This document shows, one piece after another, positions 1 to 64,000 of a DNA stretch of 64,000 bases (position 1 is its first letter; each line of letters begins with the position of its first letter). Under the pieces are notes generated by a model. It did no database searches. It worked only from the letters and a program-made list of their open reading frames with translations, and was not told where the DNA came from. A program made the position numbers and the translations under genes. The stretch covers positions 6,510,001-6,574,000 of the forward strand of contig NZ_CP109013.1 in the NCBI RefSeq assembly GCF_036226745.1, in the 5' to 3' direction. Source of the stretch: Streptomyces sp. NBC_00683. Lineage in GTDB: Bacteria; Actinomycetota; Actinomycetes; Streptomycetales; Streptomycetaceae.

Positions 1-247
1 CACGCCGGTGTCCGTCGTCCGCACCGAGGGCGAGGTGTTCGCGATCAACGACATCTGCTCGCACGCGAACGTCTCGCTGTCGGAGGGCGAGGTCGAGGAC
101 TGCTCGATCGAGTGCTGGCTGCACGGATCGAGTTTCGACCTCCGCACCGGCAAGCCGTCCGGTCTTCCCGCGACGCGCCCCGTCCCCGTATACCCCGTAA
201 AGATCCAAGGGGACGATGTGCTCGTCTCCGTCACCCAGGAGTCCTGA
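1..247 (+). CDS. Rieske-type [2Fe-2S] ferredoxin of the suf operon, 5' truncated by the window edge
   Basis: The reading frame is open from the first bases, so the real start lies outside the window. The visible part contains the Rieske ligands in order: a C-S-H motif (bases 55-63) and a C-W-L-H-G motif about 18 residues later, which together bind a [2Fe-2S] cluster through two Cys and two His. The product resembles small dioxygenase-type ferredoxins. It lies 7 bases before sufC, and in actinobacterial suf operons such a ferredoxin usually sits between sufD and sufC. It probably supplies electrons for, or accepts, an Fe-S cluster in the cytoplasm; that role is inferred from position only. The family assignment is strong. 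Confidence 0.9.
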   Translation, partial: TPVSVVRTEGEVFAINDICSHANVSLSEGEVEDCSIECWLHGSSFDLRTGKPSGLPATRPVPVYPVKIQGDDVLVSVTQES

Positions 248-254
248 GTCACCC

Positions 255-1019
255 ATGGCAACGCTTGAAATCCGCGACCTGCACGTCTCCGTCGAGGCCG
301 ACAACGCCACGAAGGAGATCCTCAAGGGCGTCGACCTGACCGTGAAGCAGGGCGAGACCCACGCCATCATGGGCCCCAACGGGTCCGGCAAGTCGACCCT
401 CGCCTACTCGCTCGCGGGTCACCCCAAGTACACGATCACGAGCGGCACGGTGACCCTGGACGGCGAGGACGTCCTGGAGATGTCCGTGGACGAGCGCGCC
501 CGCGCGGGCCTGTTCCTCGCCATGCAGTACCCGGTCGAGATCCCCGGTGTCTCGGTCTCCAACTTCCTGCGCACCTCCGCCACCGCCGTCCGCGGCGAGG
601 CGCCCAAGCTGCGTACGTGGGTGAAGGAGGTCAAGGAGACGATGGCCGGGCTCCAGATGGACCCCGCCTTCGCCGAGCGCAACGTCAACGAGGGCTTCTC
701 CGGCGGTGAGAAGAAGCGCCACGAGATCCTCCAGCTGGAGCTCCTCAAGCCGAAGATCGCGATCCTCGACGAGACCGACTCCGGCCTGGACGTCGACGCG
801 CTGAAGACCGTCTCCGAGGGCGTCAACCGGGTCCGCGAGACCGGTGAGGTCGGCACCCTGCTGATCACGCACTACACACGCATCCTCAAGTACATCAAGC
901 CCGACTACGTGCATGTCTTCGCCAACGGCCGGATCGCCGCCTCCGGTGGCGCCGAGCTCGCGGACACGCTGGAGAACGAGGGCTACGAGGCCTACACGAA
1001 GGGTGGCGCTTCCGCGTGA
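255..1019 (+). CDS. sufC: SufC, Fe-S cluster assembly ATPase
   Basis: This is the ABC-type ATPase of the SufBCD scaffold, which uses ATP to reshape SufB-SufD for Fe-S cluster building in the cytoplasm. The 254-residue protein has Walker A GPNGSGKST (about 40-48), the SufC-type signature FSGGEKKR (about 147) and Walker B with the following ILDETDSGLD (about 170). The start is the ATG at 255, because the protein then begins MATLEIRDL as SufC usually does. An upstream GTG in the same frame would run back into the ferredoxin gene. The stop overlaps the GTG of sufS by four bases, so the two are translationally coupled. Confidence 0.97.
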   Translation: MATLEIRDLHVSVEADNATKEILKGVDLTVKQGETHAIMGPNGSGKSTLAYSLAGHPKYTITSGTVTLDGEDVLEMSVDERARAGLFLAMQYPVEIPGVSVSNFLRTSATAVRGEAPKLRTWVKEVKETMAGLQMDPAFAERNVNEGFSGGEKKRHEILQLELLKPKIAILDETDSGLDVDALKTVSEGVNRVRETGEVGTLLITHYTRILKYIKPDYVHVFANGRIAASGGAELADTLENEGYEAYTKGGASA

Positions 1020-2284
1020 CTGACGCCCGACAGGGGCTCTCCGGCCTCCTCGACACCGAGGCGATCCGCAAGGACTTCCCGATCCTGGACCGCACGGTCC
1101 ACGACGGCAAGAAGATCGTTTACCTGGACAGCGCGGCAACCTCGCAGAAGCCGCGCCAGGTCCTCGACGCGCTCAACGAGTACTACGAGCGGCACAACGC
1201 CAACGTCCACCGCGGTGTGTACACGATCGCGGAGGAGGCCACCGCGCTGTACGAAGGCGCTCGCGACAAGGTCGCGGCCTTCATCAACGCACCCAGCCGC
1301 AACGAGGTGATCTTCACCAAGAACGCCTCGGAGTCGCTGAACCTCGTCGCCAACATGCTCGGCTGGGCGGACGAGCCCTACCGGGTCGACAGCGACACGG
1401 AGATCGTCACCACGGAGATGGAGCACCACTCCAACATCGTGCCGTGGCAGCTGCTCTCGCAGCGCACGGGCGCGAAGCTGAAGTGGTTCGGCATCACGGA
1501 CGACGGCCGGCTGGACCTGTCCAACATCGACGAGATCATCACGGAGAAGACGAAGATCGTCTCCTTCACGCTGGTCTCCAACATCATGGGCACGATCAAC
1601 CCGGTCGAGAAGATCATCCGTCGCGCGCAGCAGGTCGGCGCGCTGGTCTGCATCGACGCCTCGCAGGCAGCCCCGCACATGGTGCTCGACGTGCAGGCGC
1701 TGCAGGCCGACTTCGTGGCCTTCACCGGCCACAAGATGGTCGGTCCGACCGGCATCGGCGTGCTCTGGGGACGGCAGGAGCTCCTGGAGGACCTGCCGCC
1801 GTTCCTCGGTGGCGGCGAGATGATCGAGACCGTGTCGATGCACTCGTCGACGTACGCTCCGGCGCCGCACAAGTTCGAGGCCGGTACGCCCCCGATCGCG
1901 CAGGCCGTCGGCCTCGGTGCGGCCGTGGACTACCTCTCGGCCATCGGCATGGAGAACATCCACCGCCATGAGCAGGCGATCACGGAGTACGCGGTGAAGC
2001 GGCTCCTGGAGGTCCCCGACCTCAGGATCATCGGTCCTGCGACGGCCGAGGACCGCGGCGCGACGATCTCCTTCACGCTCGGGGACATCCACCCGCACGA
2101 CGTGGGCCAGGTACTCGACGAGCAGGGCATCGCGGTCCGGGTCGGACACCACTGCGCACGGCCGGTATGCCTGCGGTACGGAATTCCTGCGACGACGCGA
2201 GCGTCGTTCTATCTGTACTCCACGCCCGCCGAGGTCGACGCCCTGGTGGACGGCCTGGAGCACGTGCGGAACTTTTTCGGTTAA
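1016..2284 (+). CDS. sufS: SufS, group II cysteine desulfurase
   Basis: A PLP enzyme that takes sulfur from cysteine and passes it as a persulfide to SufU. The 422-residue protein shows the PLP lysine in GHKMVGPTG (K240) and the catalytic cysteine in HHCARPVC (about C380). It also has the class V aminotransferase HHSNIVPWQ segment. The start is a GTG inside the last codons of sufC (GTGA overlap). The next gene is sufU rather than sufE, which fits the SufS-SufU pairing of Gram-positive bacteria. Confidence 0.97.
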   Translation: MTDARQGLSGLLDTEAIRKDFPILDRTVHDGKKIVYLDSAATSQKPRQVLDALNEYYERHNANVHRGVYTIAEEATALYEGARDKVAAFINAPSRNEVIFTKNASESLNLVANMLGWADEPYRVDSDTEIVTTEMEHHSNIVPWQLLSQRTGAKLKWFGITDDGRLDLSNIDEIITEKTKIVSFTLVSNIMGTINPVEKIIRRAQQVGALVCIDASQAAPHMVLDVQALQADFVAFTGHKMVGPTGIGVLWGRQELLEDLPPFLGGGEMIETVSMHSSTYAPAPHKFEAGTPPIAQAVGLGAAVDYLSAIGMENIHRHEQAITEYAVKRLLEVPDLRIIGPATAEDRGATISFTLGDIHPHDVGQVLDEQGIAVRVGHHCARPVCLRYGIPATTRASFYLYSTPAEVDALVDGLEHVRNFFG

Positions 2285-2300
2285 TGGCGAGGGTTGACTG

Positions 2301-2756
2301 GTGAAGCTTGACTCCATGTACCAGGAAGTGATCCTGGACCACTACAAGCACCCCCACGGGCGCGGCCTGCGGGAGGGCGACGCCGAGGTGCATCACGTCA
2401 ACCCGACGTGCGGCGACGAGATCACGCTCCGCGTGAAGTACGACGGCGAGACCATCACCGACGTCAGCTACGAGGGCCAGGGCTGCTCCATCAGCCAGGC
2501 CAGCGCTTCCGTGCTCAACGAGCTGCTGGTCGGCAAGCAGCTCGGCGAGGCGCAGAAGATCCAGGAGACCTTCCTGGAGCTGATGCAGTCCAAGGGCCAG
2601 CTGGAGCCGGACGATGCGATGGAGGAGGTGCTGGAGGACGCGGTCGCGTTCGCCGGTGTCTCCAAGTACCCGGCCCGGGTCAAGTGCGCGCTGCTGAGCT
2701 GGATGGCGTGGAAGGACGCGACGGCGCAGGCGCTGTCCGAAGGGAAGACGGCATGA
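2301..2756 (+). CDS. sufU: SufU, zinc-dependent sulfurtransferase / Fe-S assembly protein
   Basis: SufU accepts the persulfide from SufS. The 151-residue protein is of normal length and keeps the three zinc-ligand cysteines of the family: C37 (NPTCGDE), C62 (GQGCSIS) and C129 (RVKCALL). It lacks IscU-specific features such as a C-terminal HscA-binding motif. The start is a GTG 16 bases after sufS; the ATG at residue 6 is less likely because the residues before it are conserved in SufU. It overlaps the next gene by four bases (ATGA). Confidence 0.96.
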   Translation: MKLDSMYQEVILDHYKHPHGRGLREGDAEVHHVNPTCGDEITLRVKYDGETITDVSYEGQGCSISQASASVLNELLVGKQLGEAQKIQETFLELMQSKGQLEPDDAMEEVLEDAVAFAGVSKYPARVKCALLSWMAWKDATAQALSEGKTA

Positions 2757-3091
2757 GCGAGAACGAGACTCTTACCACCAAGCCGGCCTCCGAGGAGGAG
2801 GTCCGCGAGGCGCTGTACGACGTGGTCGACCCCGAGCTGGGCATCGACGTCGTCAACCTCGGCCTGATCTACGGCATCCACATCGACGACGCCAACATCG
2901 CCACCCTCGACATGACTCTGACGTCCGCGGCCTGCCCGCTGACCGATGTCATCGAGGACCAGGCGAAGTCCGCGACGGACGGCATCGTCAACGAGCTGCG
3001 GATCAACTGGGTCTGGATGCCGCCGTGGGGTCCTGACAAGATCACCGACGACGGCCGCGAGCAGCTTCGCGCCCTGGGCTTCAACGTCTGA
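2753..3091 (+). CDS. SufT-like DUF59/MIP18 Fe-S maturation factor
   Basis: A 112-residue MIP18/DUF59 protein. It has the typical DPELGIDVVNLGLIYG segment (about 23-38) and the TSAACPLTD motif with the conserved cysteine (about 63), followed by WMPPWGPDKI near the end. Members of this family help insert Fe-S clusters into client proteins and are often the last gene of actinobacterial suf operons, as here. Translation is coupled to sufU through the ATGA overlap. The family is certain; the exact client step is not known from sequence. Confidence 0.93.
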   Translation: MSENETLTTKPASEEEVREALYDVVDPELGIDVVNLGLIYGIHIDDANIATLDMTLTSAACPLTDVIEDQAKSATDGIVNELRINWVWMPPWGPDKITDDGREQLRALGFNV

Positions 3092-3120
3092 GTCCAGTCG
3101 TCGCCCCGTTTCGGTACGAC

Positions 3121-3163
3121 GAACGGCCATGCACGCCAGGCAGACTGGCGGGCATGGCCGTTC
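3121..3163 (+). terminator. Perfect 12-bp hairpin after the suf operon that contains the VOC start codon
   Basis: The arms GAACGGCCATGC (3121-3132) and GCATGGCCGTTC (3152-3163) are perfectly complementary, with a nested CCAG/CTGG stem (3136-3139, 3145-3148). It lies 30 bases after the last suf gene and would make a strong intrinsic terminator of the U-less kind common in Streptomyces. The ATG of the next gene (3154-3156) is inside the right arm. Confidence 0.7.
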
Positions 3164-3519
3164 GCTTTTACCACCTCGCCGTCGACGCCCACGATCTGCC
3201 GTCGCTGGCGCGCTTCTGGTGCCGCGTCATGGACTGGCAGGTCCTGTTCGAGGACGAGGACGAGATCGTCATCGGTGCCGACGAGTTCGCGATGCCGGGC
3301 ATGTGCTTCCTCCCCGTACCGGAGGGGAAGACGGTCAAGAACCGGCTGCACATCGATCTGGTCCCCGACGACCAGGCCGTCGAGGTCGAGCGGATCATCG
3401 CGCTCGGTGCCCGGCGGGTTGACGTGGGGCAGGGCGAGGACGTGACCTGGGTGGTGCTGGCCGACCCCGAGGGCAACGAGTTCTGCGTACTGCGCCCGAA
3501 GAACTCCCTGGTGGACTGA
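3154..3519 (+). CDS. VOC-family (glyoxalase/bleomycin-resistance fold) protein
   Basis: A 121-residue single-domain VOC protein. The N-terminal FYHLAVDAHD strand, the central RLHIDLVPDDQ segment and the C-terminal ADPEGNEFCVLR motif are the usual metal-edge and C-terminal signatures of the superfamily. Residues H, H/D and E in these strands are likely metal ligands. Substrate is unknown; the type is often annotated as glyoxalase-like (DUF4149/Glyoxalase_6). The ATG at 3154 gives the expected N-terminus, but it is enclosed in the hairpin at 3121-3163 and has no clear ribosome binding site. Confidence 0.85.
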   Translation: MAVRFYHLAVDAHDLPSLARFWCRVMDWQVLFEDEDEIVIGADEFAMPGMCFLPVPEGKTVKNRLHIDLVPDDQAVEVERIIALGARRVDVGQGEDVTWVVLADPEGNEFCVLRPKNSLVD

Positions 3520-3526
3520 GCCGGTC

Positions 3527-4756
3527 CTACTGCGGGGGGCCGTAGGGGGCTTCGCCCTGCTGCCCTCCGTACGGGGCCTGGCCGGGTTGCGCTCCGTACG
3601 GGACCCCGCCCTGCTGAGGTACGCCGGCCGCCTCGGCCAGCACCGGGCCCAGGTCCTCCGTCCGTATCCGCCGGTCCACGTACAGCAGACCGGTCACCAG
3701 CTGCGGGAACGTCGTCGAGATGATCTGGCTGACCATCTGCCCCAGCATCGTCGCGACGAAGTAGCCGCTCATCGCGACCACGATCGCCGCGGGGCTCGGG
3801 TCGTCGTCCAGCGAGGACGTGCTGATGATGCCGGGGAACATGCCGAGGATCGAGAACGGCATCTGGATGAAGTAGCCGGCCGTCGCGGCCATGATGTAGA
3901 CGAGCAGCGTGATGCCGAAGATCCGCCACCAGTCGCCGCGTACCAGCTGGGCGGAGCGGCGCAGGGCGGCCACCGGGCGCTGGCCCTCGAAGACCACGAT
4001 CGCCGGTGCCAGGCAGAACTTGACCCAGAGCCAGGCGGCCAGCGGCCCGGTCGCCAGGGCGCCGAGGATACCGACCGTCATGGCCGTGGCGGCGCCGGAG
4101 CCGCTCTCCAGGGTGACCGCCGCGATGATCACCCCGACGAAGGCCACCATGATCAGCGTCACGGGTACGGCAACGATCAGCGCCGTGAGGATCAACGTGC
4201 CGATCACCGGGGCGAGATGGGACCACGCCCGGCGCCACACCGTGGAGAACTCGATGGGCCTGCCCAGTACCGCCTCCTGCAGCACCGTGGGGACCGCCGC
4301 GTACATCAGGCCCGAGACGATCATCATCGTGATGATCCCCAGCACCGCGAGGACGCCCACCGCGGTCACGAGCGAGACGACGTCCGACGAGGCGGCCTCC
4401 TCCTCGTAGTCGAGCGAGACCACCCGTTCCAGCGGATCAGCGACGGCGGAGTAGGCGATGGCCACCGCCGCCGCCATCAGCAGTGCCGCGCCGCCGTACA
4501 GGGCGGCGCCCAGGCCGAACAGCTGCTTCCAGTACTTGCCCATCGTCGAGAACGCGCCGTTGAGCACATCCCCGAGCCTGAGAGGCGCGAGCGGTATCAC
4601 CCCCGGCTTCGACGGCGGAACCCAGCCGCCCCATCCCGGCGCCCCCGGAGGCCCCCCGTACGGAAATCCGCCGTACGGTGCGCCCCCGTGCGCGCCGCCG
4701 CCCCACCCTGCGTCCTGCGCCACTGCTACTCCGTTGTGTTGTTGTCGTGCATTCAT
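3527..4756 (-). CDS. Polytopic membrane protein with Pro-Tyr-Gly-rich ends
   Basis: About 409 residues. The N-terminus is cytoplasm-like and rich in Gly, Pro and Tyr (GGAPYGGFPYGG). A conserved PLRLGDVLNGAF segment follows, then about six hydrophobic helices, and the C-terminus again carries PYG repeats. The architecture resembles the membrane domain found before glycerophosphodiester phosphodiesterases, a family widespread in Streptomyces without known function; no catalytic GDPD domain is present. The start is one of two adjacent ATGs (4759 or 4756). It converges on the VOC gene and diverges from the SMR pump. Confidence 0.8.
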   Translation of the reverse strand: MNARQQHNGVAVAQDAGWGGGAHGGAPYGGFPYGGPPGAPGWGGWVPPSKPGVIPLAPLRLGDVLNGAFSTMGKYWKQLFGLGAALYGGAALLMAAAVAIAYSAVADPLERVVSLDYEEEAASSDVVSLVTAVGVLAVLGIITMMIVSGLMYAAVPTVLQEAVLGRPIEFSTVWRRAWSHLAPVIGTLILTALIVAVPVTLIMVAFVGVIIAAVTLESGSGAATAMTVGILGALATGPLAAWLWVKFCLAPAIVVFEGQRPVAALRRSAQLVRGDWWRIFGITLLVYIMAATAGYFIQMPFSILGMFPGIISTSSLDDDPSPAAIVVAMSGYFVATMLGQMVSQIISTTFPQLVTGLLYVDRRIRTEDLGPVLAEAAGVPQQGGVPYGAQPGQAPYGGQQGEAPYGPPQ

Positions 4757-4830
4757 CATCCGGTACGACCGGTCGGGACACCGTAGCGTCCCGTGGCGGC
4801 GGTGCGTCCGGGGAGGACACCCCACGCCGT

Positions 4831-4870
4831 TGTGTACGGTCGTACGCAACGATGTGTACACTCGTACGCA
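4831..4870 (+). promoter_or_regulatory. Two 18-bp direct repeats over the SMR promoter, probable TetR operator
   Basis: Bases 4831-4848 and 4853-4870 are the same 18-mer (TGTGTAC..TCGTACGCA) with two mismatches and a 22-bp period, so both copies face the same side of the helix. The second copy contains TACACT (4857-4862), a good -10 hexamer ending eight bases before the ATG, and its last base is the A of the ATG. The spacing suggests a leaderless transcript. The TetR gene downstream is the natural candidate to bind here. Confidence 0.6.
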
Positions 4871-5190
4871 TGGGATACGGACTGCTGGCCGTCGCGATCG
4901 CCGCCGAGGTGGCCGGGACGACGGCCATGAAGTACAGCGAGGGCTTCACCCGGCTGTGGCCCTCGCTCATCACGGTCGTGGGCTACGTGCTGGCGTTCGC
5001 GCTGCTCGCCCAGACCCTCAAGACGCTCTCCGTCGGCACCGCCTATGCCATCTGGGCGGGTGCGGGCACGGCGGCCGTCGCCGCCATCGGGATCCTGTGG
5101 ATGGGCGAGTCCGCGGGGGCGGCCAAGCTGGCCGGCATCGCGCTCATCATCGCGGGGGTCGTGGTGCTCAACCTCGGCGGTGCCCACTGA
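4870..5190 (+). CDS. Small multidrug resistance (SMR/QacE-EmrE) efflux protein
   Basis: A 106-residue four-helix membrane protein. It has the essential membrane-embedded glutamate in helix 1 (E13 in AIAAEVAGT) and the SMR motif AYAIWAGAGTA in helix 3, followed by GESA and a C-terminal hydrophobic helix. Such dimers export cationic drugs using the proton gradient. There is no ribosome binding site before the ATG, which fits a leaderless mRNA starting at the ATG. The stop overlaps the ATG of a TetR regulator (TGATG), so pump and regulator form one transcription unit. Confidence 0.92.
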   Translation: MGYGLLAVAIAAEVAGTTAMKYSEGFTRLWPSLITVVGYVLAFALLAQTLKTLSVGTAYAIWAGAGTAAVAAIGILWMGESAGAAKLAGIALIIAGVVVLNLGGAH

Positions 5191-5738
5191 TGGTGCGCCG
5201 TCACGACCCCGAGCGGCGCGACCGCATCATCGACGCGGCGATCCGCGTCGTCGCGGACCGGGGCATCGCGGGCCTCAGCCACCGCTCCGTGGCCGCCGAG
5301 GCCGACGTTCCGCTCGGCTCGACGACGTACCACTTCGCCTCGCTCGACGAACTGCTGATCGCGGCGCTGCGCCGGTGCAACGACAACTTCGCCCGGGTCG
5401 CGCGGGAGAGCGCGTACCTCGCGGACCCGGACGCCGATCTCGCCGACGAGCTGACGCGGCTGCTGACGGAGTGGTTCGAGGGCGGGCGCGGCCCCCTGGA
5501 GCTGGAGTACGAGCTGTATCTGGCCGCCCTGCGCCGGCCCGCCCTGCGGCCCGTCGCCGCGGAGTGGACCGACGGCGTCAGCCGCCTGCTGGTCGACCGC
5601 ACCGATCCGGCCACCGCGCGGGCCTTGGTTGCCCTGCTGGACGGGATCAGCCTGCAGGTGCTCCTCGCCGGGAGCGACTTCGACCCGGAGTACGCGCGGG
5701 AGATGCTGGCCAGGATCGTGGACGGTGCAGCGCGCTGA
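5190..5738 (+). CDS. TetR-family regulator coupled to the SMR pump
   Basis: A 182-residue protein with an N-terminal TetR helix-turn-helix (RRDRIIDAAIRVV ... GIAGLSHRSVAAEADVPLGSTTYHF, about 9-50) and a helical ligand-binding domain. The start ATG shares one base with the SMR stop codon. TetR repressors of efflux pumps usually autoregulate, so this one probably represses its own operon through the repeated 18-mers at 4831-4870 and is released by pump substrates; this is inferred from the layout. It ends one base before the convergent gene at 5739. Confidence 0.9.
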   Translation: MVRRHDPERRDRIIDAAIRVVADRGIAGLSHRSVAAEADVPLGSTTYHFASLDELLIAALRRCNDNFARVARESAYLADPDADLADELTRLLTEWFEGGRGPLELEYELYLAALRRPALRPVAAEWTDGVSRLLVDRTDPATARALVALLDGISLQVLLAGSDFDPEYAREMLARIVDGAAR

Positions 5739-6611
5739 TCACTGGCGCCGGACGGCCGCCAGAGCGGCCCGCACGCTCTCCTCGATGTCGGTGATCGGGT
5801 AGAGCGCCTCGACGACCGCCCGCTCCCTGTCCACCACCAGTGTCAGCCGCTTCAGCCTGCTGACGCCCGACGCGCGGAAGGTCGGCAGCCGCAGAGCGGC
5901 CGTCAGTGTCAGCGCGGCATCGGAGAGCAGCGGGAAGCGCAGCCCCTCCTTGTCGGCGAATGCCCGCTGCTCGTCGGGGCGTTGGGTGGACACCCCGTGC
6001 ACGGTCGCGCCGGCTGCGGTGAACTCGGCCAGCTGGTCGCGGTAGGTGCACGATTCGAGGGTGCAGCCGCTCGCGCCCGGGATCCCGGACCAGCCGGGCG
6101 GGTAGGCGTCCTTCCGGGCGTACGCGCCGGGGAAGCAGTACAGGACGGTGTACGGGGTGCCGGCGACGGGGTCGCGCAACTCGCCGTCGAAGTCGAGCAG
6201 TTCCAGCTCGGGCAGCCGGGTGCCCACCAGCGACCGCACCCGGGCGGCCTCCTTCGAGCCCTCCTCGGTCGTGGCCATCGTCTCCCCTTCTCCCAGCACC
6301 CACGCGTCGCCCCAGTCCTGGAGTGCGATCAGCACGGGCAGCAGTGCCCGCCCGCGCGGGGTGAGCCGGTATTCGTGGCGGACCGGCCGGTCCTGGTACG
6401 GCTCGCGGGCCAGGACCCCGGCGTCCGTCAGCAGGTGCAGCCGCTCGGTGAGCACCTTGCGGGACACGCCCAGCTCCTGCTGGAGGGCGTCGAAGCGGTG
6501 CACCCCGCGTGCCGTGTCACGAACGATCAGCAGGGTCCACCAGTCGCCCACGACGTCGAGCGCCTGGGCGATCGCGCAGTCGGCGTCGGCCAGGCTGGTG
6601 CGCTGGGGCAT
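5739..6611 (-). CDS. HxlR-type regulator fused to a BCP-like peroxiredoxin
   Basis: A 290-residue fusion. Residues 1-105 are an HxlR winged helix (GDWWTLLIVRD, then LTERLHLLTDAGVL and a QDRPVRHEY wing), with the family's N-terminal cysteine at C12. After a short linker (106-125), residues 128-290 form a thioredoxin-fold peroxiredoxin. Its GCTLESC motif (C183 and C188, spacing C-x4-C) matches atypical 2-Cys BCP peroxiredoxins. It may therefore sense peroxide with its own catalytic site and control DNA binding. It is transcribed divergently from an MFS gene with an 86-base shared spacer. Domain assignment is clear; the sensing mechanism is inference. Confidence 0.88.
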   Translation of the reverse strand: MPQRTSLADADCAIAQALDVVGDWWTLLIVRDTARGVHRFDALQQELGVSRKVLTERLHLLTDAGVLAREPYQDRPVRHEYRLTPRGRALLPVLIALQDWGDAWVLGEGETMATTEEGSKEAARVRSLVGTRLPELELLDFDGELRDPVAGTPYTVLYCFPGAYARKDAYPPGWSGIPGASGCTLESCTYRDQLAEFTAAGATVHGVSTQRPDEQRAFADKEGLRFPLLSDAALTLTAALRLPTFRASGVSRLKRLTLVVDRERAVVEALYPITDIEESVRAALAAVRRQ

Positions 6612-6633
6612 GACGGCCCGCCTTCCTACTCGG

Positions 6634-6684
6634 TTGACCTGCGCAGATCATGCTGCCATAGTCCGTTCCCAAAAGGAACTCACT
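6634..6684 (+). promoter_or_regulatory. Promoter of the MFS gene with overlapping palindromic operator
   Basis: TTGACC (6634-6639) and CATAGT (6657-6662) are spaced by 17 bp and read toward the MFS gene. A dyad overlaps the -10 and start region: AGT-N2-GTTCC (6660-6669), then CAAAA, then GGAAC-N2-ACT (6675-6684), with symmetrical arms of eight matching pairs. This is the size and spacing expected for a dimeric HxlR-type regulator, and the divergent fusion gene encodes one. Confidence 0.6.
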
Positions 6685-6697
6685 CGGGGGGCACGGG

Positions 6698-8008
6698 ATG
6701 GGCATGCTGCGCGGCGTACCGAGGACGGTACGGCTCCTGGCATTCGGCGCTTTCCTCAACGCCGTCGTCAGCTTCACGTTCGTGTACCTCTTCATCTACC
6801 TCACCGGACCGCGCGGCCTGTCCGTCGCGCAGGCCGGGGTGATCAGCGGCATCGGCGGTATCGGTCTGGTCGCCGGGAACTTCACCGGCGGCTGGTTCGG
6901 GGACCGGTACGGCCATCGCCGGATGCTCCTGGCCGGCGCCTGCGCGAGTGGCGCCGCGCTCGTCACCCTGCCCGTGCTGCCCGTCGCCGCGCTGTACGCG
7001 GTGCTGCCGCTCGCCCAGTACGCGTCGGGCGTCGTGCGCGCAGCCGACGCCGCACTCGTCGCGGTCTCCGTGCCCGAGGGCGGGCGGCGCCAGAGCTTCG
7101 CCCTCACCCGCTTCGCGTCGAACGGCGGCTTCATCGTGGGCCCGCCGCTCGGTGCGCTGATCGCCGACCGGTACTCGTACGGCTGGCTGTTCCTCGCCGA
7201 CGGTCTGGGCACTCTGCTCTTCGCCGCCTACGCGGCCGCCGTCCTGCCCACGCGAGGTACCGCGCACACCAAGCCCGCGCACGACCCCGGTGCACCGGGC
7301 CTGTGGCCGGAACTGCGCGCCAGACCGGCGGTGATCGTCCTGCTCGCCGCGATCGTCTGCGTCGACCTCGTGTACCGGCAGCAGTACTCCACGCTGCCGG
7401 TCTTCCTCGCCGACCACGGCTTCGACGCCCAGTTCTACGGCTGGCTGATCGCCATCAACGGCGGCGTCATCCTCTGTCTCGAACTGCCCGCCGCGCACGT
7501 ACTGCGCGGCCGGGCGCCGCTGGGCATCGTGGGTGCCGGCCTGCTCCTGGTCGGGCTCGGCTACGCGGTGCTGATCCCCGGGGCCGGGGTGCTGTTCGCC
7601 GTGACGATGATGCTGTCACTGACCGCGGGCGAGGTCCTCTACAAGACGACGGCCACGGCCTACGTGGCCGACCAGGCACCCGCCCACGCGCAGGGCCGCT
7701 TCCAGAGCCTGTACGCGGGTGCGTCCATCAGCGGCCAGGTCCTGGCGCCACCCCTCGGCGGCGCGCTCTACGTGGCCTCGCCCGCCCTGCTCTGGCCGGT
7801 CTGCGCAGCCGTGGCGTGCGGCGCGGGGGTGGCCGTGCTGGCGGCACGGCGGATGGGCCCCGCAAGCGGCGTCTCCACGGCGCCGCGCACCTGCCCGCCT
7901 CCCGGCCCGCCGGGGGTGGCGACCCCGTCGGCCGGGGGTGCGCCGGGGCAGGCCGGGAGGTCTTCCCGTCCTGAGACCGGTTCGCCCGCGCACCGCCCGG
8001 CCGGTTAG
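6698..8008 (+). CDS. Major facilitator superfamily transporter
   Basis: A 436-residue MFS protein with about 12 hydrophobic helices. The loop 2-3 motif is visible as GGWFGDRYGHRRML (about 66-79). The final 50 or so residues are a Pro/Gly/Ser-rich tail not typical of the family. A ribosome binding site (GGGGGG) precedes the ATG. The gene is divergent from the HxlR-peroxiredoxin gene and its promoter overlaps a dyad, so it is probably a drug or metabolite exporter induced under oxidative or electrophile stress; the substrate is unknown. Confidence 0.88.
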   Translation: MGMLRGVPRTVRLLAFGAFLNAVVSFTFVYLFIYLTGPRGLSVAQAGVISGIGGIGLVAGNFTGGWFGDRYGHRRMLLAGACASGAALVTLPVLPVAALYAVLPLAQYASGVVRAADAALVAVSVPEGGRRQSFALTRFASNGGFIVGPPLGALIADRYSYGWLFLADGLGTLLFAAYAAAVLPTRGTAHTKPAHDPGAPGLWPELRARPAVIVLLAAIVCVDLVYRQQYSTLPVFLADHGFDAQFYGWLIAINGGVILCLELPAAHVLRGRAPLGIVGAGLLLVGLGYAVLIPGAGVLFAVTMMLSLTAGEVLYKTTATAYVADQAPAHAQGRFQSLYAGASISGQVLAPPLGGALYVASPALLWPVCAAVACGAGVAVLAARRMGPASGVSTAPRTCPPPGPPGVATPSAGGAPGQAGRSSRPETGSPAHRPAG

Positions 8009-8017
8009 GTTCTGTGC

Positions 8018-9016
8018 ATGACCGACACGACTTCCCAGGGCTCCGCCCGCACCACCGGCGCCGTCGCCGCCGGCCTCGCCACCATCGCCGGTGACGGCAC
8101 CGTCCTCGACACCTGGTTCCCCGCCCCCGAGCTCGTCGCCGACCCCGGGCCGGCCGGCACGCAGCGCCTCGGCACCGACGAGGCGGTGAACCGGCTCGGC
8201 GAGGGCGCGGCCAGGGCCATCGGCGTGGACGCCCGTCGGGGGGTGGAGGTCGTCGCCGTCGCCACGGTCATCTCCTCGCTCGACGACAAGCCGCTCGACG
8301 CGCACGACACCTACCTGCGGCTGCACCTGCTCTCGCACCGCCTCGTCCAGCCCCACGGGCAGAACCTCGACGGCATCTTCGGCTTCCTCGCCAACGTCGC
8401 CTGGACCTCGCTCGGCCCCGTGGCCGTCGACGACCTGGAGAAGGTGCGGCTCAACGCCCGCGCGGAGGGCCTGCACCTCCAGGTCACCTCGGTGGACAAG
8501 TTCCCCCGGATGACGGACTACGTCGCACCCAAGGGCGTACGGATCGCCGACGCCGACCGGGTCCGCCTCGGGGCGCACCTGGCCGCCGGTACGACCGTGA
8601 TGCACGAGGGCTTCGTCAACTTCAACGCCGGCACGCTCGGCACCTCCATGGTCGAGGGCCGCATCTCCGCGGGTGTCGTCGTCGGTGACGGCTCCGACAT
8701 CGGCGGCGGCGCGTCCACCATGGGCACCCTGTCCGGCGGCGGCAAGGAGCGCATCGTCATCGGGCAGCGCTGCCTCATCGGTGCCGAGGCCGGCATCGGG
8801 ATCGCGCTCGGCGACGAGTGCGTCGTCGAGGCCGGGCTGTACGTCACGGCCGGCACCCGGGTCACGCTGCCGGACGGGCAGGTCGTCAAGGCCCGGGAGC
8901 TCTCCGGTGCCTCGAACATCCTCTTCCGCCGCAACTCGGTCTCCGGCGCCGTCGAGGCCCGCCCGAACAACGCGGTCTGGGGCGGCCTCAACGACGTACT
9001 GCACAGCCACAACTAG
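8018..9016 (+). CDS. dapD: Tetrahydrodipicolinate N-succinyltransferase (DapD)
   Basis: Transfers succinyl from succinyl-CoA to tetrahydrodipicolinate in lysine and meso-diaminopimelate synthesis. The 332-residue protein matches the long actinobacterial DapD. It has an N-terminal domain, then a left-handed beta helix with hexapeptide repeats ([42 protein letters not shown]) and the C-terminal [14 protein letters not shown] segment. The ATG lies nine bases after the MFS stop. Its stop overlaps the stop of the convergent dapA-type gene by four bases. Confidence 0.95.
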
Positions 9017-9900
9017 TCGGTAACGGCGAGAAGTTCCTCGTACACCCTGCGCAGCCCGTCGGTCGCCTCGCGGCCGGCGGGCTGCAGCGGTTCGCGGACC
9101 GGGCCCGCGTCGAGCAGTGCCTTCGCGGTGACCGTGCCGGGCAGTCCGGCGCACATCATGGCCTCGACCAGCCCGATGGTGAGCCCGTTCAGGCGGGCCG
9201 CCTCCGCGGTGTCACCGGCGTCGAAAGCGTCCAGGACGGCCCGCATCCGGCGCGGCGCCACGTTCGCCACCGTACTGACGTAGCCGGCGCCGCCGACCGC
9301 GTACAGCGGAAGGTTCATCTCCTCGCAGCCCGAGTAGTAGGCCAGCCGGGTGCGCGCCATCACCTTCGTCGCCCCGAGCAGGTCGTACGCGCAGTCCTTG
9401 ACCGCCACGATGCGCGGGTGCTCCGCCAGCCGCAGCAGGGTCCGCGGTTCGATCCTCGTCCCCGTGCGGCCCGGGATGTCGTACAGCATCAGGGGAACGC
9501 CCGTGACCTCGGCGACCCGGACGAAGTGCGCTTCCACGGCGGCCTGCGGGGGGCGGCTGTAGTACGGGGTGACCACCAGCAGCCCGTCCGCGCCGGCCGC
9601 CTCCGCCTCCTGGGCCAGCCGGACGGTGTGCCGGGTGTCGGAGCTCCCGACCCCCGCGAGGAGCGGGACGCCGTCGCCGACCGCCTCGCGGACCGCCCGC
9701 AGCAGGGCGGTCTTCTCCTCGTCGGTGGTGGTCGGGGACTCGCCCGTGGTGCCGCTCAGTACGAGGCCGTCGCAGCCTTCCGCGATCAGGCCCCGGGCGT
9801 GCTCGCGGGCGGTGACCAGGTCCAGGTCACCGGCGGGGGTGAACGGAGTGATCATGGCGCAGAGGGCGCGGCCGAAGGGCCTGGCCGGGGTGGCTGTCAT
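9013..9900 (-). CDS. dapA: 4-hydroxy-tetrahydrodipicolinate synthase (DapA)
   Basis: A 295-residue class I aldolase-fold enzyme that condenses pyruvate with aspartate semialdehyde. It shows [11 protein letters not shown] (about 44-54), the catalytic tyrosine in YDIPGRTG (about 139) and the Schiff-base lysine in VAVKDCAYD (about 167). The arginine of GRTG is the carboxylate-binding residue typical of true DapA, unlike the KdgD-like homologues further right in this window. The position tail to tail with dapD supports a role in lysine/DAP synthesis. Streptomycetes often hold several dapA paralogues, so which one is the main enzyme cannot be told here. Confidence 0.88.
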
Positions 9901-10037
9901 GCCGGAAGTCTCCGCGCGGCGGTCCGTGCAGGTCCACTTAGTTCTGCTTGGGGTGATGGTGAAGCGGCGCTGAACTCACCGTCTGGCATGATCGAACAGA
10001 TAGACGGCAGACCGTTCCAGGGGTGGGGTACACGGGT

Positions 10038-10691
10038 ATGCGGGTACGGAAAACGATGTCGGCGGTCGTGATCATGGCCGGCGCGCTGGCACTCCCGGGC
10101 TGTTCCGGCTTCCTCGTCCCGGCGGGCGAGGGGGAGCCCGGCCGGACACCGAGCGCGTCGAGCACCGAACGGGCGCAGACCGGCGGGGTGCGTGCCGAGC
10201 CGCTTCCGGCACCTTCCGTCTCGGCGGACGCGCCGGCCCAGGGCGCTCCGAGCACCGACGCGCCGACGGCGGACTGCCCCGCCTCCGGGGTCCGGGTCGA
10301 TGTGGGCCCCGTACAGACCGCGATGTTCCACCGGGCCGTCACCCTCACGCTCGTGAACTGCGGTACGAAGCCCTACAGCGTGAACGGCTATCCGTCCGTC
10401 CGGGCGCTGGGTGAGGACGGCGAGCGGATTCCCGTCCCCGTGAACGCGGGCGGCTCGATGTTCGGCAACGACCAAGGAGCGAAGGGCGTCACGCTGAAGC
10501 CGGGCGGAACCGTCAGGTCGGTCCTGGCCTGGGTCTCCACCAAGGAGGGCGGCGACCTCATCGAGGGGGACGCCCTGGAGATCGCTCCCGCCCCCGACAC
10601 GGGAGCCCGCGTCTTCCCGCTGGAGGGCCACGACCTGCGCCTGATGGACGAGCTGAACACGACTGCGTGGCGCACCGAACTGCCGGAATGA
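10038..10691 (+). CDS. DUF4232 lipoprotein
   Basis: A 217-residue secreted lipoprotein. A positively charged start and a hydrophobic stretch lead to the lipobox LPGC (cysteine at about residue 24), followed by a Ser/Ala/Pro-rich linker. The C-terminal two thirds is a DUF4232 domain with two conserved cysteines (ADCPASG and LVNCGTKPYSVNGYPSV), probably a disulfide-linked beta sandwich. The start ATG is preceded by GGGGTGGGG. Function of the family is unknown; it is anchored outside the cell membrane in actinobacteria. Confidence 0.85.
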   Translation: MRVRKTMSAVVIMAGALALPGCSGFLVPAGEGEPGRTPSASSTERAQTGGVRAEPLPAPSVSADAPAQGAPSTDAPTADCPASGVRVDVGPVQTAMFHRAVTLTLVNCGTKPYSVNGYPSVRALGEDGERIPVPVNAGGSMFGNDQGAKGVTLKPGGTVRSVLAWVSTKEGGDLIEGDALEIAPAPDTGARVFPLEGHDLRLMDELNTTAWRTELPE

Positions 10692-10709
10692 GCCGGGGGG
10701 CGGCCGGAG

Positions 10710-11153
10710 TCAGAGGGAGAGCTTGAAGCCCTCGTGGCTGCGGGCGAAGCCCAACGACTCGTAGAACCTGTGGGCGTCCGTCCGCTGCCTGCCGCTGGTC
10801 AGCTGCACGAGCGCGCAGCCCCGCAGCCGGGCTCGCTCAACGGCCTGCCGCATGAGGTCGCGCCCCAGACCGCCGCCCCGCAGGTCGGCCCTGATCCGCA
10901 CCGCCTCGACCAGCGCACGCTCGGCTCCGTGCTTCCCGAGACCGGGGATGTACGTCATCTGCAGGCACCCCAGCACCCCGTTGCCGTCCGCCAGGACCAG
11001 CATCTCGTTCCGGGGATCGCTGTCGATGGCCGCGAAGGCCGTCTCGTATGCCGCGTCGACGACGACCGACGCAGGGTCCACCACCCGGTCCTCGTCCGCG
11101 AGAAGTGCGAGAACTGCAGGGAGATCGTGGCGCGTCGCCGGTCGGAGGTTCAC
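10710..11153 (-). CDS. GNAT-family N-acetyltransferase
   Basis: About 147 residues. The N-terminal LRPATRHDLPAVLALL motif A region, the acetyl-CoA loop R-x2-G-x-G (RADLRGGGLGRDLM, about 101) and the C-terminal HRFYESLGFARSHEGFKL define a GNAT acetyltransferase. The start chosen is the GTG at 11153, giving VNLRPATR. A GTG at 11177 would add eight residues. The substrate is not predictable. It converges on the DUF4232 gene. Confidence 0.85.
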   Translation of the reverse strand: MNLRPATRHDLPAVLALLADEDRVVDPASVVVDAAYETAFAAIDSDPRNEMLVLADGNGVLGCLQMTYIPGLGKHGAERALVEAVRIRADLRGGGLGRDLMRQAVERARLRGCALVQLTSGRQRTDAHRFYESLGFARSHEGFKLSL

Positions 11154-11278
11154 AGGTGCGCAGTCTGGCACGAGCACCCGGGCGGGGGATCAGCCACCCT
11201 TGACCTCGAGCGCGCTTGACGTACGAGGGTGGTAATCGGCTGCGCACCGCAGGAGTGCGCCCGGAGAGGATCACCGCC

Positions 11279-11986
11279 ATGCCGACCACACAGGTCAACT
11301 CCCGCCCCGAGATCACGCGTTCCGACGCGCGCCTCGTCAAGGTCAGCACCTGGGACACCGGTTCCCCCGAGCGGCAGCGGCAGACGGTCGAAGCCGTGCG
11401 CTCGGCATGGGCCGGCCGTGACTGGCCGCACCCGGGCCTGCTCTCGTACACCGTGCACACCGGGGAGGACGGCAGGACGCTGCTCCACTACTCGCAGTGG
11501 ACCGGCGAGGAGGCCTACCAGGACTTCGTGCGCGGCGGCCGTGACACGCGCAATGCCGAGATCGACGCGGCCGTCCCCGGAATCGAGCGGATCGGGCTGC
11601 ACACGTTCGAGCTGTACCGGTCGGGGGCCAAAGGGGGAGACAACCGTGAACCGGGCTGCGTCGTGATCGTCGACGTCGAGTTCGACGGACCGGACCCGGC
11701 CCGCCAACGGGACTGGGTGGACGCGGTGTTCGAGGCGTTGGGCACCGATCCGGTGCCGGCACCCGGCGGCATCGCGGCGCACTTCCACCTCGGCACGGAG
11801 GGCGACCGCGTACTCAACTACGCCGAGTGGGAGACCGCGCAGGCCCACGTCGACGCCCTCGCCTCGGCCGGCGACGGCGTCGGATCCCCGACACCGCAGT
11901 GGAAGCGGGTCCAGAACTACCCGGGTGTGACCGGCGGCGGTGTGCACCGCTACACCCCGGCGCTCAGCCTCGGAGCGGGCCTGTAG
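11279..11986 (+). CDS. Tandem antibiotic-biosynthesis-monooxygenase (ABM) domain protein
   Basis: A 235-residue protein made of two ferredoxin-like ABM domains: about 15-115 (VSTWDTG ... HYSQWTGEEAYQDF) and about 125-225 (VIVDVEFDG ... NYAEWETAQAHVDAL). The W-T/E-x-E/A-A motifs mark the end of each domain. Members act as cofactor-free monooxygenases or as stress proteins. The ribosome binding site GGAGAGG lies eight bases before the ATG. No partner gene suggests a substrate. Confidence 0.85.
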   Translation: MPTTQVNSRPEITRSDARLVKVSTWDTGSPERQRQTVEAVRSAWAGRDWPHPGLLSYTVHTGEDGRTLLHYSQWTGEEAYQDFVRGGRDTRNAEIDAAVPGIERIGLHTFELYRSGAKGGDNREPGCVVIVDVEFDGPDPARQRDWVDAVFEALGTDPVPAPGGIAAHFHLGTEGDRVLNYAEWETAQAHVDALASAGDGVGSPTPQWKRVQNYPGVTGGGVHRYTPALSLGAGL

Positions 11987-12040
11987 CAGAACCGGGCGGC
12001 TCGGGACGAAATGCGTCTACGCTGGGGCTGCGGCGCCTGG

Positions 12041-12128
12041 CCCGTACGCAAGGGCCCGCGCCGTGCGCAACGGGATCCGCCCGTACGCACGGGGGCCGCG
12101 GCGCAACGGGTCCGGGCCCGCGCAACGG
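12041..12128 (+). repeat. Cluster of short direct repeats upstream of the 490-residue hypothetical
   Basis: CCCGTACGCA occurs at 12041-12050 and 12080-12089. GCGCAACGG occurs at 12065-12073, 12101-12109 and 12120-12128. They fill the gap before the gene at 12174 and could be protein-binding sites or simple GC-rich repetition. Confidence 0.4.
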
Positions 12129-12173
12129 CTCCGCCCCGCACATATCCCGAGCACGCCCGAGGAGAACCCCCAG

Positions 12174-13646
12174 ATGTCCGCAGAGCGCCCCTCCCTGCCG
12201 CCGGTGCGGCTGCACACCGAGGCCGAGCTGGCACGGGACGCGCTGGCCGCTCCGCTGCTCGCGCGCGCCGTCCGGCTCGCCCGCTGGGCCGGACCCGAGA
12301 CCCGGGTCGGCGCCGGTGGCGAGCTCGTCGAAGCGCAGCTGCCCGCGGCGGCGGAGCACCTCGGTCTGACCGGCGACGAGGACGGGGCCGCGTCCGCCAG
12401 CGAGGCGTGGCGCCTCGCTGTCGACGCGGGGCTCGTGGACGTCGAGGACCCGCAGGACGAGGACGGCAAGCCGGACGACGGAGCGGAGGGCACCGTCACC
12501 GCCGGCGGGAACCTGGCGCTGCTGACCGCCGGATCCCCCCAGGACGTTCTCGCCATCTGGCTCGACGGTCTGGAGGCCGTGCACGCGGACGCCATCGCGC
12601 CGGCGTTCGACGACTTCGCCGACCTCATCCGTGAGGACGGCAGCGTCGACTTCGAGGCCCTGGACTGGGACCCGGACGTCGAGGCCGAATTCCTCGACGG
12701 CGTGCTCGGCAACCTCTATCTGCTGAGCCTCTCCGAGGGCGGACCGGGCGAGGGCCCCGTGCCGTTGCCCGCCCTCGCCGCTTCCATGGTCGTGCCCGAC
12801 GACATGGGCGAGCCCACCGACGACGTCCTGGAACAGGTGTCGGAGGCGATGATGCGGCTCGACGACCAGTTCCGGCTGCTCGAGCCCATCGGGATCGTCG
12901 AATACCGGCCCGTGGACGAGGCGTTGCTGGCCGAGGAGGGCGAGGAGGCGGAGCCGCCCGCCGACGACGAGGACGTCACCCGGTACGGGCTGGTGAAGCT
13001 GACGCCGCTCGGCTTCTACGGCATCCGGGAGCGGATGCTGGAGGCCGGTGTGGACGCACCCGCGGTCGGTGACCTCGCGGACAAGGGCGCCGACGTGCTC
13101 CTCGACGGCATCGCGTACTACCCCGAGGACGCCTCCCGTGCCGAGGTCGAGCTGTGGCTCGCGCGGCACGGAGCGGACGGAGCGGTGTCCGCCGCGGCCG
13201 AGCTGCTGGTCGCGGCACGCGGCGCGGACCAGGGAGGCCCGCTGCGCAGGCTCCACTGCCAGCAGGCCCTCGCCCTGGTCGGCCCGGAGGCCGAACCCGC
13301 GGTGCGTGCGGTGCTCGGCGACCCGGAGCTCGGCGGGCTCGCCCGGGTCTGGCTCGCCGAACGGGGCGCGGCGGACGTGCCCGCCCCGCCGGAGTCGATG
13401 ATCTTCTGGCTCGCCGTCGACACCATCGCCGCGCAACTGGACGCCGACGGCGACATGGACGAGCTCCAGGAACTGGTCGAGGGGCTCTCCGGTCAGCACA
13501 GCGGCTTCTTCGACGAGGCGTGGCGGGTGGACCACCCCGCGACGGCCGATGTGCTCGAGGCGATCGGACGGCTGCACCGCGACAGGAAGACGGCGAAGGC
13601 CGCACGCAAGGCCGCCTTCAAGGCGCGGTCGCGCGGCGGGAACTGA
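12174..13646 (+). CDS. Acidic conserved hypothetical protein
   Basis: A 490-residue, strongly acidic protein with no signal peptide or membrane segment. The middle (about 60-260) is rich in Asp and Glu. Residues 300-430 look like alpha-helical, HEAT-like repeats (AVSAAAELLVAARGA, QALALVGPEAEPAVRAVLG). The C-terminus is a basic tail (KTAKAARKAAFKARSRGG) that might touch nucleic acid. I do not recognise the family. An ATG preceded by GAGGAGAA at the normal distance fixes the start. It appears to be monocistronic. Confidence 0.8.
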   Translation: MSAERPSLPPVRLHTEAELARDALAAPLLARAVRLARWAGPETRVGAGGELVEAQLPAAAEHLGLTGDEDGAASASEAWRLAVDAGLVDVEDPQDEDGKPDDGAEGTVTAGGNLALLTAGSPQDVLAIWLDGLEAVHADAIAPAFDDFADLIREDGSVDFEALDWDPDVEAEFLDGVLGNLYLLSLSEGGPGEGPVPLPALAASMVVPDDMGEPTDDVLEQVSEAMMRLDDQFRLLEPIGIVEYRPVDEALLAEEGEEAEPPADDEDVTRYGLVKLTPLGFYGIRERMLEAGVDAPAVGDLADKGADVLLDGIAYYPEDASRAEVELWLARHGADGAVSAAAELLVAARGADQGGPLRRLHCQQALALVGPEAEPAVRAVLGDPELGGLARVWLAERGAADVPAPPESMIFWLAVDTIAAQLDADGDMDELQELVEGLSGQHSGFFDEAWRVDHPATADVLEAIGRLHRDRKTAKAARKAAFKARSRGGN

Positions 13647-13702
13647 GCGGGAGCCTTTTCGGCCAGCGGAGGGCGGCCGGGATACGGCCAGGTGTCGGGT
13701 TT

Positions 13703-13723
13703 GTCCTCAAACGCCGGACGGGC
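13703..13723 (+). repeat. Copy of a short intergenic element common in Streptomyces
   Basis: The segment with TTTG-TCCT-CAAA followed by CGCCGGACGGGC matches, from memory, a short repeat scattered through Streptomyces intergenic DNA. It can fold as a small hairpin. Only one copy is visible in this window, so the repeat status rests on recall rather than on the sequence given. Confidence 0.45.
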
Positions 13724-13830
13724 TTGGTGTCAGGGCCCGCTCGAAGTCGTGCGGCGTTCAACTGGTGTTGGTGCGGGAGGGGGAGTGTGATCGCGCCAAC
13801 CACCCGGCCACGTCGTACCAGGAGTCCGTG

Positions 13831-15297
13831 ATGTCGTTCACGCGCAGGGAATTCACCAGACAGTCCGCCCTCACCGGTGCCGGTATCGCCCTCACCGGCA
13901 CCGTCGGCGCGCTGGCCACCGCACCGGGCGCCCTGGCCGCCGAGGACGCACGGCACGGACACGGCAACGACCACGACGACCACGGGCACGGACACAGCAA
14001 GGAGCTGGGCTACGGCCCGCTGCTCCCCGACCCGAAGGGCATCCTCGCGCTGCCCGCCGGATTCTCGTACCGCATCGTCACGCACAGCGGTGTCACCAAG
14101 CTGGAGAGCGGCGAATCCACCCCCTCCAACCACGACGGCACCGCCGCCTTCGAGGGCCCGCGCGGTGTCACCCTCCTCGTCAACAACCATGAGCTGAGCG
14201 GTACCAGGGCCGGCTGGGAGCACCCCGTCCCGCTCATCGAGGGCTTCGTCTACGACCCGGTCGCGGCCGGTGGCTGCACCGTCGTGGAGACCCGCCGCGA
14301 CGGACGTACAGCCGAGTGGGTCGGCATCGCCGGTACGTCGACCAACTGCGCGGGCGGCAGCACCTCCTGGGGCACCTGGCTCACCTGTGAGGAGACCGAG
14401 GACAAGGCCGGCAAGAACGGTCTGCTCAAGGACCACGGCTACGTCTTCGAGGTCGACCCCTACGACAGGCGCGCCAACCGCGACCCGCGCCCGATCAAGG
14501 CGTTCGGCCGGTACGCCCACGAGGCCGTCGTCATCGACCCCAAGTTCGGCCACGCCTATCTGACGGAGGACGCGTCGGGCCCCAACGGCCTGCTCTACCG
14601 CTGGGTCCCGCCGCACGGCTTCAAGCACGGCCGCGGCAAGCTGCGCACCCTCGCCGACGACGCGGGTGTCCTGCAGGCCACCAAGTGCTTCGACAAGAAC
14701 GGCGCGTTCGTCGACGACCTCTCCCGGGCCACGAAGATCGGCACGGTCTACGGTGTGGACTGGGTCGACGTACCCGACCGTGACGCGAAGACCGTCCCCG
14801 TGCGCAAGCAGTTCGACAACACCCAGGTCACCCGCGCCCGCAAGCTCGAGGGCATGTGGTGGGGAGACGGCGGCGCCTACCTCGTCTCCTCGTTCGCCCG
14901 GAGCGAGAGCCCCGCCCAGCACGACGGCCAGGTCTGGTTCTACGACCCCAAGCGCCGCACGCTCACCCTGAAGGTGCTCCTCGGCGTCAACCCCGACCCG
15001 TCCAAGGACGGCGCCCTCGACGGCCCGGACAACATCACCGTGTCCCCGTACGGCGGTCTGGTCATCTCCGAGGACGGCGAAGGCATCCAGCACCTCTTCG
15101 GTGCCACGGACAGCGGCCGCACGTACCCGATCGCACGCAACGACCTGAACGCGGGCACCGAGGACGACCCCTCGTACAGCGAATTCACCGGTGTCACCTT
15201 CTCGCCGGACGGAAAGACACTGTTCGCCAATATCCAGACGCCCGGAATCATGCTCGCCATCACGGGCCCGTGGAAGCGTCAGCCGAACCGGCACTGA
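13831..15297 (+). CDS. phoX: PhoX-family (DUF839) secreted phosphatase
   Basis: A 488-residue protein with a twin-arginine signal (FTRREFTRQSALTGAG, then a hydrophobic segment and ALA cleavage site at about 36), so it is exported folded by Tat. A His/Asp-rich stretch (about 41-55) follows, then the DUF839/PhoX beta propeller with NNHELSGTRAGW, TCEETEDK and GRYAHEAV segments. PhoX enzymes are calcium/iron-dependent alkaline phosphatases that release phosphate outside the cell. The ribosome binding site is AGGAG. A hairpin terminator follows at 15308. No clear PHO box was identified in the 184 bases upstream. Confidence 0.88.
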   Translation: MSFTRREFTRQSALTGAGIALTGTVGALATAPGALAAEDARHGHGNDHDDHGHGHSKELGYGPLLPDPKGILALPAGFSYRIVTHSGVTKLESGESTPSNHDGTAAFEGPRGVTLLVNNHELSGTRAGWEHPVPLIEGFVYDPVAAGGCTVVETRRDGRTAEWVGIAGTSTNCAGGSTSWGTWLTCEETEDKAGKNGLLKDHGYVFEVDPYDRRANRDPRPIKAFGRYAHEAVVIDPKFGHAYLTEDASGPNGLLYRWVPPHGFKHGRGKLRTLADDAGVLQATKCFDKNGAFVDDLSRATKIGTVYGVDWVDVPDRDAKTVPVRKQFDNTQVTRARKLEGMWWGDGGAYLVSSFARSESPAQHDGQVWFYDPKRRTLTLKVLLGVNPDPSKDGALDGPDNITVSPYGGLVISEDGEGIQHLFGATDSGRTYPIARNDLNAGTEDDPSYSEFTGVTFSPDGKTLFANIQTPGIMLAITGPWKRQPNRH

Positions 15298-15307
15298 CAT
15301 CGGCCGG

Positions 15308-15346
15308 TGCGCGGCACGTCGGGGAAATTCCCTCGCGTGCCGCGCA
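15308..15346 (+). terminator. Hairpin terminator after phoX
   Basis: TGCGCGGCACG (15308-15318) pairs perfectly with CGTGCCGCGCA (15336-15346). The loop contains the self-complementary GGGAAATTCCC. It starts 11 bases after the phoX stop and separates phoX from the Y RNA region. Confidence 0.75.
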
Positions 15347-15370
15347 GTTGTTCTCCTAGAGTCAGGGCCA

Positions 15371-15446
15371 TGCACCTCCCGGTGCGAAGGCAGCGGCTAC
15401 TTCTCTCCCAGAAATCACGCCGCAGCCGTCCTGACCTCGGGAGGCA
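15371..15446 (+). ncRNA. Short Y-RNA-like element (Ro-binding stem without tRNA-like module)
   Basis: Bases 15378-15403 match 15461-15486 of the neighbouring YrlA gene at 23 of 26 positions, and the 3' side TCCTGACCTCGGG (15429-15441) matches the YrlA 3' side at 15576-15588 with one mismatch. The outer helix differs in sequence but is kept: CCTCCCG (15375-15381) pairs with CGGGAGG (15438-15444). Inside, the GTGCG loop strand, an AGG/CCT pairing and a GCGGC/GCCGC stem (15393-15397, 15419-15423) close a loop of about 21 bases. The tRNA-like half is absent. No separate promoter or terminator was recognised, so it may be processed from a common transcript with YrlA. Confidence 0.6.
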
Positions 15447-15450
15447 CAAG

Positions 15451-15598
15451 CGTCGGGGTGCCCGGTGCGCAGGCAACGGATACTTCCGGGATCTGAAGGT
15501 TGCGGGTTCGAATCCCGTCCGGCCACGGCCGGTAGCTCAATCGGACAGAGCATCAGACATGAGCCCGTCGCCGACTCCTGAACTCGGGCACCCCTTTT
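15451..15598 (+). ncRNA. yrlA: YrlA-class Y RNA with circularly permuted tRNA-like module
   Basis: The ends pair: GGGGTGCCCG (15455-15464) with CGGGCACCCC (15585-15594), followed by TTTT. An internal loop and CAGG/CCTG (15470-15473, 15577-15580) form the presumed Ro-binding stem. The inner part is a tRNA in permuted order: anticodon-like stem TCTGA/TCAGA (15492-15496, 15553-15557); T arm GCGGG-TTCGAAT-CCCGT (15502-15518); acceptor-like stem CCGGC/GCCGG closed by CACG (15519-15532); the invariant TA at tRNA positions 8-9 (15533-15534); and D arm GCTC/GAGC with GG in the loop (15535-15551). It lies 38 bases before the Ro60 (rsr) gene, the usual partner of bacterial Y RNAs. Confidence 0.88.
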
Positions 15599-15635
15599 CG
15601 CTGTGCCTTCTCCCATGAATTCGGGGGGAATTCAC

Positions 15636-17216
15636 ATGGCACGCTTCAATACCCGTCTCATCAGGCCCCGCGTCACCTCGCCCGTGAAGTCCACCGGGCG
15701 CACCGCGCGCAACCACCAGGGCGCCGTCGGACACCTCCGGGACAGCCGTTCCGAGCTCTTCCTCCTCGCGGTCGCGAACTTCGTGTCGCAGCAGACCTTC
15801 CACGAGGGCGGCGACGAGCGCGACAGCCGCTTCGCGACGCTGGTGCGGAAGCTCGCCGTCGAGGACCCGCAGTGGACCGCGGGGCTGCTGCACTGGCTGC
15901 GCCGCGAGGGCGGGATGCGTACGGCGTCGATCGTCGGCGCCGCCGAGTACGTGAAGGCCCGGCTCGACGCGGGCGCCGTGGACGGCCCGTCCAACCGGCA
16001 GGTCGTGGACTCGGTGCTGCTGCGTGCGGACGAGCCCGGTGAGCTGCTCGGCTACTGGACCTCGCGGTACGGCCGTGCCGTGCCCAAGCCCGTCAAGCGC
16101 GGCATCGCCGACGCCGTACGCCGGCTCTACAGCGGCAAGGCGCTGCTGAAGTACGACACCGCGTCCAAGGGGTACCGCTTCGGCGACATCCTCAACCTGG
16201 TGCACGCCGCGCCCGACCCGGCCAAGGCCTGGCAGGGCGAGCTGTTCCGGTACGCGCTGGACCGCAGGCACCACCCCGAGGACGCCGTTCCGCCCGTCTC
16301 GAACCGCGTCCTGACCGCCCACCGGGCACTGATGGACCTGCCGGTCGCAGAGCGTCGCGGCGTCGTCACAGGACCCGGTGGGGCGGACCGGCTGGCCGCC
16401 GCCGGCATGACCTGGGAGGCACTCGCGGGCTGGCTGCAGGGTCCGATGGACGCCGCGGTCTGGGAGGCGGTCATTCCCTCCATGGGGGCGATGGCGCTCG
16501 TACGCAACCTGCGGAACTTCGACGAGGCCGGGGTCTCCGACGCGGTCGCGGCCGAGGTGGCGGCGAGGATCTCCGACCCGGCGGCGGTCGAGGCTTCCCG
16601 GCAGTTCCCCTTCCGCTACCTCGCGGCCTACCAGCACGCGCCCTCGCTGCGCTGGGCCTACCCGCTGGAGCAGGCGCTCGGGCACTCGCTGGCGAACATT
16701 CCGGCGCTGCCCGGCCGCACCCTGATCCTCGTGGACCGTTCCGGTTCCATGTGGGCGCCGCTCTCGGACCGCTCGCAGCTGAACCGGGCCGACGCCGCGG
16801 CCGTCTTCGGTACGGCCCTGGCACTGCGGGCCGCGGACGCCGACCTGGTGGAGTTTGGCACGAGCAGTGCGCCGGTGTCCCACCGCCGGGGCGAGTCGGT
16901 CCTGAAGATCCTGGAGCGCTTCCACAGCCTGGGCGGAACCAACACCGTGGAGGCCGTGCGCAGGCACTACAGGAAGCACGAGCGGGTGCTGATCGTCACC
17001 GATGAGCAGGCCTCGTTCACGCACTACGGGGACGTCGCCGAGGGGATCCCGCCGACCGTTCCGGTCTACACCTGGAACCTCGCCGGGTACCGGATCGGGC
17101 ACGGCCCGTCGGGGAGCGATAACCGCCACACCTTCGGGGGTCTTTCCGACGCGGCATTCCGGATGGTGCCCCTGCTGGAAGCGGGCAGGAGCGCCGACTG
17201 GCCGTGGAACGGCTGA
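15636..17216 (+). CDS. rsr: Rsr, bacterial Ro60 orthologue (TROVE + VWA domains)
   Basis: A 526-residue ring-shaped RNA-binding protein. The N-terminal two thirds is the TROVE/HEAT-repeat domain (from NHQGAVGHLRD to about 350). The C-terminal von Willebrand A domain has a complete metal-ion site: DRSGS (D367, S369, S371), T in GGTNT (about 435) and D in VTDEQ (about 455). Ro proteins bind misfolded RNAs in the central hole and Y RNAs on the outer rim; in bacteria they work with 3'-to-5' exonucleases in rRNA maturation and decay under stress. The start is the ATG with GGGGGGAA upstream. Two Y-RNA-like genes lie directly upstream on the same strand. Confidence 0.95.
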   Translation: MARFNTRLIRPRVTSPVKSTGRTARNHQGAVGHLRDSRSELFLLAVANFVSQQTFHEGGDERDSRFATLVRKLAVEDPQWTAGLLHWLRREGGMRTASIVGAAEYVKARLDAGAVDGPSNRQVVDSVLLRADEPGELLGYWTSRYGRAVPKPVKRGIADAVRRLYSGKALLKYDTASKGYRFGDILNLVHAAPDPAKAWQGELFRYALDRRHHPEDAVPPVSNRVLTAHRALMDLPVAERRGVVTGPGGADRLAAAGMTWEALAGWLQGPMDAAVWEAVIPSMGAMALVRNLRNFDEAGVSDAVAAEVAARISDPAAVEASRQFPFRYLAAYQHAPSLRWAYPLEQALGHSLANIPALPGRTLILVDRSGSMWAPLSDRSQLNRADAAAVFGTALALRAADADLVEFGTSSAPVSHRRGESVLKILERFHSLGGTNTVEAVRRHYRKHERVLIVTDEQASFTHYGDVAEGIPPTVPVYTWNLAGYRIGHGPSGSDNRHTFGGLSDAAFRMVPLLEAGRSADWPWNG

Positions 17217-17294
17217 TTACGAATCCGGCACTACTGCGGCCCCGGGAGTGGTCGGGCATGGCGTCGGGCGCTCCCAAGGCGCATACTCAACGTA

Positions 17295-17525
17295 ATGAAA
17301 CAGTCAGCCGGATCCCGGCGTCACCTGCCTTCCAGTCCCTTCAACCGCCCGGCCCAGGCGGCCCCACCGGTCGAATGCTTCGATGTGGGCGACAGGGTGT
17401 CGCACGACCAGTTCGGACTCGGCCGAGTCCTTGCTGTCGAGGGCGACAACGACGCAGTGCTCATCGACTTCTCGGGGCGACAGGGGAGGATCCTGAGCCC
17501 GTACTCCAAGCTGACCAAGCTCTGA
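17295..17525 (+). CDS. Small protein with a UvrD/CarD-like SH3 (Tudor-like) domain
   Basis: A 76-residue protein. Residues 27-60 (ECFDVGDRVSHDQFGLGRVL ... AVLIDF) resemble the small Tudor-like beta barrel at the C-terminus of UvrD/PcrA helicases and in CarD-type RNA polymerase-binding proteins. The N-terminus is basic and disordered-looking. It lies 78 bases after rsr on the same strand and is followed by a terminator, so co-transcription with rsr is possible. Function is unknown; binding RNA polymerase or nucleic acid is a guess from the fold. Confidence 0.7.
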   Translation: MKQSAGSRRHLPSSPFNRPAQAAPPVECFDVGDRVSHDQFGLGRVLAVEGDNDAVLIDFSGRQGRILSPYSKLTKL

Positions 17526-17570
17526 GAGGGAGGACGAGCACCTACAGCGTCCGACCGGAGACTCTCCGGA

Positions 17571-17609
17571 TCCGGGGCACCTGAGGAGAAATCCGTCGGG
17601 TGCCCCGGA
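17571..17609 (+). terminator. Terminator hairpin after the rsr region
   Basis: TCCGGGGCACC (17571-17581) and GGTGCCCCGGA (17599-17609) are perfectly complementary around a 17-base loop. It lies between the small SH3-like gene and the convergent terD gene, so it could serve both strands. Confidence 0.75.
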
Positions 17610-17641
17610 AGCCGTTCCAGGGGTGTGCGGGCTGCTGCGGC

Positions 17642-18874
17642 CTACAGCGCCTTCGCGGCGGGCTTCACCATGCCGCGAACGGTCCGCGACTTCACGAACT
17701 CGCCCATGCCGGTCATCTCCCACTCGCCGGTGAACTGCTTGATCAGCTTCGCCATCATGACGCCGGTCTGCGGCTCCGCGCCCGTCAGGTCGAAGCGCAC
17801 CAGTTCCTCGCCGGTCGCCGCGTCGATCAGCCGGCAGTAGGCCTTGGCGACCTCGGTGAACTTCTGGCCGGTGAACGAGTTGACCGTGAAGACCAGACCG
17901 GTCGCGTCGGCGGGGATCCGGCCGAGGTCCACGACGATCACCTCGTCGTCACCCGCGCCCTCACCCGTGAGGTTGTCGCCGGAGTGCTGGATGGCGCCGT
18001 TGAGGATGGAGAGCTTGCCGAAGTAGCAGCTGTCCAGGTGATTGCGGTTGGGACCGAAGGCGATCACCGAGGCGTCGAGGTCGATGTCCTTGCCGCGGAA
18101 CGCGGGCTCCCAGCCGAGGCCCATCTTGACCTGGGACAGCAGCGGCCTGCCGCCCTTGACCAGGGAAACCGTCTGGTTCTTCTGGAGGCTGACCCGGCCC
18201 TTGTCGAGGTTGATCTTGCCGGAGGCGGCGGGGGCGGGCGGGGCGGCCGGCGGCGCAGGCGGGGCGGGCGGAGCGATCCGCGGGTCCACGGGGGCCTGCG
18301 CCGGGGGAGCGGGCGGAGCAGGCTGGACGTTCACCGGTGCGGCCGGCGCGACCGGGGCGGCGGGCGCTGCCGGCTCCTCGACCGACACGCCGAAGTCCGT
18401 GGCGATGCCCGCCAGGCCGTTCGCATAGCCCTGGCCCACGGCGCGGGCCTTCCAGGCGCCGTTGCGCAGGTAGATCTCGATGACCACCAGCGCCGTCTCC
18501 GCGCCCAGCTGGGGCGGGGTGAAGGTGGCGAGCGCGCTGCCGTCGTCCGCGTTGCGCACGGTCGCGGTGGGCTCGACCCCCTGGAAGGTCTGGCCCGCGG
18601 CGTCGGGGCTCGCGGTGACGACGATCTTCTCGATGCCCGGAGGGACCGCGGAGGTGTCCACCACGATCGCGTCGGGCGCGGAGCCGCCGCCCGAGCGGTA
18701 CGTCACGCCCGGGCCGGAGGGCTGGTTGTAGAAGATGAAGTCGTCGTCGGAGCGCACCTTGCCGTCGGCGGTGAGCAGCAGGCCCGAGACGTCGAGCCGC
18801 ACCGGGGCGGCGACGTCCACCGCCACGCGGGCGGCGGAGAGAGGGATGTTCGAGCCGGGGGTCATTGCGGTCAT
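17642..18874 (-). CDS. Two-domain TerD-family protein with proline-rich linker
   Basis: A 410-residue protein with an N-terminal TerD domain (MTPGSNIPL, then GLLLTADGKVRSDDDFIFYNQP with acidic calcium-site residues, about 1-165), an Ala/Pro-rich linker (about 168-225) and a second TerD domain (KINLDKGRVSLQKNQTVSLVKGG ... DLDASVIAF, about 226-410). TerD proteins bind calcium and form membrane-associated stress complexes linked to tellurite and other stress. The second domain shows the canonical DLDASVI motif; the first has a shorter version. A start at the next ATG (18865) is equally possible. No other ter genes are in the window. Confidence 0.9.
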   Translation of the reverse strand: MTAMTPGSNIPLSAARVAVDVAAPVRLDVSGLLLTADGKVRSDDDFIFYNQPSGPGVTYRSGGGSAPDAIVVDTSAVPPGIEKIVVTASPDAAGQTFQGVEPTATVRNADDGSALATFTPPQLGAETALVVIEIYLRNGAWKARAVGQGYANGLAGIATDFGVSVEEPAAPAAPVAPAAPVNVQPAPPAPPAQAPVDPRIAPPAPPAPPAAPPAPAASGKINLDKGRVSLQKNQTVSLVKGGRPLLSQVKMGLGWEPAFRGKDIDLDASVIAFGPNRNHLDSCYFGKLSILNGAIQHSGDNLTGEGAGDDEVIVVDLGRIPADATGLVFTVNSFTGQKFTEVAKAYCRLIDAATGEELVRFDLTGAEPQTGVMMAKLIKQFTGEWEMTGMGEFVKSRTVRGMVKPAAKAL

Positions 18875-18938
18875 GCACGGGCTAACGAATGACCCGGCTT
18901 TGCCGTTCCCTTACCTTCGGGGACTTGCTCCGTACGGC

Positions 18939-19181
18939 TCAGCGCCCGCCCACGGACCGGTTCCGGGGGTGGTTGCGGGCCGCGCGTTCGTTGCCGTGCT
19001 TGTACGCGCCCGTCCAGCGCGCCATGACCAGCTGGGCGTCGCCGGACGTCACCTCGGCGAGGAACTTCTCCGCACGGCCGCCGCGCAGGGTGCCCGCAGG
19101 GCGGCCGTGATGGGTGATCGTGACGCTCGCGTCGGCGTGCTGCTCGTACAGGAATCCGGAAGGTCTCGGCATGCGCCCCAT
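18939..19181 (-). CDS. Small conserved hypothetical
   Basis: An 80-residue basic protein without signal or membrane segment (FLYEQHADASVTITHHGRPAG ... AEKFLAEVTSGDAQLVMARWTG). A start at the fourth residue (19172) is possible. I recall similar small proteins in other streptomycetes without known function. It lies 67 bases from the 3' end of the uronate dehydrogenase gene on the same strand and may be read from the same transcript. Confidence 0.65.
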   Translation of the reverse strand: MGRMPRPSGFLYEQHADASVTITHHGRPAGTLRGGRAEKFLAEVTSGDAQLVMARWTGAYKHGNERAARNHPRNRSVGGR

Positions 19182-19248
19182 GGTGCCCGCGCCCCGAGTG
19201 CGCCGTCGCGCGATTTTCCGGGGCCCGGCCGACGGAGCCGTGCCGGGA

Positions 19249-20058
19249 CTAGTACGGCCACATCGGCGGGTCCGTGACGAAGTGGCCGCCGATGTGGGCG
19301 TGGTCCGGGTTCTCCGGGTCCAGCTCCCCGTGTTCGGCGACGAGCTTGTCCGCGTACTGCTCGGAGTCGTCCTGCGGCTCGTACCCGAGGGACTTGGCCG
19401 TCGTCAGGTCCCACCACAGGCGGGTGTTGTCGGAGGAGCCGTAGATCACCGTGTGGCGCACGTCCTCGGCGGTGAGCGCGGCGTGGAAGAGCCGCGCGCC
19501 GTCGCCGGGGCTCATCCAGACCGACAGCATCCGGACCGATGTCGGCTCCATGAAGCAGGAGCCGATGCGCACCGAGACGGTCTCGACGCCGTACTTGTCC
19601 CAGTAGAGCTGCGCGAGGTCCTCGCCGAAGGACTTCGACAGACCGTAGAAGGTGTCGGGGCGGCGTGCGGTGCCGATCGGGATCAGCGGGTCGCCGGGCA
19701 GGGGGCGCGGGGTGTAGCCGATGGCGTGGTTGGAGGAGGCGAACACGATGCGCCCGACGCCCTCCTCGCGTGCGGCCTCGTAGAGGTTGTAGGTGCCCTC
19801 GATGTTGGAGCGCAGAATCTTGTCGAAGGACGCTTCCAGGGAGATGCCCGCGAGATGGATGATCGCGTCGACGCCCCGTACGGCTTCCCGCAGGGCCTCC
19901 TTGCCGCCGAGGTCGGCGGTGATCGCGTCCGGTTCGCCCTCGATGGGGATGACGTCGAAGAGGCGCAGTTCATAGCCGTATGCGGGCAGCAGTCCCCGCA
20001 TGAGGGTGCCGAGGCCGCCGGCGGCGCCGGTGAGCAGGACGGTGCGGGGAGCGGGCAT
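19249..20058 (-). CDS. udh: Uronate dehydrogenase-type NAD-dependent SDR
   Basis: Oxidises D-galacturonate or D-glucuronate to the aldarate lactone. The 269-residue extended SDR has the NAD motif TGAAGGLG (10-17), IIHLAG, SSNHAIG (conserved serine and asparagine) and the catalytic YGLSK. The sections ARRPDTFYGLSK, VRIGSCF and VIYGSSDNTRLWWD closely follow the bacterial uronate dehydrogenase pattern. Start: ATG with GAGGAG eight bases upstream. It is divergent from kdgD, which acts later in the same oxidative pathway, and this supports the assignment over a generic epimerase. Confidence 0.85.
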   Translation of the reverse strand: MPAPRTVLLTGAAGGLGTLMRGLLPAYGYELRLFDVIPIEGEPDAITADLGGKEALREAVRGVDAIIHLAGISLEASFDKILRSNIEGTYNLYEAAREEGVGRIVFASSNHAIGYTPRPLPGDPLIPIGTARRPDTFYGLSKSFGEDLAQLYWDKYGVETVSVRIGSCFMEPTSVRMLSVWMSPGDGARLFHAALTAEDVRHTVIYGSSDNTRLWWDLTTAKSLGYEPQDDSEQYADKLVAEHGELDPENPDHAHIGGHFVTDPPMWPY

Positions 20059-20384
20059 ACGGAAATCTCCTCGGTGCGGGCACAGGACGGGGGCGCGGCG
20101 TACGCGGACGTGCCGTGCGGTGTGTACGGACAGCAAGGTACGCGCGGCACGCAGGCATGACACATCAGCGCGATGCGTCAAATCCATGGACGACATTCAC
20201 ATGCATGGACAAGCTAAGAAGTCCTGGCGGATCACGTCAAGTGTGGCCCGGAGTGAGCTGCTCCGTGTCCAGGTTGGGCGTTCTCGTCTTGACCTGCGCC
20301 GCGCGGCTGCCTTAGCGTGGCGCCGTTCAGAAATATGGACACCGATCAGAATTGTGCACGCCTGAATCTGCTCAGGGAGCGCCC
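20059..20384. promoter_or_regulatory. Divergent udh-kdgD control region
   Basis: 326 bases without a gene. The heptamer CATGGAC occurs at about 20191 and 20204, with a related TATGGAC at 20334-20340. GTTCAGAA at 20325-20332 is identical to the left half of the dyad upstream of the aldehyde dehydrogenase (47230), although the right half (ATATGGAC) is weaker. AATTGTGCAC at 20350-20359 lies just before the kdgD ribosome binding site (AGGGAG). These are candidate sites for the GntR or IclR regulators of the locus; none is proven. Confidence 0.45.
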
Positions 20385-21350
20385 GTGACCTCAGCCCCCC
20401 TTGCCGCCCGACTCACCGATGTCGCCGGGCCGCTCTTCTTCCCCGTCACCGCCTACGGGCCGGACGGCACCGTGGACCTCGACGCCTTCCGTGCGCATGT
20501 GCGCGCCGGCATCGACGCCGGCGCCGCAGCGGTCTTCGCCTGCTGCGGCACCGGCGAGTTCCACGCGCTGACGCCGGAGGAGTTCCGGATCGTCGTCGCC
20601 GCGGCCGTCGAGGAGACCGCCGGACAGGTACCCGTCGTCGCGGGCGCCGGCTACGGCACCGCGCTCGCGATCCAGTACGCGAAGCTCGCCGAGGACGCGG
20701 GAGCGGACGGACTCCTCGCCATGCCCCCGTACCTCGTCGTCGCCGGCCAGGAAGGCCTACTGGGCCACTACACCGCGCTCGCCGCGGCCACCGGCCTGGA
20801 GACGATCGTCTACCAGCGCGACAACGCGGTCTTCACCCCGGAGACCGTCCTCGCCCTCGCGCAGACCCCCGGGATCATCGGCCTCAAGGACGGCTTCGGC
20901 GACCTCGACCTGATGCAGCGCATCGTCAGCGCCGTACGCACCGGCCTGCCCGGCCAGGACTTCCTGTACTTCAACGGCCTGCCCACCGCCGAACTCACCG
21001 GGCTCGCCTACCGCGGCATCGGCGTCACCCTCTACTCCTCCGCGGTGTTCGCCTTCGCACCCGACATCGCCCTCGCCTTCTACCGGGCCATGGAATCCGG
21101 CGACGACGACCTGGTGAACGCGCTGCTCGACCACTTCTACCGGCCGCTCGTCGAACTGCGCGCCAAGGGGCGCGGTTACGCGGTGTCCTTGGTGAAGGCG
21201 GGCGTCCGGCTCGAGGGCCTGGAGGTCGGAGAGGTGCGCACCCCGCTCACCGAGCCGCCCGCCGAGCACGTCGAGGAACTGACCGTGATCATCGCGAACG
21301 GCCGTGCCCTGCTGGAGAAGCACGGGGCCGGGCAGGAGGGGCGCGGGTGA
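20385..21350 (+). CDS. kdgD: 5-dehydro-4-deoxyglucarate dehydratase (KdgD)
   Basis: A DapA-superfamily enzyme that dehydrates and decarboxylates 5-keto-4-deoxyglucarate to 2-oxoglutarate semialdehyde. The 321-residue protein has FACCGTGEFHALT (about 45), YQRDNAVF in place of the DapA YDIPGRTG motif (about 145) and the Schiff-base lysine in IGLKDGFGDLDLM (K168), all typical of KdgD. The start is the GTG at 20385 after AGGGAG. It is divergent from udh and overlaps the next gene by four bases. The substrate could come from galactarate through a dehydratase that is not in this window. Confidence 0.9.
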   Translation: MTSAPLAARLTDVAGPLFFPVTAYGPDGTVDLDAFRAHVRAGIDAGAAAVFACCGTGEFHALTPEEFRIVVAAAVEETAGQVPVVAGAGYGTALAIQYAKLAEDAGADGLLAMPPYLVVAGQEGLLGHYTALAAATGLETIVYQRDNAVFTPETVLALAQTPGIIGLKDGFGDLDLMQRIVSAVRTGLPGQDFLYFNGLPTAELTGLAYRGIGVTLYSSAVFAFAPDIALAFYRAMESGDDDLVNALLDHFYRPLVELRAKGRGYAVSLVKAGVRLEGLEVGEVRTPLTEPPAEHVEELTVIIANGRALLEKHGAGQEGRG

Positions 21351-22534
21351 AGACCTCCGCCTTCCTCTACCCCTGGGACGTCGTCGGGGACCCGGACGCG
21401 GCCACACGCGTCCGGGACCTCGGTGTCCAGCAGGTGACGCTCGCCTCCGCATACCACTCGACCCGGGCCCTGACCTCGCGTCACCCCGGACGCCGGATCG
21501 TCACGGCCGAGCACGCCGCCGTGCTCTACCCGCCGGACCCGGCGCGCTGGGCGGGGCGCGAGCTGCGGCCCTACGGACAGACCTGGGTGGCGGGCGAGGA
21601 CCCGTACGCCGAGGCGGCCGAGGCCCTGGCCGACGCCGGTCTCCAGGTGCACTCCTGGGTCGTCCTCGCGCACAACTCCCGCCTGGGCGCCGAGCATCCG
21701 GACACCTCCGTGGTCAACGCCTACGGCGACCGCTACCCCTGGGCACCGTGCATCGCGCAGCCCGCCGTCCACACCTACCTGGTGGACCTGGCGGCGGAGG
21801 CGGCGGTACGCCCCGGGGCGCACGGCACCGAACTGGAGTCCTGCGGCTGGTACGGCTTCGCCCATCTGCACGCACACGACAAGGTCGCGGGTGTGGGCCT
21901 CGGGGACGCGGCGCAGTACCTGATGTCGCTCTGCTTCTGCGCCGCGTGCCGTGCCGGTTACGGCGGGCAGGGGCTGGACGCCGACGAACTGGGTGCGGCG
22001 GTACGGCGGGCCCTGGAGCCGGTCTGGGCAGGATCCGGCTCAGGCTCCAGGGAGACCGGCTGGTCCGGCGTCGAGAAGCTGCTGGGGGCCGGCCTCGCCG
22101 ATGCCACCCTGCGGTGGCGCGGCCAGGTGGCCCGGACGCTCCAGGAGTCGGCCGTCGCCGCGGTGCGGCAGGCCGCGGAGGGCCGGGACTTCCAGGTCCT
22201 GCTGCACGCCGACCCCGCCCCGTACCGCACGGGCGCCAACGTCGGAGTCGACGCCGCGCACATCCTGTCCACCGCGGACGGCGTGGTGCTGCCCTGCACC
22301 GGCGACGACGCGGCGCGCGAAGCGGTGCTCGGCCCGTTCGCCGGGCTGTCCGGAGTGCGGGCCGCCAACTTCGGTGTGGTCACCGGCATGGGCGGCAGCC
22401 CCGGAACGCTGGAGCGGGACGCGGCGCACGCACTCTCGCTCGGCGCCACCGAACTGCGCCTGTACCACGCCGGACTGGCCTCCGGGCCGGATCTCGAGAC
22501 CGTCGCCGACGCACTCTCACGCATCGGTCGATGA
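21347..22534 (+). CDS. Uncharacterised protein coupled to kdgD, possible TIM-barrel hydrolase
   Basis: A 395-residue cytoplasmic-looking protein (no signal peptide). It begins with KTSAFLYPWDVVGD and shows strand-helix units with QVHSWVVLAHNS, ESCGWYGF and a CFCAACRAGYG cysteine motif (about 197). TVLLHADPAPYRTGANVG-like strands follow and then GVVTGMGGSPGTL. The pattern resembles glycoside-hydrolase-like TIM barrels of unknown function. Translation is coupled to kdgD (GTGA overlap), so it probably acts in uronate or aldarate use, for instance on an oligouronide or lactone. That is inference; I cannot name the family. Confidence 0.75.
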   Translation: MKTSAFLYPWDVVGDPDAATRVRDLGVQQVTLASAYHSTRALTSRHPGRRIVTAEHAAVLYPPDPARWAGRELRPYGQTWVAGEDPYAEAAEALADAGLQVHSWVVLAHNSRLGAEHPDTSVVNAYGDRYPWAPCIAQPAVHTYLVDLAAEAAVRPGAHGTELESCGWYGFAHLHAHDKVAGVGLGDAAQYLMSLCFCAACRAGYGGQGLDADELGAAVRRALEPVWAGSGSGSRETGWSGVEKLLGAGLADATLRWRGQVARTLQESAVAAVRQAAEGRDFQVLLHADPAPYRTGANVGVDAAHILSTADGVVLPCTGDDAAREAVLGPFAGLSGVRAANFGVVTGMGGSPGTLERDAAHALSLGATELRLYHAGLASGPDLETVADALSRIGR

Positions 22535-23734
22535 AGGAAGCGGACCGGTGGGGGCGCCCGTCAGCCGCCCCCACCGGCCCGTGCCCAGCCATGCCGCCGT
22601 ACCCAGTCCGGCCACCGCGGTCAGCGGCAGCAGCACGGTGACGTCCACCACCGCGACCAGCCCCGCCCCGAGCGCCAGGGCCACCGCGTTCGGCACCGTC
22701 ATCAGCGAGTTGGCCGCCGCGGCCGTGCGGCCGAGCACCGCGTCCGGGGTCTCCCGCTGCACGGCCGTCATCGCGGCGATCAGCACACACGGCAGACCGA
22801 GACCGATGGCCGCGCTCGCCACCAGGGCCACCGGCTCGCAGGGCAGTGCCCGCGCCCCCACCGCCACCGCGAACACGGCGGTCCCCGCCGCCGCGAAGAC
22901 CCGCTCCGGCATGCGCCGGAGCAGCGGCCCGGCCAGCAGCCCCGCCGCCACCGAACCGGCGCCCTGGACCGCGTACAGCACCCCTGCGTAGGCGGGGGAG
23001 CGGCCGAGCACATCATCGACGACGGCGTACACCGCAGCGCCGTTGAGTCCGGCCACCAGCATCGTCAGCGCCCCGGCGTACACCAGTGGCCGCAGCGCCT
23101 GCGAGCCGCGCAGCAGCCGTATGCCCGCCGCCGTGCCACCCCGCCGTGACACCCGCCCCGCCCTGTCGGGCTCCCGTACCCGCAACTGCGCGAACACCAG
23201 CGCGGCCAGGGCGAACGTCAGCGCGTCCAGGAGCGCCACCGGCCCGCCGCCGTACCGCGCGAACAGGCCCGCGCCCGCCAGCGGCGCGAGCAGTTTCATG
23301 CCCTCGTTCGCCATGGTCCGCAGCCCGTTGAAGTCCCCCAGCAGCCGCGCGTCCACCGCCCGGGCGACCAGCGCCGCCTCGGCCGCGTCCAGCAGGACGC
23401 CACTCACCCCGTAGACGAACAGAACGGCGAAGAGCACCCAGACCCGGCCGGCCGAATCGACCACGAGCAGCGAGGTCATGAGCCCCGCCATGGCCAGATT
23501 CACCCAGATCAACAGCTGTCTGCGGGGCAGCAGATCGGCGAGCGCGCCGAGTGCGGGGCCGGCGAGCACCGGGGCCCACATCGCGAACACGGTCAGGGCC
23601 GCCAGGCTGTCCGAACCGGTGAGCGACTTGACCCAGATCCCGGCGGTGAGCCACATCGCGGACGTACCGAATCCGGAGACGAGCACCCCTGCCAGAACGA
23701 GCAGGGCCGTCCGATCGCATACCACTCTGCCCAC
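22517..23734 (-). CDS. Major facilitator superfamily transporter
   Basis: About 405 residues with 12 hydrophobic helices. MWAPVLAGPALGALADLLPRRQL (loop 2-3) and VLLDAAEAALVARAVD resemble MFS exporters of the MFS_3/enterobactin-exporter type. The start is uncertain: the GTG at 23734 places helix 1 normally, while an ATG at 23800 adds 22 residues. The 3' end overlaps the convergent gene at 21347 by 18 bases. The substrate is unknown and a link to pectin use is not evident. Confidence 0.82.
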   Translation of the reverse strand: MGRVVCDRTALLVLAGVLVSGFGTSAMWLTAGIWVKSLTGSDSLAALTVFAMWAPVLAGPALGALADLLPRRQLLIWVNLAMAGLMTSLLVVDSAGRVWVLFAVLFVYGVSGVLLDAAEAALVARAVDARLLGDFNGLRTMANEGMKLLAPLAGAGLFARYGGGPVALLDALTFALAALVFAQLRVREPDRAGRVSRRGGTAAGIRLLRGSQALRPLVYAGALTMLVAGLNGAAVYAVVDDVLGRSPAYAGVLYAVQGAGSVAAGLLAGPLLRRMPERVFAAAGTAVFAVAVGARALPCEPVALVASAAIGLGLPCVLIAAMTAVQRETPDAVLGRTAAAANSLMTVPNAVALALGAGLVAVVDVTVLLPLTAVAGLGTAAWLGTGRWGRLTGAPTGPLPSSTDA

Positions 23735-23926
23735 GGCACCGCCCGCCCTCGCACCACCGTGACCTGCGCACTCGCCCCCTGGCCACGCCAACGGGGCCAT
23801 GCTGGCGACTAAGGACGCCTCCGGACATCGGGCAGAAGCCCTAGAGATGCGTCGAAACATCTTCTGTCAGAAGCGTTGACGAAACATTCGCGACCGCTCT
23901 AACTTCATCGCGTCGTACTTCGTACG

Positions 23927-23936
23927 TCATATATGA
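23927..23936 (+). promoter_or_regulatory. Perfect 10-bp palindrome upstream of the GntR operon
   Basis: TCATATATGA is fully self-complementary and lies 34 bases before the start of the FCD-GntR gene, in an otherwise GC-rich region. It may be the autoregulatory operator and also overlap the -10 region. The assignment rests on position and symmetry only. Confidence 0.45.
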
Positions 23937-23970
23937 GACGCGATACGCGAGATGCGAGAGCCCTTCACCC

Positions 23971-24627
23971 ATGACCTTTGCGCCCACCCCGATCCCCTCC
24001 CGGACCCAGTACGTGCTGGAGGCGATCAAGCACGCCATCCTGACAGCGCAGCTGAGACCGGGGCAGGCGCTCGTCGAGACGGAGCTCGCCGCGCAGTTCG
24101 GGGTGTCGAAGACTCCTGTACGTGAGGCGCTGAAGACGCTCGCCGGTACGGGGCTCGTCGTCATGAGCCAGTACAAGGGCGCCACCGTGCGACTCGTCGA
24201 CGCGACCATGGCGCGGGAGGTGTACGACGTGCGCCTGCTCCTGGAGCCCGAGGCGCTGCGCCGCTCCATCACCCGCAAGGCCTCGCTCGACGCGGCACAG
24301 GAGGCCCTGGAGCGCTCCGACTCGGCGGTCGACAAGGCCGACAGGTCGCTCGCGAACCGGGACTTCCACCGCGCGCTCTACCTGCCCTGCGGCAACCCGC
24401 TGCTCTCCCGGATGCTCGACGAGATCCGTGACCAGGCCGCCCTCGTGTCGACCGTCGCTTGGACGGCCATCCCCTCGTGGGAGCGGGAGGCGGCCGAACA
24501 CCGGGAGATCCTGCGGCTCGCCCTCGCGGACGACGCGGCGGCGGCGGCCGGGGCTCTGCACGACCACATCGCGTCGTTCGTGCGCCGCGCCTTCCCCGAC
24601 GACGAAGACGGGGGTGACGCGGCGTGA
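23971..24627 (+). CDS. FCD-type GntR regulator
   Basis: A 218-residue regulator. The GntR winged helix (about 10-75) shows LRPGQALVETELAAQFGVSKTPVREALKTL, and the FCD ligand domain (about 85-210) has the helical pattern DVRLLLEPEALR, NRDFHRALY and AAEHREIL with Asp/His metal-ligand positions. FCD members often respond to sugar acids such as arabonate or galactonate. It is the first gene of an operon with a DapA-family enzyme and an arabonate-type dehydratase, so it probably controls them. Confidence 0.92.
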   Translation: MTFAPTPIPSRTQYVLEAIKHAILTAQLRPGQALVETELAAQFGVSKTPVREALKTLAGTGLVVMSQYKGATVRLVDATMAREVYDVRLLLEPEALRRSITRKASLDAAQEALERSDSAVDKADRSLANRDFHRALYLPCGNPLLSRMLDEIRDQAALVSTVAWTAIPSWEREAAEHREILRLALADDAAAAAGALHDHIASFVRRAFPDDEDGGDAA

Positions 24628-24677
24628 ACAACCAGCTGGAGCTCAACCACCAGCACCTCGACGAAAGGCCAGTCCGC

Positions 24678-25580
24678 ATGGACCTCACCCCGCTGAAGGC
24701 GGCCCTCGCAGACGTTGTGGCGATCCCGGTGACCCCGTTCGCCGAGGACGGGAGCATCGACACGACGGCGCACCGCGCCCTGCTGCGACGGCTCCTCGAC
24801 GGTGGCGTCCGCATCGTCACCCCGAACGGCAACACCGGGGAGTTCTACGCGCTGACCCCCGACGAGCGGCGCGCCGTCACCGAGCTCACCATCGACGAGG
24901 CGGGCGGCCGTGCCACCGTCCTCGTGGGCGTCGGACACGACGTACCGACCGCCGTGGCCGCCGCCGAGCACGCCAGGGACTCCGGCGCCGAGATGGTGAT
25001 GGTGCACCAGCCCGTGCACCCCTACATCTCGCAGGAAGGCTGGATCGACTACCACCGGGCCATCGCCGAGGCCGTTCCGGAGCTCGGAGTCGTCCCGTAC
25101 ATCCGCAATCCGCTCCTCGCCGGCGACCGCCTCGCCGAACTCGCGGACAGCTGCCCCAACGTCATCGGCGTGAAGTACGCCGTCCCGGACGCCGCACGCT
25201 TCGGCGCCTTCGCCCGGGACGCCGGCCTGGAACGCTTCGTCTGGGTCGCGGGACTCGCCGAGCTGTACGCACCCTCCTACTTCGCCACCGGCGCCACCGG
25301 ATTCACCTCCGGCCTCGTCAATGTCGCCCCCGGTGTCTCGCTGGCCATGCTGGGGGCACTGAGGGCGGGCGACTACGCGGCGGCGATGAAGGTCTGGGAG
25401 CAGATCCGCCGCTTCGAGGACCTGCGCGCCGACCGGCAGTCCGCCAACAACGTGACCGTCGTCAAGGAGGCCCTGGCCGCGCTCGGGCTCTGCCGCCGCG
25501 ACGTCCGCGCACCGAGCAGGGTCCTGCCCGAGGCGCAGCGCGCCGAGGTCGCCGACCTGGTGGCGGGGTGGTCCATATGA
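24678..25580 (+). CDS. DapA-family lyase/dehydratase, probable 2-keto-3-deoxy sugar acid enzyme
   Basis: About 300 residues with the DHDPS TIM barrel: TPNGNTGEFYALT (about 41), PYIRNPLL in place of the DapA tyrosine motif region, and the Schiff-base lysine in IGVKYAVPD. The first coding possibility is a GTG at 24624 that overlaps the GntR stop; the ATG at 24678 with AAGG upstream gives a more family-like N-terminus (MDLTPLKAAL). It sits between GntR and an L-arabonate-type dehydratase. By analogy with the non-phosphorylating arabinose route, it may be an L-2-keto-3-deoxyarabonate dehydratase or a KDG-type aldolase. The substrate is inferred from context. Confidence 0.82.
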   Translation: MDLTPLKAALADVVAIPVTPFAEDGSIDTTAHRALLRRLLDGGVRIVTPNGNTGEFYALTPDERRAVTELTIDEAGGRATVLVGVGHDVPTAVAAAEHARDSGAEMVMVHQPVHPYISQEGWIDYHRAIAEAVPELGVVPYIRNPLLAGDRLAELADSCPNVIGVKYAVPDAARFGAFARDAGLERFVWVAGLAELYAPSYFATGATGFTSGLVNVAPGVSLAMLGALRAGDYAAAMKVWEQIRRFEDLRADRQSANNVTVVKEALAALGLCRRDVRAPSRVLPEAQRAEVADLVAGWSI

Positions 25581-27316
25581 CAGGTACCGAGGGCACGCGC
25601 ATCACTCCCGAGGAGCTGCGCAGCCACCAGTGGTACGGAACGGACGGGCTCCGTTCGTTCAGCCACCGCGCCCGCACCCGCCAGCTCGGCTACCTCCCCG
25701 AGGAGCACCTGGGCAAGCCGGTCATCGCGATCCTCAACACCTGGTCCGACATCAACCCCTGCCACGTCCACCTGCGCGACCGCGCGCAGGCCGTCAAGCG
25801 GGGCGTCTGGCAGGCGGGCGGCTTCCCGCTCGAGTTCCCGGTCTCCACACTCTCGGAGACCTTCCAGAAGCCGACTCCGATGCTCTACCGCAACATGCTC
25901 GCGATGGAGACGGAGGAGCTGCTGCGCTCCTACCCCGTCGACGGCGCCGTGCTGCTGGGCGGCTGCGACAAGTCGACGCCCGCGCTCCTCATGGGCGCGG
26001 CCTCCGTCGACCTGCCGACCGTGTTCGTGCCCGCCGGGCCGATGCTGCCGGGCCACTGGCGCAACGAAGTGCTCGGCTCGGGTACGGACATGTGGAAGTA
26101 CTGGGACGACAAGCGGGCCGGGCTCATCGGTGACTGCGAAATGGCCGAGCTGGAGAACGGGCTCGCCCGTTCGCCCGGCCACTGCATGACGATGGGCACC
26201 GCGTCGACCCTGACGGCCGCCGCCGAGGCGCTGGGCGTCACGGTTCCGGGCGCCTCGTCCATCCCGGCCGTCGACTCCGGTCACGACCGGATGGCGGCGC
26301 AGTCCGGGCTCAGGATCGTCGAACTGGTCTGGCAGCAGCTCACGTTGTCGAAGATCCTCACCGCCGACGCGTACGAGGACGCCGTCGCCACCGTTCTCGC
26401 GCTCGGCGGCTCCACCAACGCCGTCATCCACCTCACCGCGATGGCGGGCCGGTCCGGGGTGAAGCTCACCCTGGACGACTTCGACCGCATCGCCCGCACC
26501 GTCCCGGTCCTCGCCAACCTCCGGCCCGGCGGCAAGTACCTGATGGAGGACTTCCACTTCGCCGGCGGACTGCCCGGATTCCTGGCCCGGCTCACCGACG
26601 TACTGCATCTGGACCGTCCCACCGTCTCGCACACCACGCTGCGCGAACAGCTCGACGGGGCGCTGGTGCACAACTCCGACGTCATCCGGGAGCGGGACAA
26701 CCCCCTGGTCGAGGAGGGCGGCGTGGCGGTGCTGCGCGGCAACCTCTGCCCCGACGGCGCGGTCATCAAGCACATCGCCGCCGAGCCCCACCTGCTGCGC
26801 CACACCGGTCCCGCGGTCGTCTTCGACGACTACAAGGAGATGCAGCGCACCATCAACGACCCGGCCCTGGCCCTCACTCCGGACCATGTGCTGGTGCTGC
26901 GCAACGCCGGGCCCAAGGGCGGTCCAGGCATGCCCGAGTACGGCATGCTGCCGATCCCGGACTACCTGCTGAAGCAGGGTGTACGGGACATGGTGCGGAT
27001 CTCCGACGCCCGGATGAGCGGCACCAGTTACGGGGCGTGCGTGCTGCACATCGCGCCCGAGTCGTTCGTCGGCGGGCCGCTCGCCCTGGTGCGCACCGGT
27101 GACCTGATCACCCTGGACGTCGAGGCGCGGCTGCTCCACCTCGATGTTCCCGACGATGAGCTGGAGCTGCGCAGGGCCCGGTGGACACCGCCGCCCGCAC
27201 GGTACGGGCGCGGCTACGGGGCGCTCTACCAGGACCAGATCACCCAGGCCGACACCGGATGCGACTTCGCGTTCCTGGCCAGGCAGGGAGACGTGCCCGA
27301 CCCGTACGCGGGCTGA
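25577..27316 (+). CDS. IlvD/Edd-family sugar-acid dehydratase, L-arabonate dehydratase type
   Basis: A 579-residue Fe-S dehydratase. Three cluster cysteines are visible: C62 (NPCHVH), C130 (GGCDKSTPA) and C203 (PGHCMTMGTAS). Their spacings of 68 and 73 match what I recall for L-arabonate dehydratase. GGSTNAVIHL and the C-terminal SDARMSGTSYG motif are also present. Length and the HWRNEVLGSGTDMWKYWD segment favour the sugar-acid branch over IlvD itself. It dehydrates an aldonic acid (probably L-arabonate or a related acid) to the 2-keto-3-deoxy acid. The start overlaps the previous stop (ATGA), so it is in the GntR operon. Confidence 0.87.
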   Translation: MTGTEGTRITPEELRSHQWYGTDGLRSFSHRARTRQLGYLPEEHLGKPVIAILNTWSDINPCHVHLRDRAQAVKRGVWQAGGFPLEFPVSTLSETFQKPTPMLYRNMLAMETEELLRSYPVDGAVLLGGCDKSTPALLMGAASVDLPTVFVPAGPMLPGHWRNEVLGSGTDMWKYWDDKRAGLIGDCEMAELENGLARSPGHCMTMGTASTLTAAAEALGVTVPGASSIPAVDSGHDRMAAQSGLRIVELVWQQLTLSKILTADAYEDAVATVLALGGSTNAVIHLTAMAGRSGVKLTLDDFDRIARTVPVLANLRPGGKYLMEDFHFAGGLPGFLARLTDVLHLDRPTVSHTTLREQLDGALVHNSDVIRERDNPLVEEGGVAVLRGNLCPDGAVIKHIAAEPHLLRHTGPAVVFDDYKEMQRTINDPALALTPDHVLVLRNAGPKGGPGMPEYGMLPIPDYLLKQGVRDMVRISDARMSGTSYGACVLHIAPESFVGGPLALVRTGDLITLDVEARLLHLDVPDDELELRRARWTPPPARYGRGYGALYQDQITQADTGCDFAFLARQGDVPDPYAG

Positions 27317-27348
27317 AACCGGGCGAAGAGAATTCCGCGCACCGATCC

Positions 27349-27364
27349 GTTCGGTACACCGAAC
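27349..27364 (+). promoter_or_regulatory. IclR-type dyad GTTCGGTACACCGAAC upstream of the sugar ABC operon
   Basis: The 7-bp arms GTTCGGT and ACCGAAC are perfectly complementary around a 2-bp centre. The half-site ACCGAAC recurs in the dyad upstream of the aldehyde dehydrogenase (47230-47245), next to an IclR gene. It lies 98 bases before the first permease gene. Confidence 0.55.
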
Positions 27365-27372
27365 GACATGCG

Positions 27373-27384
27373 GTAAGCGCTTGC
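27373..27384 (+). promoter_or_regulatory. LacI-type operator GTAAGCGCTTGC
   Basis: A near-perfect palindrome around AAGCGCTT, the core of many LacI-family operators. It lies 9 bp downstream of the IclR-type dyad and 77 bases before the ABC permease gene, so the operon may have two layers of sugar control. The LacI gene in this window (60923) belongs to another transporter, so the cognate regulator may be elsewhere. Confidence 0.5.
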
Positions 27385-27461
27385 ACGGCACACGCACCAC
27401 CGCACAGCACAAGCACCACCGCACGGCACATCCAGCACTTCCCAGAGATCGGAGACGTGTC

Positions 27462-28394
27462 ATGGCCCAATCCGCAGCCGTGGCCACACCGCCGCCCAAG
27501 GTGCCCCGGCGCCGCTCGGCGAGCCCCCGCCGCCTGCCGTATCTGCTGATAGCGCCCGCGGGCCTGCTGATGCTGGGCTTCATCGCCTATCCGGTGATCA
27601 GCGTCTTCTACTACAGCCTGCAGAACTACAACGTCACCAAGCCGTGGCGGAACGGCTTCGCCGGTTTCGACAACTTCACCCGCATCTTCACCGAGGACGA
27701 GCAGTTCTGGCCGACGCTCGGCTTCAGCGCCCAATGGGTCTTCACCCAGGTCACGTTGCAGCTCGCACTCGGTCTCGCACTCGCGCTGATCGTCAACCAG
27801 AGCTTCATCGGCCGCGGCATCTCGCGCGCCATGGTCTTCTCGCCCTGGGCCGTCTCCGGGGTGCTGACCAGCACCATCTGGATCCTGCTCTACAACTCCT
27901 CGACCGGCTTCAGCCGCTATCTCGCGGACGCCGGAATCGGCGAGTACGGCACCTCGGTGCTCTCCGACACCGGGACCGTCTTCTGGGCGGCGACCATCTC
28001 CGAACTCTGGCGCGGTGTCCCCTTCTTCGCCATCCTCATCCTCGCCGACCTGCAGTCCGTCTCGAAGGAGCTGTACGAGGCGGCATCGGTCGACGGCGCG
28101 GGCAGGCTGCGGCAGTTCTTCCACATCACCCTCCCGCACCTGCGGGACGCGATCATCCTCGCCACGCTGCTGCGCGGTGTCTGGGAGTTCAACAACGTCG
28201 ACCTCCTCTACACCCTCACCGGCGGCGGACCGGCCGGCGAAACCACCACCCTGCCGCTCTATGTGGCCAATACCGGTATCGAGGGCCACGACTTCGGCTA
28301 CGCCTCGGCGCTCACCACCGTCGCCTTCGTGATCCTCCTCTTCTGCTCGATCGTCTATCTGCGCCTGAGCAAGTTCGGAGGCGACCACAAGTGA
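27462..28394 (+). CDS. Sugar ABC transporter permease (MalF type)
   Basis: A 310-residue inner-membrane permease with six hydrophobic helices after a basic N-terminal tail. The EAA coupling loop is ELYEAASVDGAGRLRQFFHITLPHL-like, with EAA-x3-G and I-x-LP (about 206-228). It begins the operon of pectin-use genes, and its partner permease overlaps by four bases. The importer would take up a pectin- or arabinan-derived oligosaccharide. As is normal in Streptomyces, no ATPase gene is linked; the general MsiK ATPase probably serves it. Confidence 0.93.
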   Translation: MAQSAAVATPPPKVPRRRSASPRRLPYLLIAPAGLLMLGFIAYPVISVFYYSLQNYNVTKPWRNGFAGFDNFTRIFTEDEQFWPTLGFSAQWVFTQVTLQLALGLALALIVNQSFIGRGISRAMVFSPWAVSGVLTSTIWILLYNSSTGFSRYLADAGIGEYGTSVLSDTGTVFWAATISELWRGVPFFAILILADLQSVSKELYEAASVDGAGRLRQFFHITLPHLRDAIILATLLRGVWEFNNVDLLYTLTGGGPAGETTTLPLYVANTGIEGHDFGYASALTTVAFVILLFCSIVYLRLSKFGGDHK

Positions 28395-29302
28395 CTGCCG
28401 CACTCGCAGAGAAGAACAGCGCACCGGGACGGTCTGTGCGACACAGCGCCCCGCCGCCCTCCTCGACCCGCCGACCCAAGCGCGAGCGTGCCTTCGACGA
28501 CGTACCGCGCTGGCAGATCTACGTGCCGCTCGGCATCTACCTGCTCTTCACGCTCATCCCGTTCTACTGGATGTTCCTGTTCGCCGTACGGCCCGCCGGC
28601 TCCACCTCGCTGGTGCCCTGGCCGATGACGGGAGAGCACTTCTCCAAGGTCTGGAACGAGCGGAGCTTCGCGCTCTTCTTCCAGAACAGCATGATCGTCG
28701 GCGTCTGCACGCTGTTCGCCACGACCCTGGTCGCGCTCGCCGGCGGCTATGCCCTGGCCCGGTTCAACTTCAAGATCAAGAGCGCGTTCATGCTGGCGCT
28801 GCTCTGCTCGCAGTTCATCCCGGGCGCGCTGATGCTCGTACCGCTCTTCGAGATCTTCAAGAACCTCCAGATGATCAACTCCCTCGGGAGCGTCGTCATC
28901 GCGGAGACCGTCTTCCAGCTGCCCCTGTCGATCATCCTGATCAGCGGCTTCATCAAGAACGTGCCGGTCTCCCTGGAGGAGGCCGCCTGGGTGGACGGCT
29001 GCTCGCGCTTCAGGGCCTTCTGCGCGGTCGTCCTGCCGCTGCTGCGACCCGGACTGATCGCCGTCGGCTCCTTCGCCTTCGTCCACAGCTGGAACCACTT
29101 CCTGTTCGCCCTGATGTTCCTCAGCGAGCAGGACAAGCAGACGATCCCGGTCGGCCTGAACACCCTGATCGGCGCCGACAGCGTCGACCTGGGGGCGCTG
29201 GCCGCGGGCGGTGTCATCGCCGCGGTGCCCGTGGTGATCGTCTTCGCCTTCATCCAGAAGTGGCTGATCACCGGCTTCAGCGCCGGCGCAGTGAAGGGCT
29301 GA
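28391..29302 (+). CDS. Sugar ABC transporter permease (MalG type)
   Basis: A 303-residue permease, the second membrane subunit. It has a proline/serine-rich N-terminus, six membrane helices and an EAA loop (LEEAAWVDGCSRFRAF ... LPLLRPG, about 196-217). The start is a GTG overlapping the previous stop. Directly downstream, with only five bases between, is a secreted pectate lyase, which links import and extracellular depolymerisation in one transcript. Confidence 0.93.
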   Translation: MTAALAEKNSAPGRSVRHSAPPPSSTRRPKRERAFDDVPRWQIYVPLGIYLLFTLIPFYWMFLFAVRPAGSTSLVPWPMTGEHFSKVWNERSFALFFQNSMIVGVCTLFATTLVALAGGYALARFNFKIKSAFMLALLCSQFIPGALMLVPLFEIFKNLQMINSLGSVVIAETVFQLPLSIILISGFIKNVPVSLEEAAWVDGCSRFRAFCAVVLPLLRPGLIAVGSFAFVHSWNHFLFALMFLSEQDKQTIPVGLNTLIGADSVDLGALAAGGVIAAVPVVIVFAFIQKWLITGFSAGAVKG

Positions 29303-29307
29303 CGGAC

Positions 29308-30660
29308 ATGACCCCACACCTCCGCCCCCGCGCCGCGCGCCGCGCCGCCGCCGCGCTCGCCCTGCTCCTCGGCAGCCTGGCCCTCCAGCCGGGCGCCGAG
29401 GCCGCCACCCCGGCACCGGCGGCGCAGCCGCCCGCCGCGGACCGCGACCTCGGCCGGGAGGTCCTCGCCGCCGACGACGGCTGGGCCGCCGAAGGTACCG
29501 GGACCACCGGTGGCTCGGCCGCCGACGACGCCCACGTCTTCACCGTGCGCACCAGGGCCCAGCTCGTCGCCGCGCTGGACGGCGGCAGCTCCGTACCCAA
29601 GATCATCCGTGTCGCCGGGACCATCGACGCGAACACCGACGACCGGGGACGGCGGCTGGACTGCGCCGACTACGCCACCGACGGCTACGCCCTCGACGCG
29701 TACCTCGCCGCCTACGACCCCCGTACCTGGGGCGGCGCCAAGCCCGCGGGGCCGCAGGAGGACGCCCGCAAGGCGTCCGCCGCCCGCCAGGCCGAACGCG
29801 TGGAGCTGCTCATCGGCTCCAACACCACGCTCGTCGGCGTGGGCCGCAGCGGCGTACTCAAGGGCGCGAGCCTCCAGGTCAAGGACGCCGACAACGTCAT
29901 CGTCCGCAACCTCGAACTCCGCGACGCCTACGACTGCTTCCCGGCCTGGCAGCCCAACACCGGCGGACTCGGCGACTGGAAGACCGCGTACGACACCCTG
30001 TGGCTGCGCGGCGCCACCCACGTCTGGGTCGACCACGTCACCGCGAGCGACAAGGGCCACCCGGACGACCGCGAACCGACCTACTTCGGACGCAACTTCC
30101 TGCGCCACGACGGGCTCCTCGACATCACCAACGGCGCCGACCTCGTCACCGTCTCCTGGAGCCGGTTCGCCGACCACGACAAGGCGATCCTCATCGGCAA
30201 CGGCGACGGCGTCACCACCGACCGCGGCAAGCTCCGCGTCACCCTGCACCACAACGAGTTCCACTCCGTCGTGCAGCGCGCGCCCCGCGTCCGCTTCGGC
30301 CAGGTCCACCTCTACAACAACCGCTACGTCATCCCCGGGGAGGGCGACTACCGCTACTCCCTCGGCGTCTCGACCGAGTCCCGGATCGTCGCCGAGAACA
30401 ACTCCTTCGAGAGCCCCGGCCACGTAGAGGTCGCCGACCTGCTGAAGAGCTGGAACGGCAGTGCCCTCACCCAGCGCGGCACCGTGTTCAACGGCTTCCC
30501 CGTCGACCTGGTCTCCATCTACAACGCCTACAACTCCGGCAGCGAGACCGATCTCGCCACCGACACCGGCTGGACACCCACCCTGCACGGCCCGGTCGAC
30601 AGCGCCGAACGCGCCGCCGCCGACGTCGCCCGCGAGGCCGGAGCGGGGAGGGCCGGATGA
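29308..30660 (+). CDS. Secreted PL1 pectate lyase
   Basis: A 450-residue protein with a Sec-type signal (basic start, hydrophobic stretch, AEA/AAT cleavage area at about 35). The PL1 right-handed beta helix follows: GGSAADDAHVFTV, IIRVAGTID, SNTTLVGVG, VIVRNLELRD, VWVDHVTAS, HDGLLDITNGADLVTVSW and the catalytic-site RAPRVRFG (arginine). It cleaves de-esterified homogalacturonan by beta elimination with calcium. It is closely similar in layout to the PL1 gene at 36683, including the same insert with a YATDGYALDAYLAAYDP-like segment, which suggests duplication. It overlaps the next gene by four bases. Confidence 0.93.
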   Translation: MTPHLRPRAARRAAAALALLLGSLALQPGAEAATPAPAAQPPAADRDLGREVLAADDGWAAEGTGTTGGSAADDAHVFTVRTRAQLVAALDGGSSVPKIIRVAGTIDANTDDRGRRLDCADYATDGYALDAYLAAYDPRTWGGAKPAGPQEDARKASAARQAERVELLIGSNTTLVGVGRSGVLKGASLQVKDADNVIVRNLELRDAYDCFPAWQPNTGGLGDWKTAYDTLWLRGATHVWVDHVTASDKGHPDDREPTYFGRNFLRHDGLLDITNGADLVTVSWSRFADHDKAILIGNGDGVTTDRGKLRVTLHHNEFHSVVQRAPRVRFGQVHLYNNRYVIPGEGDYRYSLGVSTESRIVAENNSFESPGHVEVADLLKSWNGSALTQRGTVFNGFPVDLVSIYNAYNSGSETDLATDTGWTPTLHGPVDSAERAAADVAREAGAGRAG

Positions 30661-31826
30661 CCACGACACCGCTGACCATCGTCCTGGCCGGCGCCCGGGG
30701 CCACGGCCGCTGGCACCTCGCCAACATCCGCCGCCTCCAGCACCAGGGCCTCGTCAGGCTGGCCGGGATCTGCGAACTGAACCCGCTGACCGACGGCGAA
30801 CTCGACGCGTTCGCCGGAGAGATGCCCGAGCAGTCCGCCGACTTCGGTGCGCTCCTCGACTCCACCGGGGCCCGCGCCGCCATCATCTGCACCCCCATCC
30901 CGACCCACACCGCGCTGGCCCTGACGGCGGCGGCCCGCGGCGTCCACCTCCTCCTGGAGAAGCCGCCCGCCGCGACCTGGGCCGACTACGCCCGCATGGC
31001 CGACGGTGTACGGGAAGCCGGCATCGCCTGCCAGGTCGGCTTCCAGTCCTTCGGCTCGCACGCCGTGCCCGCCATCAAGGAACTCGTACGCTCCGGAGCC
31101 ATCGGGAACGTACGCGGCATCGGCGCCGCCGGTGCCTGGGTCCGCGACGACGCCTACTTCCGGCGGGCGCCCTGGGCCGGCCGCCGCACCCTGGGCGGCA
31201 CGGACGTGGTCGACGGTGTGCTCACCAACCCGCTGGCACACGCCCTCGCCACGGCGCTCGAACTCGCCGACCGGGGCACCGCCGAGGACGTGGCGTCCAT
31301 CGAGACCGAGCTGTTCCGGGCCCACGACATCGAGGCGGACGACACCAGCTGCGTCCGCGTCACCACCACCGACGGGCTGCCGGTCACCGCCGCGGTCACC
31401 CTCTGCGCCGAAGAGGCCGGGGAGCCCTACGTGATCGTCCACGGCGACCGGGGGCGCATCACCTTCTGGTACAAGCAGGACCGGGTCCTCGTCCAGCGCG
31501 CGGGACACGGTCCCGAGGAAGCCGTGCACGGGCGGACCGACCTCCTGGAGAACCTCGTCGACCACCTGGTGCGGGGCACCGACCTGCTCGTACCGCCCCA
31601 CCGCACCGGCGCGTTCATGCGGGTCGTCGAGGCCGTGCGCACCGCCCCCGAACCCACCGCGCTGCCCGCCGGCGCCTGGGTCACCCGGCCCGCCGAGACC
31701 GGTGGCGGGGTGCGGCGCATCGTGCGCGGCATCGACGCCATGGTCGCCGCGGGGGCCGACACCCTCACCCTCTTCTCCGAACTAGGCGCCCCCTGGGCGC
31801 AACCCAGCGAGGTGAGCACACCGTGA
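30657..31826 (+). CDS. Gfo/Idh/MocA-family oxidoreductase
   Basis: A 389-residue NAD(P)-dependent oxidoreductase. The N-terminal Rossmann domain shows LAGARGHGRWH and the substrate-lysine motif LLLEKPPAATW (about 99), followed by CQVGFQSF and the alpha/beta dimer domain. Such enzymes oxidise or reduce sugars and sugar acids. Coupling to a DUF6807 gene, a PL1 lyase and a GH43 enzyme suggests that it acts on an arabinose- or galacturonate-containing fragment, possibly as an aldose dehydrogenase. The exact reaction is unknown. Confidence 0.9.
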   Translation: MTTTPLTIVLAGARGHGRWHLANIRRLQHQGLVRLAGICELNPLTDGELDAFAGEMPEQSADFGALLDSTGARAAIICTPIPTHTALALTAAARGVHLLLEKPPAATWADYARMADGVREAGIACQVGFQSFGSHAVPAIKELVRSGAIGNVRGIGAAGAWVRDDAYFRRAPWAGRRTLGGTDVVDGVLTNPLAHALATALELADRGTAEDVASIETELFRAHDIEADDTSCVRVTTTDGLPVTAAVTLCAEEAGEPYVIVHGDRGRITFWYKQDRVLVQRAGHGPEEAVHGRTDLLENLVDHLVRGTDLLVPPHRTGAFMRVVEAVRTAPEPTALPAGAWVTRPAETGGGVRRIVRGIDAMVAAGADTLTLFSELGAPWAQPSEVSTP

Positions 31827-32647
31827 CCACCGCACTCCTCAGCTGCGCCGGACGCCCCGTAGGCCGCTACAGCTACCGGCCCGGGACGGACAGCCGCCCC
31901 TACCTCCACCCCGTCACCACCCTGGCGGGCACCCCCGTCACCGAGGAACGCCCCGCCGACCACATCCACCACCTGGGCGCCTCCGTCGCCGTCCCCGACG
32001 TGGCCGGGCACAACTTCTGGGGCGGGCGCACCTTCGTCCGCGACCAGGGCCCCACCGAGCTCGACAACCACGGGGTCCAGCGCCACCTCGGCTGGAAGCT
32101 CCGCGACCCGGACGGCTTCGTGGAGGAGCTCAGCTGGGAGGCCGACGGCACCGAGCTGCTGCGCGAGCACCGCACGGTCGCCGTCCATGAACTCACCGAC
32201 ACCGCCTGGGCGCTGGACTTCTCCTTCTCGCTGACCAACCGCGGCAGCACGGACCTCTCCATCGGCAGCCCCGCCACCAACGGCCGGCCCGGCGCCGGAT
32301 ACGGCGGCTTCTTCTGGCGCGCCCCCAAGGAACCCACCGCGCCCGGTGTGTTCAGCGGCACCCTCGACGGCGAGGAGGCGGTGCACGGCAGGGCCGCCGA
32401 CTGGCTGGCGCTGACCGGCGACGGCTGGACCCTCGTCTTCGCCGGGGCGACCGACGAGACCCGGCGCGACCCGTGGTTCGTACGGACCACCGAGTACCCG
32501 GGCGTCGGATCCTCCCTCGCCGCTGACCGGCGGCTCCCCGTCGCGGCCGGCGCCACCGTCGTACGCCGGGTGGTCACCGTCATAGCCGACGGCACGCTCG
32601 ACCGGGAGACCGCCGCCGGCTACGTCCGCAAGGTGGCGACCGCATGA
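31823..32647 (+). CDS. DUF6807 (PmoA-family) protein
   Basis: A 274-residue protein of the DUF6807 family, sometimes labelled PmoA. The RPADHIHHLGASVAV and HNFWGGRTFVRDQG segments, with several histidines, are the family signature and could bind metal or a sugar. It is encoded between a Gfo/Idh/MocA gene and GH43, with 4-base overlaps on both sides, and such pairing with Gfo/Idh genes is common. It has no relation to methane oxidation here. Its activity is not known; a role in sugar processing is inferred from the operon. Confidence 0.8.
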   Translation: MTTALLSCAGRPVGRYSYRPGTDSRPYLHPVTTLAGTPVTEERPADHIHHLGASVAVPDVAGHNFWGGRTFVRDQGPTELDNHGVQRHLGWKLRDPDGFVEELSWEADGTELLREHRTVAVHELTDTAWALDFSFSLTNRGSTDLSIGSPATNGRPGAGYGGFFWRAPKEPTAPGVFSGTLDGEEAVHGRAADWLALTGDGWTLVFAGATDETRRDPWFVRTTEYPGVGSSLAADRRLPVAAGATVVRRVVTVIADGTLDRETAAGYVRKVATA

Positions 32648-34188
32648 GCAGAGCCTGGACCGCGGACCTCGGCAACGGTACGTACCGCAACCCCGTCCTG
32701 AACTCCGACTGGTCCGACCCGGACGTCGTACGGGTCGGCGACGACTACTACCTCACCGCGTCCAGCTTCGGCCGGGTCCCCGGACTGCCCCTGCTGCACT
32801 CGCGCGACCTCGTCAACTGGTCACTCATCGGCCATGCGCTCGAACGCCTCGAACCGGCCGCCGACTTCGCGGTTCCCCGCCACGACTGCGGGGTGTGGGC
32901 CCCCTCGCTGCGGCACCACGCCGGACGCTTCTGGATCTTCTGGGGCGACCCCGACCACGGGATCCAGCAGATCAACGCCGAGGACATCCGCGGCCCGTGG
33001 AGCGCCCCGCACCTCGTCAAGGCCGGCAAAGGACTGATCGACGCCTGCCCCCTGTGGGACGAGGAGACCGGCGAGGCCTACCTCGTGCACGCCTGGGCCA
33101 AGTCCCGCTCCGGCATCAAGAACCGGCTCACCGGCCACCGGATGAGCCCCGACGGACGCGAACTGCTCGACGAAGGCAAGACCCTCGTCGACGCCGACAC
33201 GATCCCCGGCTGGTTCACCCTGGAAGGGCCCAAGCTCTACCGCCACGACGGGTACTTCTGGATCTTCGCCCCGGCCGGCGGGGTGGAGACGGGCTGGCAG
33301 GGTGCCTTCCGGTCGCGGGAGTTCTTCGGCCCGTACGAGGAGAAGGTCGTCCTGGCCCAGGGCGGAACCGACGTCAACGGGCCGCACCAGGGCGCCTGGG
33401 TGCAGACCGCGGAAGGCGGTCCCTCCTCCCACTGGTTCCTGCACTTCCAGTCCCGCGGGGCCTACGGGCGGGTGGTCCACCTCCAGCCCATGAGCTGGCC
33501 CGCCGACGGCGACGGCTGGCCGGTCATCGGCCACGAGGGAGAACCCGTCGCCGTGCACACCAAGCCGAACGCGCCCGAACAGCCCGTGGAGGCACCGGCC
33601 TCCAGCGACGGCTTCCCCGGCGGGCGGTACGGCAGGCAGTGGCAGTGGACGGCGAGCCCCCGGCCCGGCTGGACGGTCGAGCACGCCGGGGACGGGCTGC
33701 GGCTCAGCTGCGTACGGACCGCGTACGCGCACGATCTGCGGGCCCTGTCCAACGTCCTGGTCCAGCGGCTGCCTGCCGAGGAGTTCAGAGTCGAGGTCGA
33801 CCTCGCGCTGAACAGCCGGGAACCCGGTGCCAACGCCGGACTCGCGGTCCTGGGCGACGCGTTCAGCTGGATCGGGCTGGAGGCCGGGGAGGACGGGACG
33901 GCCCGGCTCGTCCACCGCTACGCCGAGTCCGTTGCCGAACACGAGCGGGACGCCGAACACTCCCGCGCGGCCCCCGAGGGACGGGTCAGGCTCAGCATCG
34001 AGGTCAGCACGGGGGCCCGCTGCCGCTTCTTCGCCGACACCGGTGACGGATTCCGGCCCTCGGGCCAGGTCTTCGCCGCCACACCCTGGCGCTGGGTGGG
34101 CGCCCTGCTCGGCCTCTTCGCCACCGCACCGGCCGGGACCGGCCCCGCCGGAACGGCTGCCTTCACCGCATTCCGTACCAGCGGCTGA
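32644..34188 (+). CDS. Glycoside hydrolase family 43 enzyme
   Basis: A 514-residue protein without a signal peptide, so intracellular. The five-bladed propeller begins NPVLNSDWSDPDVVRVGDDYYL-like, with the catalytic base aspartate in WSDPDV (about 22). A further acid region is DACPLWDEETGEAYL, and the proposed catalytic glutamate is in LEGPKLYRHDG (about 196). The C-terminal 190 residues form a beta-sandwich of the GH43_C2/DUF1349 kind. Specificity is probably beta-xylosidase or alpha-L-arabinofuranosidase-like, acting on imported oligosaccharides. The start overlaps the DUF6807 stop (ATGA). Confidence 0.9.
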   Translation: MSRAWTADLGNGTYRNPVLNSDWSDPDVVRVGDDYYLTASSFGRVPGLPLLHSRDLVNWSLIGHALERLEPAADFAVPRHDCGVWAPSLRHHAGRFWIFWGDPDHGIQQINAEDIRGPWSAPHLVKAGKGLIDACPLWDEETGEAYLVHAWAKSRSGIKNRLTGHRMSPDGRELLDEGKTLVDADTIPGWFTLEGPKLYRHDGYFWIFAPAGGVETGWQGAFRSREFFGPYEEKVVLAQGGTDVNGPHQGAWVQTAEGGPSSHWFLHFQSRGAYGRVVHLQPMSWPADGDGWPVIGHEGEPVAVHTKPNAPEQPVEAPASSDGFPGGRYGRQWQWTASPRPGWTVEHAGDGLRLSCVRTAYAHDLRALSNVLVQRLPAEEFRVEVDLALNSREPGANAGLAVLGDAFSWIGLEAGEDGTARLVHRYAESVAEHERDAEHSRAAPEGRVRLSIEVSTGARCRFFADTGDGFRPSGQVFAATPWRWVGALLGLFATAPAGTGPAGTAAFTAFRTSG

Positions 34189-34294
34189 CCGCACACACCA
34201 CAGACCACCCCCACGGCCGCCCCCCACTGACGTAACGCACAGCACCTGCGACACCAGCGATTTCACCGACAGAACCGAGAGAGAAGAGCCGACG

Positions 34295-35626
34295 ATGACC
34301 ATCTCCAAGACGCAGCGGGGGCGCGCCATGGCCGCGATGTCCCTCACGGCGGCACTCGCCCTGACGGCCACCGCGTGCGGTGACGACGGCAGTGGAACCG
34401 GCAACGAAGGCAGCGGCAAGGGCGAGATCACCTTCTGGGACAACAACGGTGGCCCGCGCACCGCCATCTGGACCGAGATCATCAAGGACTTCGAGAAGAA
34501 GTACCCGGACATCAAGGTCAAGTACGTCCCGATCCCGATCGCCGACGTCCAGTCCAAGTACGACACGGCGATCGCGGGCGGAGGCCTGCCCGACGTCGGC
34601 GGCGTCGGAACCGCGTACCTCGCCAACATCGTGTCGCAGGAAGCCCTTGTGCCGGTCACCGACCGGATCAAGGAGTCGTCGCTGAACGGCAAGCTGGTCG
34701 AGGGCATGGTCGACAGCGTCAAGACCGCGGGAGGCCGGGGCGACGACCTGTACAGCGTGCCGACCTCCGCGAACAACGGTGCGCTCTGGTACCGCACCGA
34801 CCTGTTCAAGGCGGCGAACCTCGAGGCGCCCACCACCTGGGACAACTTCTACACGGCGGCCGACAAGCTCACCGACGCGAAGAACAACAAGTTCGGCTAC
34901 ACCATCCGCGGCGGCGCCGGCTCCATCGCGCAGGCCCTGGACGCGGTCTACGGCCAGTCCGGCATCACGGACTTCTGGGCCGGCGACAAGACGACGCTCA
35001 ACGACCCCAAGAACGTCGCCGCGCTGGAGAAGTACGCCGCCCTCTTCAAGAAGACGACGCCCTCCGCCGACGTCAACAACGACTTCACCAAGATGGTCGC
35101 CCAGTGGGACACCGGCACCATCGGCATGCTCAGCCACAACCTCGGCTCCTACCAGGACCACCTGAAGGCACTGGGGGCGGACAAGTTCGCCGGCATCCCC
35201 GCACCGATCGGCGCGGGCGGCACCCGGGTCCAGGTCTCCAACCCGGTCGACGGACTCGGCCTGTTCCGGGCGAGCGACAACAAGACGGCGGCCTGGAAGT
35301 TCATCGAGTTCGCCGCCTCGCACGAGTCGAACAGCAAGTGGAACGAGGCCGCGGGTGCCATCCCGGCCAACACCGACGCGGCCAAGGACCCCTGGATCTC
35401 CAAGACCGAGCCGACGGCGCTCGCCGCCAAGGCGCTCACCGACGGCTCCACCAAGATCGTCCAGCTGCCGTACTACCTGCCCGACTGGAACAACATCAGC
35501 AAGGCGGACAACGAGCCGGAGTTCCAGAAGCTGCTGCTCGGCAAGGTCACGGCCAAGCAGTTCCTGGACAAGATCGCCGAGGAGCTGAACACCGCCCAGA
35601 AGGAGTGGAAGGACCTGGGCCACTGA
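34295..35626 (+). CDS. Sugar-binding lipoprotein of the ABC transporter
   Basis: A 443-residue extracellular solute-binding protein (family 1). The signal ends in a lipobox TATAC (cysteine at about 28) followed by GDDGSGTG, then EITFWDNNGGP at the start of the mature fold. It is in the operon of the two permeases and would deliver a pectin- or arabinan-derived oligosaccharide. GAGAGAAGAG-like purine-rich sequence precedes the ATG. Placing the binding protein last, after the enzymes, is unusual; a separate promoter in the 106-base gap is possible but not identified. Confidence 0.93.
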   Translation: MTISKTQRGRAMAAMSLTAALALTATACGDDGSGTGNEGSGKGEITFWDNNGGPRTAIWTEIIKDFEKKYPDIKVKYVPIPIADVQSKYDTAIAGGGLPDVGGVGTAYLANIVSQEALVPVTDRIKESSLNGKLVEGMVDSVKTAGGRGDDLYSVPTSANNGALWYRTDLFKAANLEAPTTWDNFYTAADKLTDAKNNKFGYTIRGGAGSIAQALDAVYGQSGITDFWAGDKTTLNDPKNVAALEKYAALFKKTTPSADVNNDFTKMVAQWDTGTIGMLSHNLGSYQDHLKALGADKFAGIPAPIGAGGTRVQVSNPVDGLGLFRASDNKTAAWKFIEFAASHESNSKWNEAAGAIPANTDAAKDPWISKTEPTALAAKALTDGSTKIVQLPYYLPDWNNISKADNEPEFQKLLLGKVTAKQFLDKIAEELNTAQKEWKDLGH

Positions 35627-35662
35627 TCCGACCGTCTCGCCACGGCCGGTACCCGATGACCG

Positions 35663-35703
35663 GGGACCGGCGGCGGTCCGGGTCGCGCCCCGCCGCCGGT
35701 CCC
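35663..35703 (+). terminator. Strong terminator after the sugar ABC/pectin operon
   Basis: GGGACCGGCGGCGG (35663-35676) is perfectly complementary to CCGCCGCCGGTCCC (35690-35703) over 14 bp with a 13-base loop. It begins 37 bases after the binding-protein stop and marks the end of the operon that starts at 27462. Confidence 0.8.
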
Positions 35704-35728
35704 TCTCCCCTTGTACGTCAGGCCTTGC

Positions 35729-35773
35729 ACGTCAGGTACGTCAGGTACGTCGAGCACGTCAGGTACGTCGTAC
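35729..35773 (+). repeat. Five tandem 9-bp units based on ACGTCAGGT
   Basis: Units start at 35729, 35738, 35747, 35756 and 35765. Three are exact ACGTCAGGT; the other two keep ACGTC and vary after it. A further partial copy lies at 35714. The array ends in TCGTACGA palindromes and stops about 30 bases before the acetylesterase start. It may be a slippage product or an array of regulator half-sites. Confidence 0.6.
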
Positions 35774-35804
35774 GAGTCAGTCGTACGAGAGAGGCAGTCC
35801 CGCT

Positions 35805-36629
35805 GTGTCACTCACCCGCAGGCGGACGGCAGCCGCGCTCCTCGCGCTGCCGCTCGCACTCACCGCCACCCCCGCGCTCGCACACGGCGGCGGGGGCAGG
35901 CCACGGTCCAGGACGCTCCACATCGCGGGCGACTCCACGGCCGCCCAGAAGTACGCCGACGCCGCACCCGAGACCGGGTGGGGCATGGCCCTCCCCTTCT
36001 TCCTCGGCCGTGGACTCACCGTCGCCAACCACGCGATGAACGGCCGCAGTTCCAAGAGCTTCATCGACGAGGGCCGTCTGACCGCCCTCCTGGAAGGCGT
36101 CCTGCCCGGCGATCTCGTCCTCATCCAGTTCGGGCACAACGACGAGAAGACGGAGGACCCGGCCCGCGGCACCGACCCGTACACCACGTACCAGGAGTAC
36201 CTGCGCCAGTACGTGAAGGGCGCGCGGGCCCGCCGCGCGGAGCCCGTGCTGCTGACCCCGGTGGAGCGACGCCGGTTCGCCGCCGACGGCACCGCCCGGC
36301 CCACCCACGGCGAATATCCCGCCGCCATGCGCGCCCTGGCCGCCGAGGAGGGCGTGCCGCTGCTCGACCTCCAGGCGCTCTCCCTCGCCCGCTGGCAGGA
36401 ACTCGGCCCGGACGGGACCGAGCCCTACTTCAACTGGCTGGAGCCGGGGGAGTCCCCGAACTACCCGGACGGCAAGCAGGACAACACCCACTTCCGGCCC
36501 GCGGGCGCGATCGACGTGGCCAGGGCGACCGCCCGTGCCCTCGGCGCGGAACGCGTGCTCGCCCCACGGGACCTGCGCCGTCTCGACGACCCGGTCCCCG
36601 TCGAGTGGATCAGCTGGCCGCAGGCCTGA
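35805..36629 (+). CDS. Rhamnogalacturonan acetylesterase-type SGNH hydrolase
   Basis: A 274-residue secreted esterase that removes acetyl groups from rhamnogalacturonan-type pectin. The signal peptide has an arginine-rich start and ends ALA (about 27). SGNH blocks are visible: GDSTAAQKY with catalytic serine S44, the glycine block in NHAMNGRSSKSF, GHND (about 110) and D-N-T-H (D226, H229). The start is a GTG. It follows the 9-bp repeat array and lies 53 bases before a PL1 lyase gene on the same strand. Confidence 0.9.
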   Translation: MSLTRRRTAAALLALPLALTATPALAHGGGGRPRSRTLHIAGDSTAAQKYADAAPETGWGMALPFFLGRGLTVANHAMNGRSSKSFIDEGRLTALLEGVLPGDLVLIQFGHNDEKTEDPARGTDPYTTYQEYLRQYVKGARARRAEPVLLTPVERRRFAADGTARPTHGEYPAAMRALAAEEGVPLLDLQALSLARWQELGPDGTEPYFNWLEPGESPNYPDGKQDNTHFRPAGAIDVARATARALGAERVLAPRDLRRLDDPVPVEWISWPQA

Positions 36630-36682
36630 ACCGCTTCACCACCACCTTCTTCCTTCTCCCGTACGACAGCTAAGGATTCGCC

Positions 36683-38014
36683 ATGCCCGCACGCATCACT
36701 CATGCCCGTGCCACCGCCGTGGTGCTCGGCTGCGCCTCGCTGGCCCTCGCCGTGAGCGTCCCCGCCCAGGCGGCCCCGCACCACCACGGCAACGGGATCG
36801 AGCGCGCCGTACTTCCCGCAGGCGACGGCTGGGCCGCGGCCGACGGCTCCACCACGGGCGGCTCGCAGGCCACTCCCGACCACATCTACACCGTCACGAA
36901 CAGAGCCGAGCTCATCGCGGCCTTCCAGGACGCGGGCGACGCCCCCAAGATCATCAGAATCGCCGGCACCGTCCACGGCAACTCCGACGTCAACGGCACC
37001 CCGATCGGCTGCGCGGACTACGAGCAGGACGGCTACACCCTGGAGAAGTACCTCGCGGCCTACGACCCCGCGGTCTGGGGCACGGCCGAGGTCCCGTCGG
37101 GTCCGCTGGAGGACGCCCGGGTGGCCTCCGCGAAGCTGCAGGCGGCCGCGGTCAACGTGAACGTCCCCTCCAACACCACCCTCGTCGGCGTCGGCGACGA
37201 CGCGACGATCATCGGCGCCAGCCTGCAGGTGAAGGGCGTCTCCAACGTCATCATCCGCAACATCGCCTTCGAGGACACCTACGACTGCTTCCCCCAGTGG
37301 GACCCCACCGACGGGGACAAGGGCGCCTGGAACTCCGAGTACGACAACCTCGTCGTCTACGGTTCCACCCACGTCTGGGTCGACCACAACACCTTCAGCG
37401 ACGGTGACCGGCCCGACGCCGACCAGCCCCTGTACTTCGGCCAGGTGTTCCAGCAGCACGACGGGCTCTTCGACATCGTCCGCGGCGCCGACCTCGTCAC
37501 CGTGTCGTGGAACGTCCTCAAGGACCACGACAAGACCATGCTCATCGGCAACAGCGACGGCGCAGGTGCGACCGACCGCGGCAAGCTCCGCGTCACGCTG
37601 CACCACAACCTCTTCAAGGACGTGAAGGAGCGCGCGCCCCGCGTCCGCTTCGGCCAGGTCGACTCGTACAACAACCACTTCGTCGCCACCAAGGGCAGCG
37701 CCTACGGCTACTCGTACGGCATCGGATTCGAATCCAAGCTCGTCGCCGAGCACAACGCGTTCAGCCTCGGCAGCGGCTTCGACAAGGCCACCGTCCTCAA
37801 GAAGTGGTCCGAGTCCTCCCTCACCGCGGACGACAACTACGTCAACGGGCGCAAGACCGACCTGATCGCCGTGCACAACGCGGGCGTACCCGCCGAGCAG
37901 CTCACCGTGGGCGCCGGCTGGACGCCCGAGCTGCGCACGAAGGTCGACCACCCGCTCGTCGTCCCCGTGCTCGTCGCACTCAAGGCCGGAGCGGGCAAGG
38001 TCTCGGGCCGCTGA
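36683..38014 (+). CDS. Secreted PL1 pectate lyase (second copy)
   Basis: A 443-residue PL1 enzyme with signal peptide (cleavage about AQA-AP, residue 31). Its layout matches the lyase at 29308 nearly block for block: GWAAADGSTTGGS, KIIRIAGTV, the insert CADYEQDGYTLEKYLAAYDP, SNTTLVGVG, HVWVDHNTF, YFGQVFQQHDGLFDI and RAPRVRFGQV with the catalytic arginine. Many local stretches are identical, so the two probably arose by duplication. AAGGA precedes the ATG. A large hairpin terminator follows. Confidence 0.93.
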   Translation: MPARITHARATAVVLGCASLALAVSVPAQAAPHHHGNGIERAVLPAGDGWAAADGSTTGGSQATPDHIYTVTNRAELIAAFQDAGDAPKIIRIAGTVHGNSDVNGTPIGCADYEQDGYTLEKYLAAYDPAVWGTAEVPSGPLEDARVASAKLQAAAVNVNVPSNTTLVGVGDDATIIGASLQVKGVSNVIIRNIAFEDTYDCFPQWDPTDGDKGAWNSEYDNLVVYGSTHVWVDHNTFSDGDRPDADQPLYFGQVFQQHDGLFDIVRGADLVTVSWNVLKDHDKTMLIGNSDGAGATDRGKLRVTLHHNLFKDVKERAPRVRFGQVDSYNNHFVATKGSAYGYSYGIGFESKLVAEHNAFSLGSGFDKATVLKKWSESSLTADDNYVNGRKTDLIAVHNAGVPAEQLTVGAGWTPELRTKVDHPLVVPVLVALKAGAGKVSGR

Positions 38015-38031
38015 CGACGCACATCCGAACC

Positions 38032-38084
38032 GGCCGGAGCGGCACCGCACTCTCCCCACCACCCCGGAGAGAGCCGCTCCGGCC
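38032..38084 (+). terminator. Nested hairpin terminator after the second PL1 gene
   Basis: The outer stem GGCCGGAGCGGC (38032-38043) pairs with GCCGCTCCGGCC (38073-38084), and the inner stem CTCTCC (38050-38055) pairs with GGAGAG (38066-38071). The right arm ends 37 bases before the pectinesterase start, so the element could also act as a leader attenuator for that gene. Confidence 0.78.
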
Positions 38085-38121
38085 ACTCACTTTCCCCGCC
38101 TCCCACGTCAGGAGTACCGCC

Positions 38122-39225
38122 ATGACCAGCAGACGCAGCGCGCTGTCACTGCTCGCCGGCGCGGGCGCCGCCCTCGCCGTCGGCGCCCCCACCGCACACG
38201 CCCGGCCCGCGCAGGTCCGCCCGTTCGGCCGCCACGGCTCACCGGCCGACCGCCCGGACCCCCGCACCCTCTACGTCGACCCGCAGGGCCGGGGCGACCA
38301 CACCGACGTCCGGTCCGCCGTGGCCGCGGCCGCCGGCACCGGGTACACCCTGGTGCTCGCCCCCGGCACCTACCGCGGAACGGTCACCGTCCCGGCGGAC
38401 CGGGCCGGCCTCACCCTCATCGGGGCGAGCGGCGACCCGCGCGACACCGTCATCGTCCACAACAACGCGGCCGGCACCCCCAAGCCCGACGGCTCGGGCA
38501 CCTACGGCACCAGCGGATCGGCCACCGTCACGGTCCAGGCCGCCGACTTCACCGCCCGCGACCTGACCTTCGCCAACGACTGGCTGCGCTCCGACAACCC
38601 CGAGTACACCGGAACCCAGGCCGTCGCCATCAAGGTCCAGGGCGACCGTTCGGCGTTCTACGGCTGCCGCTTCCTCGGCCACCAGGACACCCTGTACGCC
38701 GACTCGCTCTCCCTGACCGCGTTCGCCCGCCAGTACTACCGCGACTGCTACGTGGAGGGCGACGTCGACTTCGTGTTCGGCCGCGCCACCGCCGTGTACG
38801 ACCGCTGCCACTTCCGCACCCTGACCCGTACCGACCTCGCTTCGGCCCCGTACGGCTTCGTCTTCGCGCCCAGCACCCCCGGTGCCAACCCGCACGGCTA
38901 CCTGGTCCTGCGCTCCCGGGTCACCAGCACCGCCCCCGACGCGTACTACAAACTGGCCCGCCCCTGGGTGCCCTCGTCCGATCTCACCGCACGGCCGATG
39001 CTGACCGTCCGCGACAGCCACCTCGGCGCGGGCATCGACGCCGTCACGCCCTACGCCACCATGTCCGCCGGCTTCCCCTGGCAGGACCAGCGCTTCGCCG
39101 AGTACCGCAACACCGGCCCCGGCGCCCGCGTCACCGTCCCCGGCAACCGCCCCCAGCTCGCAGCGTCGGAGGCCCGCGCGCACACCCCCGCCGACTACCT
39201 CGGCGACTGGCGGCCCCGCGTGTGA
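38122..39225 (+). CDS. Secreted CE8 pectin methylesterase
   Basis: Removes methyl esters from homogalacturonan so that pectate lyases can cut it. The 367-residue protein has a twin-arginine-like signal (TSRRSALSLLAGAG, cleavage near AHA, about 31). The CE8 beta helix shows GHQDTLYA (catalytic Asp about 190), EGDVDFVFGRA (nucleophile Asp about 216) and LARPW (Arg about 280). All catalytic residues are present. AGGAG precedes the ATG. It ends at a bidirectional terminator shared with the convergent PL3 gene. Confidence 0.93.
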   Translation: MTSRRSALSLLAGAGAALAVGAPTAHARPAQVRPFGRHGSPADRPDPRTLYVDPQGRGDHTDVRSAVAAAAGTGYTLVLAPGTYRGTVTVPADRAGLTLIGASGDPRDTVIVHNNAAGTPKPDGSGTYGTSGSATVTVQAADFTARDLTFANDWLRSDNPEYTGTQAVAIKVQGDRSAFYGCRFLGHQDTLYADSLSLTAFARQYYRDCYVEGDVDFVFGRATAVYDRCHFRTLTRTDLASAPYGFVFAPSTPGANPHGYLVLRSRVTSTAPDAYYKLARPWVPSSDLTARPMLTVRDSHLGAGIDAVTPYATMSAGFPWQDQRFAEYRNTGPGARVTVPGNRPQLAASEARAHTPADYLGDWRPRV

Positions 39226-39238
39226 CCGCGGGGAACAC

Positions 39239-39275
39239 GGCCAGGGCCCGGCGCTGTCCGCGCCGAACCCTGGCC
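39239..39275. terminator. Bidirectional terminator between pectinesterase and PL3 genes
   Basis: GGCCAGGG (39239-39246) pairs with CCCTGGCC (39268-39275), and CGGCGC (39249-39254) pairs with GCGCCG (39260-39265) inside it. It lies between two convergent genes. Confidence 0.78.
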
Positions 39276-39291
39276 CTTGTGAACGGTGACC

Positions 39292-40131
39292 CTAGTCGTA
39301 ACTGATGTCCGACGAGGAGTAGCGGCAGTACGTGCCGTCGGGGCCGCTGCCGGTCTCCTTCGGCTCGGCACCCGTGTTGTTGCCCGTGTAGCGGACACAG
39401 GGCTTGATCTTCTTGCTGCTGTCGCCGTGGATGCGGACCGAGCGCAGCGCGGCGGTGTCCCCGTAGTTGGTGTTGATGCCGACCAGGGACTTCCCCGGCA
39501 CGGTCACATCCACGTCGTTGACGATGATGTCGCGCTTGTACTGCGTGGAGCAGTTGCCGCAGGACCGGACGAGCTTGCCGAAGTCGGCGACCTGGAACTT
39601 CGTGATGACCAGCTTGCCGGCGCCGTTGAACTGGAAGACCTTGTCGGAGGCCTTTCGGGCGCCGCCGCCGTACACCGTGTACACGGAGCCGGTCGACGTG
39701 CCCTTGAAGGACGCGGCGTCCTCGCCGACGTCCTCCCACCAGACGTTCTGGAGCGTGCAACTGCCGGAGCAGTGAATGCCGTCCGCGGCGGGTGAGCCGA
39801 GAATGACGTTCTTCAGCGTCGCCCCGTCCTTCAGCTTGAAGATCGGGTCCTGGCCCTCGTCCTGGCCTCCGTCGCCGAGGTCGCCGCTCCCGTAGAAGCG
39901 CTTCAGGCCGCCGTCGTACGTTCCTGAGACCTCGATGGTCGACGAGACGGCCTGGCTGCCCTGGGCGGTGGGCCAGGCGGGCACCGCGGCGGCGGCGCCG
40001 GCAGGCTGGAGCATCACGTTGGTGGCCAGGGCGGCGCCGGTGAGACCCAGCGCCGCGGTCAGCGCGGCTGCCATGCGGCGGCGGCCGGGACGGCGCCGAT
40101 GGGTGTGCCGGAGTGCGGCTCGTTCCCTCAT
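39292..40131 (-). CDS. Secreted PL3 pectate lyase
   Basis: A 279-residue compact beta-helix lyase. The signal peptide has a long arginine-rich start and is cleaved near AGAAAA (about 47). PL3 signatures are visible: FKLKDGATLKNVILGSPAADGIHC, VWWEDVGEDAASFKG and VRSCGNCSTQYKRDI, with conserved cysteines. It cleaves pectate in a calcium-dependent way and complements the PL1 enzymes. The start is the ATG at 40131 with GAGGAA upstream; an IclR-like site overlaps this leader. Confidence 0.93.
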   Translation of the reverse strand: MRERAALRHTHRRRPGRRRMAAALTAALGLTGAALATNVMLQPAGAAAAVPAWPTAQGSQAVSSTIEVSGTYDGGLKRFYGSGDLGDGGQDEGQDPIFKLKDGATLKNVILGSPAADGIHCSGSCTLQNVWWEDVGEDAASFKGTSTGSVYTVYGGGARKASDKVFQFNGAGKLVITKFQVADFGKLVRSCGNCSTQYKRDIIVNDVDVTVPGKSLVGINTNYGDTAALRSVRIHGDSSKKIKPCVRYTGNNTGAEPKETGSGPDGTYCRYSSSDISYD

Positions 40132-40147
40132 GTTCGGTGTTCCGTTC
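40132..40147 (-). promoter_or_regulatory. IclR-like site at the PL3 start codon
   Basis: On the minus strand this 16-mer matches the dyad upstream of the ABC operon (27349-27364) at 13 of 16 positions and keeps the ACACCGAAC half intact. It directly abuts the ATG, where a bound repressor would block transcription or cover the leader. Confidence 0.4.
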
Positions 40148-40267
40148 CTCGGTGGTGGGGGAGTGTTGCGCTCCTTGGTCGCCACCGGCGCACGGAAGGG
40201 TTGCCGTGTACGGATCATTTTCCGGCGCTCTTTCCCCGCACCACCCGCCCCGTCCGGCCCGGGTGCC

Positions 40268-40990
40268 TCAGCGGCCGACGGTGAAGCCGCCCCCCACCGA
40301 GGCCGGTCCGCCGGCCGCACGGGCCCGCGCCGTGTAGTCGTCCCGTCCCGCGCTCCGGACGCCTTCGGCGTGGTTGTACTGCGCCGCGAAGGTGTGCGTG
40401 CCCACCTGCACGTTCCGTCCCGGCTTCAGCGTCCACCGGTAGACGAGGAAGCCGTCCTCCTGCTGCGCGGAGGCCACGAAGTCCTCCTCCGGAAGGGACC
40501 GCCAGGAACCGGTGGTGCCCACCCCGCCGTTCAGGGCGACCCGGAGCTCGACGGCGAGCTCGGTCAGCGGCTGCGTGGTCCTGAGCGTCACATTGCTCTG
40601 CGCCCAGTACCTGTTGCTGTGGGGGTCGACCGAACCGTCCGACCACAGCGGCCCGTTCTCGGCGGGCAGCGCACCGCCCCGCGCGGAGGGCCACGGCTCC
40701 GGCGCGGGTGACACGGGTTCACCGGCCACCTGCTGCCCCGGCTGTCCCGTGCCCTGCTCGCCCTGCCCCGCCGAGGTCACGGCGATCGCGCCGGCCGCCA
40801 GGACCCCGCACACCGCCACCGTCGCGCCCACGACCCGGAGCCACGGCTTCGGGGCGTGCGGGGTGCGCAGGGGGAGACGGACCGGCGGCTCCTCGGCCAT
40901 GCTCCGCTCGATCCGGGCCAGCATCCGCTCCCGGTCGGGGCGGTGCGAGGCGGCGGCGTGGCGCAGCCGCTCACGCAGGTCGTCGTCCAT
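40268..40990 (-). CDS. Membrane protein cotranscribed with an ECF sigma factor, probable anti-sigma
   Basis: A 240-residue protein with a short cytoplasmic N-terminal region (DDDLRERLRHAAASHRPDRERMLARIERSM, about 2-31), one membrane helix (about 50-70) and an extracytoplasmic C-terminal domain. The start ATG shares one base with the stop of the sigma factor gene, which is the normal arrangement for a sigma and its membrane anti-sigma. No zinc HxxxCxxC motif is present, so it is not a ZAS-type anti-sigma. The inhibitory role is inferred from context and topology. Confidence 0.75.
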   Translation of the reverse strand: MDDDLRERLRHAAASHRPDRERMLARIERSMAEEPPVRLPLRTPHAPKPWLRVVGATVAVCGVLAAGAIAVTSAGQGEQGTGQPGQQVAGEPVSPAPEPWPSARGGALPAENGPLWSDGSVDPHSNRYWAQSNVTLRTTQPLTELAVELRVALNGGVGTTGSWRSLPEEDFVASAQQEDGFLVYRWTLKPGRNVQVGTHTFAAQYNHAEGVRSAGRDDYTARARAAGGPASVGGGFTVGR

Positions 40991-41562
40991 CAGTGCCTTC
41001 CTCCGGTGCGCTGCCCCGCGGCGGCCACCTGCTTCTGCGCCGCGGGGGCTTCGGGGCCCAGCAGCCGTTGCAGCTCCGCCACACCGCGCGAGGTCTGGCT
41101 CTTCACCGTACCGACCGATATCCCCAGCACCAGCGAGGTGTCCCGTTCGGACAGGTCGAAGGCGTGCCGCAGCACCACGCACGCCCGCTTACGGAACGGC
41201 AGGCTCCGCAGAGCCCCCTGCACGTCCACCACCGCCGACACATCGGGGCCGTCCACGGCGTATCCGTCACCGGACCCGCGCGGCGCCCAGAACAGTGCGA
41301 TCCTGCGGCGCTCACGCACGGCGCTGCGGATGCGCGTACGGGCCAGGTTGGCGACGACCCCGCGCGCGTACGCGACGGGGTGGTCGGCGCCCCTGACCCG
41401 GTCCCACCGGTGCCAGAGCGCCATGAGCGCATCGGCCGCCAGATCGTCCGCCGCGTCGGCCTCACCGGTCAGCAGATGGGCGAGCCGGGCGAGTTCGGCA
41501 TAGTGCGCCTCGAAGAACGCATGGAACTCGGCGGCGGCAGCATCGTCGACGACTGTGCCCAC
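40990..41562 (-). CDS. SigE-subfamily ECF RNA polymerase sigma factor
   Basis: A 190-residue ECF sigma. Region 2 (FHAFFEAHYAELARLAHLLTGEADAADDLAADALMALWHRW, about 13-54) and region 4 (RSLPFRKRACVVLRH ... LSERDTSLVLGISVGTVKSQTSRGVAEL, about 117-164) are both complete. The SigE-type spacing and the VGTVKSQTSRG recognition helix fit the Streptomyces SigE-like subfamily. The GTG start has GGGAGAA upstream. A GAAGCGCTTC-centred dyad lies about 110 bases upstream. Its target genes are not known; the nearby PL3 gene is separate. Confidence 0.9.
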   Translation of the reverse strand: MGTVVDDAAAAEFHAFFEAHYAELARLAHLLTGEADAADDLAADALMALWHRWDRVRGADHPVAYARGVVANLARTRIRSAVRERRRIALFWAPRGSGDGYAVDGPDVSAVVDVQGALRSLPFRKRACVVLRHAFDLSERDTSLVLGISVGTVKSQTSRGVAELQRLLGPEAPAAQKQVAAAGQRTGGRH

Positions 41563-41665
41563 GGGTACGTTCTCCCTGCATCCGATTCCGTGCGCTCAGG
41601 CTGTTGGCTGCATACGTTCCCGTTCCGGTCCGCGGAGCGCGGGCGCGGTGCGTGAGCGTACCAGC

Positions 41666-41693
41666 GCACCGCGGAAGCGCTTCGACACGGTGC
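41666..41693 (-). promoter_or_regulatory. Dyad upstream of the sigma factor gene
   Basis: GCACCG (41666-41671) and CGGTGC (41688-41693) enclose the perfect palindrome GAAGCGCTTC (41674-41683). The core resembles LacI-type operators. It lies in the gap between the sigma factor gene and the Xre gene, both on the minus strand. Confidence 0.35.
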
Positions 41694-41744
41694 ACAACCT
41701 AGTAAGACGTAACACGGCGAAAACGTGAACCCTGTGGACCAAGG

Positions 41745-42488
41745 TCAACTACCCGCACCCGCGGGCGGGAGTTTCGACCAGAAGTGGTCCAGGATCTCCT
41801 CCAGGTAGCGCTGGCCCGCCTCGCCCGAGGCGGACGAACCGCCGGCCCTGCTCAGGGTCGCGGTCATCAGCGCCTGGTACTCCTGGTGCATCTCGCGCAA
41901 CGGGCCCGACAGCTCGCGGCGGTCCATGGACAGCAGGCGGGCGATCGGGCGGGTGTGGGCCTGCCAGCGAGTGCCGACCGCGTCGTGCAGCATCTGCGTC
42001 AGTTCACCGTCCAGCCCGGTCACCGTGATGAAGTCCCGGGGGTTGAGCGCGAGGACCCCCGCGAGTGCCACGGACTGGCGGCTGGTGCCGGTCCACTCCC
42101 CGGTCGACTCCATGTGGTGGTAGGCGTGAACATCCAGTCCGGTGGCGCGGGCTATGTCCTCGACGGCGAGCCCGCGCGCGAGTCGGTGCTCCCGCAAGTT
42201 CCGTGGCGCCCCGATGAGTTGACTCGGCGAACACCACAACGCCCCGGCCAGCGCCGCGAGTTCGGATGCCGATGGTAAGGAGGTGCCGCGCTCCCAGGCG
42301 GTGATGTGATCCGCGGTGACGTGGGTCATCCCGTATGAGGCGCGCATGCCGTAGGCCACATGCCCGGGAGCCATGCCCAAACTCTCACGCATGGCCCGAG
42401 AGGCACGCGCGTTGAAGGGGGGCGCCGGGTCGGCTGAGGAGTGATGCTGCACGGGCACAGGGTAGGGGGCGATCGTCATGCTGCCCAT
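41745..42488 (-). CDS. Xre-family helix-turn-helix regulator
   Basis: A 247-residue regulator with two lambda-repressor-like segments: an N-terminal HTH (SRAMRESLGMAPGHVAYGMRASYGMTHVTADHITAWERGTSLPS, about 29-73) and a second helical repeat (NLREHRLARGLAVEDIARATGLDVHAYHHMES). The C-terminal part is all helical. I recall conserved homologues in Streptomyces without defined targets. Starts at 42488 or 42479 are both possible. It is divergent from the NCS2 purine permease gene, which it might regulate. Confidence 0.82.
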   Translation of the reverse strand: MGSMTIAPYPVPVQHHSSADPAPPFNARASRAMRESLGMAPGHVAYGMRASYGMTHVTADHITAWERGTSLPSASELAALAGALWCSPSQLIGAPRNLREHRLARGLAVEDIARATGLDVHAYHHMESTGEWTGTSRQSVALAGVLALNPRDFITVTGLDGELTQMLHDAVGTRWQAHTRPIARLLSMDRRELSGPLREMHQEYQALMTATLSRAGGSSASGEAGQRYLEEILDHFWSKLPPAGAGS

Positions 42489-42809
42489 TGGCCTGTATCG
42501 CCAGTTGTCGGATTTGGTGGAAACCTACTGGCTCGATTTTGGAGAAATTAACAAGAAGCAGTACCGGAATGACGCGTACCGAGCACCTGAAGATCCTGTA
42601 ACTCCCTGTTTCCATAAGGGAATCAGGCACTCCTGTGGCGCGCGTATGATCCGCACACGCGTCCCGTCGTCGCGTGTGCGTTCGTCCGTGACGTCCGCTG
42701 TGCGGCTATCGGCGTATCCCACCAGGGCGTTGACCCCTCCGTGCCGTGCCGTCCCGCGCGCTTGGGGGTGTGCACTCCTCGCGCCCATCCGTAGACAACA
42801 GGAGAAACC
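42489..42809 (+). promoter_or_regulatory. Long leader region of the purine permease gene with two hairpins
   Basis: 321 bases without a gene. It includes a relatively AT-rich stretch (42510-42560). One hairpin has CCTGTTTCC pairing with GGAATCAGG (about 42605-42628, one mismatch). A second, stronger one has GCACACGCG (42653-42661) pairing perfectly with CGCGTGTGC (42671-42679). The ribosome binding site AGGAG precedes the ATG. A long structured leader before a purine transporter could hold a regulatory RNA, but no known riboswitch pattern is recognised. Confidence 0.4.
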
Positions 42810-44282
42810 ATGCAGACCAGCGCGACCGGCAAGGCGGATTCCGCCAGAACGCCTGCCGCAGGGCCAGGATCAGGATCCGGATCCGGATCGGCGGTGGATC
42901 GCTACTTCCGCATCACGGAGCGCGGTTCGACGTACGCGAGGGAGATACGCGGCGGGTTCGCCACGTTCTTCACGATGGCGTACATTCTCGTGCTCAATCC
43001 GATCATCCTGGGCAGCGCCAAGGACAAGTTCGGCGACCAACTCGATGCGGTCCAACTCGTCACGGCCACGGCTCTGGTGGCCGCCGTGATGACAGTGATC
43101 ATGGGTGTGGGTGGCAATCTGCCGCTGGCTCTGGCCGCCGGGCTCGGACTCAACGCAGTCGTCGCCTTCCAGATCGCGCCTCTCATGAGCTGGGACGACG
43201 CGATGGGTCTCATCGTGCTCGAGGGCCTGCTGATCTGCGTTCTCGTCCTGACGGGTCTGCGAGAAGCGGTGATGCACGCCATTCCGCAGCCGCTCAAGCA
43301 AGCCATCAGCGTCGGTATCGGCCTGTTCATCGCCTTCATCGGCTTCGTCGACGCCGGATTCGTCACACGCATCCCGGATGTCGCCCAGACCACCGTGCCG
43401 GTCCAGCTCGGCACCGGCACGCTGAGCGGCTGGCCCATGCTGGTCTTCTGCGCCGGGTTGCTTCTGACGATCGTGCTGCTCGCCCGCAAGGTCAAGGGCG
43501 CGATCCTCATCAGCATCCTCCTGATGACCGTGGTCGCCGTTCTGGTCAACGAGTTCGCCGAGGTCAAGTCCTGGGGTCTGACCGTGCCCCAGATGCCTGA
43601 CGAGATCGTCGCATCGCCGGACTTCGGGCTCCTCGGCAACTTCGACCTGTTCGGCTCCTTCGGGCAGGTGAGCGTGCTGACCGTGGTGCTCCTGGTCTTC
43701 ACCCTGATCCTGTCGGACTTCTTCGACACCATGGGCACCGTCGTCGGCGTCACGGCCGAGGCCGGACTGCTCGACGAGCGCGGCCAGGTCCCGGGCCTCG
43801 GCCGGGTCCTGCTCATCGACGGCGCGGCTGCCGTCGCGGGTGGCGCGGCGTCCGCCTCTTCCGCCACGACCTACATCGAGTCGGCCGCGGGCGTCGGCGA
43901 GGGCGCACGCACCGGGTTCGCCAACCTGGTCACCGGCGGCCTGTTCGGGCTCGCCCTGTTCCTCACCCCGATCCTGACCATCGTGCCGATGCAGGCCGCG
44001 GCGCCTGCGCTGATCGCGGTCGGCTTCCTGATGATGACCCAGGTCAAGCACATCGACTGGGACCGCTTCGAGCTGGCCATCCCGGCCTTCCTGACCATCG
44101 CCGTGATGCCGTTCACGTACTCCATCACCAATGGCATCGGCGCCGGCTTCGTCGCGTACGTCGTCATCAAGGCGTTCCTCGGCAAGGCGCGCGAGGTGCA
44201 CTGGCTGCTGTGGGGCACCTCGGCGCTGTTCGCGGTGTACTTCGCCATCGACCCGATCGAGCAGCTGCTCGGGGTGAAGTAG
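42810..44282 (+). CDS. NCS2-family purine permease (AzgA/PbuG type)
   Basis: A 490-residue membrane protein for uptake of hypoxanthine, guanine or adenine. It starts with a Gly/Ser-rich tail, then ITERGSTYAREIRGGFATFFTMAYILVLNP, a hallmark of the AzgA-like group. Further motifs are GLGLNAVVAF, EGLLI, FFDTMGTVVGV (about 305) and SATTYIESAAGVGEGARTG (about 351). It has about 12-14 membrane helices. It ends at a strong bidirectional terminator. The exact purine is not distinguishable. Confidence 0.92.
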   Translation: MQTSATGKADSARTPAAGPGSGSGSGSAVDRYFRITERGSTYAREIRGGFATFFTMAYILVLNPIILGSAKDKFGDQLDAVQLVTATALVAAVMTVIMGVGGNLPLALAAGLGLNAVVAFQIAPLMSWDDAMGLIVLEGLLICVLVLTGLREAVMHAIPQPLKQAISVGIGLFIAFIGFVDAGFVTRIPDVAQTTVPVQLGTGTLSGWPMLVFCAGLLLTIVLLARKVKGAILISILLMTVVAVLVNEFAEVKSWGLTVPQMPDEIVASPDFGLLGNFDLFGSFGQVSVLTVVLLVFTLILSDFFDTMGTVVGVTAEAGLLDERGQVPGLGRVLLIDGAAAVAGGAASASSATTYIESAAGVGEGARTGFANLVTGGLFGLALFLTPILTIVPMQAAAPALIAVGFLMMTQVKHIDWDRFELAIPAFLTIAVMPFTYSITNGIGAGFVAYVVIKAFLGKAREVHWLLWGTSALFAVYFAIDPIEQLLGVK

Positions 44283-44286
44283 CGGT

Positions 44287-44322
44287 CACGGTGGGTTCCG
44301 GCCGCTGCCGGAACCCACCGTG
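44287..44322. terminator. Perfect 15-bp bidirectional terminator
   Basis: CACGGTGGGTTCCGG (44287-44301) pairs exactly with CCGGAACCCACCGTG (44308-44322) around a 6-base loop. It lies between the convergent purine permease and penicillin-binding protein genes. Confidence 0.85.
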
Positions 44323-44324
44323 TG

Positions 44325-45776
44325 TCAGCCCTTGAGCGCCGCCTTCATCATCTTCTGCGCGATCGGCGCCGCCAGGCCGTTGCCGCTGACCTCCGAGCGG
44401 GCCGCCCCCGAGTCCTCGACGACCACCGCGACCGCGACCTGCTTGCCGGTGGAGTCGTCCTTCGCGTACGAGGTGAACCAGGCGTACGGGGTGTTGCTGT
44501 TGTCCACGCCGTTCTGCGCCGTACCCGTCTTGCCGCCCACCTCCGCGCCGTCGATCCGGGCGTTGGTGCCCGTGCCCTCCTCCACGACGGTGACCATCGC
44601 ACTGCGCAGCTGCTCCGCCGTGGACTCCGACACGACCCGCTCGGTGTCGCCGTCCTCGAACTCCTGCAGCGTGGATCCGCCGGCGTCCGTCACCTCGGAG
44701 ACCATGTGCGGGGCGGCCAGCTCACCGCCGTTCGAGAGGGCCGCCGAGACCATGGCCATCTGCATCGGCGTCGCCGTCACCTCGAACTGGCCGATGCCGG
44801 TCAGCGCGGTCTGCGCCTTGTCCATGCCCGTCGGGTACACGCTCTCGGCGGCCCGCACCGGCACGTCCAGCTTCTCGGTGTCGAATCCGAACGCGTCCGC
44901 CATCGCCTTCAGCTTGTCCTGCCCGAGGTCGGCGGCCACCTTCGCGAAGACGTTGTTGCAGGAGTACTGGAGCGCGGTGCGCAGCGTGGCGTTCTCGCAG
45001 GGGGCCGAGGGGTTCTCGTTCGACAGGACCGTCGTCGTGCCCGGCAGCGTGTACGGGTCGGGGCTGTCCGTCGGCTCGTCGACCGAGTCGTACAGGCCGT
45101 TCTCCAGGGCCGCCGACGCCACCACCAGCTTGAAGGTCGAGCCGGGCGGGAGCGGCTGCCGCAGCGCCCGGTTGACCAGGGGCTTGCTCTTGTCGTCGAG
45201 CAGTTTCTGCCAGGCGTCCCCGTCGGTCGTCCCGCTGATGCCGGACGGGTCGTACGACGGGGAGGAGACCATGCCGAGGATCCGGCCGGTCTCCGGATCC
45301 ATCGCGACGGCTGCGCCCCGGTCGTCGCCGAGCGCCTCGAAGGCCGCCTTTTGGACGTCCGGGTCGATGGTCGTCAGCACCTGTCCCGGGGCGGTCTGCT
45401 CGCCTGTGAGGACCGCGGCGGGATCCTTGAGCCGGTTGTCGGTGCCGTCGAGCACATCGCTGTAGATGCCTTCGAGCTGCGTGGCGCCGTAGGCCTGTGA
45501 GCTGTAGCCCGTGACCGCCGCGTACAGCTCGCCCTGGGTGTAGGTCCGCTTGTAGCGGAGGTCGCCGCCCGTGGTCTCCTTCGAACCGGTGACCGGGGAA
45601 CCGGCCACGATGATGTCACCGAGCGGCTGCGCGTACTGCGCGATCGTGTTCCGCCGGTTGTGCTCGTCGTCTGCGAGCGCCCGGGCCTCGTACGCCTGCA
45701 CCCAGGTCGCCCGCACCAGCAGGGCGAGAACCATGAGCAGGCAGAAGACCGAAGCGCGCCTGATTGTCTTGTTCAT
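44325..45776 (-). CDS. Class B penicillin-binding protein (PbpA/FtsI-like transpeptidase)
   Basis: A 483-residue peptidoglycan transpeptidase. One N-terminal membrane anchor (ASVFCLLMVLALLVRATWV, about 8-26) is followed by the dimerisation domain and the transpeptidase domain with all three motifs: PPGSTFKLV (active-site serine, about 212), YSCNN (SxN, about 270) and GGKTGTAQ (KTG, about 418). The start chosen is the ATG that gives MNKTIRR, as in actinobacterial PbpA. No ftsW/rodA or serine/threonine kinase gene is adjacent, so this is probably an accessory paralogue rather than the pbpA of the cell-growth cluster. Confidence 0.93.
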   Translation of the reverse strand: MNKTIRRASVFCLLMVLALLVRATWVQAYEARALADDEHNRRNTIAQYAQPLGDIIVAGSPVTGSKETTGGDLRYKRTYTQGELYAAVTGYSSQAYGATQLEGIYSDVLDGTDNRLKDPAAVLTGEQTAPGQVLTTIDPDVQKAAFEALGDDRGAAVAMDPETGRILGMVSSPSYDPSGISGTTDGDAWQKLLDDKSKPLVNRALRQPLPPGSTFKLVVASAALENGLYDSVDEPTDSPDPYTLPGTTTVLSNENPSAPCENATLRTALQYSCNNVFAKVAADLGQDKLKAMADAFGFDTEKLDVPVRAAESVYPTGMDKAQTALTGIGQFEVTATPMQMAMVSAALSNGGELAAPHMVSEVTDAGGSTLQEFEDGDTERVVSESTAEQLRSAMVTVVEEGTGTNARIDGAEVGGKTGTAQNGVDNSNTPYAWFTSYAKDDSTGKQVAVAVVVEDSGAARSEVSGNGLAAPIAQKMMKAALKG

Positions 45777-45870
45777 CCCGCTGGAGGGACGAGCGGGGGA
45801 GCCCGGGACGTTCCCGTTCGTGTCCCTTCTCACCGTTTTCTCAGCTGCTCCGGCGGTCGGCCCAGGTGTG

Positions 45871-46344
45871 TCAGGCGTCCAGCCGCAGGAGCACCTCGTC
45901 GGTCTCCTCGCCCCTGGCCTGGGCGTAGCCCCGGTCGGTGCCGGTCAGGACGAAACCGCACTTCTGCAGCACCCGCACCGAACCGGTGTTGTCGGCAGCG
46001 GCGCGCGCGTGCAGGGGACGCTCGGGCACGGTGTCGAGCAGGGCGCGCAGCGCGGCGGTCGCCAGCCCCCGGCCCCACTGCGCCCTGTCCAGCCAGTAGG
46101 TCACCTCACGCTCGGCCGGCGGCCCGTACACCCCCACGCTGCCTACCACCACGTCGTCGGCGAGCACCGTGCGTATGGTCACCGTGTCCGAGGCGCGGAT
46201 GCGCTGCCAGTGGGCGTCGAACATGGCCCGGTCGGAGGGGTCGGCGCTGGTGAAGGCCGCCATCCGGGTCGCCTCCGGGTCGCTCATGAAGGCGAAGAAC
46301 AGGGGCAGGTCGCCGTCCCGTACCTCGCGCAGTTCGAGGCGCAC
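45871..46344 (-). CDS. GNAT-family N-acetyltransferase (RimJ-like)
   Basis: A 157-residue acetyltransferase of the Acetyltransf_3/RimJ type: LRLELREVRDGDL start, VTYWLDRAQWGRGLATAALRALL with the acetyl-CoA loop Q-W-G-R-G-L-A (about 91), and NTGSVRVLQKCGFVLTG at the C-terminus. The start is a GTG three bases after the IclR gene stop on the same strand, so the two may be cotranscribed. The substrate is unknown. Confidence 0.87.
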   Translation of the reverse strand: MRLELREVRDGDLPLFFAFMSDPEATRMAAFTSADPSDRAMFDAHWQRIRASDTVTIRTVLADDVVVGSVGVYGPPAEREVTYWLDRAQWGRGLATAALRALLDTVPERPLHARAAADNTGSVRVLQKCGFVLTGTDRGYAQARGEETDEVLLRLDA

Positions 46345-46347
46345 GGG

Positions 46348-47118
46348 TCAGAGCCTCCGGGTCGCGAGGGTCAGCCGGTCGCGGGCGTCGAACAGGGCGT
46401 CCTTGACCATCTGTTCGTGCGCGGGCGTGAGCCGGGCGACGGGCACCGAGCAGCTGATCGCGTCGCGCGCCGGGGTGCGGTACGGGATCGCGACCCCGAA
46501 GCAGCGCAGGCCCAGCGTGTTCTCCTCGCGGTCCACCGCGTACCCCTGCTCGCGGATGAGGCGCAGTTCCTCGATCAGCTTCTCGCGGTCGGTGAGGGTG
46601 TGCTCCGTCAGCGCGGGCAGCGTCTCGGGCAGCATCTTGCGGACCTGCTCGTCGCTGTGGGTGGCCAGCAGCGCCTTGCCGAGCGAGGTGGAGTGGGCGG
46701 GCAGCCGGCGGCCGACGCGGGTGAACGGGCGCAGGTAGTGCTGGGACTGCCGGGTGGCGAGGTACACCACGTTCGTCCCGTCCAGACGGGCCAGGTGGAT
46801 GGTCTCCGTGGTGTCGTCGGAGAGCCGGTCCAGGGTGGGACGGGCGGCGGCGACCACCTCGTCCCCGTCGATGTACGAGGTGCCGACGAGCAGGGCCCGC
46901 ACCCCGATCCCGTACCGCGTGCCCGTCGCGTCGGTCTCGACCCAGCCCAGCTCCACCAGCGTGCGCAGCAGCATGTAGAGGCTGGACTTGGGGTATCCGA
47001 CGGCCTCCTGCACGGCGGCCAGTGAGTGCATACCGGGGCGCCCCGCGAAGTATTCGAGGAGCTCCACCGTCCGTACCGCAGACTTGACCTGTGTCCCACC
47101 GGACTCGGCAACCGACAT
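46348..47118 (-). CDS. IclR-family transcriptional regulator
   Basis: A 256-residue regulator. The winged helix (about 10-75: VKSAVRTVELLEYFAGRPGMHSL, YPKSSLYMLLRTLVELGWVE) precedes the IclR effector domain (TIHLARLDGTNVVYLATR, GKALLATHSDEQV, GYAVDREENTLGLRCFGVAIPY). It is divergent from an aldehyde dehydrogenase with a 165-base spacer that holds a nested dyad. IclR regulators often sense keto acids or aromatic acids from carbohydrate breakdown. It probably controls the aldehyde dehydrogenase operon and perhaps the pectin ABC operon, which has a related site. Confidence 0.93.
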   Translation of the reverse strand: MSVAESGGTQVKSAVRTVELLEYFAGRPGMHSLAAVQEAVGYPKSSLYMLLRTLVELGWVETDATGTRYGIGVRALLVGTSYIDGDEVVAAARPTLDRLSDDTTETIHLARLDGTNVVYLATRQSQHYLRPFTRVGRRLPAHSTSLGKALLATHSDEQVRKMLPETLPALTEHTLTDREKLIEELRLIREQGYAVDREENTLGLRCFGVAIPYRTPARDAISCSVPVARLTPAHEQMVKDALFDARDRLTLATRRL

Positions 47119-47217
47119 CGCCCTATGCCCCTTCCAGCCTTCTTGTACTACCTGCGCAACGCTGCGACTTCTTGCCAACACGGAACGCCCGGAAATAGAG
47201 TCCCCTACATATTCACG

Positions 47218-47255
47218 ATCAGGAACTCTGTTCAGAATACCGAACAACTCCTGAT
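47218..47255 (+). promoter_or_regulatory. Nested dyad in front of the aldehyde dehydrogenase, probable IclR operator
   Basis: The inner dyad GTTCAGAATACCGAAC (47230-47245) has GTTC/GAAC ends, and it is framed by ATCAGGA (47218-47224) and TCCTGAT (47249-47255), a second perfect inverted repeat. It lies 29 bases before the GTG start of the dehydrogenase and 100 bases from the divergent IclR gene. Confidence 0.6.
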
Positions 47256-47283
47256 GTGTGGCAGTGGACCGGAAGGAAACACG

Positions 47284-48804
47284 GTGGCAGCAGCACCAGT
47301 CTGGAGCGTCGACCCCCGAACCGGGAACCCGCGTGAGCAGGTTGCGGTGGAGGCTACAGCGGAGGAGGTCGACCGCGCGGTCCGGGCCGCGCATGCCGTG
47401 CGCGACACGTTGGCCGACCGCACGGTGCGCGCCGCGTTCCTGCGTACCGCGGCCGATCTGCTCGCCGGTGCGGGGGAGCACGTCATCGAGGCCGCCGACG
47501 CGGAGACCGCGCTCGGCCCGGCCCGGCTCACCGGCGAACTCGCCCGCACCGCAGCCCAGTTGCGGGCCTTCGCGGAGGTCGTCGAGGAGGGGTCCTTCCT
47601 CGACATCCACATCGACCACGAGGACGGCAGCAGGACCCCGCCCTGGCCGGACCTGCGCCGCTACAAGATCCCGCTCGGTGTCGTCGCCGTCTACGCGGCC
47701 AGCAACTTCCCGCTCGCCTTCTCCGTCCCCGGCGGCGACACCGCGAGCGCGCTCGCCGCGGGCTGCCCGGTCGTCGTCAAGGCGCACCCCGACCACCCCG
47801 CCACCTCCGAACTCTGCGCCTCGCTCCTGCGCAGGGCCGCCGCGCAGAACGGCCTGCCCGAGGACGTCCTGACCGTGGTGCACGGCTTCGACGCGGGCGT
47901 CGAGCTGGTCAAGCACCCTCTCGTCACCGCCGCCGGCTTCACCGGCTCGATCCGCGGCGGCCGGGCACTCTTCGACGCCGCGGCGGCCCGGCCCACCCCG
48001 ATCCCCTTCCACGGCGAGCTCGGCTCCCTCAACCCCGTCGTCGTCACCGCCGCGGCCGCCGCGGAGCGCGGCGAGCAGATTGGTGCAGGGCTCGGCGGCT
48101 CCATGACCATGGGCGCGGGGCAGTTCTGCACCAAGCCCGGTTTCGTCTTCGCCCCGTTCGGCGAGGCCGGTGACCGACTGCTGAAGTCCCTCACCGAGAC
48201 GGTCAGCGACACCGGTGCGGGCGTCATGCTCGACCACCGGATGCGGGACGCCTTCGTCGCGGGAGTGGCCGAGAGGGCGGCACTCGCGGACGTGGAGGCC
48301 CCCGTCACCCCCGGCGCGGGCAGCGAGCACACCGTCTCCGCGGGCTTCCTGACCGTCCCCGCCCAGCGGCTGGCCGCCGAAGGCCCGCACGACGCGCTGC
48401 TGGAGGAGTGCTTCGGCCCGGTCACCGTCGTCGCACGCTACGACTCCGAGGACGAGATCACCGCCGTCCTCTCCCGCCTCCCCGGCAACCTCACGGCCAC
48501 CCTCCAGATCGCCACCGAGGAGGCCGACGGCAGTGCCGCCGGTCTGCTCGCGGCGCTCACCCCGCTGGCCGGACGCGTCCTGGTCAACGGCTGGCCGACC
48601 GGCGTCGCCGTCGCCCCCGCCCAGCACCACGGCGGCCCGTACCCGGCCACCACCTCCACCTCGACCTCCGTCGGCGCGACAGCGATCGAGCGCTGGCTGC
48701 GCCCGGTCAGCTACCAGTCGACGCCCGAGGCGCTGCTCCCGCCGGAGCTGCGCGAGGACAACCCGCAGGGCCTGCCCCGCCGGGTCGACGGGCGCCGCGT
48801 ATGA
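47284..48804 (+). CDS. NADP-dependent aldehyde dehydrogenase, 2-oxoglutarate semialdehyde type
   Basis: A 506-residue aldehyde dehydrogenase with catalytic cysteine in GAGQFCTKPG (C282), general-base glutamate in HGELGSLNP (E245) and YAASNFPLAFSVPGGDTASALAAGCPVVVKAHP-type Rossmann features. The GELGSLNPV and QFCTKPG forms and the TPEALLPPELREDNPQG-like C-terminus are typical of the 2-oxoglutarate-semialdehyde (2,5-dioxovalerate) branch. It would complete both the galacturonate and the arabonate oxidative routes. GTG start after GGAAGGAA. Overlaps the DUF1349 gene (ATGA). Confidence 0.88.
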   Translation: MAAAPVWSVDPRTGNPREQVAVEATAEEVDRAVRAAHAVRDTLADRTVRAAFLRTAADLLAGAGEHVIEAADAETALGPARLTGELARTAAQLRAFAEVVEEGSFLDIHIDHEDGSRTPPWPDLRRYKIPLGVVAVYAASNFPLAFSVPGGDTASALAAGCPVVVKAHPDHPATSELCASLLRRAAAQNGLPEDVLTVVHGFDAGVELVKHPLVTAAGFTGSIRGGRALFDAAAARPTPIPFHGELGSLNPVVVTAAAAAERGEQIGAGLGGSMTMGAGQFCTKPGFVFAPFGEAGDRLLKSLTETVSDTGAGVMLDHRMRDAFVAGVAERAALADVEAPVTPGAGSEHTVSAGFLTVPAQRLAAEGPHDALLEECFGPVTVVARYDSEDEITAVLSRLPGNLTATLQIATEEADGSAAGLLAALTPLAGRVLVNGWPTGVAVAPAQHHGGPYPATTSTSTSVGATAIERWLRPVSYQSTPEALLPPELREDNPQGLPRRVDGRRV

Positions 48805-49406
48805 CCGTGCACCTCCCCGAAGTGCCCTTCCCGCTGGAGCCGTTCGGCCCGGAGGGGGCCTGGGGGTACGAGGACGGCGTGCTGACCGGCCGGGCGGGCG
48901 CCCGCCAGGACCGCTTCGTCCCGCCGGGCGGCGACGCCCTGGAACCCGCCTCCGACGCCCCGCGCCTGCTGGGTGCCGTGCCGGAGGGCGACTTCCAGCT
49001 GGCCGCCCGGGTGAAGGTGGGCTTCGCGGGGGCGTTCGACGCGGGCGTGCTCTATCTGCACGCCGGTGAACGGGAGTGGGCGAAGCTCTGCTTCGAGCTC
49101 TCCCCGGAACGCCCCACCATCTGCACGGTCGTCACCCGCGGCCACTCCGACGACGCCAACTCCTTCGTCGTGGACGGTGACACCGTGTGGCTGCGGCTCA
49201 GCCGCACCGGCAAGGCGTTCGCCTTCCACGCCTCCGAGGACGGCGAGAAGTGGACCTTCGTCCGCGTCTTCGCCCTCGGGACGGAGCAGGCGCCGGTACT
49301 GGCAGGCTTCCTGGCCCAGGCGCCCACGGGCGAGGGCTGCGAGGTGGCCTTCGACCGGATCGCGTACCGGCCGGCCGGCCTCGGCGACCTGCGCGACGGC
49401 AGCTGA
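48801..49406 (+). CDS. DUF1349 protein coupled to the aldehyde dehydrogenase
   Basis: A 201-residue beta-sandwich (concanavalin-like) protein of the DUF1349 family: DFQLAARVKVGFAGAFDAGVLYLHAGEREWAKLCFELSP-type strands, then RGHSDDANSF and WLRLSRTGKAFAFHASEDGEKW. There is no signal peptide. Such domains are also found at the C-terminus of GH43 enzymes and may bind carbohydrate. It is translationally coupled to the dehydrogenase and ends at a strong terminator. Function is unknown. Confidence 0.85.
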   Translation: MTVHLPEVPFPLEPFGPEGAWGYEDGVLTGRAGARQDRFVPPGGDALEPASDAPRLLGAVPEGDFQLAARVKVGFAGAFDAGVLYLHAGEREWAKLCFELSPERPTICTVVTRGHSDDANSFVVDGDTVWLRLSRTGKAFAFHASEDGEKWTFVRVFALGTEQAPVLAGFLAQAPTGEGCEVAFDRIAYRPAGLGDLRDGS

Positions 49407-49416
49407 CGGTCAGCGG

Positions 49417-49456
49417 CGCGCCCACCCCTCCCGGCCCCGGCCGGGGGGTGGGCGCG
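49417..49456. terminator. Bidirectional terminator after the dehydrogenase operon
   Basis: CGCGCCCACCCC (49417-49428) pairs exactly with GGGGTGGGCGCG (49445-49456). The loop can pair further through CCGG runs. It lies between the DUF1349 gene and the convergent metallo-hydrolase gene. Confidence 0.8.
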
Positions 49457-49495
49457 TTCTCTGCAGCGTGAGCCAGAGGTAGCCCGGGCGGGCCC

Positions 49496-50281
49496 CTACG
49501 GTGCGACGAACGCCGGAGTCAGGTGGGCGGGGGCCAGCAGGGCGCGGTGCGCCGCGGCCCGCTCCAGCAGTGCTTCGCGGGAGGCGCGGGCGGTGACCGG
49601 GTCGCGCTCGTGGGCGTAGGCGACGGCCGGATTGCCCAACTGGACGGCGTGCACCAGCGCGTCACCGGTGACGACGACGTCCCGGCCGCCCGGCTGCTCG
49701 ACCAGGACGGACTGGTGGCCCGGAGTGTGTCCGGGCGTGGGGAGGAGGGTCAGCCCCCTCCCGAGCCGGTGCTCCCCGCGGACCTCGTCGAGCTGTCCCG
49801 TGGCGCGGAGCGGCTCGACGACCCACTTCCACACGGGGTCCGACCGGTCGAGGGCGGCCGTCTCCGCGTGCTGGACGACGTACCGGGCCCGGGGGAACAT
49901 GGGGTCCCCGGCCGCCGTCGTCGACCAGCCCACATGATCCTCGTGCAGATGGGTCAGCACGACGGACTCCACGTCCCCGGGTGCGATCCCTGCCTCGGCG
50001 AGCGCCTCCGGCAGTCGGCCGGGTACCGGGCACCACGGGGCGCCCGGACCCTCGGCCGGCCCGACACCCGCGTCGACGAGGACCCAGCGCCCGCCGGGCC
50101 GCTCGATCGCGAAACACCAGAAGTTCAGCCGCCACGTGCCGTCCGGCCCCCGTGCGCCCGGATCGAGGGACGCGGCGCGTTCCCAGTCACGTTCGCCCGC
50201 CCCGGGAAAAGCGAGCCGTTCCCGCTTGAAGAACGTGCCTGCGGCGTCCAGCAACGCGAGAACGTTTCCGTGCCGTTCCAA
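49496..50281 (-). CDS. MBL-fold metallo-hydrolase
   Basis: A 261-residue metallo-beta-lactamase-fold hydrolase. The zinc motif THLHEDHVGW (H-x-H-x-D-H, about 110) is complete, with later ligands in TPGHTPGHQS and VVTGDALVH. The type often cleaves lactones, thioesters or quorum-sensing molecules. A start codon TTG at 50281 with AGGAGG upstream gives the best initiation site. An enzyme of this fold could open an aldarate lactone near a uronate pathway, but there is no direct evidence. Confidence 0.85.
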   Translation of the reverse strand: MERHGNVLALLDAAGTFFKRERLAFPGAGERDWERAASLDPGARGPDGTWRLNFWCFAIERPGGRWVLVDAGVGPAEGPGAPWCPVPGRLPEALAEAGIAPGDVESVVLTHLHEDHVGWSTTAAGDPMFPRARYVVQHAETAALDRSDPVWKWVVEPLRATGQLDEVRGEHRLGRGLTLLPTPGHTPGHQSVLVEQPGGRDVVVTGDALVHAVQLGNPAVAYAHERDPVTARASREALLERAAAHRALLAPAHLTPAFVAP

Positions 50282-50455
50282 TGTGCCCTCCTCCTACGGA
50301 TGCTTCTTCGGACGTCAGCGGGAGCCGACCTGGGTCACATATCCAAGTCCGGCTCCACGTACGTGAATTAATCTGCCCGACCCGGCAACCTGAGCGCCAC
50401 CTGCGGCGACCCATGAGTGCACCCCGCACTCAGTCGTACCGAGAAAGGGCCCCCC

Positions 50456-51430
50456 ATGCGCACCCATCTCCGCAGCCGCCGAAGCCGTATCACGGCGCTG
50501 GCCGCCGCCTCCACCGTCGCAGCGCTCACCGTCGCGGTGCTCCCCAACTCCGCAGGCGCCGCCGAGTCCAGCCCCGTGGGCTTCGGCGCGGGCACCACCG
50601 GCGGCGGCAGCGCCTCCGCGGTGACCGTCAGCAGCCTCGCCGCGTTCAAGACGGCCGTCACCGGCGACACCGCCAAGACGGTCAAGGTGAGCGGTCTCAT
50701 CTCGCTCAGCGGCCAGGTCGACATCGGTTCCAACACCACCGTGCTCGGCGTCGGTTCGTCCTCCGGATTCACCGGCGGCGGCCTGCGCCTCAAGAGCGAG
50801 TCGAACATCGTCATCCGCAACCTGAACATCAGCAAGCCGCTCGCCCCCTCCGACGGCATCACCGTCCAGAACTCCACCAAGGTCTGGATCGACCACAACT
50901 CCTTCTCCGCGGACCGGGACCACGACAAGGACTACTACGACGGCCTGCTGGACATCACGCACGCCTCGGACAACGTCACCGTGTCCTGGAACACCTTCAA
51001 GAACCACTTCAAGGGAAGCCTCGTCGGGCACAGCGACAGCAACGAGAGCGAGGACAAGGGCCATCTGCGCGTGACGTACCACCACAACCACTTCCAGAAC
51101 GTCTTCTCCCGCATCCCGAGCCTCCGCTTCGGCACCGGCCACTTCTACGACAACTACGTCGAGGGCGCGGACACCGCCGTGCACTCCCGTATGGGTGCGC
51201 AGATGCTGGTCGAGAACAACGTCTTCCGCAACACGAAGGTCGCCATCACGACCAGCCGCAGCAGCGACGAGGACGGCTACGTCGTCCAGCGGGGCAACGA
51301 TCTCGGCGGCGCGGCCACCGAGATCTCCCAGACGGGCTCGTTCACCACGCCGCCGTACTCCTATACGGCCGAGCCCGCCTCGTCCGTCGCGGCCTCGGTG
51401 ACCGCGGGCGCGGGAGCCGGCAAGATCTGA
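50456..51430 (+). CDS. Secreted compact PL1 pectate lyase
   Basis: A 324-residue PL1 lyase of the shorter Bacillus/Streptomyces type. The signal peptide has an arginine-rich start and ends AGA-AE (about 36). The beta helix shows VGFGAGTTGGGS, SNTTVLGVGSSSGFTGGG, NIVIRNLNIS, KVWIDHNSF, YYDGLLDITHASDNVTVSWNTF and SRIPSLRFGTGHFYDNY with the catalytic arginine (R in SLRFG). It lacks the CADY...AAYDP insert of the two longer PL1 enzymes, so it is a distinct lineage. GAAAGGG precedes the ATG. Confidence 0.93.
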   Translation: MRTHLRSRRSRITALAAASTVAALTVAVLPNSAGAAESSPVGFGAGTTGGGSASAVTVSSLAAFKTAVTGDTAKTVKVSGLISLSGQVDIGSNTTVLGVGSSSGFTGGGLRLKSESNIVIRNLNISKPLAPSDGITVQNSTKVWIDHNSFSADRDHDKDYYDGLLDITHASDNVTVSWNTFKNHFKGSLVGHSDSNESEDKGHLRVTYHHNHFQNVFSRIPSLRFGTGHFYDNYVEGADTAVHSRMGAQMLVENNVFRNTKVAITTSRSSDEDGYVVQRGNDLGGAATEISQTGSFTTPPYSYTAEPASSVAASVTAGAGAGKI

Positions 51431-51446
51431 CCCGCGACGGGTGAGT

Positions 51447-51484
51447 GAGGGGTGCGCGGCCCGGACACGGGCGGCGCACCCCTC
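51447..51484. terminator. Terminator after the compact PL1 gene
   Basis: GAGGGGTGCGC (51447-51457) pairs exactly with GCGCACCCCTC (51474-51484). The right arm reaches the stop codon of the convergent DUF397 gene, so it can serve both strands. Confidence 0.78.
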
Positions 51485-51689
51485 AGCGGTCGGCCGCGAA
51501 CCGCACGAAGCGGGCCCAGTGGGCGGGGGAGACCGTCAGGTGGGGGCGGGTGACGTCCTTCGAGTCGCGCACGAGGACGGCGGGGCCGCTGGAGGTGACC
51601 TCGACGCACGCTCCCCCTTCGTTGGAGCTGTAGGTGCTCTTGGCCCACGTGAGGGATGCCGTCATGTCCACAGCGCCGATGTCACTCAT
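51483..51689 (-). CDS. DUF397 protein
   Basis: A 68-residue DUF397 protein (WAKSTYSSNEGGACVEV ... VLVRDSKD). It overlaps the stop of the Xre gene by four bases (ATGA). In Streptomyces these small proteins pair with an Xre/DUF5753 regulator, often with an ATPase-domain gene close by, and modulate development or antibiotic production. All three members occur here (51483, 51686, 52675). Confidence 0.92.
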   Translation of the reverse strand: MSDIGAVDMTASLTWAKSTYSSNEGGACVEVTSSGPAVLVRDSKDVTRPHLTVSPAHWARFVRFAADR

Positions 51690-52543
51690 GCCGCTCCCAG
51701 CAACTCCTTGATGACAGCGAGGGATTCGGACGGGTTGAGCGCCTGTGCCCTGATGCTGCCGTAGCGTGCGGCCAGGATACGGACTTCGTCCGGATCGGTG
51801 ACCAGACGGCTGATGTTCTGAACCTCCAGGTACGCCACCTGAGGTCGCCCTTTGGGTGTCAGAAGAATGAACGGCCCACCCATACCGGCATGCTGCACCC
51901 GGTCGGTCGGCATGACCTGAAGCTCCAGGCTCCTCAGCCGGCCCAGATCGAGCAGCTTCTCCAGCTGCGCCCTGTGCACCGTAGAACCGCCGATCGGCCG
52001 ACGCAGCACGGCCTCTTCGATGATGCACGTCAGGATCGGTGCAGGCCATCGAGTCAGGAGCTCCTGACGATCCATGCGTGAGGCGACCCGAAGTTCGATG
52101 GTCGCATCGTCCAGGAGCGGCTTGCGCATAGCGAAAAGGGCCCGCGCGTGGTCCTCGGTCTGCAGAAGGCCCGGCACGACATGGCTGCCGTACTCATGGA
52201 CCTCCACCGCATCCGCCTCCAACCGCGCGTAGTCCCGGAACCACGCCGGATGCTTCACCCGCGCCCTGGCCTTCGCCCGGGTGACGTCCTCCGTCGCGGC
52301 CCGCAGCAGCCCGCCCGCACCCAGCGCGTCGTCCGCCGCGTCCAGGAACTCCGGTTGCGGCGTCCTGCGTCCGCACTCCAGTGAGCGGACCAGGTCCTCG
52401 CTGTAGCCGAGCCGCTCACCGAGTTCCCGCTGGGTGAGTCCCGCCCGTTCACGGAGCAGCCGGACCTGGCGGCCGACCACCCGGAACAGGTCCGCCGCGC
52501 CCTCCGAGTCGTCGTTCTCCCCGATCGCGTCCGTCAGCCCCAT
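51686..52543 (-). CDS. Xre regulator with DUF5753 (Scr1-type) domain
   Basis: A 285-residue protein. The Xre HTH (LFRVVGRQVRLLRERAGLTQRELGERLGYSEDLVRSLECGRRTP, about 19-62) precedes the DUF5753 domain (YARLEADAVEVHEYGSHVVPGLLQTEDHARAL ... to the end). Translationally coupled to the DUF397 gene. The start ATG gives MGLTDAIGEN; upstream in-frame sequence does not look coding. Repeated GCGTAC(C/G)GT motifs in the divergent spacer may be its operator. Confidence 0.92.
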   Translation of the reverse strand: MGLTDAIGENDDSEGAADLFRVVGRQVRLLRERAGLTQRELGERLGYSEDLVRSLECGRRTPQPEFLDAADDALGAGGLLRAATEDVTRAKARARVKHPAWFRDYARLEADAVEVHEYGSHVVPGLLQTEDHARALFAMRKPLLDDATIELRVASRMDRQELLTRWPAPILTCIIEEAVLRRPIGGSTVHRAQLEKLLDLGRLRSLELQVMPTDRVQHAGMGGPFILLTPKGRPQVAYLEVQNISRLVTDPDEVRILAARYGSIRAQALNPSESLAVIKELLGAA

Positions 52544-52620
52544 CGCCGGCCCCGTTCGTCCCGCGTGCCGCACGGCGGACGACCGGTACCGATCACCACT
52601 CGCACCGGTACACGCACGCT

Positions 52621-52653
52621 GCGTACCGTAGTCACTCCTGGTCAGCGTACGGT
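52621..52653. promoter_or_regulatory. Direct repeats in the Xre-ATPase divergent spacer
   Basis: GCGTACCGT (52621-52629) and GCGTACGGT (52645-52653) are 24 bp apart and differ at one base. ACCGGTAC also occurs twice further left in the same spacer. They may be binding sites of the Xre regulator. Confidence 0.35.
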
Positions 52654-52674
52654 CACCCGGCCACGCTGAGTGGT

Positions 52675-53103
52675 GTGAAGAGCGAATCCGTACACACAGG
52701 CATGCGCCAACCGGTAACACCCGCACCGCAGTTCACCCAGCTGCTGAGCGCCACCCGGCGGGGTGCGCGCCTCGCCCGGCTGCTCGCCGTGGAGCAGCTC
52801 GCCGCATGGGGGTGGCCGCGCGGCGGCGAACCCATCGACGCGGCCGCACTCGTCGTCGCCGAACTGGCGGCCAACGCCGTGCGGCACGGGCGGCTGGAGG
52901 GGCGGGGCTTCCGGCTCGGCCTCGTACTCCTGCCGGGTGCGCGGCTGCGCATCGAGGTCACGGACCCGCGTGGTGAACGGGCCCTCGCCCGGTCCGGCGG
53001 GGGGTGCGGGCTGGTCGTCGTCGACGCGCTCGCCGCGGACTGGGGCGTGAGGCCGTTCCCGCCCTCGGGGAAGACGGTCTGGGCGGAGATCGGAATCAGG
53101 TGA
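52675..53103 (+). CDS. ATP-binding HATPase_c protein (RsbW-like)
   Basis: A 142-residue GHKL-fold protein. The N box is AALVVAELAANAVRHGRLEGRGF with the Mg-binding asparagine (N67 region), the G1 box is EVTDPRGERAL and the G2 box is GGGCGLVVVDALAADWGV. It resembles anti-sigma kinases but is of the short Streptomyces type encoded beside Xre/DUF397 pairs. The GTG at 52675 is the likely start (an ATG at 52702 is possible). It overlaps the convergent SnoaL gene by eight bases. Confidence 0.9.
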   Translation: MKSESVHTGMRQPVTPAPQFTQLLSATRRGARLARLLAVEQLAAWGWPRGGEPIDAAALVVAELAANAVRHGRLEGRGFRLGLVLLPGARLRIEVTDPRGERALARSGGGCGLVVVDALAADWGVRPFPPSGKTVWAEIGIR

Positions 53104-53506
53104 CGACCGGGGTGTTCTGGCAGGCGGTCAGCAGCCAACGGCCGTCGTCCTGCTTGGAGATGACGTAGAGGGGAGCGCCCTCGCTCTCATCGTCCGGGGT
53201 CAGGTAGCGCTGACGGACCTTTACCGCCGCGACGTCGGGGCGGATGAACAGTACGTGGGCGACCTCGTAGGTGACCCTGCCGTCCCAGTCCGAGGAGGGA
53301 AGCACCTTGCGGGTGAATTCCGAGATCGCGTCGAGGCCGATGAGGACCTTGCCGTGGCCGGTCGTCCAGATCGCGTCCGGGTGGAAGAGGCCGAGGAACT
53401 CCTCGGGGTCCTTGTTCACCTGTGAGTGCTCGACGGTGGCGACGAGCCGGCTGATCGCTTCGAGGTCTGCCGCGCGTGACGTGGATGGTGTAGTCATGGA
53501 CACCAT
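53096..53506 (-). CDS. SnoaL/NTF2-like (SgcJ/EcaC) protein
   Basis: A 136-residue cone-shaped NTF2-fold protein. ADLEAISRLVATVEHSQVNKDPEEFLGLFHPDAIWTT is the typical start of SgcJ/EcaC-family enzymes, and WLLTACQNTPV the typical end. The start at 53506 has GAGG at the right distance; one at 53497 is possible. Its promoter region carries a SoxR/MerR-like dyad (53512-53533), so it may be induced by redox-active or toxic compounds. Its substrate is unknown. Confidence 0.87.
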   Translation of the reverse strand: MVSMTTPSTSRAADLEAISRLVATVEHSQVNKDPEEFLGLFHPDAIWTTGHGKVLIGLDAISEFTRKVLPSSDWDGRVTYEVAHVLFIRPDVAAVKVRQRYLTPDDESEGAPLYVISKQDDGRWLLTACQNTPVVT

Positions 53507-53511
53507 CGTTG

Positions 53512-53533
53512 GACCTCAAGTTCGATTGAGGTC
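53512..53533 (-). promoter_or_regulatory. SoxR/MerR-type dyad upstream of the SnoaL gene
   Basis: GACCTCAA (53512-53519) and TTGAGGTC (53526-53533) are perfect 8-bp arms around GTTCGA. The inner CCTCAAG...TTGAGG closely matches the known SoxR box (CCTCAAGTTAACTTGAGG), with three changes, all in the centre. It lies six bases from the ATG of the SnoaL gene. Confidence 0.6.
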
Positions 53534-53661
53534 AAGGGATGATCGCGGGAAGGTGGTCACCAGGCGGAAAATCGCTTCGAGTGCGCGAAAGTGGCCTGAC
53601 TGGGCCGGTGGCAACGCGTGCACCAGCCTGCGGAACCTTCTTCGACTGGGAGTGTCGCCCG

Positions 53662-54258
53662 TCACCGCAGTTGGTTGAATGCCTGGTCGGCGTCGGCTAC
53701 GGCCTCGGGGTGAACGTCGTGGGCGGTTCGGCCGTCGGCGATCTTCTGCCAGTTGGTCCGGGAGAGCACCCGTTGGACCGCGAGCACCTGGGCGGCCCGC
53801 AGGCGCGCCTGGATGCCTTCGCCGAGGGCGTCCGCCAGTGCCTCCTCATCCTCGAGCTGGTACCGCGTGAGCCGTCCCGCCAGGCTCGGCGTGGTGAACA
53901 CCAGTCGATGGAACGCCACCACCTCGGGATGATCGTTGAGGCCGGTGACGGGGTCGTACCGATCGAGGCCGGCCTGGAAGTGCCGGTGCAGCGCCGTCAC
54001 CGGCTTGATGCCGGACCTGCGGTCACGTACGACGCGTGCCGCCTCTCCTTGGTGGTCCGCGAACCGGTGCAGCACCAGGTCTTCCTTGGTGGGGAAGTAC
54101 CGGAAGAGGGTGGGCTTGGAGATCTCGGCCGCCGCGGCGATGTCGTTGACCGAGACGCGGTCGAAGCCGTGCTCCAGGAACAGCGAGACGGCCGCGTCGC
54201 CGATGGCGTCGCGCGTCCGCTCCTTCTTGCGGGCCCGCAGTCCCGTCGACTCGCTCAT
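53662..54258 (-). CDS. TetR-family regulator
   Basis: A 198-residue TetR protein: RARKKERTRDAIGDAAVSLFLEHGFDRVSVNDIAAAAEISKPTLFRYFPTKEDLV-type HTH (about 8-60), then a helical ligand domain of the TetR_C_17 kind (VVAFHRLVFTTPSLAGRLTRYQLEDEEAL). It is divergent from the NmrA-like gene with a 54-base spacer containing a dyad, so it is probably the repressor of both. Confidence 0.92.
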   Translation of the reverse strand: MSESTGLRARKKERTRDAIGDAAVSLFLEHGFDRVSVNDIAAAAEISKPTLFRYFPTKEDLVLHRFADHQGEAARVVRDRRSGIKPVTALHRHFQAGLDRYDPVTGLNDHPEVVAFHRLVFTTPSLAGRLTRYQLEDEEALADALGEGIQARLRAAQVLAVQRVLSRTNWQKIADGRTAHDVHPEAVADADQAFNQLR

Positions 54259-54277
54259 CAGACCACCGTAACATTCA

Positions 54278-54305
54278 TTACCAGGTTGAGTTTTTAACCG
54301 AGTAA
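54278..54305. promoter_or_regulatory. TetR operator in the TetR-NmrA spacer
   Basis: TTACCAGGTT (54278-54287) and AACCGAGTAA (54296-54305) form an inverted repeat with eight of ten pairs and an 8-base centre (GAGTTTTT). It ends eight bases before the ATG of the NmrA gene. Confidence 0.55.
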
Positions 54306-54312
54306 CGTTTTT

Positions 54313-55209
54313 ATGGGCGGCATGAACCAGATGGACATTCCTCCCGTGCTCGTAACCGGGGCGACGGGCCGGGTCGGCCGCGTCGTCATCGACCAACTCC
54401 TCGACGCAGGCGTGCCGGTCCGCGCCCTCACCCGTCGCTCCGAGGCCGCGGCGACGCTGCCGGCGAAGGTCGAGGTCTTCACCGGCGACCTCACCGTGCC
54501 CGAGACGCTCGACCGGGCATTGAACGGCGCCGGTGCGGTCTTCCTCGTCTGGACCGCCCCGCCTCGGACCGCCGAGGCAGTCGTCGAGCGGCTGGCAGCC
54601 CACGTGCGGCGGGTCGTCCTCCTCTCCTCCCCGCATCAGACGCCGCACCCCCTCTTCCAGCAGCCCAATCCCATGGCTGTGCTGCACGCCGACATCGAGC
54701 GGCTCATCGCGGCCACCGGACTCGAGTCGACGATCATCCGGCCGGGGATGTTCGCGTCGAACGCGCTGGCCTGGTGGGCGCCCGCGATCCGGGCCGGCGA
54801 GGTCGTCCGGTGGCCTTACGGTGCTGCCGAGTCGGCACCGGTCGACGACCGCGACGTCGCGGCCGTCGCGGCGCGGACGCTCTATCGGGGCGGATACGTC
54901 GGAGGCGACTACGTCCTTACGGGCCCCGAATCACTGACCCAAGCCGCGCAGGTGGACGTCATCGGTGACGCCCTGGGGCGCCGGATCGCATTCGAGGAGA
55001 TGACGCCGGATGAGTTCCGAAGCCTGTGCGAGGGCACAGCGCCCAGTTCGGTTGTCGACATGCTGCTCGCTGCGTGGAGCGCGGCGGTCGGACAGCCCGC
55101 GTACGTCACCACTGCGGTGGCCGACATCCTCGGGACGGCGCCGCGAACGTTTCGCCAGTGGGCCGCCGACCACGCCACCGCGTTCACGGAGGGTTCGGAG
55201 GGGTCGTAG
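54313..55209 (+). CDS. NmrA-like NAD(P)-binding protein
   Basis: A 298-residue atypical SDR. The N-terminal dinucleotide motif is VLVTGATGRVGRVVIDQLLDAG (about 13-34), followed by LTRRSEAAATLP and GDLTVPETL. There is no YxxxK active site, which fits NmrA/HSCARG-type sensors or quinone reductases. ATGs at 54313, 54322 and 54331 are all possible starts. No strong ribosome binding site is seen, so a leaderless or TetR-controlled short leader is likely. Confidence 0.87.
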   Translation: MGGMNQMDIPPVLVTGATGRVGRVVIDQLLDAGVPVRALTRRSEAAATLPAKVEVFTGDLTVPETLDRALNGAGAVFLVWTAPPRTAEAVVERLAAHVRRVVLLSSPHQTPHPLFQQPNPMAVLHADIERLIAATGLESTIIRPGMFASNALAWWAPAIRAGEVVRWPYGAAESAPVDDRDVAAVAARTLYRGGYVGGDYVLTGPESLTQAAQVDVIGDALGRRIAFEEMTPDEFRSLCEGTAPSSVVDMLLAAWSAAVGQPAYVTTAVADILGTAPRTFRQWAADHATAFTEGSEGS

Positions 55210-55242
55210 GCTCAGCGGCCCAGGGCAATCGTGCGTACGCCC

Positions 55243-55872
55243 TTAGGGACGGCGGGCCAGCAAGTGGGCGTCGAGGAAGCCTCGCTCGGAGGCCGGGTCG
55301 TGGATCAGCCGGGCGAACGTGACGAGCCCGGCCCCGGCCAGCAACTCTGCGAACCGGTCCACCGGCCAGCTGTAGGCGGGCGTCACCTTGTGGTCGAAGC
55401 GGACCGGCGCCGGTCCGTCGGTCGCGAAGAACGAGACCAGGAACAGGCCCCCTGGTGCCAGAACACGTACCTGCTCGGCGAGCAGCGCGGGCAATTCCCC
55501 AGGCGGAGTATGGATCACCGAGTAGTGGGCCAGCACGCCGCCGAGCGCGCCGTCCTCGACCGGCAGGGCCTCCATCGGCGCCTCATCGAACCGCAGCGCC
55601 GGATGGGCCCGCCGGGCGTGGTCGACCATGCCCGGGGAGAGGTCGAGCCCGAAGGCGTCCAGCCCCAGTTCGTGCAACATGGCCGTCAGATGTCCAGGCC
55701 CGCACCCGATGTCGGCTGCCCGCGGGTTCCCCGTCCCGCGAACCAGCTCGGCGAACGTGCCGATCATGTTCCGTGAGAACGGCTGCGTGTCCAGTCGATT
55801 GGCGAACATCGACGCATAGAGCTCGACGACCCCGTCGTAGGCCGCCCTGGTCTCGTCCTGGTGTCCCGCCAT
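55243..55872 (-). CDS. Class I SAM-dependent methyltransferase
   Basis: A 209-residue methyltransferase of the Methyltransf_11/25 type. SAM motif I is [11 protein letters not shown] (about 52-62), followed by [14 protein letters not shown] and the motif IV-like [13 protein letters not shown]. No partner gene suggests a substrate. Confidence 0.9.
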
Positions 55873-56004
55873 GGCGAAGAAGCTAACACTCGTGCCGTTC
55901 GCGGCCGTTCTCCGGCTCCGTACCGCCCCTGGGGCTTGATCCCATCACCTGAGTACGGGACGACCCCAGTGGGTTCGAGAAGGGACTGCCTCTACCGTGC
56001 CAGG

Positions 56005-56538
56005 ATGGCAACTCAGGTGATTGTGCTCAACGGCGGGTCCAGCTCGGGCAAGTCCGGGATCGTCCGGTGTCTGCAGGCGGTACTGCGGGATCCGTGGCTC
56101 GCCGCCGCGGTCGACTCGCTGATCGAGGCGATGCCCGCATCCATGCAGACGTCGGACGCGGGAATCGAATTCGCCGCGGACGGCGCGGTGAATGTCGGCT
56201 CGCAGTTCCGGGAGCTGGAAGCGGCGTGGATGGAGGGGGTCGCCGCGATGGCCCGCGCGGGCGCCCGGGTCATCGTCGACGACGTCTTCCTCGGCGGAGC
56301 GGCGTCCCAGGAGCGGTGGCGGAAGGCCCTGGGCGGACTGGACGTGCTGTGGGTCGGCGTCAGGTGCGAGGGTGAGGTCGCCGCGGCCCGCGAGGTCGCC
56401 CGCGGGGACCGGGCCCAGGGGATGGCCGCCCTGCAGGCGGAGACGGTCCACCGGGGCGTGGTCTACGACCTCGAGGTGGACACCACGCACACGGAGTCCC
56501 TGGACTGTGCGCGGGTTGTCGCCGCGCGGGTCGGGTGA
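56005..56538 (+). CDS. cpt: Chloramphenicol phosphotransferase-like protein
   Basis: A 177-residue P-loop kinase, close in length and sequence to the Streptomyces venezuelae chloramphenicol 3-O-phosphotransferase as I recall it. The P-loop is GGSSSGKSG (10-18), the proposed catalytic aspartate is D37 in [10 protein letters not shown], and [10 protein letters not shown] (about 93) and WVGVRCEG are conserved. In the producer it gives self-resistance; here no chloramphenicol biosynthesis genes are in the window, so the role may be intrinsic resistance or another kinase reaction. AGGATGG: the ATG follows GTGCCAGG. Confidence 0.88.
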
Positions 56539-56568
56539 CCGCGACGCCACCGGGACCGCGCGGCGCCG

Positions 56569-57060
56569 TCACCGGCGGGCCGTGCTGCTCGCGCCGTCGA
56601 GCGACTCCCGGATGATGTCCGCGTGCCCGGCGTGCTGGGCCGTCTCCTGGAGGAGGTGCAGCAGGATCCGGCGCACCGGCCAGTGGTGCACGACGCCCGG
56701 CTCCCAGGGCGCCTCCGGCAGGCGTACCTCCGCGTCCGGATCCGCCTTCGCGTACGCCTCGTCCGTGGCACGCGCGGATTCGGCATAGGCGGCGCGCAGG
56801 CTGTCGACGGTTGCGCCCTCAGGTGCCAGGTACTGGGTCATGTCCCACATCCCGTCCGGGGTCCGGCCGCTGGTGTCGGTCATGATGTGCGTCCAGACCC
56901 GCTCGCCCTGGGTGAGGTGGTTGAGGATGCCTCCGAGCGTCAGCTCGCTCGCGGTGGAACGCTCCGCGACCTGCGTGTCGGTGATGTCCCGCACGGTGAT
57001 GAGGAGGAGTCGCCGCGCATCGCGCAGAGCGGTCAGGACGCTCTCGGTCTCAGGTGTCAT
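56569..57060 (-). CDS. DinB-family protein
   Basis: A 163-residue four-helix-bundle protein of the DinB/DUF664 group. The metal-ligand histidines are visible as ILNHLTQGERVW (about 48), HHWPVRRILLHLLQETAQHAGHAD (two histidines, about 135-146). Such proteins include mycothiol- and bacillithiol-dependent transferases, so a mycothiol-S-transferase role is plausible in an actinobacterium. The start ATG is at 57060. Convergent with the cpt-like gene. Confidence 0.88.
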   Translation of the reverse strand: MTPETESVLTALRDARRLLLITVRDITDTQVAERSTASELTLGGILNHLTQGERVWTHIMTDTSGRTPDGMWDMTQYLAPEGATVDSLRAAYAESARATDEAYAKADPDAEVRLPEAPWEPGVVHHWPVRRILLHLLQETAQHAGHADIIRESLDGASSTARR

Positions 57061-57195
57061 GCGGACAGGCCAGGAAGCAATCAGGTCAGGTTCCGGCCCA
57101 ATGGATACCGGGAATCAGCCGTCGCCGTTGAACGTTGAACGGGCGGCGGAGGGTGGCTCCGCACCCGTACGGCAGAGCTGGAGAGAAGAAGAGTC

Positions 57196-57930
57196 ATGCG
57201 CGTCGAGATCTGGAGCGACATCGCCTGCCCCTGGTGCTACATCGGGAAGGCGCGCTTCGAGAAGGGCCTGGCCGAGTTCGCCCACCGTGACGAGGTCGAG
57301 GTGGTGCACCGCTCCTTCGAGCTCGACCCCGGGCGTGCCAAGGGCGACACCGAGAAGGTGATCGACATGCTGGCGCAGAAGTACGGGCGCACCCCCGAGG
57401 AGGCCCGCGGCATGGAGGCGAATGTCGCGGCGAACGCGCAGTCCGAAGGGCTCGGCTACCGCTCCGAGGGGCGTGACCACGGCAGCACCTTCGACATCCA
57501 CCGGCTGCTGCACCTGGCCAAGGCGCGCGGTCGCCAGGACGAGCTGCTGAGCCTCGCCTACCGGGCGAACTTCGCCGAGGAGCGCTCGGTCTTCGACGAC
57601 GCGGTGCTGGCCGACCTCGCCGTGGAGGCGGGGCTCGACCGGGAGGAGTCGCTGGCGGTGCTCGCCGACCCCGAGGCGTACGCCGACGAGGTGCGGGCCG
57701 ACGAGCGTGAGGCGGCCGAGCTGGGCGCCAACGCGGTGCCGTTCTTCGTGTTCGACCGGCGCTACGGAATCTCCGGCGGCCAGCCCTCGGAGGTCTTCGT
57801 CCAGGCGCTGGAGCGGGCGTGGAAGGACCGTCCGGTCAGCGCGCTCACCACCCTCGGCGGCGACGCCGAGGCCTGCGACGCGGACGGGGCCTGCGAGGTC
57901 CCCCAGGGCGCCTCCGACGGGCACGCATAA
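57196..57930 (+). CDS. FrnE-type DsbA-family oxidoreductase
   Basis: A 244-residue cytoplasmic thioredoxin-fold protein of the FrnE/DsbA-like group. The CPWC active site is at C11-C14 (SDIACPWCYIGK), with helical insert and a conserved VPFFVFDRRYGISGGQP (cis-proline) near residue 180. A C-terminal CDADGACEVPQ tail adds two cysteines. FrnE was first linked to frenolicin biosynthesis, but homologues are widespread. Ribosome binding site GGAGAGAAGAAG. Confidence 0.92.
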   Translation: MRVEIWSDIACPWCYIGKARFEKGLAEFAHRDEVEVVHRSFELDPGRAKGDTEKVIDMLAQKYGRTPEEARGMEANVAANAQSEGLGYRSEGRDHGSTFDIHRLLHLAKARGRQDELLSLAYRANFAEERSVFDDAVLADLAVEAGLDREESLAVLADPEAYADEVRADEREAAELGANAVPFFVFDRRYGISGGQPSEVFVQALERAWKDRPVSALTTLGGDAEACDADGACEVPQGASDGHA

Positions 57931-57945
57931 GCACTTCTTGGGTCT

Positions 57946-57984
57946 GCCCCTCAACTCTTCGTGATTGACGAGGGGTTGAGGGGC
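57946..57984 (+). terminator. Terminator hairpin after the FrnE gene
   Basis: GCCCCTCAAC (57946-57955) pairs perfectly with GTTGAGGGGC (57975-57984). It lies between the FrnE stop and the aminotransferase start and could also influence expression of the latter. Confidence 0.7.
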
Positions 57985-57999
57985 GGACAGGGTGGACGC

Positions 58000-59061
58000 A
58001 TGGAGACGTCTACGATTCACCAGGTCACAGCCGCCGAGTTCGCACCGGAGACCACCTACCTCAACACGTCCAGCTGCGGTCTGCTGCCCCGCCGGACCGT
58101 CGAGGCGGTCAAGGAACTGGCCGACGACAACGCCACGGGCCGCCGGGCCGGTGCCGGCAGCTTCGAGTCGGTGGACGCCGCCCGGGCCGGCTTCGCCCGG
58201 CTCGCCGGTGTCGCTCCCGACCGGGTCGCCACCGGCAGCTCCGTCGCCGCCCATGTGGGGCTGGTCGCGGCCTCGCTGGCGCCGGGCTCCGAGGTCCTCG
58301 CCCCGGAGGGCGAGTTCAGCTCGGTCGTCAGCCCGTTCGCCGTCCGCGGTGACCTGAAGATGCGGTACGTCCCGCTGGGGGAGCTGGCCGAGTCCGTACG
58401 GCCGGAGACCGCGCTCGTCGCCTTCTCCGCCGTCCAGTCCGCCGACGGCAGGGTCGCCGACCTGGACGCCGTCCGGGCGGCGGCCGATGCGCACGGCGCG
58501 CGGACCCTGCTCGACGCCAGCCAGTCCGCGGGCTGGCTGCCGCTGGACGCCGGGGCGTACGACTACACGGTCACGGGAGGCTTCAAGTTCCTGCTGTGCC
58601 CCCGGGGCGCGTCGTTCCTGACCGTGACCGAGGAGGCGCAGGAAACGATCCCCGTGCTGTACGCGGGCTGGGTCTCGGCCGAGGACCGCTGGAACAGCAC
58701 GTACGGGCCGGTCGGGCAACTGGCCGTCACCGCACGGCGCTTCGACGAACCGGCCGCCTTCCTCGCGTACCACGGCGCGGAGCGCTCCCTGGAGCTGCTG
58801 GCGGAGGTCGGAGTCGACGCGCTGTACGCCCATGCCACCGGGCTCGCAGCCCTCTTCCGCGACGGACTGGCCGGGATCGGGCACGAGGCGGTACCGGGGG
58901 AGTCGGCCATCGTCGCCGTGCCGGGACTCGGCAGCCGTCTGGCCGAGCTGACGCGGGCGGGGGTCATGGTCTCGGACCGGGCGGGGAATCTACGAGTGGC
59001 GTTCCACCTGTACAACACCGAGGCCGACGTGGACCGTGCGCTGGACGTGCTCTCGGGCTGA
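58000..59061 (+). CDS. Class V aminotransferase-fold PLP enzyme
   Basis: A 353-residue PLP enzyme. TYLNTSSCGLLPRRTVEA (about 18), GSSVAAHVGLVA, LLDASQSAGWLPLDA (PLP-binding Asp and Gln, about 166-180) and the Schiff-base lysine in TGGFKFLLCPRG (about 197) mark the class V fold. It resembles isopenicillin-epimerase/cysteine-desulfurase-like proteins, but the C-terminal half lacks the catalytic cysteine loop of desulfurases. The true reaction is unknown. The ATG at 58000 has GGGTGGA upstream. Confidence 0.87.
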   Translation: METSTIHQVTAAEFAPETTYLNTSSCGLLPRRTVEAVKELADDNATGRRAGAGSFESVDAARAGFARLAGVAPDRVATGSSVAAHVGLVAASLAPGSEVLAPEGEFSSVVSPFAVRGDLKMRYVPLGELAESVRPETALVAFSAVQSADGRVADLDAVRAAADAHGARTLLDASQSAGWLPLDAGAYDYTVTGGFKFLLCPRGASFLTVTEEAQETIPVLYAGWVSAEDRWNSTYGPVGQLAVTARRFDEPAAFLAYHGAERSLELLAEVGVDALYAHATGLAALFRDGLAGIGHEAVPGESAIVAVPGLGSRLAELTRAGVMVSDRAGNLRVAFHLYNTEADVDRALDVLSG

Positions 59062-59080
59062 AACGGCCGTCCCGAACCGG

Positions 59081-59587
59081 TCACTCCGGGCCGGGACACC
59101 CCTCGGTCTCCTGGCAGAGGTTCGCCTCGACCTTGGCCAGGAGCCTGGCCAGCTCCGTGCGCTCCGCCGGGTCCAGTCCCGCGAGCGTGTGCTCCTCCAG
59201 GCTGGACCAGGCGTCCCGCACCGAGGCGTGGAGCCCGCAGCTGTCCACGGTGGCCTCGACCAGGACGGCCCGCCGGTCGTCCGGGTCGGGGCGGCGGCGC
59301 ACGTGCCCGGCCTGGTCGAGCCGCTGGAGCATCTTGGTGACGGTGGACGGGTCGAGGTCCACGGCCTTGATGAGCTCCGACTGGCGGACAGCCCCGCCGT
59401 CCCACAGATGCATCATCAGGAGTTCCTGGCCGGGATAGAGGCCGAGCCCCTTGAGCAGCCTGCCCGCCGCGATCCGGTGCAGCCTGGCGATGCGCGAAAC
59501 GGCATGGCTGACGGGCCCGCCGCGGGCGGCGCTGGGCAGCGCCTCGGCACAGACGGGATCTGCGGGGGCCGTGCTGTCGGCCTTCAT
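59081..59587 (-). CDS. MarR-family regulator
   Basis: A 168-residue winged-helix regulator. HAVSRIARLHRIAAGRLLKGLGLYPGQELLMMHLWDGGAVRQSELIKAVDLDPSTVTKMLQRLDQAGHVRRRPDPDDRRAVLV-type MarR core occupies about 25-110, including the DxRR wing. Two cysteines lie near the C-terminus (CGLH, LCQETEGC). GAGGAG precedes the ATG at 59587. It is divergent from an old yellow enzyme and the spacer has two palindromic sites. Confidence 0.93.
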   Translation of the reverse strand: MKADSTAPADPVCAEALPSAARGGPVSHAVSRIARLHRIAAGRLLKGLGLYPGQELLMMHLWDGGAVRQSELIKAVDLDPSTVTKMLQRLDQAGHVRRRPDPDDRRAVLVEATVDSCGLHASVRDAWSSLEEHTLAGLDPAERTELARLLAKVEANLCQETEGCPGPE

Positions 59588-59672
59588 CGGGACTCCTCGG
59601 GGCGGTGGTGCTGCCCTGTCGTTTCCGTTGGCTGGTCCGCGACGTCGCTGGTCCATGACGTCTCCATGAACT

Positions 59673-59693
59673 TTACCTTGGTCGGCCAATTAA
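59673..59693. promoter_or_regulatory. MarR operator-like site 1
   Basis: The site contains TTGGTCGGCCAA framed by TTAC and TTAA. It shares TGGTCGGCCAA with the reverse complement of site 2 at 59718, so one regulator probably binds both. It is the site nearer to the MarR gene. Confidence 0.6.
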
Positions 59694-59717
59694 TGGGTTA
59701 CAGTGGCGCGGAGATAA

Positions 59718-59737
59718 TTACTTGGCCGACCATGTAA
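59718..59737. promoter_or_regulatory. MarR operator-like site 2
   Basis: TTACTTGGCCGACCATGTAA is an imperfect 20-bp palindrome (TTAC and GTAA ends, TGG and CCA inside) located 17 bases before the start of the old yellow enzyme gene. Confidence 0.6.
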
Positions 59738-59754
59738 ATCCCCCGGGAGCTCCC

Positions 59755-60825
59755 ATGACCACCGTGTTCGACCCCATCGACCTCTCCGGTACGCAGCTCG
59801 CCAACCGCATCGCGCTCGCGCCGATGACCCGCAGCCGGGCCGGTGACGGCGGTACGGCCACCGATCTCGTCGTCGAGTACTACACCCAGCGGGCCTCGGC
59901 CGGACTGATCATCACCGAGGGCATCCAGCCGTCGGTGGTGGGCCAGGGCTACCCCAGCACCCCCGGACTACACAGTGCCGAGCAGGTCGCCTCGTGGCGC
60001 AGGGTCACCGACTCCGTCCACGAGGCCGGCGGGCGCATCTTCGCCCAGATCATGCACGCGGGCCGGATCGGCCACCCCGTACTGCTGCCGGACGGACTCA
60101 CCCCGGTCGCCCCCTCCCCGGTCGCGGCGCCCGGCCAGGTCTACACCCAGGTGGGCCCGAAGGACTTCGTCGAGCCGCGTGAGCTGACCGACGCCGAGAT
60201 CCGGGCGACCATCGGGGACTTCGTCACGGCCGCCCGCAACGCCGTCGACGCAGGGTTCGACGGGGTCGAGCTGCACGGCGCCAACGGCTACCTGATCCAC
60301 CAGTTCCTCGCACCGAACACCAACCTGCGCACCGACGAGTGGGGCGGTTCCGAGCAGGCCCGCATCCGGTTCGCCGTCGAGGTCGCCAAGGCCGTCGTCG
60401 CAGAGATCGGCGCGGAGCGCACCGGGCTGCGCATCTCGCCCGGAAACCCGTACAACGGCATCGAGGAGCCCGCCCCCGACGCCGTCTACACCGCGCTCGT
60501 CGCGGAGCTCGAACCGCTCGGGCTCGCCTACCTGCACATCCTGGAGCAGGTCGAGATCCGTGAGCTGACGCTCGCGCTGCGCAAGCAGTTCTCCGGAACC
60601 GTGGTCCTCAACGTGCTCACCGACGGGCCGACCGGACCGGAGCACCACACGGTGATCGACGACGGGATCGCGGACCTCATCTCCTACGGCGTGCTGTTCC
60701 TCGCCAACCCGGACCTGCCGGCCCGGCTGAAGGCCGGCGGGCCGTTCAACACTCCGGACCCGTCGACATTCTTCGGCGGCGAGGCCAAGGGCTACACCGA
60801 CTACCCGGCGCTGCAGGACCGGTAA
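59755..60825 (+). CDS. Old yellow enzyme family alkene reductase
   Basis: A 356-residue FMN-dependent ene-reductase of the NemA/OYE type. It begins TTVFDPIDLSGTQLANRIALAPMTRSRAGDG, and shows QIMHAGRIGHP, HGANGYLIHQFLAPNTNLRTDEWGG (substrate-binding His/Asn pair, about 175-178) and the FMN phosphate site near ISYGVLFLANPDLPARL. It reduces electrophilic alkenes such as quinones, nitro compounds or enals with NAD(P)H. GGGAG precedes the ATG. A divergent MarR gene with shared operators suggests induction by electrophiles. Confidence 0.93.
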   Translation: MTTVFDPIDLSGTQLANRIALAPMTRSRAGDGGTATDLVVEYYTQRASAGLIITEGIQPSVVGQGYPSTPGLHSAEQVASWRRVTDSVHEAGGRIFAQIMHAGRIGHPVLLPDGLTPVAPSPVAAPGQVYTQVGPKDFVEPRELTDAEIRATIGDFVTAARNAVDAGFDGVELHGANGYLIHQFLAPNTNLRTDEWGGSEQARIRFAVEVAKAVVAEIGAERTGLRISPGNPYNGIEEPAPDAVYTALVAELEPLGLAYLHILEQVEIRELTLALRKQFSGTVVLNVLTDGPTGPEHHTVIDDGIADLISYGVLFLANPDLPARLKAGGPFNTPDPSTFFGGEAKGYTDYPALQDR

Positions 60826-60853
60826 CCGACCGGCTGCCGCACCGCGTACTTCG

Positions 60854-60881
60854 GCCCCTGACGGGCGAACCCGTCAGGGGC
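60854..60881. terminator. Terminator between the old yellow enzyme and lacI genes
   Basis: GCCCCTGACGGG (60854-60865) pairs exactly with CCCGTCAGGGGC (60870-60881) around a CGAA tetraloop. It separates two convergent genes and can act in both directions. Confidence 0.85.
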
Positions 60882-60922
60882 GACGCGTGATCACCGAGAG
60901 GTGCAGGGCCCGCTCGACGGCG

Positions 60923-61957
60923 TCACGCCGACTCCCGGCGGACCAGTTCGGTGGGCAGGATGACCGCGGCCGGATCCTCCCCGCCGATCTGCGCCAGCAG
61001 CACCCGAACCATCTCGGAGCTGATCCGGTCCCAGGGCTGGCGGACCGTCGTCAGTGCGGGACGGGCCGCGAGCGCCGCGGGCGAGTCGTCGAAACCGCCG
61101 ACCGCGATGTCCTGCGGGACGCGTCGGCCCGCCTGCTCCATGGCGGTCAGCACCCCCTGCGCCATCAGGTCGGACGCCACGAACACCGCGTCGATGTCCG
61201 GTGCGCGCTCCAGCAGGAGCGATGCCGCGGCCTGACCGCCCGCACGGCTGTAGTCGCCCGGCACGACCAGCGCCTCGTCGAAGGACAGCCCGCATTCGGC
61301 GAGCGTCTCGCGGTAACCCGCCAGCCGCTCCACGCCGCCGGGGGTGTCCAGCGGGCCGGTGACGGTGGCGATCCGGCGGCGCCCGGACTCGTACAGGAAC
61401 CGCACCATGTCCCGTGCGCCGTCCCGGTCGGCCGCCGCCACGTAGCTGACCTTCGAGCCCTGCCCGAGCGGCTTCCCGCAGGCGACCAGCGGCACGCCCG
61501 CCTCGTGCAGCTGGGCGGCGACCGGGTCGCCGGAGTGGCTGGAAACCAGCAGCACCCCGTCCACGTGACCGGCGATGTACCGCATGTTCCGGCGGCGCTC
61601 CGCCTCCGTTCCCGCGATCATCAGCAGCAGCGGGATGTCGTGCGCGGCGAGCGCTGTGGTGCAGCCGCGCAGCAGGACGTTGAAGTTCGGGTCCTCGAAG
61701 AACCGCTCCTGCGGCTCGGTCAGCAGGAACGCCACGGAGTCGGAACGACCGGTGATCAGCGACCGGGCATGCCGGTTCACGGTGTACCCGGTCTTGTGTA
61801 TGGCGGAGTTGACCGCGTCGAGGGCGGCGGGGCTGACGTTGTGGCCGCCGTTGAGCACGCGGGAGACCGTGCCCCGGGATACTCCGGCCTCCCGCGCGAC
61901 ATCGTGGATCGTCGGCGGCCGGCGCCGTCCCGCGCCGTTCTGTTCTGTGCGGCTCAT
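60923..61957 (-). CDS. LacI-family repressor of the adjacent sugar ABC operon
   Basis: A 344-residue LacI protein. The HTH (PTIHDVAREAGVSRGTVSRVLNGGHNVSPAALDAV, about 15-49) precedes a periplasmic-binding-protein-like sensor domain (SDSVAFLLTEP, VLLVSSHSGDPVAAQL, DIDAVFVASDLMAQGVL, DIAVGGFDDSP). It is the last gene of a minus-strand operon with two permeases and a binding protein, so it is probably the local sugar-responsive repressor. A palindrome lies just before its start codon. Confidence 0.93.
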   Translation of the reverse strand: MSRTEQNGAGRRRPPTIHDVAREAGVSRGTVSRVLNGGHNVSPAALDAVNSAIHKTGYTVNRHARSLITGRSDSVAFLLTEPQERFFEDPNFNVLLRGCTTALAAHDIPLLLMIAGTEAERRRNMRYIAGHVDGVLLVSSHSGDPVAAQLHEAGVPLVACGKPLGQGSKVSYVAAADRDGARDMVRFLYESGRRRIATVTGPLDTPGGVERLAGYRETLAECGLSFDEALVVPGDYSRAGGQAAASLLLERAPDIDAVFVASDLMAQGVLTAMEQAGRRVPQDIAVGGFDDSPAALAARPALTTVRQPWDRISSEMVRVLLAQIGGEDPAAVILPTELVRRESA

Positions 61958-61961
61958 TTTG

Positions 61962-61978
61962 CTTGATCTTTCATCAAG
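61962..61978 (-). promoter_or_regulatory. Palindrome before lacI, probable operator
   Basis: CTTGAT and ATCAAG are perfect 6-bp arms around a 5-bp centre, four bases from the lacI start codon. The site would let LacI control its own expression from within the operon. Confidence 0.5.
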
Positions 61979-61999
61979 GGAAGCCCTGTTGAGGAGCTG

Positions 62000-62857
62000 T
62001 CAGGACTTTACGGCGCCGGAGAGCAGGTCGAGGCTCCAGAACCGCTGGATCACGAGGAACAGGGCGATCAGCGGAATGATCGCCAGCAGCGCCCCGGTGA
62101 TGACCAGGGTGTAGAGCGCGGGGGTGGTCGCGCCCTGCTGCAGCAGCGTGTAGAGACCCAGGGTCACCGGGAACTTCTCGTCGTCGCCGAGCATGATGTA
62201 GGGGAGCAGGAAGTTGTTCCAGACCGCCACGAACTGGAACAGGAACACCGTCACCAGTCCCGGCAGCATCATCGGCAGCGCGATGGTCCGGAAGATCCGC
62301 CACTCGCCGCCGCCGTCCATGCGCCCGGCCTCGACCACATCGGCGGGCACGGCCGCCGCGGCGTAGATGCGGGCCAGGTAGACGCCGTACGGGGAGAGGA
62401 TCACCGGCAGCAGCACCGACAGGTACGAGTCGGTCATGTCCGCCTTGGCGAGCAGCAGGTACTGCGGCACGGCGAGGATCACCGGCGGCATCAGCACCCC
62501 GGCCAGCAGGATGTTGAAGACGGTCTCCTTCCCGCGGAAGCGGTACACGGCCAGCGCGTACCCGGAGACCGCGGACACCGCCGTGGACAGCAGGGCGCCC
62601 ACCCCGGCGTAGAAGGCGGAGTTGGCCATCCACTTCCAGTACACGCCGTCGCGGTACTCCGTGAGGTCGGCGACGTTGTCGGAGAAGCCGGAGCCGGGCA
62701 GGAAGGTGAAGGTGGAGAACAGCTCGCTGCCGGACTTGGTCGAGGCGACCAGGACCCACAGGACGGGCAGCAGGCAGTACAGGGCGCCGAGGAGCAGCGC
62801 GGCCGTCGGGACGAGCGGGAAACGGCGGGGGCCGGTGGCAAGGGACTGCGTACTCAT
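62000..62857 (-). CDS. Sugar ABC transporter permease (MalG type)
   Basis: A 285-residue inner-membrane permease with six helices. The EAA loop is VPADVVEAGRMDGGGEWRIFRTIALPMMLPG-like, with E-A-G-x3-G (about 183-203). The start ATG overlaps the stop of the previous permease gene. Part of the second sugar importer of the window; its substrate is unknown, and the binding protein is cut off by the window edge. Confidence 0.93.
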   Translation of the reverse strand: MSTQSLATGPRRFPLVPTAALLLGALYCLLPVLWVLVASTKSGSELFSTFTFLPGSGFSDNVADLTEYRDGVYWKWMANSAFYAGVGALLSTAVSAVSGYALAVYRFRGKETVFNILLAGVLMPPVILAVPQYLLLAKADMTDSYLSVLLPVILSPYGVYLARIYAAAAVPADVVEAGRMDGGGEWRIFRTIALPMMLPGLVTVFLFQFVAVWNNFLLPYIMLGDDEKFPVTLGLYTLLQQGATTPALYTLVITGALLAIIPLIALFLVIQRFWSLDLLSGAVKS

Positions 62858-63780
62858 CGGGAGTCTCCCTGCTTCGTACGGGAGTTGGCCGCCTTGAGGA
62901 AGCCGAAGGACAGGGCCAGCGTGGCCAGGGCGATGATGACCGCCTGCGCCGCCGCCGCGTAGATGTCGTTGTTGACGAAGGCGTCCTGGTAGACCTTCAT
63001 CAGCGGACTCCAGGTGGTGGAGAGCGAGTTGGTCAGCGGCTTCAGCGTGGTGGGCTCGCTGAACACCTGGAGCGTCGCGATGATCGAGAAGAAGAAGGTC
63101 AGGATCAGTGAGGGCGCCACCATCGGGATCTTGATCCGCAGCGCGATCTGCAGCTGCGAGCAGCCGTCGAGGCGCGCGGCCTCGAAGATCTCGACGGGGA
63201 TGGCCCGCAGCGACGTGTAGATCACGATCATGTTGAAGCCGGTGCCGCCCCACACCGCGATGTTCGCCAGGGAGAGGTACAGCGGGCCGCCGTCCAGGAG
63301 GTCCGGCTGCGGCAGCCCCGCCTTGTCGAGCAGGTAGAGGAAGGGACTGACGTCGGGCAGGTAGAGGAAGCCCCACATCAGCGCCGCGATGACACCCGGG
63401 ATCGCGTACGGCAGGAAGATCGCCAGCCGGGTGAAGCCGCGCAGCCGGACCCGTTCGGTGTCCAGCAGCAGGGCGAACAGCAGGGCGAGCCCCAGCATCA
63501 CCGGGACGACGATCGCGCCGTACCCGAGGATGCGCAGTGCTCCGTGCAACAGCTCCGAGTCGGAGAGCGCGTCGGTGTAGTTGGCCAGTCCGGCCCAGAT
63601 CTCGTCCCGGGCGCCCTTGCCCAGGCCGAGCCCCTTGACCTCGGTCCTGCGGAAGCTGAGGTACAGCGCGTACCCGATGGGCAGGGCGAAGAAGAGAAGG
63701 AAGAGGACTGTTGCGGGTATCAGGAAGGCGTACGGGGCGCTCTTGACCCCGTACGGCCTCCTGCGGGGTGCGCGTGTCAC
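62854..63780 (-). CDS. Sugar ABC transporter permease (MalF type)
   Basis: A 308-residue permease beginning with a basic tail, then a first helix (YAFLIPATVLFLLFFALPIGYALYLSF) and six helices in all. The EAA loop has IPVEIFEAARLDGCSQLQIALRIKIPM (about 195-221). GTG start overlapping the stop of the binding-protein gene by four bases (GTGA). Cotranscribed with the second permease. Confidence 0.93.
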   Translation of the reverse strand: MTRAPRRRPYGVKSAPYAFLIPATVLFLLFFALPIGYALYLSFRRTEVKGLGLGKGARDEIWAGLANYTDALSDSELLHGALRILGYGAIVVPVMLGLALLFALLLDTERVRLRGFTRLAIFLPYAIPGVIAALMWGFLYLPDVSPFLYLLDKAGLPQPDLLDGGPLYLSLANIAVWGGTGFNMIVIYTSLRAIPVEIFEAARLDGCSQLQIALRIKIPMVAPSLILTFFFSIIATLQVFSEPTTLKPLTNSLSTTWSPLMKVYQDAFVNNDIYAAAAQAVIIALATLALSFGFLKAANSRTKQGDSR

Positions 63781-64000
63781 TCGGAGACTCCGAAGCCCTG
63801 CTTCTTGAGATCGGCGACGGTGGCGTCCTGCATCGCGGTCAGCGCGGGACCGAAGTCCGACTTGGTCTTGGCGGCCTGCGCGAAGTTGTCCTTGAACGCG
63901 GTGTACGCGACGTTCACGTTCGGGCCCCAGGCTGCCGGGGCGGTGCCCTGGGCGATCTTGGCGGCCTCGGTGTAGAAGTCGGGCTGGTTGGAGAAGTAGT
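63777..64000 (-). CDS. Sugar-binding protein of the ABC operon, C-terminal part only
   Basis: The 3' end of a minus-strand gene that continues past the window. The visible 74 codons give the C-terminus of a family 1 solute-binding protein: YYFSNQPDFYTEAAKIAQG ... WGPNVNVAYTAFKDNF ... ALTAMQDATVADLKKQGFGVSE, then stop. The helix pattern and last-helix AMQDATVADLKKQGF are typical for these proteins. It overlaps the permease start by four bases. Confidence 0.85.
   Translation of the reverse strand, partial: YFSNQPDFYTEAAKIAQGTAPAAWGPNVNVAYTAFKDNFAQAAKTKSDFGPALTAMQDATVADLKKQGFGVSE

Follow-up and report, generated by a model that had tools for sequence, protein, structure and literature searches.

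A probable YrlA-type Y RNA with a circularly permuted tRNA-like module, and a second Y RNA beside it, upstream of a Streptomyces gene for a Ro60-like protein

The described systems closest to the locus reported here are the bacterial Y RNAs of the YrlA class (Rfam RF02553; Salmonella YrlA) and YrlB, a shorter Y RNA that lies beside a YrlA-type RNA and rsr and has no tRNA module. In YrlA, according to a review (PMC8394870), one stem holds the Ro60-like protein Rsr, the D, T, and acceptor arms are modified by DusA and TruB, and PNPase is tethered to the particle; the review also cites a structure of the Salmonella RNA (6CU1). A Salmonella study names an rsr-yrlBA operon (PMC7790460). In reviews and surveys, Y RNAs are named for Mycobacterium smegmatis (PMC4726728) and yrlA is predicted in mycobacteria (PMC9569102).

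The window that we analyzed is a stretch of 64,000 nucleotides from Streptomyces sp. NBC_00683, in which a first-pass annotation had proposed a YrlA-type RNA just upstream of the Ro60 gene. This RNA, which we call Y3, occupies positions 15455..15598 of the plus strand, as do all window features below, and runs in the order terminal helix, inner helix, 3′ half of the anticodon stem, T arm, acceptor hairpin, D arm, and 5′ half of the anticodon stem. Its two ends (15455..15464 and 15585..15594) form the 10-bp terminal helix, the expected Rsr-binding stem, which appears in both the alignment fold and the anatomy of the window and is followed by TTTT at 15595-15598. The inner helix pairs GGC(A)ACGG (15472..15479) with CCGT(C)GCC (15565..15572), and the anticodon-like stem pairs TCTGA (15492..15496), its 3′ strand, with TCAGA (15553..15557), its 5′ strand. 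Between these last strands lie a T arm with the loop TTCGAAT (15502..15518), an acceptor-like hairpin CCGGC-CACG-GCCGG (15519..15532, with strands at 15519-15523 and 15528-15532), and, at 15533..15551, the equivalent of tRNA positions 8-9 (TA, 15533-15534) and a D arm made of GCTC (15535-15538) and GAGC (15548-15551). The elements of a permuted tRNA on which the annotation had relied are each found in the window at these positions: the T arm ahead of the D arm, the acceptor-like helix closed by a CACG loop, the anticodon-like stem that opens into the terminal helix, and the retained TA.

The covariance-model search that the annotation had suggested gave a full-length match. RF02553 hit the window at 15476-15577 with 51.9 bits (E 7.5e-11) and aligned to the RNA end to end over model positions 1-114, and in the whole genome the same RNA was the top of five matches (E 2.7e-10). 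The score falls below the curated Rfam cut-off of 69 bits, which is a database rule and not a biological definition, and for this reason a scan at gathering level returned nothing in the window; such a scan gave no hit either in six other sequences (L044, L053, L166, L177, L221, and L222). The current Rfam YrlA model thus stays under its own cut-off on the scanned sequences of this branch. The end-to-end model match, the rsr gene on the same strand, the compensatory changes among relatives, and the conserved letters of the tRNA elbow all argue for the YrlA identity, and we consider Y3 very probably a Y RNA of this known kind.

The rsr gene (15636..17216) encodes a protein of 526 residues and starts with an ATG at 15636, 37 nt downstream of Y3, which bears out the proposed linkage of the RNA to a TROVE gene. 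The product matches PF05731 with 53.1 bits (cut-off 23) over profile positions 289-351 of 442 only, and its residues 258-518 match the PDB TROVE-domain chains 9l5y/9kop (E 1.4e-29). It is the one TROVE match of the genome, and PADLOC and NCBIfam yielded zero matches for it. A PhoX-type gene lies upstream and an open reading frame with a TerD domain lies downstream on the opposite strand. Between Y3 and rsr, the presumed ribosome-binding site falls in the loop of an inverted repeat GAATTC-GGGGG-GAATTC (15617..15633), which may control rsr translation and which precedes rsr in all 10 relatives with upstream sequence that were compared. Several congeneric genomes, G065, G125, and G131 among them, retain only C-terminal fragments of rsr, which suggests gene loss.

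Y3 does not stand alone. Directly before it lies Y2 (15375..15444), a second Y RNA that the annotation had left out together with the array setting; it has no tRNA-like module and shows the same frame as Y3 (CCCGGTGCG...GGCTACTTC...CTCGGG), and a consensus fold was drawn from an alignment of 43 of 70 Y2 RNAs. In relatives up to three Y RNAs follow one another, namely Y1 (with a tRNA-like module), Y2 (without), and Y3 (with), so that the array of the window comprises Y2 and Y3 directly before rsr. Among 150 congeneric genomes, 93 contain rsr relatives, some of them fragmentary. Of 80 named Streptomyces rsr loci, one (L111), which comes without upstream sequence, was dropped from the unit counts. 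Y units were present upstream of rsr in 79 of the 79 named loci with upstream sequence, as well as in the window. In these 80 loci together, all three units occur in 43, Y1 in 57, Y3 in 69, both Y1 and Y3 in 49, and a unit without a T arm in 70, a count that a few Y2 RNAs with an altered 5′ motif escaped. Common to the units are a terminal stem, a GGTGCG motif, a TACTTC-like motif, and CTCGG or CTCTGG on the 3′ side. The position of the units, all of them before the gene and on its strand, raises the question of whether Y3 belongs to the rsr mRNA as its cis-acting leader, a tRNA-like 5′ UTR of a T-box- or attenuator-like kind that regulates Rsr synthesis, and not a free Y RNA. A consensus scan of the window for sigma-70-type promoters and for terminators found neither, which weighs against a free Y RNA; the missing terminator fits a leader, as does the presumed ribosome-binding site inside an inverted repeat. 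We nevertheless regard a leader as quite improbable, given that every unit has a closed terminal stem of its own, that the YrlA model matches the window RNA, and that a second locus of the same genome carries two units with no rsr match in 3 kb. Loci with Y2 alone or Y1 alone also occur, so no single leader structure is conserved.

For Y3 as a YrlA-type RNA, the evidence for the fold comes from relatives. The minimum-energy fold of the window RNA by itself does not contain the full tRNA-like module, and a fold constrained to contain the T arm, the acceptor, the D arm, and the anticodon-like stem reaches -62.8 kcal/mol, 3.0 kcal/mol above the unconstrained one (-65.8); the tRNA-like fold therefore rests on comparison. 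In 36 of 46 class-I Y3 modules that entered the alignment, window included, 97.8% of 503 cells pair when the structure is given, compared with 32-44% in slid controls, and all five pairs of the anticodon stem show both-sided changes. None of 500 shuffles reached the observed pairing or covariation score, and 40 of 500 reached the count of extra pair types. The acceptor stem was excluded from this covariation count because 5-bp and 7-bp acceptors misalign, and for the same reason the RNAalifold consensus of 46 whole Y3 RNAs (of 49, window included) leaves the acceptor strands unpaired; it draws 38 pairs, 16 of them with both-sided changes. In the terminal helix, for which Rsr binding is a prediction, 6 of 10 pairs change on both sides among relatives. 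The annotation had named covariation in the rsr upstream regions of other streptomycetes as a check, and compensatory changes are indeed present in the stems. Of 126 modules, 125 retain GG in the D-loop stretch and all 126 have a T loop that begins with TTC, a count to be read in light of the T-loop pattern by which the modules were found. On whether tRNA-modifying or processing enzymes may recognize the RNA, as the annotation had supposed, the window copy gives a mixed picture: U55, the target of a TruB-type enzyme, is present, and since A and C, not U, follow the D-loop GG, a U20-type dihydrouridine site is absent. By a simple pattern, U occupies the U20/20a-like place in 34 of 57 Y1 and 30 of 69 Y3. 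Judged by this conservation, Y3 is probably a functional Streptomyces YrlA.

The module of Y3 varies between strains. A Leu-like D arm is found in 19 of the 69 Y3 RNAs, and 15 of those 19 have a long variable arm as well. Among 14 of these 15 sequences, each of the five pairs of the long arm is changed on both sides at least once and 91.4% of the cells of that helix pair; none of 500 shuffles attained any of five measures for the whole Leu-type structure. When 13 of 14 whole Leu-type RNAs were folded by RNAalifold alone, the Y stem came out differently. At E 1e-11, the Leu model matched 5 of 150 genomes in a family sample, all of them Streptomyces (1 of 17 genera); four of the matches score 100-117 bits and the fifth 54.8. 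Mapped onto a tree of 81 Rsr proteins, the long-arm label requires 11 changes, at least 8 of them being forced by well-supported branches, and the Leu label is somewhat clustered, with 8 of 500 shuffles as low. The Y3 label differs within sister pairs, among them L044/L050, L092/L096, and L080/L099. L044 and L050 are 100% identical in the T arm and acceptor, 40% in the anticodon-3′/variable part, and 72% in the D arm. The array of L050 is 97-100% identical to that of L053 over Y2, the 5′ arm, the T arm and acceptor, the D arm, and the spacer, and 81% and 84% identical in the anticodon-3′/variable part and the 3′ arm, respectively. The L050 rsr, by comparison, shows 96% identity to the L044 gene and 89% to the L053 gene. 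Because the L050 array resembles L053 and its rsr is closer to L044, this switch, judged from the sequences, looks like recombination between species, and so at least one change of the Y3 label does. Repeated fresh capture of tRNA-Leu, an alternative source of the patchy pattern, is unneeded for L050, whose array matches L053. The picture is of a Y RNA cassette with a module that is evolving in streptomycetes, Y3 being Arg-like or otherwise class-I-like in some strains and Leu-like in others. As a separate observation, the L074 Y3 (before an rsr at 1895) has a short tandem expansion of its acceptor/D-arm segment with repeated GATGTGTCAGAATTC-like units; it counts as Leu-like by pattern only.

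Y1 carries a further element. The RNAalifold consensus of 39 Y1 RNAs (of 47) contains the T arm, a 7-bp acceptor hairpin, and the D arm, and in addition a 5-bp hairpin UUCCA-loop-UGGGG that immediately precedes the variable region on its 5′ side. All four arms of a tRNA are therefore present in Y1, which is opened between positions 26 and 27, whereas Y3 is opened in the anticodon arm. In 38 of 53 Y1 modules that were aligned, the second-locus RNA of the window genome included, 100% of 798 cells pair and 9 of 21 pairs show both-sided changes, and 0 of 500 shuffles came as high on any measure. Within the anticodon arm of 57 modules, the three outer pairs are invariant and the two inner pairs are CA/TG in 47, GA/TC in 7, and CG/CG in 3. 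The loop has 7 nt in 56 of 58 modules (57 Y1 and the second-locus RNA), of which 50 read CUNNUAA; the loop counts leave out L038, with a 6-nt loop, and L039, with no arm. Across the 56 loops, U33 and A38 are found in 56, U36 in 54, and A37 in 51. The triplet at 34-36 is GAU in 17, CAU in 15, CUU in 11, GUU, GCU, and UCU in 3 each, and CCU and CGU in 1 each, with GCC and CCA as single exceptions. A second set of 69 Y1-model matches of at least 60.9 bits, from other loci that are partly of the same species, has the arm in 64 by a two-pair test, with U36 in 60 of the 64; the other five are Y3-type. The combination of U36 with A37 characterizes tRNAs that decode ANN codons and bear t6A37.

The exchange of modules and the anticodon arm of Y1 would both be explained if the tRNA-like modules were decoys or baits for enzymes that attack tRNA, such as anticodon nucleases and phage or toxin tRNases. 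Long-arm Leu-type and class-I Y3 alternate in close relatives, as the 11 label changes show, and Y1 loops vary at 34-35 between a constant U33 and A38. In PMC7790460, competitive inhibition of an anticodon nuclease is named as one possibility for Salmonella YrlA; the same study reports that YrlA fragments were undetected, from which it is concluded that the RNA is no substrate of that nuclease. Y3, moreover, has no anticodon loop, at least one switch is explained by interspecies recombination without selection, the Leu label is somewhat clustered on the tree, and Rsr has no PADLOC match. On this evidence we think a bait role unlikely.

The Y1 arrangement extends beyond Streptomyces. In a sample of 394 genomes from the class, 19 gave a Y1-model match at E <=1e-13: 14 belong to Streptomyces, and the remaining 5 represent five genera of a single other family. 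All five other-family matches lie upstream of, and on the same strand as, a gene for an Rsr relative (52-62% identity from residue 1). Y1-type arms also adjoin TROVE genes in other genera of the Streptomycetaceae. Among the 150 congeneric genomes, 51 reach 77 bits or more with the Y1 model, and each of the 51 has an rsr match. At a loose threshold the model was rejected as a marker, 295 of 295 genomes matching at E 1e-3. A large group of Y1-model matches near 71 bits is taken to be tandem tRNA genes, as shown for the window genome only (at 65.6 bits). Two matches of 72-73 bits, those of G010 and G030, adjoin rsr places.

Other Y-like loci were noticed along the way. The second Y locus of the window genome (G000:C1, about 8071315-8071573; L166 1316-1574) holds a Y2-like RNA and a module-bearing RNA, with no rsr match within the 3-kb stretch. 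Its Y2-like RNA has a hairpin that resembles a reversed T arm (GCGGGGATCGAACCCCGC), and its module-bearing RNA combines a Y3-like frame with a Y1-type module and the loop CUCUUAA. Away from rsr, on the minus strand at L177 1430-1690 (G000:C1, about 2902930-2903190), two permuted tRNA-like stretches stand in a row, with T arm, acceptor hairpin, and D arm and with weak YrlA- and Y1-model matches. The other family has extra Y-like RNAs (L221:1220-1301, L224:1962-2043, and L222:1780-1860) that have anticodon-like hairpins (loops CUCUCAA and CUUCCAA) and whose D arms differ from the Streptomyces ones. These are perhaps Glu-like, a reading for which similarity stayed weak.

How a permuted module might arise is suggested by tandem tRNA genes. 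Where two copies of one tRNA gene adjoin, the order across the junction is anticodon arm, variable region, T arm, acceptor 3′ strand, spacer, acceptor 5′ strand, and D arm. The Rfam YrlA model scores 38.4 bits on the tandem tRNA-Asn(GUU) pair of the window genome, and the Y1 model gives that junction 65.6 bits in a gap-free alignment of its positions 7-84 (of 84), against 40.1 for the next tRNA place. The module would have been born at such a junction, where the 3′ half of the first copy adjoins the 5′ half of the second and the acceptor strands could pair. Descent from a tandem tRNA junction is the most likely origin on the sequence evidence, a similarity that does not by itself prove the direction. 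The tRNA-Asn genes share their arm order with the Y1 module; they differ in having no Y stem, in having mature tRNA ends between the halves, and in the sequences of their stems. The same resemblance could be taken to mean that the elements are decayed tandem tRNA genes, two broken halves that came to lie beside rsr by chance, the more so as ARAGORN calls the second-locus RNA tRNA-Lys(CTT). This reading is hardly credible: compensatory changes in variable stems across species already contradict it, the Y stems and the TACTTC motif are conserved outside the tRNA part, and the arrangement recurs ahead of rsr both in further genera of the Streptomycetaceae and in a second family of the class.

Which tRNA a module of these Y RNAs resembles was assessed by simple similarity. 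Of 70 Y3-type modules, the one at the second locus among them, 18 scored highest as Leu, and Arg(ACG) led the next isotype by 48 to 34 in L044, 47 to 29 in L082, and 40 to 34 in the window; the other-family stretch L222 1501-1582 scores best as a permuted tRNA-Asn (40 versus 31 for the next isotype). By this measure most class-I modules fit no single isotype, so one may speak of a copy of a particular tRNA only for the Leu modules, a few Arg(ACG) modules, and one Asn module. A His-like assignment of Y1 was dropped, as Met, Thr, and others score equally. The Y3 module at L108:3822-3967 has a D arm that is somewhat like that of initiator tRNA (TGGAGCAATCAGGAAGCTCG), a weak resemblance (Met 30, Asp 29).

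Taken together, these observations are compatible with the following working. Y3 would be transcribed as a small RNA, its two ends forming the stem through which Rsr would be bound. Its other end would present a circularly permuted tRNA, with the split anticodon stem stacked on the Y stem, and the tRNA-shaped elbow could be recognized by tRNA-handling proteins, either a TruB-like pseudouridine synthase acting at U55 or PNPase in a tethering interaction (the RYPER model). The Ro particle would thereby be gated or directed to RNA decay. As a whole, the account of a Y2-Y3 array with Y3 as a YrlA-type RNA that bears a permuted tRNA and works in this way is, in our judgment, the best explanation, and one in which we have considerable confidence; we are less sure of the function of Y3, as a Ro-bound tRNA-shaped tether or gate, than of its identity. 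A broader and tentative idea, which we hold to be possible and on balance doubtful, is that actinobacterial Y RNAs are carriers of exchangeable permuted tRNA copies (the four-armed Y1 with its mostly ANN-type loop, and Y3 with its switching between class I and class-II Leu) that serve as tRNA baits or sensors loading the Ro particle, for instance in relation to the t6A synthase, anticodon nucleases, or tRNA quality control. For the role of the tRNA-like part in bacterial Y RNAs, the streptomycete arrays offer natural experiments: close relatives in which the same gene has either a class-I-like or a Leu-like module, an anticodon arm on a sister RNA, and tandem tRNA genes as a plausible source. 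Should Y1 be modified or bound in the manner of a tRNA, the function of the mimic becomes directly testable in laboratory Streptomyces.

A literature search in one library found nothing on Leu-like modules, on the anticodon arm of Y1, or on an array before rsr, and we provisionally regard these three as new variants. With Salmonella YrlA (RF02553), the streptomycete RNA shares the order of elements, the T arm, the acceptor hairpin, the D arm, the split anticodon-like stem, the Y stem, and the linkage to rsr; it differs in falling under the Rfam cut-off and in standing in an array of up to three RNAs directly before rsr, and the Leu-like class-II modules and the Y1 anticodon arm lie outside the Rfam consensus. 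Y2, for its part, is likened to YrlB by its anatomy: like YrlB it is shorter, has no tRNA module, and lies beside a YrlA-type RNA and rsr, and unlike YrlB it lies upstream of rsr.
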